From Actinomycetes bacterium (GTDB lineage: Bacteria > Actinomycetota > Actinomycetes > Propionibacteriales > Propionibacteriaceae), in the NCBI GenBank assembly GCA_029778515.1, contig JAKOQD010000086.1, positions 1 to 7,412 of the forward strand: a stretch of DNA of 7,412 nt, in the 5' to 3' direction. Under the pieces are notes generated by a model. That model had not been told where the DNA came from and ran no database searches. It saw only the letters and a list, made by a program, of their open reading frames with translations. Below are positions 1 through 7,412 of the stretch, piece by piece; the first letter of the stretch is position 1, and every line of letters starts with the position of its first letter. A program made the translations under genes and the position numbers.

Positions 1-485
1 AACAGCCCACCCAAGCGGACGCCGGAGGTCGCGTCCACCATCTCGGCCAAGCGGACGGCGTCCAATGGTTCGGCGCCGATTCGGCGCATGCCCGTGTCGA
101 TCTTGAGGTGCAACTCGGCCACCACGCCTTGGCGGACGGCGGCGTCCGCAGCCTCGACGATGGATGCCGCGTCCACCACGCAGAGCGCCACACCGGCCGC
201 CACCGCAGCCTCGACTTCGGGACCGCGCGCCACCGACAGCTTGAGAATCGGTAGTTCAATGTCGGACGCGCGCAGCTCGAGCGCTTCAGCGACGGTCGCC
301 ACTCCCAGCCAGTCGGCCGCGCCAGTGGCTTCGATCATCTGGCTGACGGCCACCGCGCCGTGCCCATAGGCGTTCGCCTTGACCGCCACCAGCACCTGGC
401 GATCGCCGACCCGTCCGCGAATCGCGGACAGATTCGCCTGGATTTGGTCGAGCCGGGTGGTGGCGAGCGTGGGCGGCGCGAGCAT
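1..485 (-). CDS. alr: Alanine racemase, N-terminal 161 codons (truncated by window edge)
   Basis: PLP-dependent racemase interconverting L- and D-alanine in the cytoplasm, supplying D-alanine for peptidoglycan. The visible part is the start of the TIM-barrel domain. The motif VAVKANAYGHG carries the PLP-binding lysine (K36). HLKIDTGMRRIG holds K128 and R135, matching the carbamylated lysine and the arginine that contacts PLP in well-studied alanine racemases. The catalytic tyrosine of the C-terminal domain would lie beyond the left edge. The ATG at 485 is preceded by GGGGAG with a 6-base spacer; that ribosome site covers the last codons of the sulfurtransferase gene, whose stop is only 3 bases upstream, so the two are probably co-transcribed. 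The reading frame is open to the edge with no lesion. Family assignment is very secure; whether the role is biosynthetic or catabolic cannot be told. Confidence 0.95.
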   Translation of the reverse strand, partial: MLAPPTLATTRLDQIQANLSAIRGRVGDRQVLVAVKANAYGHGAVAVSQMIEATGAADWLGVATVAEALELRASDIELPILKLSVARGPEVEAAVAAGVALCVVDAASIVEAADAAVRQGVVAELHLKIDTGMRRIGAEPLDAVRLAEMVDATSGVRLGGL

Positions 486-488
486 CGG

Positions 489-1376
489 TTACTCCCCGGT
501 CGCGATCGGACGCTCCGGGTCGGCCGACCATCCCGACCAGGACGGCGGGTATAGCGCCGCCTCGATGCCAAGAGCGGCCAACGCCAGCATCGTCTGGGCT
601 GCGGAGACTCCGGAACCGCAATAGACGGCGATTCGGTTGCCAGTTGGTAGATCCCGGCCTCCGCCGGGATGACGGAGGGTGGGTTCAGACCCGTCGACGG
701 GCTCAGGGTGGGTTAGCTTTCGTAGTTCATCGTCGGACGGCAACAGTCCATTGGCGTCCCAGAGCAGGCCCACGGGACGATTGATCGCACCAGGGATGTG
801 ACCGGGTTTCGGGTCGATCGGCTCCACCTCGCCGCGGAACCGCTCGGGAGCGCGGACGTCGATCAGCACGCCGTCGAAAGCGGCCACCTCATCCGCGGTC
901 AGCGTGGGCAGGTGCCCAACGGTCAGCCGCAGTTGGGTGGGTTCCACCGCAGGCGCCGCGCCGCTGACCAACTCGCCCCCGGCGGCCGTCCAGGCCTTCA
1001 CGCCGCCGTCGAGCACCCGCACCGACAAACCAGCCCAGCGCAGCACCCACCACGCGCGACCGGCGGCAAACGATCCGGGCTCGTCGTAGACCACGACCGG
1101 CAGCTCCGGCTCGATCCCGAGTGCCCCCAACCCGGCCGCCAGCTGATCCGCGTCCGGCAAGGGATGTCGGCCGAGCAGCGGGTCGGTGAGCGGTCCGGTC
1201 AGCACAGCCTCCAGGTCGAGGAACCGGGCACCGGGCAGGTGTCCGTCCAGGAAGCGCTGGTAGCCCGCGTCGTGGGGCTCGCCCAAACGCCACCGCACGT
1301 CCAGCAACTGAGCGCCGGCACGCATCGCGTCCGGGAGTTCGCTGATGCTGACCAGAACCTCGCTACGAGTGGACAC
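489..1376 (-). CDS. sseA: Two-domain sulfurtransferase (rhodanese family, 3-mercaptopyruvate type)
   Basis: A 295-residue tandem rhodanese protein that moves a sulfane sulfur from 3-mercaptopyruvate or thiosulfate to an acceptor in the cytoplasm. The inactive N-terminal domain spans about residues 8-140 (LLDVRW, DGHLPGA, VVVYDEP, VRVLDGGVKAW). The catalytic domain spans about 157-295 (LIDVRAPERFRGE, GHIPGAINRP, VYCGSGVSA). The catalytic cysteine is C253; the loop CGSGV is closer to mercaptopyruvate sulfurtransferases than to the CRKGV loop of classical rhodaneses. The GTG start at 1376 lies 9 bases after the bkdC stop and is weakly supported by AGG. Oddity: residues 222-247, just before the active-site strand, are translated from dispersed repeat DNA and have a composition unlike the rest (THPEPVDG, RHPGGGRD). 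They replace the short loop expected there, so activity may be altered, though the frame and all key motifs are intact. Thiosulfate specificity cannot be excluded. Confidence 0.9.
   Translation of the reverse strand: MSTRSEVLVSISELPDAMRAGAQLLDVRWRLGEPHDAGYQRFLDGHLPGARFLDLEAVLTGPLTDPLLGRHPLPDADQLAAGLGALGIEPELPVVVYDEPGSFAAGRAWWVLRWAGLSVRVLDGGVKAWTAAGGELVSGAAPAVEPTQLRLTVGHLPTLTADEVAAFDGVLIDVRAPERFRGEVEPIDPKPGHIPGAINRPVGLLWDANGLLPSDDELRKLTHPEPVDGSEPTLRHPGGGRDLPTGNRIAVYCGSGVSAAQTMLALAALGIEAALYPPSWSGWSADPERPIATGE
492..497 (-). promoter_or_regulatory. Ribosome binding site of alr
   Basis: GGGGAG on the minus strand, 6 bases before the ATG at 485. It overlaps the final codons of the preceding sulfurtransferase gene, implying translation of alr from the same message. 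It fixes the alr start. Confidence 0.7.
649..673. repeat. Dispersed palindromic repeat, copy 1 (inside sulfurtransferase gene)
   Basis: Perfect 8-bp arms ATCCCGGC (651-658) and GCCGGGAT (663-670) around a CTCC loop, followed by GAC. It differs at one base from copies 2 and 3. It lies wholly within coding sequence and is read on the minus strand as RHPGGGRD. Its structure resembles the short dispersed palindromes (dRS3-like) that yield VIPAQAGIS-type peptides in many bacterial proteins. Confidence 0.85.
676..714. repeat. Second repeat module: 12-bp palindrome between 10-bp direct repeats
   Basis: The direct repeat AGGGTGGGTT at 676-685 and again at 705-714 encloses 19 bases that contain the perfect palindrome CCCGTCGACGGG (690-701). 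The module begins 2 bases after copy 1 of the dispersed palindrome and is also inside the sulfurtransferase gene, translated as THPEPVDGSEPTLR. It resembles another widespread bacterial dispersed repeat whose usual form reads like CCTGAGCCTGTCGAAGG. Confidence 0.7.
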
Positions 1377-1385
1377 GCCTGAACT

Positions 1386-2885
1386 CTAGAACAACAGCGA
1401 CAGCCCGGGCTCGGCCATGATCGTGGCGACGTCGGCCAGGAACTTCGAGGCGGCCTCGCCGTCCACCAGTCGATGGTCGAAAGTGAGCGAAACCATGCAG
1501 ACCGAGCGCGGCACGATCCGCTCCTCGTCGCCCGTGCCGACCACCCACGGCTTTCGCCGCACTGTGCCCAGGCACATGATCGCGGCCTCGCCCTCGTTGA
1601 GGATCGGCGTACCGCCGTCCACCCCGAAGACACCGACGTTCGTGATCGTGAACGTGCCGGACGCGAGGTCGCCGGGCTGGACGCGTCCCTCCTTGGCCAC
1701 CGCGACCATCTGATTCAACGCCTGCGCAAGCTCGAGCAGGTTCATCCGGTCAGCGCCCTTGATGTTCGGCACCACCAGACCGCGCGGAGTCGCGGCAGCG
1801 ATGCCGAGGTTGACCGCGCCGTGCAGCACGATCTCATCGGTCGCCTCGTCGTAGCCGGAGTTGATGGACGGGTTGCGCGCGATCGCCATGCAGGCCGCCT
1901 TCGCGAACACCAGGAGCGGTGAAACCCGTAGTCCGGTGAACTCGCGGCGTGACTTCAGGGTCTCCAGCAGTTCCATCGTGCCGGTCACGTCGGCCTCGAC
2001 CATCGCGGTCGCTTGCGGCACCTTGAGCGACTCGGTCATCGTGCGGAACATCTGGCGCTGGACGCCGCGCAGCGGCACCCGACGATCGGCGGACGGTCCG
2101 CCGGCCGCAGCCACCACGTCCTCAGCCGTGATCGTGCCACCCGGACCGGTGCCCTCAATGCCGTTCAGGTCGATACCCAGGTCGCGCGCGATCCGGCGCA
2201 CCGGCGGCTTGGCGCGCGGCGGGCCGTCCGGTGGGGTCGCGGCCGGCGGACGTCCTGGCGGCGGCAGGTGCGCCCCGGACGGCTGCGCGCTCACCCGGCT
2301 GGTCGGCGTGACTTCGTCCACGCGGCGCGAAACCGGGTTCGCAGTGTCGTACGACTCTTGCACCTGGTCGGTCTCCGGCACGGCGACCACGCCCGGCCCC
2401 TTGCGCGGACGGCGGGCGACCGCTCCCGGCTTGACCCCGTAGCCGACCAGCATAGCGCCGGACTGGGCGGGTGGTTCGGTGGGCTTATCGGTGGCAGCAA
2501 CCGGCACTTCGCCGAGTTCGTCCTGGATGTTGCCGGTGACCGCGGCGGTTTCGGTGGTTGGCGTGGCTTCGGAGATCCCGGCCTGCGCCGGGATGACGTT
2601 GGGCTGGGACGCCGGGATGACGGTGGGCTGGGACGATTCCTGAGCCTCGCCGGCATCGCCAATGCGGATGATCGGCGTCCCCACCTCGACGGTGTCGCCC
2701 TCGGCGACCAGGATCGCCGACACCACGCCCGCGTGCGGCGAAGGCAGTTCGACCAGCGATTTGGCGGTCTCGATCTCCAGCAGGATGTCGTTCACGGCCA
2801 CCGTGTCGCCGACCGCGACCTTCCAGGACACGATCTCAGCCTCGAGCAGGCCCTCACCGGGGTCGGGCAGTTTGAACTCGCGCAT
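1386..2885 (-). CDS. bkdC: Dihydrolipoyl acyltransferase E2 of branched-chain 2-oxo acid dehydrogenase
   Basis: The core of the complex: it carries the acyl group from E1 on a lipoyl arm and transfers it to CoA. In 499 residues, a single lipoyl domain (1-76) has the lipoylated lysine K42 in EIETAKSLVE. A long Pro/Ala/Thr-rich linker (about 77-225) contains the LVGYG patch near 145-149. The peripheral subunit-binding domain is at about 224-260 (RRIARDLGIDL, GTGPGG), and the catalytic domain at 268-499 ends with the active-site motif FDHRLVDG (H471, D475). The ATG at 2885 has AAGGAAG upstream, overlapping the bkdB stop 10 bases away; in-frame codons further upstream belong to bkdB territory. 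Residues 87-105 come from inserted repeat DNA (VIPASQPN, VIPAQAGIS) placed where the linker can absorb it. Branched-chain rather than pyruvate specificity is inferred from the heteromeric E1 next door, since actinobacterial pyruvate dehydrogenase normally uses the homodimeric AceE. Confidence 0.93.
   Translation of the reverse strand: MREFKLPDPGEGLLEAEIVSWKVAVGDTVAVNDILLEIETAKSLVELPSPHAGVVSAILVAEGDTVEVGTPIIRIGDAGEAQESSQPTVIPASQPNVIPAQAGISEATPTTETAAVTGNIQDELGEVPVAATDKPTEPPAQSGAMLVGYGVKPGAVARRPRKGPGVVAVPETDQVQESYDTANPVSRRVDEVTPTSRVSAQPSGAHLPPPGRPPAATPPDGPPRAKPPVRRIARDLGIDLNGIEGTGPGGTITAEDVVAAAGGPSADRRVPLRGVQRQMFRTMTESLKVPQATAMVEADVTGTMELLETLKSRREFTGLRVSPLLVFAKAACMAIARNPSINSGYDEATDEIVLHGAVNLGIAAATPRGLVVPNIKGADRMNLLELAQALNQMVAVAKEGRVQPGDLASGTFTITNVGVFGVDGGTPILNEGEAAIMCLGTVRRKPWVVGTGDEERIVPRSVCMVSLTFDHRLVDGEAASKFLADVATIMAEPGLSLLF
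2572..2597. repeat. Dispersed palindromic repeat, copy 2 (inside bkdC linker)
   Basis: Core ATCCCGGC (2575-2582), loop CTGC, GCCGGGAT (2587-2594). The 26 bases are identical to copy 3. On the minus strand it is translated as VIPAQAGIS, in a different frame from copy 1. It sits in the disordered linker of E2. Confidence 0.88.
2587..2634. repeat. 24-bp tandem duplication growing from repeat copy 2
   Basis: Units 2587-2610 and 2611-2634 differ at a single base (T/G at unit position 14). The first unit begins with the right arm of the palindrome. Because 24 is a multiple of three the bkdC frame is kept, giving the peptide repeat SQPTVIPA/SQPNVIPA. Near-identity suggests a recent duplication. Confidence 0.9.
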
Positions 2886-2895
2886 CACAGCTTCC

Positions 2896-3876
2896 TTAGT
2901 AGGCCAGCGAACGGTCGACCGCGTCCAACACCCGATCGAGATCGGGCAGGTAGCCATCTTCGACCCGGCTGGGCGGATAGGGAAGGTCATAGCCGGTCAC
3001 ACGTAGCACGGGAGCCTGCAGATCGTAGAAGCATTCGGCCTGAATCCGGGCGGCCAGTTCGGCGCCGAGCCCCAACGTGCCGACGGCTTCGTGGACGACG
3101 ATCGCGCGTCCCGTCCGCCTTACCGAGTCGAAGATCGTCGCATCGTCCAGCGGCGAGAGCGAGCGCAGGTCCACCACTTCAAGGTTGCGGCCCTCATCGG
3201 CAGCGGCGACGGCGGCCTCCACACAGGTGCGCACCATCGGGCCGTAGCTGAGCAGGGTCGCGTCCGCGCCCGGCTTGACCACTCGCGCCTGGTAGAGCGA
3301 CGGCGGGGCTGATTCGCCGTCCGGGTCGACCTCGCCCTTCTCGTGGTAGCGGCGCTTGGGCTCGAAGAAGATCACCGGATCATCGGCTGCGATCGCCTGC
3401 TGGATCATCCAGTAGGCGTCGGACGGGTTGGACGGCGTCACGACCTTAAGCCCGGGTGTGTGCGCGAAGTAGGCCTCCGGCGATTCGGAGTGGTGCTCGA
3501 TCGCGCCGATGCCACCGCCATACGGAATCCGGACGACCATCGGGACGCTCAGGCGTCCGTGCGAGCGGAAGCGCAGCCGCGACACCTGCGAGACAATCTG
3601 GTCGAACGCCGGATAGACGAAGCCGTCGAACTGGATCTCCACCACCGGCCGGTAGCCGCGCAGCGCCATCCCGACCGCAGTGCCGACGATGCCCGACTCG
3701 GCCAGCGGGGAGTCGACCACGCGGTCGCGTCCGAACTCGGCCTGGAGGCCCTCGGTCACCCGGAAGACGCCGCCGAGCTTGCCGATGTCCTCACCGGCCA
3801 GAAGCACCTTCGGATCGGCGCCCAGCGCGCGGCGCAGGCCCGCGTTCAGCGCCTTGGCCATGGTCATGTTGGTCAT
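2896..3876 (-). CDS. bkdB: Branched-chain 2-oxo acid dehydrogenase E1 component, beta subunit
   Basis: Beta chain of the alpha2-beta2 thiamine-diphosphate-dependent E1 decarboxylase. Its 326 residues are the normal family length. LLAGEDIGKLGGVFRVTEGL starts the pyrimidine-binding domain; DSPLAESGIVG holds the conserved glutamate E60 that activates the cofactor; GIGAIEHHSESPEAYFAHTPG (H128, H129) is the active-site loop facing the alpha subunit. The C-terminal transketolase-like domain begins near residue 197, with VVDLRSLSPLDD and VVHEAVGTLGLGAE. The ATG at 3876 overlaps the bkdA stop by 4 bases (ATGA), which suggests translational coupling and balanced subunit production. The frame stays open far upstream, but there it reads through bkdA out of frame, so the overlap ATG is the sensible start; a second ATG three codons on is possible. 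No lesion is seen. Confidence 0.95.
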   Translation of the reverse strand: MTNMTMAKALNAGLRRALGADPKVLLAGEDIGKLGGVFRVTEGLQAEFGRDRVVDSPLAESGIVGTAVGMALRGYRPVVEIQFDGFVYPAFDQIVSQVSRLRFRSHGRLSVPMVVRIPYGGGIGAIEHHSESPEAYFAHTPGLKVVTPSNPSDAYWMIQQAIAADDPVIFFEPKRRYHEKGEVDPDGESAPPSLYQARVVKPGADATLLSYGPMVRTCVEAAVAAADEGRNLEVVDLRSLSPLDDATIFDSVRRTGRAIVVHEAVGTLGLGAELAARIQAECFYDLQAPVLRVTGYDLPYPPSRVEDGYLPDLDRVLDAVDRSLAY

Positions 3877-5096
3877 CGCACGCCCCCTGAACCCACGCCA
3901 TCGGAGAACGACTCCTCGTACGCGAGGTACTCCTCGCGCTGTCGGTGCAGCAGGTCGGGGGTGTCGGCGTAGACGCGTCCCCACATCTCGGCTAGCTGGG
4001 GTTCGGGCAACGACACGCAGCCGGCGCGCAGCCGCTCGGCGAGGGCGTCCGATTCCGCGGCGAGCGCGTCCAGCCAAGCCTGGTCGATCGCCCCGGACGC
4101 GAGCAGGTAGGCCTGCACGCGCGCGAGCGGGTCCTTGGCGCGCCACTCGTCGAGCTCGGCGGCGAGCCGGTACTTGGTGGGGTCGTCGGACGTGGTGTGC
4201 GCGCCCATGCGATACGTGTAGGCCTCGATCAGCGTCGGGCCCTCGCCTCGACGGGCGCGGTCCAAGGCCCAGTCGGTGACCGCCTTGACTGCGAGGACAT
4301 CGTTGCCGTCCACCCGGACGCCGGGGAACCCGAAGCCGGAAGCTCGCCGGTACAGCGGGATCTTCGACTGCAGCTTGATCGGCTCCGAGATCGCCCACTG
4401 GTTGTTCTGGCAGAAGAAGACCACCGGCGCGGCATACGAGGCGGCGAAGATGAAGGCCTCGTTCACGTCGCCCTGGCTGGTGGCACCGTCGCCGAAGTAG
4501 ACCACTGCAGCGCCGTCGTCGGCCGGGTCTTGGTTGCCCACGAGCCCGTCCCGCTGCATGGCCATGGCCATGCCGACGGCGTGCAGGGTCTGGGTGCCGA
4601 TCACGAACGAGTAGAGGTGAAAGCGCTTGTCAGCCGAATCCCAATCGACCATCGCCGTGCCTCGGAAGGTGCCGAGCAGTTCGAGCGGATCGATGCCGAC
4701 GCACCAGGCCACGCCATGCTCGCGGTAGGAAGGAAGGATCTCGTCGGGTGCCCTGGTCGCGCGGGCCGAGCCGACCTGGGCCGCCTCCTGACCAAGCATC
4801 GGCGGCCAGAGCCCGAGCTCGCCCTTGCGCTGCAGCGCGGTGGCCTCGGTGTCGATCCGCCTGGCCAGCACCATGTCGCGCAGATAGCCAGCGACCTCTT
4901 CATCGGTGCCGGTGAATGCGAAGTCGGGGTGCTCGACGCGGCGTCCGGACGGATCGAGCAGCTGGATCGGCACGTCGCCGCCAACCATTGCGGGGTTGAG
5001 CCCGTCCGGGCCGAGGCTGGTGGCGGGATCTCCGCTGCTCGCCTCGGCCCGACGGTTTGGGCTCGCGGAATGGGTGTTGCTCGCGGGCTCGGTCAA
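3873..5096 (-). CDS. bkdA: Branched-chain 2-oxo acid dehydrogenase E1 component, alpha subunit
   Basis: Alpha chain of E1; with BkdB it decarboxylates the 2-oxo acids of valine, leucine and isoleucine and passes the acyl group to the lipoyl arm of BkdC. It has 407 residues. The thiamine-diphosphate motif starts at GDG (202-204) in VVYFGDGATSQGDVNEAF and ends at QNNQWAIS (N231, N232). The loop YRMGAHTTSDDPTKYR contains the active-site histidine H300 and the serine region phosphorylated in mitochondrial homologues. PMLGQEAAQVG and LPSYREHGVA are further E1 alpha signatures. The TTG start at 5096 is chosen for its AGGAG box 6 bases upstream and the promoter just beyond. The first 36 residues are polar and look disordered, so an ATG at 4988 (MVGGDVP) is the alternative but lacks a clear ribosome site. 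First gene of the operon. Pyruvate as substrate cannot be excluded from sequence alone. Confidence 0.95.
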   Translation of the reverse strand: MTEPASNTHSASPNRRAEASSGDPATSLGPDGLNPAMVGGDVPIQLLDPSGRRVEHPDFAFTGTDEEVAGYLRDMVLARRIDTEATALQRKGELGLWPPMLGQEAAQVGSARATRAPDEILPSYREHGVAWCVGIDPLELLGTFRGTAMVDWDSADKRFHLYSFVIGTQTLHAVGMAMAMQRDGLVGNQDPADDGAAVVYFGDGATSQGDVNEAFIFAASYAAPVVFFCQNNQWAISEPIKLQSKIPLYRRASGFGFPGVRVDGNDVLAVKAVTDWALDRARRGEGPTLIEAYTYRMGAHTTSDDPTKYRLAAELDEWRAKDPLARVQAYLLASGAIDQAWLDALAAESDALAERLRAGCVSLPEPQLAEMWGRVYADTPDLLHRQREEYLAYEESFSDGVGSGGVR

Positions 5097-5100
5097 CGGG

Positions 5101-5107
5101 CTCTCCT
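5101..5107 (-). promoter_or_regulatory. Ribosome binding site of bkdA (supports TTG start)
   Basis: AGGAGAG on the minus strand; AGGAG (5107-5103) is 6 bases from the TTG at 5096. This strong site is the main reason to accept the rare TTG codon over the downstream ATG. Confidence 0.7.
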
Positions 5108-5133
5108 GGTGGCTGACGCTCCTTGGTTCATCT

Positions 5134-5163
5134 AACTTACGGTTACGTAACCATAGGTGTCAA
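5134..5163 (-). promoter_or_regulatory. Candidate housekeeping promoter of the bkd operon
   Basis: On the minus strand a perfect TTGACA (5163-5158) is followed after 18 bases by TAAGTT (5139-5134), a weak -10 box keeping T1, A2 and T6 of the consensus. The predicted start of transcription near 5127 would give a leader of roughly 30 bases that includes the bkdA ribosome site. Position, spacing and the perfect -35 support it; the -10 box is the weak point. Confidence 0.55.
5137..5152. promoter_or_regulatory. Candidate operator: two nested palindromes in the bkd promoter spacer
   Basis: GGTTACGTAACC (5141-5152) is a perfect 12-bp palindrome. It overlaps a second dyad, TTACG-N4-CGTAA (5137-5150), with centres 3 bp apart. 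Both lie between or on the -35 and -10 boxes of the bkdA promoter, where a bound dimer (for example a TetR-family repressor, which often binds such sites) would block RNA polymerase. No regulator gene is in the window, so the protein is unknown. Confidence 0.55.
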
Positions 5164-5307
5164 TGCTTGAGCCAGCCTGCCAGCCGGTACGCGTACACCC
5201 ACACACAGGCCCGCACGCCAGAATCGCGTCCGGTGACTGGCTTCGCCCAATGTCACAGATCCAGAGCGCAGATCAGCTCGCCAGGCGCGTGGCTAAGGTA
5301 ATGCCGT

Positions 5308-5336
5308 CCACTACGACACCCTGTTTCACGTAGTGG
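5308..5336. promoter_or_regulatory. Inverted repeat upstream of the PPOX-like gene (operator or hairpin)
   Basis: CCACTACG (5308-5315) and CGTAGTGG (5329-5336) are perfect 8-bp arms around 13 bases; arm centres are 21 bp apart, two helical turns. It ends 35 bases before the GTG at 5372. It could be an operator for a dimeric regulator or a leader hairpin. I could not find a convincing plus-strand -35/-10 pair near it. Confidence 0.4.
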
Positions 5337-5371
5337 GACCGCTGTCGCCGAAATGGTGGGAGATTAGCCTC

Positions 5372-5818
5372 GTGAGCAGCGGACGCGAGTCCCCTGCATC
5401 CCAGCAAGCGATTGACAAGGAGACGTGGATGATCGTTCGGCCACCAGCTGGTTCGGTCTGCATGCTCACCACGCGTGCCGTCGACGGCCGGCTGCGGTCC
5501 CGTCCGGTCACCGTTTTCCACGGCGCCGACGATGCTGAGGTGACCATCTTCACCGCAGCCTCCGCCCGCAAAGTGACCGACATCTCGTCCGATCCTGCAG
5601 TCACTCTGGCTGGTCCGGTGGCGGACGGCTGGTGGTCGGCCGAGGGTTCGGCGAGCATCGACCAGGACGCGACCAGTGAGCTCGCCGCCGCCGGAATCCC
5701 GACCGCGCCCTATTCCTGCGTGCTCCGCGTCCGCCTGCAACTGGTGCGTCAGTGGACGATGCATTCGTCCCAGCCCTGGGACAACACGGTCGAGGAGTGG
5801 GAGCTCACCAGCCGCTGA
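5372..5818 (+). CDS. Pyridoxamine 5'-phosphate oxidase-like flavin-binding protein (general stress protein 26 type)
   Basis: A 148-residue split-barrel protein. Residues about 18-125 follow the pattern of the small PPOX-like/stress-protein-26 group: VCMLTTRAVDGRLRSRPVTVF, then VTIFTAASARKVTDISSDPAVTLAG, then WWSAEGSASI. The RSRPV strand and the T-K-V-x-D-I stretch are where relatives bind the flavin phosphate. Such proteins bind FMN, FAD or F420; the substrate is unknown, and a true vitamin B6 role is unlikely because the C-terminal substrate-binding region of PdxH is missing. The GTG at 5372 is preferred because GGGAG lies 9 bases upstream; a longer in-frame GTG at 5333 overlaps the inverted repeat and lacks a ribosome site. 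It is divergent from bkdA and convergent with the membrane mannosyltransferase gene, so it is probably a single-gene unit. Confidence 0.8.
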   Translation: MSSGRESPASQQAIDKETWMIVRPPAGSVCMLTTRAVDGRLRSRPVTVFHGADDAEVTIFTAASARKVTDISSDPAVTLAGPVADGWWSAEGSASIDQDATSELAAAGIPTAPYSCVLRVRLQLVRQWTMHSSQPWDNTVEEWELTSR

Positions 5819-5851
5819 CCGCTGCTTCACGTTTGCTACCGAAACCGTGAG

Positions 5852-5876
5852 CGGACGCGGCCGGAACGGCCATCCG
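5852..5876. terminator. Possible bidirectional terminator hairpin between convergent genes
   Basis: CGGA (5852-5855) pairs with TCCG (5873-5876) and GGCC (5859-5862) with GGCC (5868-5871), leaving a GGAAC loop and an internal loop of three bases against one. It sits in the 60-base gap between two converging stop codons, the expected place. There is no T-tract, as is common in high-GC actinobacteria. Confidence 0.35.
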
Positions 5877-5878
5877 AA

Positions 5879-6970
5879 CTAGGCAGCCCAGCGGCCGGTG
5901 AAGAACAGCCAGGCCCAGATGGCCTGGGTCACCAGGGCGACGGCCACCAGCAGGCCGATCAGAATCGCGCGCCAGGTGGGTAGCTTGCGTCGGCTGCCGC
6001 CGAGTTCGCCGAGCCACGTCCACAGCGGGAACCACAGCAGCACAGCGCGGTTCACGCTCATGAACCAGTACGAAACCGAGAACGCGGCCACCTGCAGGCC
6101 CACCCAGGTCGCCTCGCCCCAGCGTCGGCGCACCAGGCTGCCCAGGGTCACCACAACCCCGACCGCCATGCTCACCACCTCGGCGCGGAACACCCAGGCC
6201 CATTCCGGATGGTCGGCGTAAGCACCCGGCGCGAAGGCCTCGAAGGTGTGCCGCAGTGAGTCCCACGGCCAGGTGAAGCCGCGCGACCAGCCTGCCGCCT
6301 GGGCTTCGTACCAGGCTGCCCAGTTGCCGGTCATCGAATAGAGGTAGGCGAGGTACGCCACCACCACGCAGAGCGGGAACAGCAGCCACAGCAACCGTTT
6401 GCCCTTGTCCCGTGACGATCCGGCGGACGTGATCGCCAGCACCGCCAGCGCCACGATCAGAAACACCCCAGAGACGCGGACGGCCGCCGCCACCGCAGCG
6501 AGCACCGCTGCCGCACCCCACTGCTTGGCGGTGGCGCGCTCCCAAGCCCAAAACGCCGCCGCGCAGAACACCGACTCGGTGTACGGCACCATCGTGAACA
6601 CCGCGGTCGGGGCCAGCAACCAGGCGATCGCCGCCGGGGCTCCGGCCATGCGGTACAGCGCGGCCGCAGCGAAACCGGACGCGAGCAGCGCCAGCAGAGT
6701 GCCGGCGATCATTATCGGCAGCCCGGTCGTCGAGGTCAGCCGCAGCAGCAGCGGCCAACCGGGGAAGAAGGCGATGTTGTGGCGGGCTACGTAGCCGTCC
6801 GCGGCGATGGCGAGGAAGTGCTGGACGTCCCAGTTGCCCACCAGGTCGGAGAACTTCCGGCCCTCGGTCAGCATCAGCCAGACGCCGACCAGGGCCATCA
6901 GCAGCCGGGTGGCGAACCAGGTCTGCACGACCAGGCGCGCGTCGGCTGAGCGGTGGACGCTAGTTGTCAT
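5879..6970 (-). CDS. PIG-V-like polytopic mannosyltransferase (GT-C fold)
   Basis: A 363-residue integral membrane protein with about 9-10 hydrophobic helices. It matches bacterial relatives of PIG-V, the GPI mannosyltransferase II of eukaryotes. NWDVQHFLAIAADGY carries the acidic residue D48 of the first outer loop, the probable catalytic site of GT-C enzymes. It is followed by NIAFFPGWPLLLR, then APTAVFTMVPYTESVFCAAAFWAWERA and AAVRVSGVFLI, all in the family order. Bacterial members are thought to use polyprenyl-phosphate mannose to mannosylate lipids or glycans outside the membrane; the acceptor here is unknown. ATG at 6970 is chosen; a GTG at 7006 would add 12 residues (HARLPAPRQDA) and begin next to repeat DNA, and neither has a strong ribosome site. 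The neighbour upstream on the same strand may be another membrane glycosyltransferase. Confidence 0.82.
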   Translation of the reverse strand: MTTSVHRSADARLVVQTWFATRLLMALVGVWLMLTEGRKFSDLVGNWDVQHFLAIAADGYVARHNIAFFPGWPLLLRLTSTTGLPIMIAGTLLALLASGFAAAALYRMAGAPAAIAWLLAPTAVFTMVPYTESVFCAAAFWAWERATAKQWGAAAVLAAVAAAVRVSGVFLIVALAVLAITSAGSSRDKGKRLLWLLFPLCVVVAYLAYLYSMTGNWAAWYEAQAAGWSRGFTWPWDSLRHTFEAFAPGAYADHPEWAWVFRAEVVSMAVGVVVTLGSLVRRRWGEATWVGLQVAAFSVSYWFMSVNRAVLLWFPLWTWLGELGGSRRKLPTWRAILIGLLVAVALVTQAIWAWLFFTGRWAA

Positions 6971-7009
6971 GGCGTCTTGTCGTGGGGCTGGCAGCCGCGC
7001 GTGCACCTA

Positions 7010-7035
7010 GAGATCCCGGCCTGCGCCGGGATGAC
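7010..7035. repeat. Dispersed palindromic repeat, copy 3 (intergenic)
   Basis: Core ATCCCGGC (7013-7020), loop CTGC, GCCGGGAT (7025-7032). All 26 bases match copy 2. It lies between the two membrane-protein genes, just upstream of the possible GTG start of the mannosyltransferase gene, and could form a hairpin in the transcript. Confidence 0.88.
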
Positions 7036-7096
7036 AATGCGCCGGTTGGGGGCACCGTTCGCCGGGATGAAAATGCGCCGATCGGGGACACCGTTC
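7025..7096. repeat. 36-bp tandem duplication growing from repeat copy 3
   Basis: Units 7025-7060 and 7061-7096 match at 32 of 36 bases; a third begins as ACCGGG at 7097, overlapping the end of the neighbouring gene. As in the bkdC copy, each unit begins with the right arm of the palindrome (GCCGGGATGA). The stop codon of the gene at 7095 lies at the edge of the array. The array fills most of the 124-base gap between genes. Confidence 0.88.
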
Positions 7097-7412
7097 ACCG
7101 GGCGGCCAAGCGCTGGTTCAGGCGCACCAGCCAGGGGGCGTCGGATGCGTGGTCGAAGATGCCGCCGTCCGGGTCGTCGAGGCCGCCGGCGCGCACCACG
7201 TCCCGCTCCGGGCGCACCATGTCGAGCGCGACGCGAACGCACAGCCAGAACTGCACCGCGATCCGAAGCAGCACCGAGAGCCAGTACATCCGATCGTGGC
7301 CGTCGCCGGACGCACTGCGACCGTCCAGGTGCGCCCAGATGGCCGCGAAGTAGAAGCCCTCCGCGATCGAGAACACCGCCCAGTCCAGCCAGCGTGGACG
7401 GGCGAGCACCAG
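7095..7412 (-). CDS. Integral membrane protein, C-terminal fragment (possibly GT87-type glycosyltransferase)
   Basis: The last 105 codons or so of a gene that runs in from beyond the right edge; the frame is open to the last base, so the GTG at 7409 is unlikely to be its start. Two hydrophobic helices are visible (around WAVFSIAEGFYFAAIWAHL and YWLSVLLRIAVQFWLCVRVAL). A charged cytoplasmic-looking tail follows (MVRPERDVVRAGGLDDPDGG). This tail pattern after a final helix recalls actinobacterial DUF2029/GT87 mannosyltransferases, which would suit the PIG-V-like gene downstream, but that is from memory and the diagnostic N-terminal part is not in view. The TGA stop (7095-7097) abuts the tandem repeat array, so the original C-terminus may have been slightly changed by the repeat. 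Confidence 0.6.
   Translation of the reverse strand: MVLARPRWLDWAVFSIAEGFYFAAIWAHLDGRSASGDGHDRMYWLSVLLRIAVQFWLCVRVALDMVRPERDVVRAGGLDDPDGGIFDHASDAPWLVRLNQRLAAR

Follow-up and report, generated by a model that had tools for sequence, protein, structure and literature searches.

A CGTC-1-type REP hairpin found three times in a Propionibacteriaceae contig and amplified in some relatives

For GTAG REPs, RAYTs are the presumed movers. The CGTC-1 REPs, which include dRS3 of Neisseria and RPE-6 of Rickettsia conorii, were surveyed by Di Nocera et al. (2013, PMC3733652), who, in the part of their text that was accessible, left the mover of the CGTC REPs open. That part names five phyla for CGTC repeats, and "Actinobacteria" is not among its words; it also describes the TIRYT elements, which are Y1 genes with GGGGWSAS-type terminal repeats. 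In the accessible text of PMC6006769, the single mention of CGTC is a citation of this survey. The literature searched contained no match for the peptide VIPAQAGIS, and nothing evidently related on palindromic repeats of Micropruina.

We analysed a stretch of 7,412 nucleotides (the window; contig JAKOQD010000086.1 of assembly GCA_029778515.1, Propionibacteriaceae), in which an earlier note had reported a palindromic repeat present three times. A scan for ATCCCGGC-N4-GCCGGGAT gave three occurrences without mismatch (651-670, 2575-2594 and 7013-7032). With up to three mismatches permitted, three or more matches were obtained in none of 200 dinucleotide shuffles (mean 0.14), so that the three perfect 8+4+8 palindromes are confirmed. 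The sites had been placed correctly, each one base short of the limits drawn from relatives (Table 1). Copies 2 and 3 are indeed identical over 26 nt; copy 1, said to deviate at a single base, differs from copy 2 at one loop base and at the last base of the tail. All three copies are single units, not dimers, and point the same way, with their tag ends on the minus strand. Two lie inside genes, as had been noticed. Copy 1 is in frame in the rhodanese sulfurtransferase gene, where it reads RHPGGGRDL, and copy 2 is in frame in the E2 acyltransferase gene, where it reads VIPAQAGIS in the stretch separating the lipoyl and E3-binding domains; copy 3 occupies the gap between two predicted genes. The reported absence of a nearby transposase was borne out by a Pfam scan of the 8 predicted genes of the window (7 matched a family, 1 matched none, no transposase).

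Table 1. Positions of the hairpin copies, their host genes and the secondary repeats in the window
Feature	Position	Strand	Details
Copy 1 of the 27-nt CGTC-1-type REP	648..674	-	CGTC tag, 8-bp stem, loop GGAG, tail CTA
Copy 2	2572..2598	-	CGTC tag, loop GCAG, tail CTC
Copy 3	7010..7036	-	TGTC tag variant, loop GCAG, tail CTC
Sulfurtransferase gene	489..1376	-	Rhodanese (Pfam PF00581); copy 1 shortly ahead of the YCGSG motif
2-oxoacid dehydrogenase E2 gene	1386..2885	-	PF00364, PF02817, PF00198; contains copy 2
Tandem duplication	2586..2633	-	24-nt period, from the second arm of copy 2
Tandem duplication	7024..7095	-	36-nt period, from the second arm of copy 3
10-nt direct repeat AGGGTGGGTT	676..714	.	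At 676-685 and 705-714, around a palindrome; no chance control

The limits of the unit were taken from relatives, where it measures 27 nt: a tag YGTC, an 8-bp stem starting with AT, a 4-nt loop and a 3-nt tail CTM. In the relative G012 these boundaries are sharp. Over 103 copies from 800 kb (tiles picked where copies were listed, about one fifth of the contig), information content drops from 1.65 bits at the tail's last base to 0.04 one base further on; at the other end, the first base of the tag has 1.23 bits and the base just upstream 0.51. The tag itself is well kept, with C in 89, G in 102, T in 98 and C in 103 of the 103 copies. The window copies carry CGTC (copies 1 and 2) or TGTC (copy 3), that is, the tag of the CGTC-1 REPs, for which TGTC and CCTC also count, and not GTAG, together with their 8-bp, AT-first stem and 4-nt loop. 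As a single strand, the unit is predicted to fold into a hairpin, with z values of -3.6 to -4.2. A search of Rfam gave no match at gathering thresholds.

As far as the accessible text of PMC3733652 allows the comparison, the resemblance to the CGTC-1 REPs extends further. Both comprise a terminal CGTC or TGTC tag, an AT-first stem of 8 bp and a 4-nt loop; both occur as singles and dimers, mostly in convergent or unidirectional gaps and with no linked transposase (here in the loci examined); and in both some copies lie in frame within genes, including one for a DnaE-family polymerase. The kinship with dRS3 proposed in the earlier note is thus upheld, since this layout is that of the published family to which dRS3 belongs. 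Three differences emerge against the same text. The host phylum is outside the five named; the tails, short and unpaired in both but mostly CCA there, are CTC, CTT or CC in the family of the 27-nt unit (CTC or CTA in the window); and inverted (HH) dimers predominate there while direct pairs are called negligible, whereas direct pairs outnumber inverted ones in G012. GTAG REPs and REPINs, with their RAYTs, are likewise short tagged hairpins, and the fairly regular spacing of inverted pairs in another relative, G139, recalls them, but the tag here is CGTC, and the unit was not found next to any Y1 gene examined. Several Propionibacteriaceae genomes that carry the repeat do have Y1 genes with GGGGAC-type flanks similar to those of the TIRYT elements, as these are given in the accessible text, but these flanks do not resemble the 27-nt unit.

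Further copies, as expected of a repeat family, were found in relatives. The exact palindrome occurs in 17 of 197 Propionibacteriaceae genomes, 11 of which have at least 11 copies and are called repeat-rich below; the reversed pattern was found once, in 1 of the 197. Six genomes of one Micropruina-type genus contain 0, 37, 75, 88, 189 and 336 copies, the last number being that of G014, the richest genome, and G139 contains 316. Some relatives have amplified the hairpin to hundreds of copies, and in others it was not found. A looser pattern matched in 53 of 345 Actinomycetes genomes, only two of them with more than three matches (20 and 11); among the matches listed, these two show another stem, ATCCCCGC, and neither of them belongs to the 57 genomes with Y1. 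The unit also exists in lineage-specific versions, with their own loops and tails. Loops in G012 are mostly GAAC, GGAC or GCAC, with a CTC tail, and the 34 copies fetched from G139 mostly have the loop GAAA (30/34), the tag TGTC (33/34) and the tail CTTT (21/34). In G185, mostly CC follows GAT among the 100 places listed of 165. The loops GCAG and GGAG of the window recur among the 17 exact copies of G002 (GAAG 12, GGAG 2, GCAG 1).

We then considered where copies lie. Among 102 classified units of G012, convergent gaps hold 35 (21.1 expected from intergenic length, p=0.001), unidirectional gaps 52 (48.6 expected) and divergent gaps only 6 (23.3 expected, p=6e-6). Nine of the 102 are inside predicted genes, called with a simple home-made caller, and some of these are in short predicted genes or ahead of a likely later start. 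The coding strand was the tag-first strand in 43 of 61 cases (p=0.002), and no clear strand bias was seen along G012. The 800 kb contain two copies of a DUF222-HNH gene, both near units; of the 720 predicted genes, 121 have a unit within 300 bp, and two copies are too small a number for a conclusion. Of 33 pairs closer than 250 bp in G012, 22 are direct and 11 inverted; the 13 close pairs of the G139 stretches comprise 9 inverted and 4 direct ones, and in 6 of the 9 inverted pairs the start-to-start distance is 52-54 nt. As the arrangement of pairs differs between the two genomes, they may not share one moving unit.

Copies at the same sites in relatives, which the earlier note had named, for distant relatives, as evidence against recent activity, were not seen at sseA. 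The insert is absent there in all six genus relatives, two of which (L115 and L118) have a unit nearby yet outside sseA. The closest protein reads differently at this place: in P0002, which is 80% identical, the same loop reads RHPGESRD and RHPGVGRD, and P0003 (70% identical) has nothing at the position of the insert. Together with the near-identity of the three copies, the relatives suggest a recent spread in the window's own lineage. When DnaE and E2 were compared, no empty site was found at base resolution, and edges could not be aligned because the inserts occupy variable stretches, so that a clean insertion of 27 nt and a duplication of the target are both conjectural. Next to copy 1, the AGGGTGGGTT pair, which may be a target duplication or a tandem duplication, encloses a 12-nt palindrome, CCCGTCGACGGG (690-701), just beyond the unit. 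A longer second palindrome at this place was considered and rejected: only the 12-nt core is palindromic, and a search with a consensus gave no match. Neither this direct repeat nor the tandem duplications at copies 2 and 3 had been mentioned in the earlier note.

Which enzyme could move the unit? The earlier note had advised looking for a solitary IS200/IS605-like transposase, and the distribution of Y1_Tnp at first points to one: 7 of the 11 repeat-rich genomes have it, compared with 12 of the 186 others (p=6e-6), and when the Micropruina-type genus is set aside the figures are 5 of 6 and 12 of 185 (p=2e-5), both p values being uncorrected for kinship. IS110 (p=0.18) and DDE_Tnp_1 (p=0.74) show no such significant excess. 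However, Y1 was not found in four repeat-rich genomes, at least some of them drafts (G002, G013, G015 and the richest, G014). Conversely, 12 genomes have Y1 without being repeat-rich; 10 of them lack the exact palindrome and two (G134 and G148) have one each, and a looser tagged pattern, searched in 40 genomes chosen from the 197, had no match in these 12. Thirty Y1 loci, inspected with flanks of up to 1.5 kb on each side, contained no unit, and none lies beside a 31st (of 33 Y1 matches); where larger stretches were viewed, the nearest units are at distances of 2.1, 3.3 and 4.8 kb. Of the 27 Y1 loci inspected for motifs (out of 33 matches), 25 are flanked on either side by GGGGACNG-type motifs; GGGGACGGTTC itself occurs 94 times in the 800 kb of G012. 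A tree of 29 Y1 proteins shows no cluster of those from rich genomes, which are dispersed among the rest. A dedicated Y1 mover was rejected on the tree, the flanks and the looser search, and it is improbable that a Y1 (HUH) transposase of the genome acts on the unit in trans, without having the unit as its flanks.

For an IS110/Piv-type recombinase moving or targeting the unit, the other candidate named beforehand, presence in 7 of the 11 repeat-rich genomes is offset by a background of 83 in 186 and by its not being found in G002, G013, G015 and the copy-rich G139, which makes it very improbable indeed. DDE_Tnp_1 was discarded as a mover (5 of 11 rich genomes, 94 of 186 others). A mover gene flanked by the repeat was also looked for among 16 predicted genes enclosed by units at distances of 0.3-2.6 kb (12 lie in G012, 4 in G139 and none in the G185 stretches); a Pfam scan of 10 of them revealed no transposase. 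In the relatives, the unit is not linked to a transposase, as judged from the Y1 loci and these 10 genes, and no RAYT gene flanked by the repeat was seen.

Such absence would also be expected if no dedicated enzyme existed and the copies were made and spread by the replication and repair machinery of the host, through template switching at hairpins, slippage or recombination from copy to copy. The tandem duplications of the window, which start in the palindrome, and the 4 of 22 direct pairs of G012 whose 30-nt flanks are at least 87% alike fit this idea. We nevertheless consider it unlikely, as the 27-nt edges are sharp at 103 copies with flanks nearly unconserved, most inverted pairs in the G139 stretches keep a fairly regular spacing, and one member of the Micropruina-type genus has no copy at all.

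We favour, as the probable explanation, that the sequences of the window are members of a CGTC-1-type REP family, non-autonomous and copied in trans, which survive at sites of low harm, the tandem duplications being secondary. An enzyme encoded at another place in the genome would copy the 27-nt unit, probably in the form of a single-stranded hairpin. Copies would persist where they do little damage, downstream of genes or within flexible protein regions; their length of exactly nine codons would help, as would, in the three window copies, a tag-first strand free of stops. The duplications from the second arm would have arisen later, probably by slippage at the hairpin. More tentatively, the CGTC REPs may be moved in trans by an enzyme class that has escaped recognition (neither Y1/RAYT nor IS110 nor DDE_Tnp_1-type), each Propionibacteriaceae lineage having a matched enzyme and hairpin version. 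If so, the contrast of 0 against 336 copies within one genus would make the enzyme findable by comparing gene contents.

This is a real repeat of a known kind, with lineage-specific spread, in a phylum that the accessible text of the 2013 survey does not name for CGTC repeats, and to which the CGTC class thereby extends. The units of the window illustrate how nine foreign hairpin codons can end up in frame within enzymes. The Micropruina-type genus, with its 0 to 336 copies and lineage-specific versions, offers a natural comparison in which to search for the mover.

The window holds three mismatch-free matches to the palindrome ATCCCGGC-N4-GCCGGGAT, a number reached in 0 of 200 shuffles even with three mismatches allowed, and the three-copy repeat described in the earlier note is thereby confirmed. 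Each match lies in a 27-nt unit (tag YGTC, 8-bp stem, 4-nt loop and 3-nt tail; see the table). Folded as single-stranded DNA, each unit is predicted to form an 8-bp hairpin of -9.7 kcal/mol (z -3.6 to -4.2), and equally stable folds were found in 2 of 200 shuffles for copy 1 and in none for copies 2 and 3. An Rfam scan at gathering thresholds gave no match. A length of 27 nt leaves the reading frame intact, and the tag-first strand of the three copies is stop-free in all frames, the opposite strand having at least one stop. Eight predicted genes were scanned with Pfam: seven were assigned, the eighth had no match, and no transposase was found among them. Among named relatives, Micropruina, Propionicimonas and Propionicicella come closest, and the named matches of the sulfurtransferase and E2 belong to Propionicimonas; on this basis the host is assigned to the Propionibacteriaceae. 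Beside copy 1, at 676-714, a 10-nt direct repeat (AGGGTGGGTT, 29 nt apart) brackets a 12-nt palindrome, CCCGTCGACGGG; this segment codes for HPEPVDG, which resembles a widespread 'PEPVEG' repeat.

Table. Repeat units and predicted genes of the window
Feature	Position	Strand	Sequence or basis
Copy 1	648-674	minus	CGTC-ATCCCGGC-GGAG-GCCGGGAT-CTA
Copy 2	2572-2598	minus	CGTC-ATCCCGGC-GCAG-GCCGGGAT-CTC
Copy 3	7010-7036	minus	TGTC-ATCCCGGC-GCAG-GCCGGGAT-CTC
Alanine racemase gene, cut			Pfam
Rhodanese sulfurtransferase gene	489-1376		Pfam
E2, 2-oxoacid dehydrogenase			Pfam
E1 beta-type, 2-oxoacid dehydrogenase (transketolase domains)			Pfam
E1 alpha, 2-oxoacid dehydrogenase			Pfam
Pyridoxamine-oxidase-like protein			Pfam
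PIG-V-like mannosyltransferase			Pfam

The earlier note, which likened the repeat to dRS3-type/VIPAQAGIS elements, was right in kind: the units are of the CGTC-1 REP type set out in the main text by Di Nocera, De Gregorio and Rocco (PMC3733652), with which they share the tag, the stem, the loop length, the possession of a tail, the occurrence of some members inside genes and the lack of a linked transposase. That text lists Proteobacteria, Chlorobi, Bacteroidetes, Spirochaetes and Thermotogae as carriers of CGTC repeats, and the word 'Actinobacteria' is absent from it. The units are of a known kind, in a phylum unlisted in the main text of that survey, and come in lineage-specific versions. 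The literature searched yielded no later publication centred on CGTC REPs.

Further copies, which the earlier note had proposed to count in the complete genome, were looked for in relatives and do exist there. Six genomes of one genus, that of G004 (record name Micropruina), hold 0, 37, 75, 88, 189 and 336 exact palindromes, and 0 of the reversed pattern. Within the family the palindrome is present in 17 of 197 genomes, 11 of which are repeat-rich (at least 11 copies); in a class-wide sample searched with a looser pattern, 53 of 345 genomes were positive, with at most 3 matches in all except two. On these counts, amplification is limited to a few lineages in the samples searched. The two exceptions, the Actinomycetes G243 and G383, gave 20 and 11 looser-pattern matches, the stem at the places shown being ATCCCCGC, which differs from that of the unit. 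The exact 27-nt unit, its loop reading GNAN, is also present in nine viral-collection contigs (L242-L250), possibly host DNA, and three of these contigs have a close inverted pair.

Lineages have versions of their own. The relative G012 was sampled over 800 kb in 40 tiles (L152-L191), picked at places with listed copies, and 103 aligned copies gave the consensus CGTC-AT-C/T-CCGGC-GNAC-GCCGG-G/A-AT-CTC, both edges being sharp apart from a slight preference for C or T upstream. Stretches of G139 have loop GAAA (30/34), tag TGTC (33/34) and tail CTTT (21/34); in G185, CC mostly follows GAT among the places listed, which number 100 of 165; in G002, 12 of 17 exact copies have loop GAAG, and the window loops GGAG and GCAG occur in 2 and 1. 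Pairing was also recorded. In the G139 stretches, inverted pairs with tags outward, a REPIN-like arrangement, make up 9 of the 13 close pairs, and starts are 52-54 nt apart in 6 of the 9. In G012, 45 of the 103 units lie more than 250 bp from any other, and the 33 close pairs comprise 22 direct and 11 inverted ones. In an ungapped comparison, 4 of the 22 direct pairs have one 30-nt flank with a likeness of 87% or more (maximum 100%), the other 18 less, and this likeness suggests tandem duplication for those four. A second palindromic family, GGTCGAG-N2-4-GTCGAGAC, has 59 copies in the same 800 kb; it lies within 150 bp of 16 of the 103 units, versus 7.6% of 20000 random intergenic bases.

With genes predicted by a simple codon-usage caller, 102 G012 units were classified: 9 lie inside genes, 52 in same-direction gaps, 35 in convergent and 6 in divergent ones, so that, relative to gap length, convergent gaps are over-represented and divergent ones under-represented. 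The coding strand is the tag-first strand in 43 of 61 cases. Units are in frame in HrpA and in HisD near its end; a DnaE-family polymerase has one in frame on the opposite strand, within a variable stretch, and relatives at about 81-82% identity are without it. Two units precede RuvX and may lie upstream of its true start. Scores above NCBIfam cut-offs were obtained for HrpA, HisD and RuvX; the polymerase reaches that of superfamily model TIGR00594 only, and may be of the replicative or the error-prone type. STSSTS stretches adjoining the HrpA unit may be a translation of the second family. Both DUF222-HNH genes of the 800 kb (L157:9924-11267, L182:7938-9281) are at most 160 bp from a unit.

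For the sulfurtransferase, 107 homologues with both conserved motifs were compared, among the matches listed (120 of 7896). The motifs are 41 residues apart in 75, and 60 in the window protein and the near-identical record P0001; 31 others besides P0001 likewise have a spacing other than 41, which makes this a generally variable loop. In P0002 (80% identical) the distance is 93 and the loop reads RHPGESRD and RHPGVGRD (protein sequence only), and in P0003 (70%) the loop carries no additional residues. The insert is absent from all six genus relatives, although units occur elsewhere in the stretch around the gene in two of them (L115, L118); this comparison of relatives at one site, of a kind proposed in the earlier note, did not speak against its recently spread element. 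The loop before YCGSG, whose length varies among the window protein, P0002, P0012 and P0044, up to 93 residues, looks like an insertion hot spot. For E2, VIPAxAG occurs in 3 of 120 homologues listed. One is the record of the window itself; the others, P0223 (73%, covering 56% of the query) and P0224 (62%, covering the whole query), read VIPANAG at roughly the window position. From both comparisons, tolerant protein stretches appear to have been struck repeatedly and independently.

Neither mover suggested in the earlier note, IS200/IS605-like (Y1_Tnp) or IS110-like, found support. Enrichment in repeat-rich genomes was not significant for IS110 (p=0.18), nor for DDE_Tnp_1 (p=0.74). That a Y1 transposase causes the spread would agree with the presence of Y1_Tnp genes, found in 19 of 197 genomes, in 7 of 11 repeat-rich genomes versus 12 of 186 others (p=6e-6, kinship ignored), but none was found in four rich genomes, the richest included, where incomplete assemblies could hide one. 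Moreover, a looser tagged pattern, searched in 40 chosen genomes, was matched in none of the 12 non-rich Y1 genomes, two of which have one exact palindrome each, and in a tree of 29 Y1 proteins, with low support for many branches, those from rich genomes are scattered. No unit was found in 30 Y1 loci, taken with at most 1.5 kb on either side and in some cases truncated at a contig end, nor beside a 31st; in larger stretches the nearest lie 2.1 and 3.3 kb away in G139 and 4.8 kb away in G012. A Y1 origin of the spread is therefore not supported. Short GGGGACNG-type motifs, counted without a chance control, stand on both sides of the Y1 gene in 25 of 27 loci (of 33 matches), often in tandem (e.g. 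L185, L232, L229, L230), and the match extends further in many; GGGGACGGTTC has 94 matches in the 800 kb of G012. One G139 locus is an exception, with other inverted repeats around the gene. The Y1 genes examined look TIRYT-like, flanked by repeats of their own rather than by the unit. With no unit beside them, these Y1 loci agree with the published lack of a linked transposase, and the mover of the unit is most likely some unlinked, as yet unnamed enzyme.
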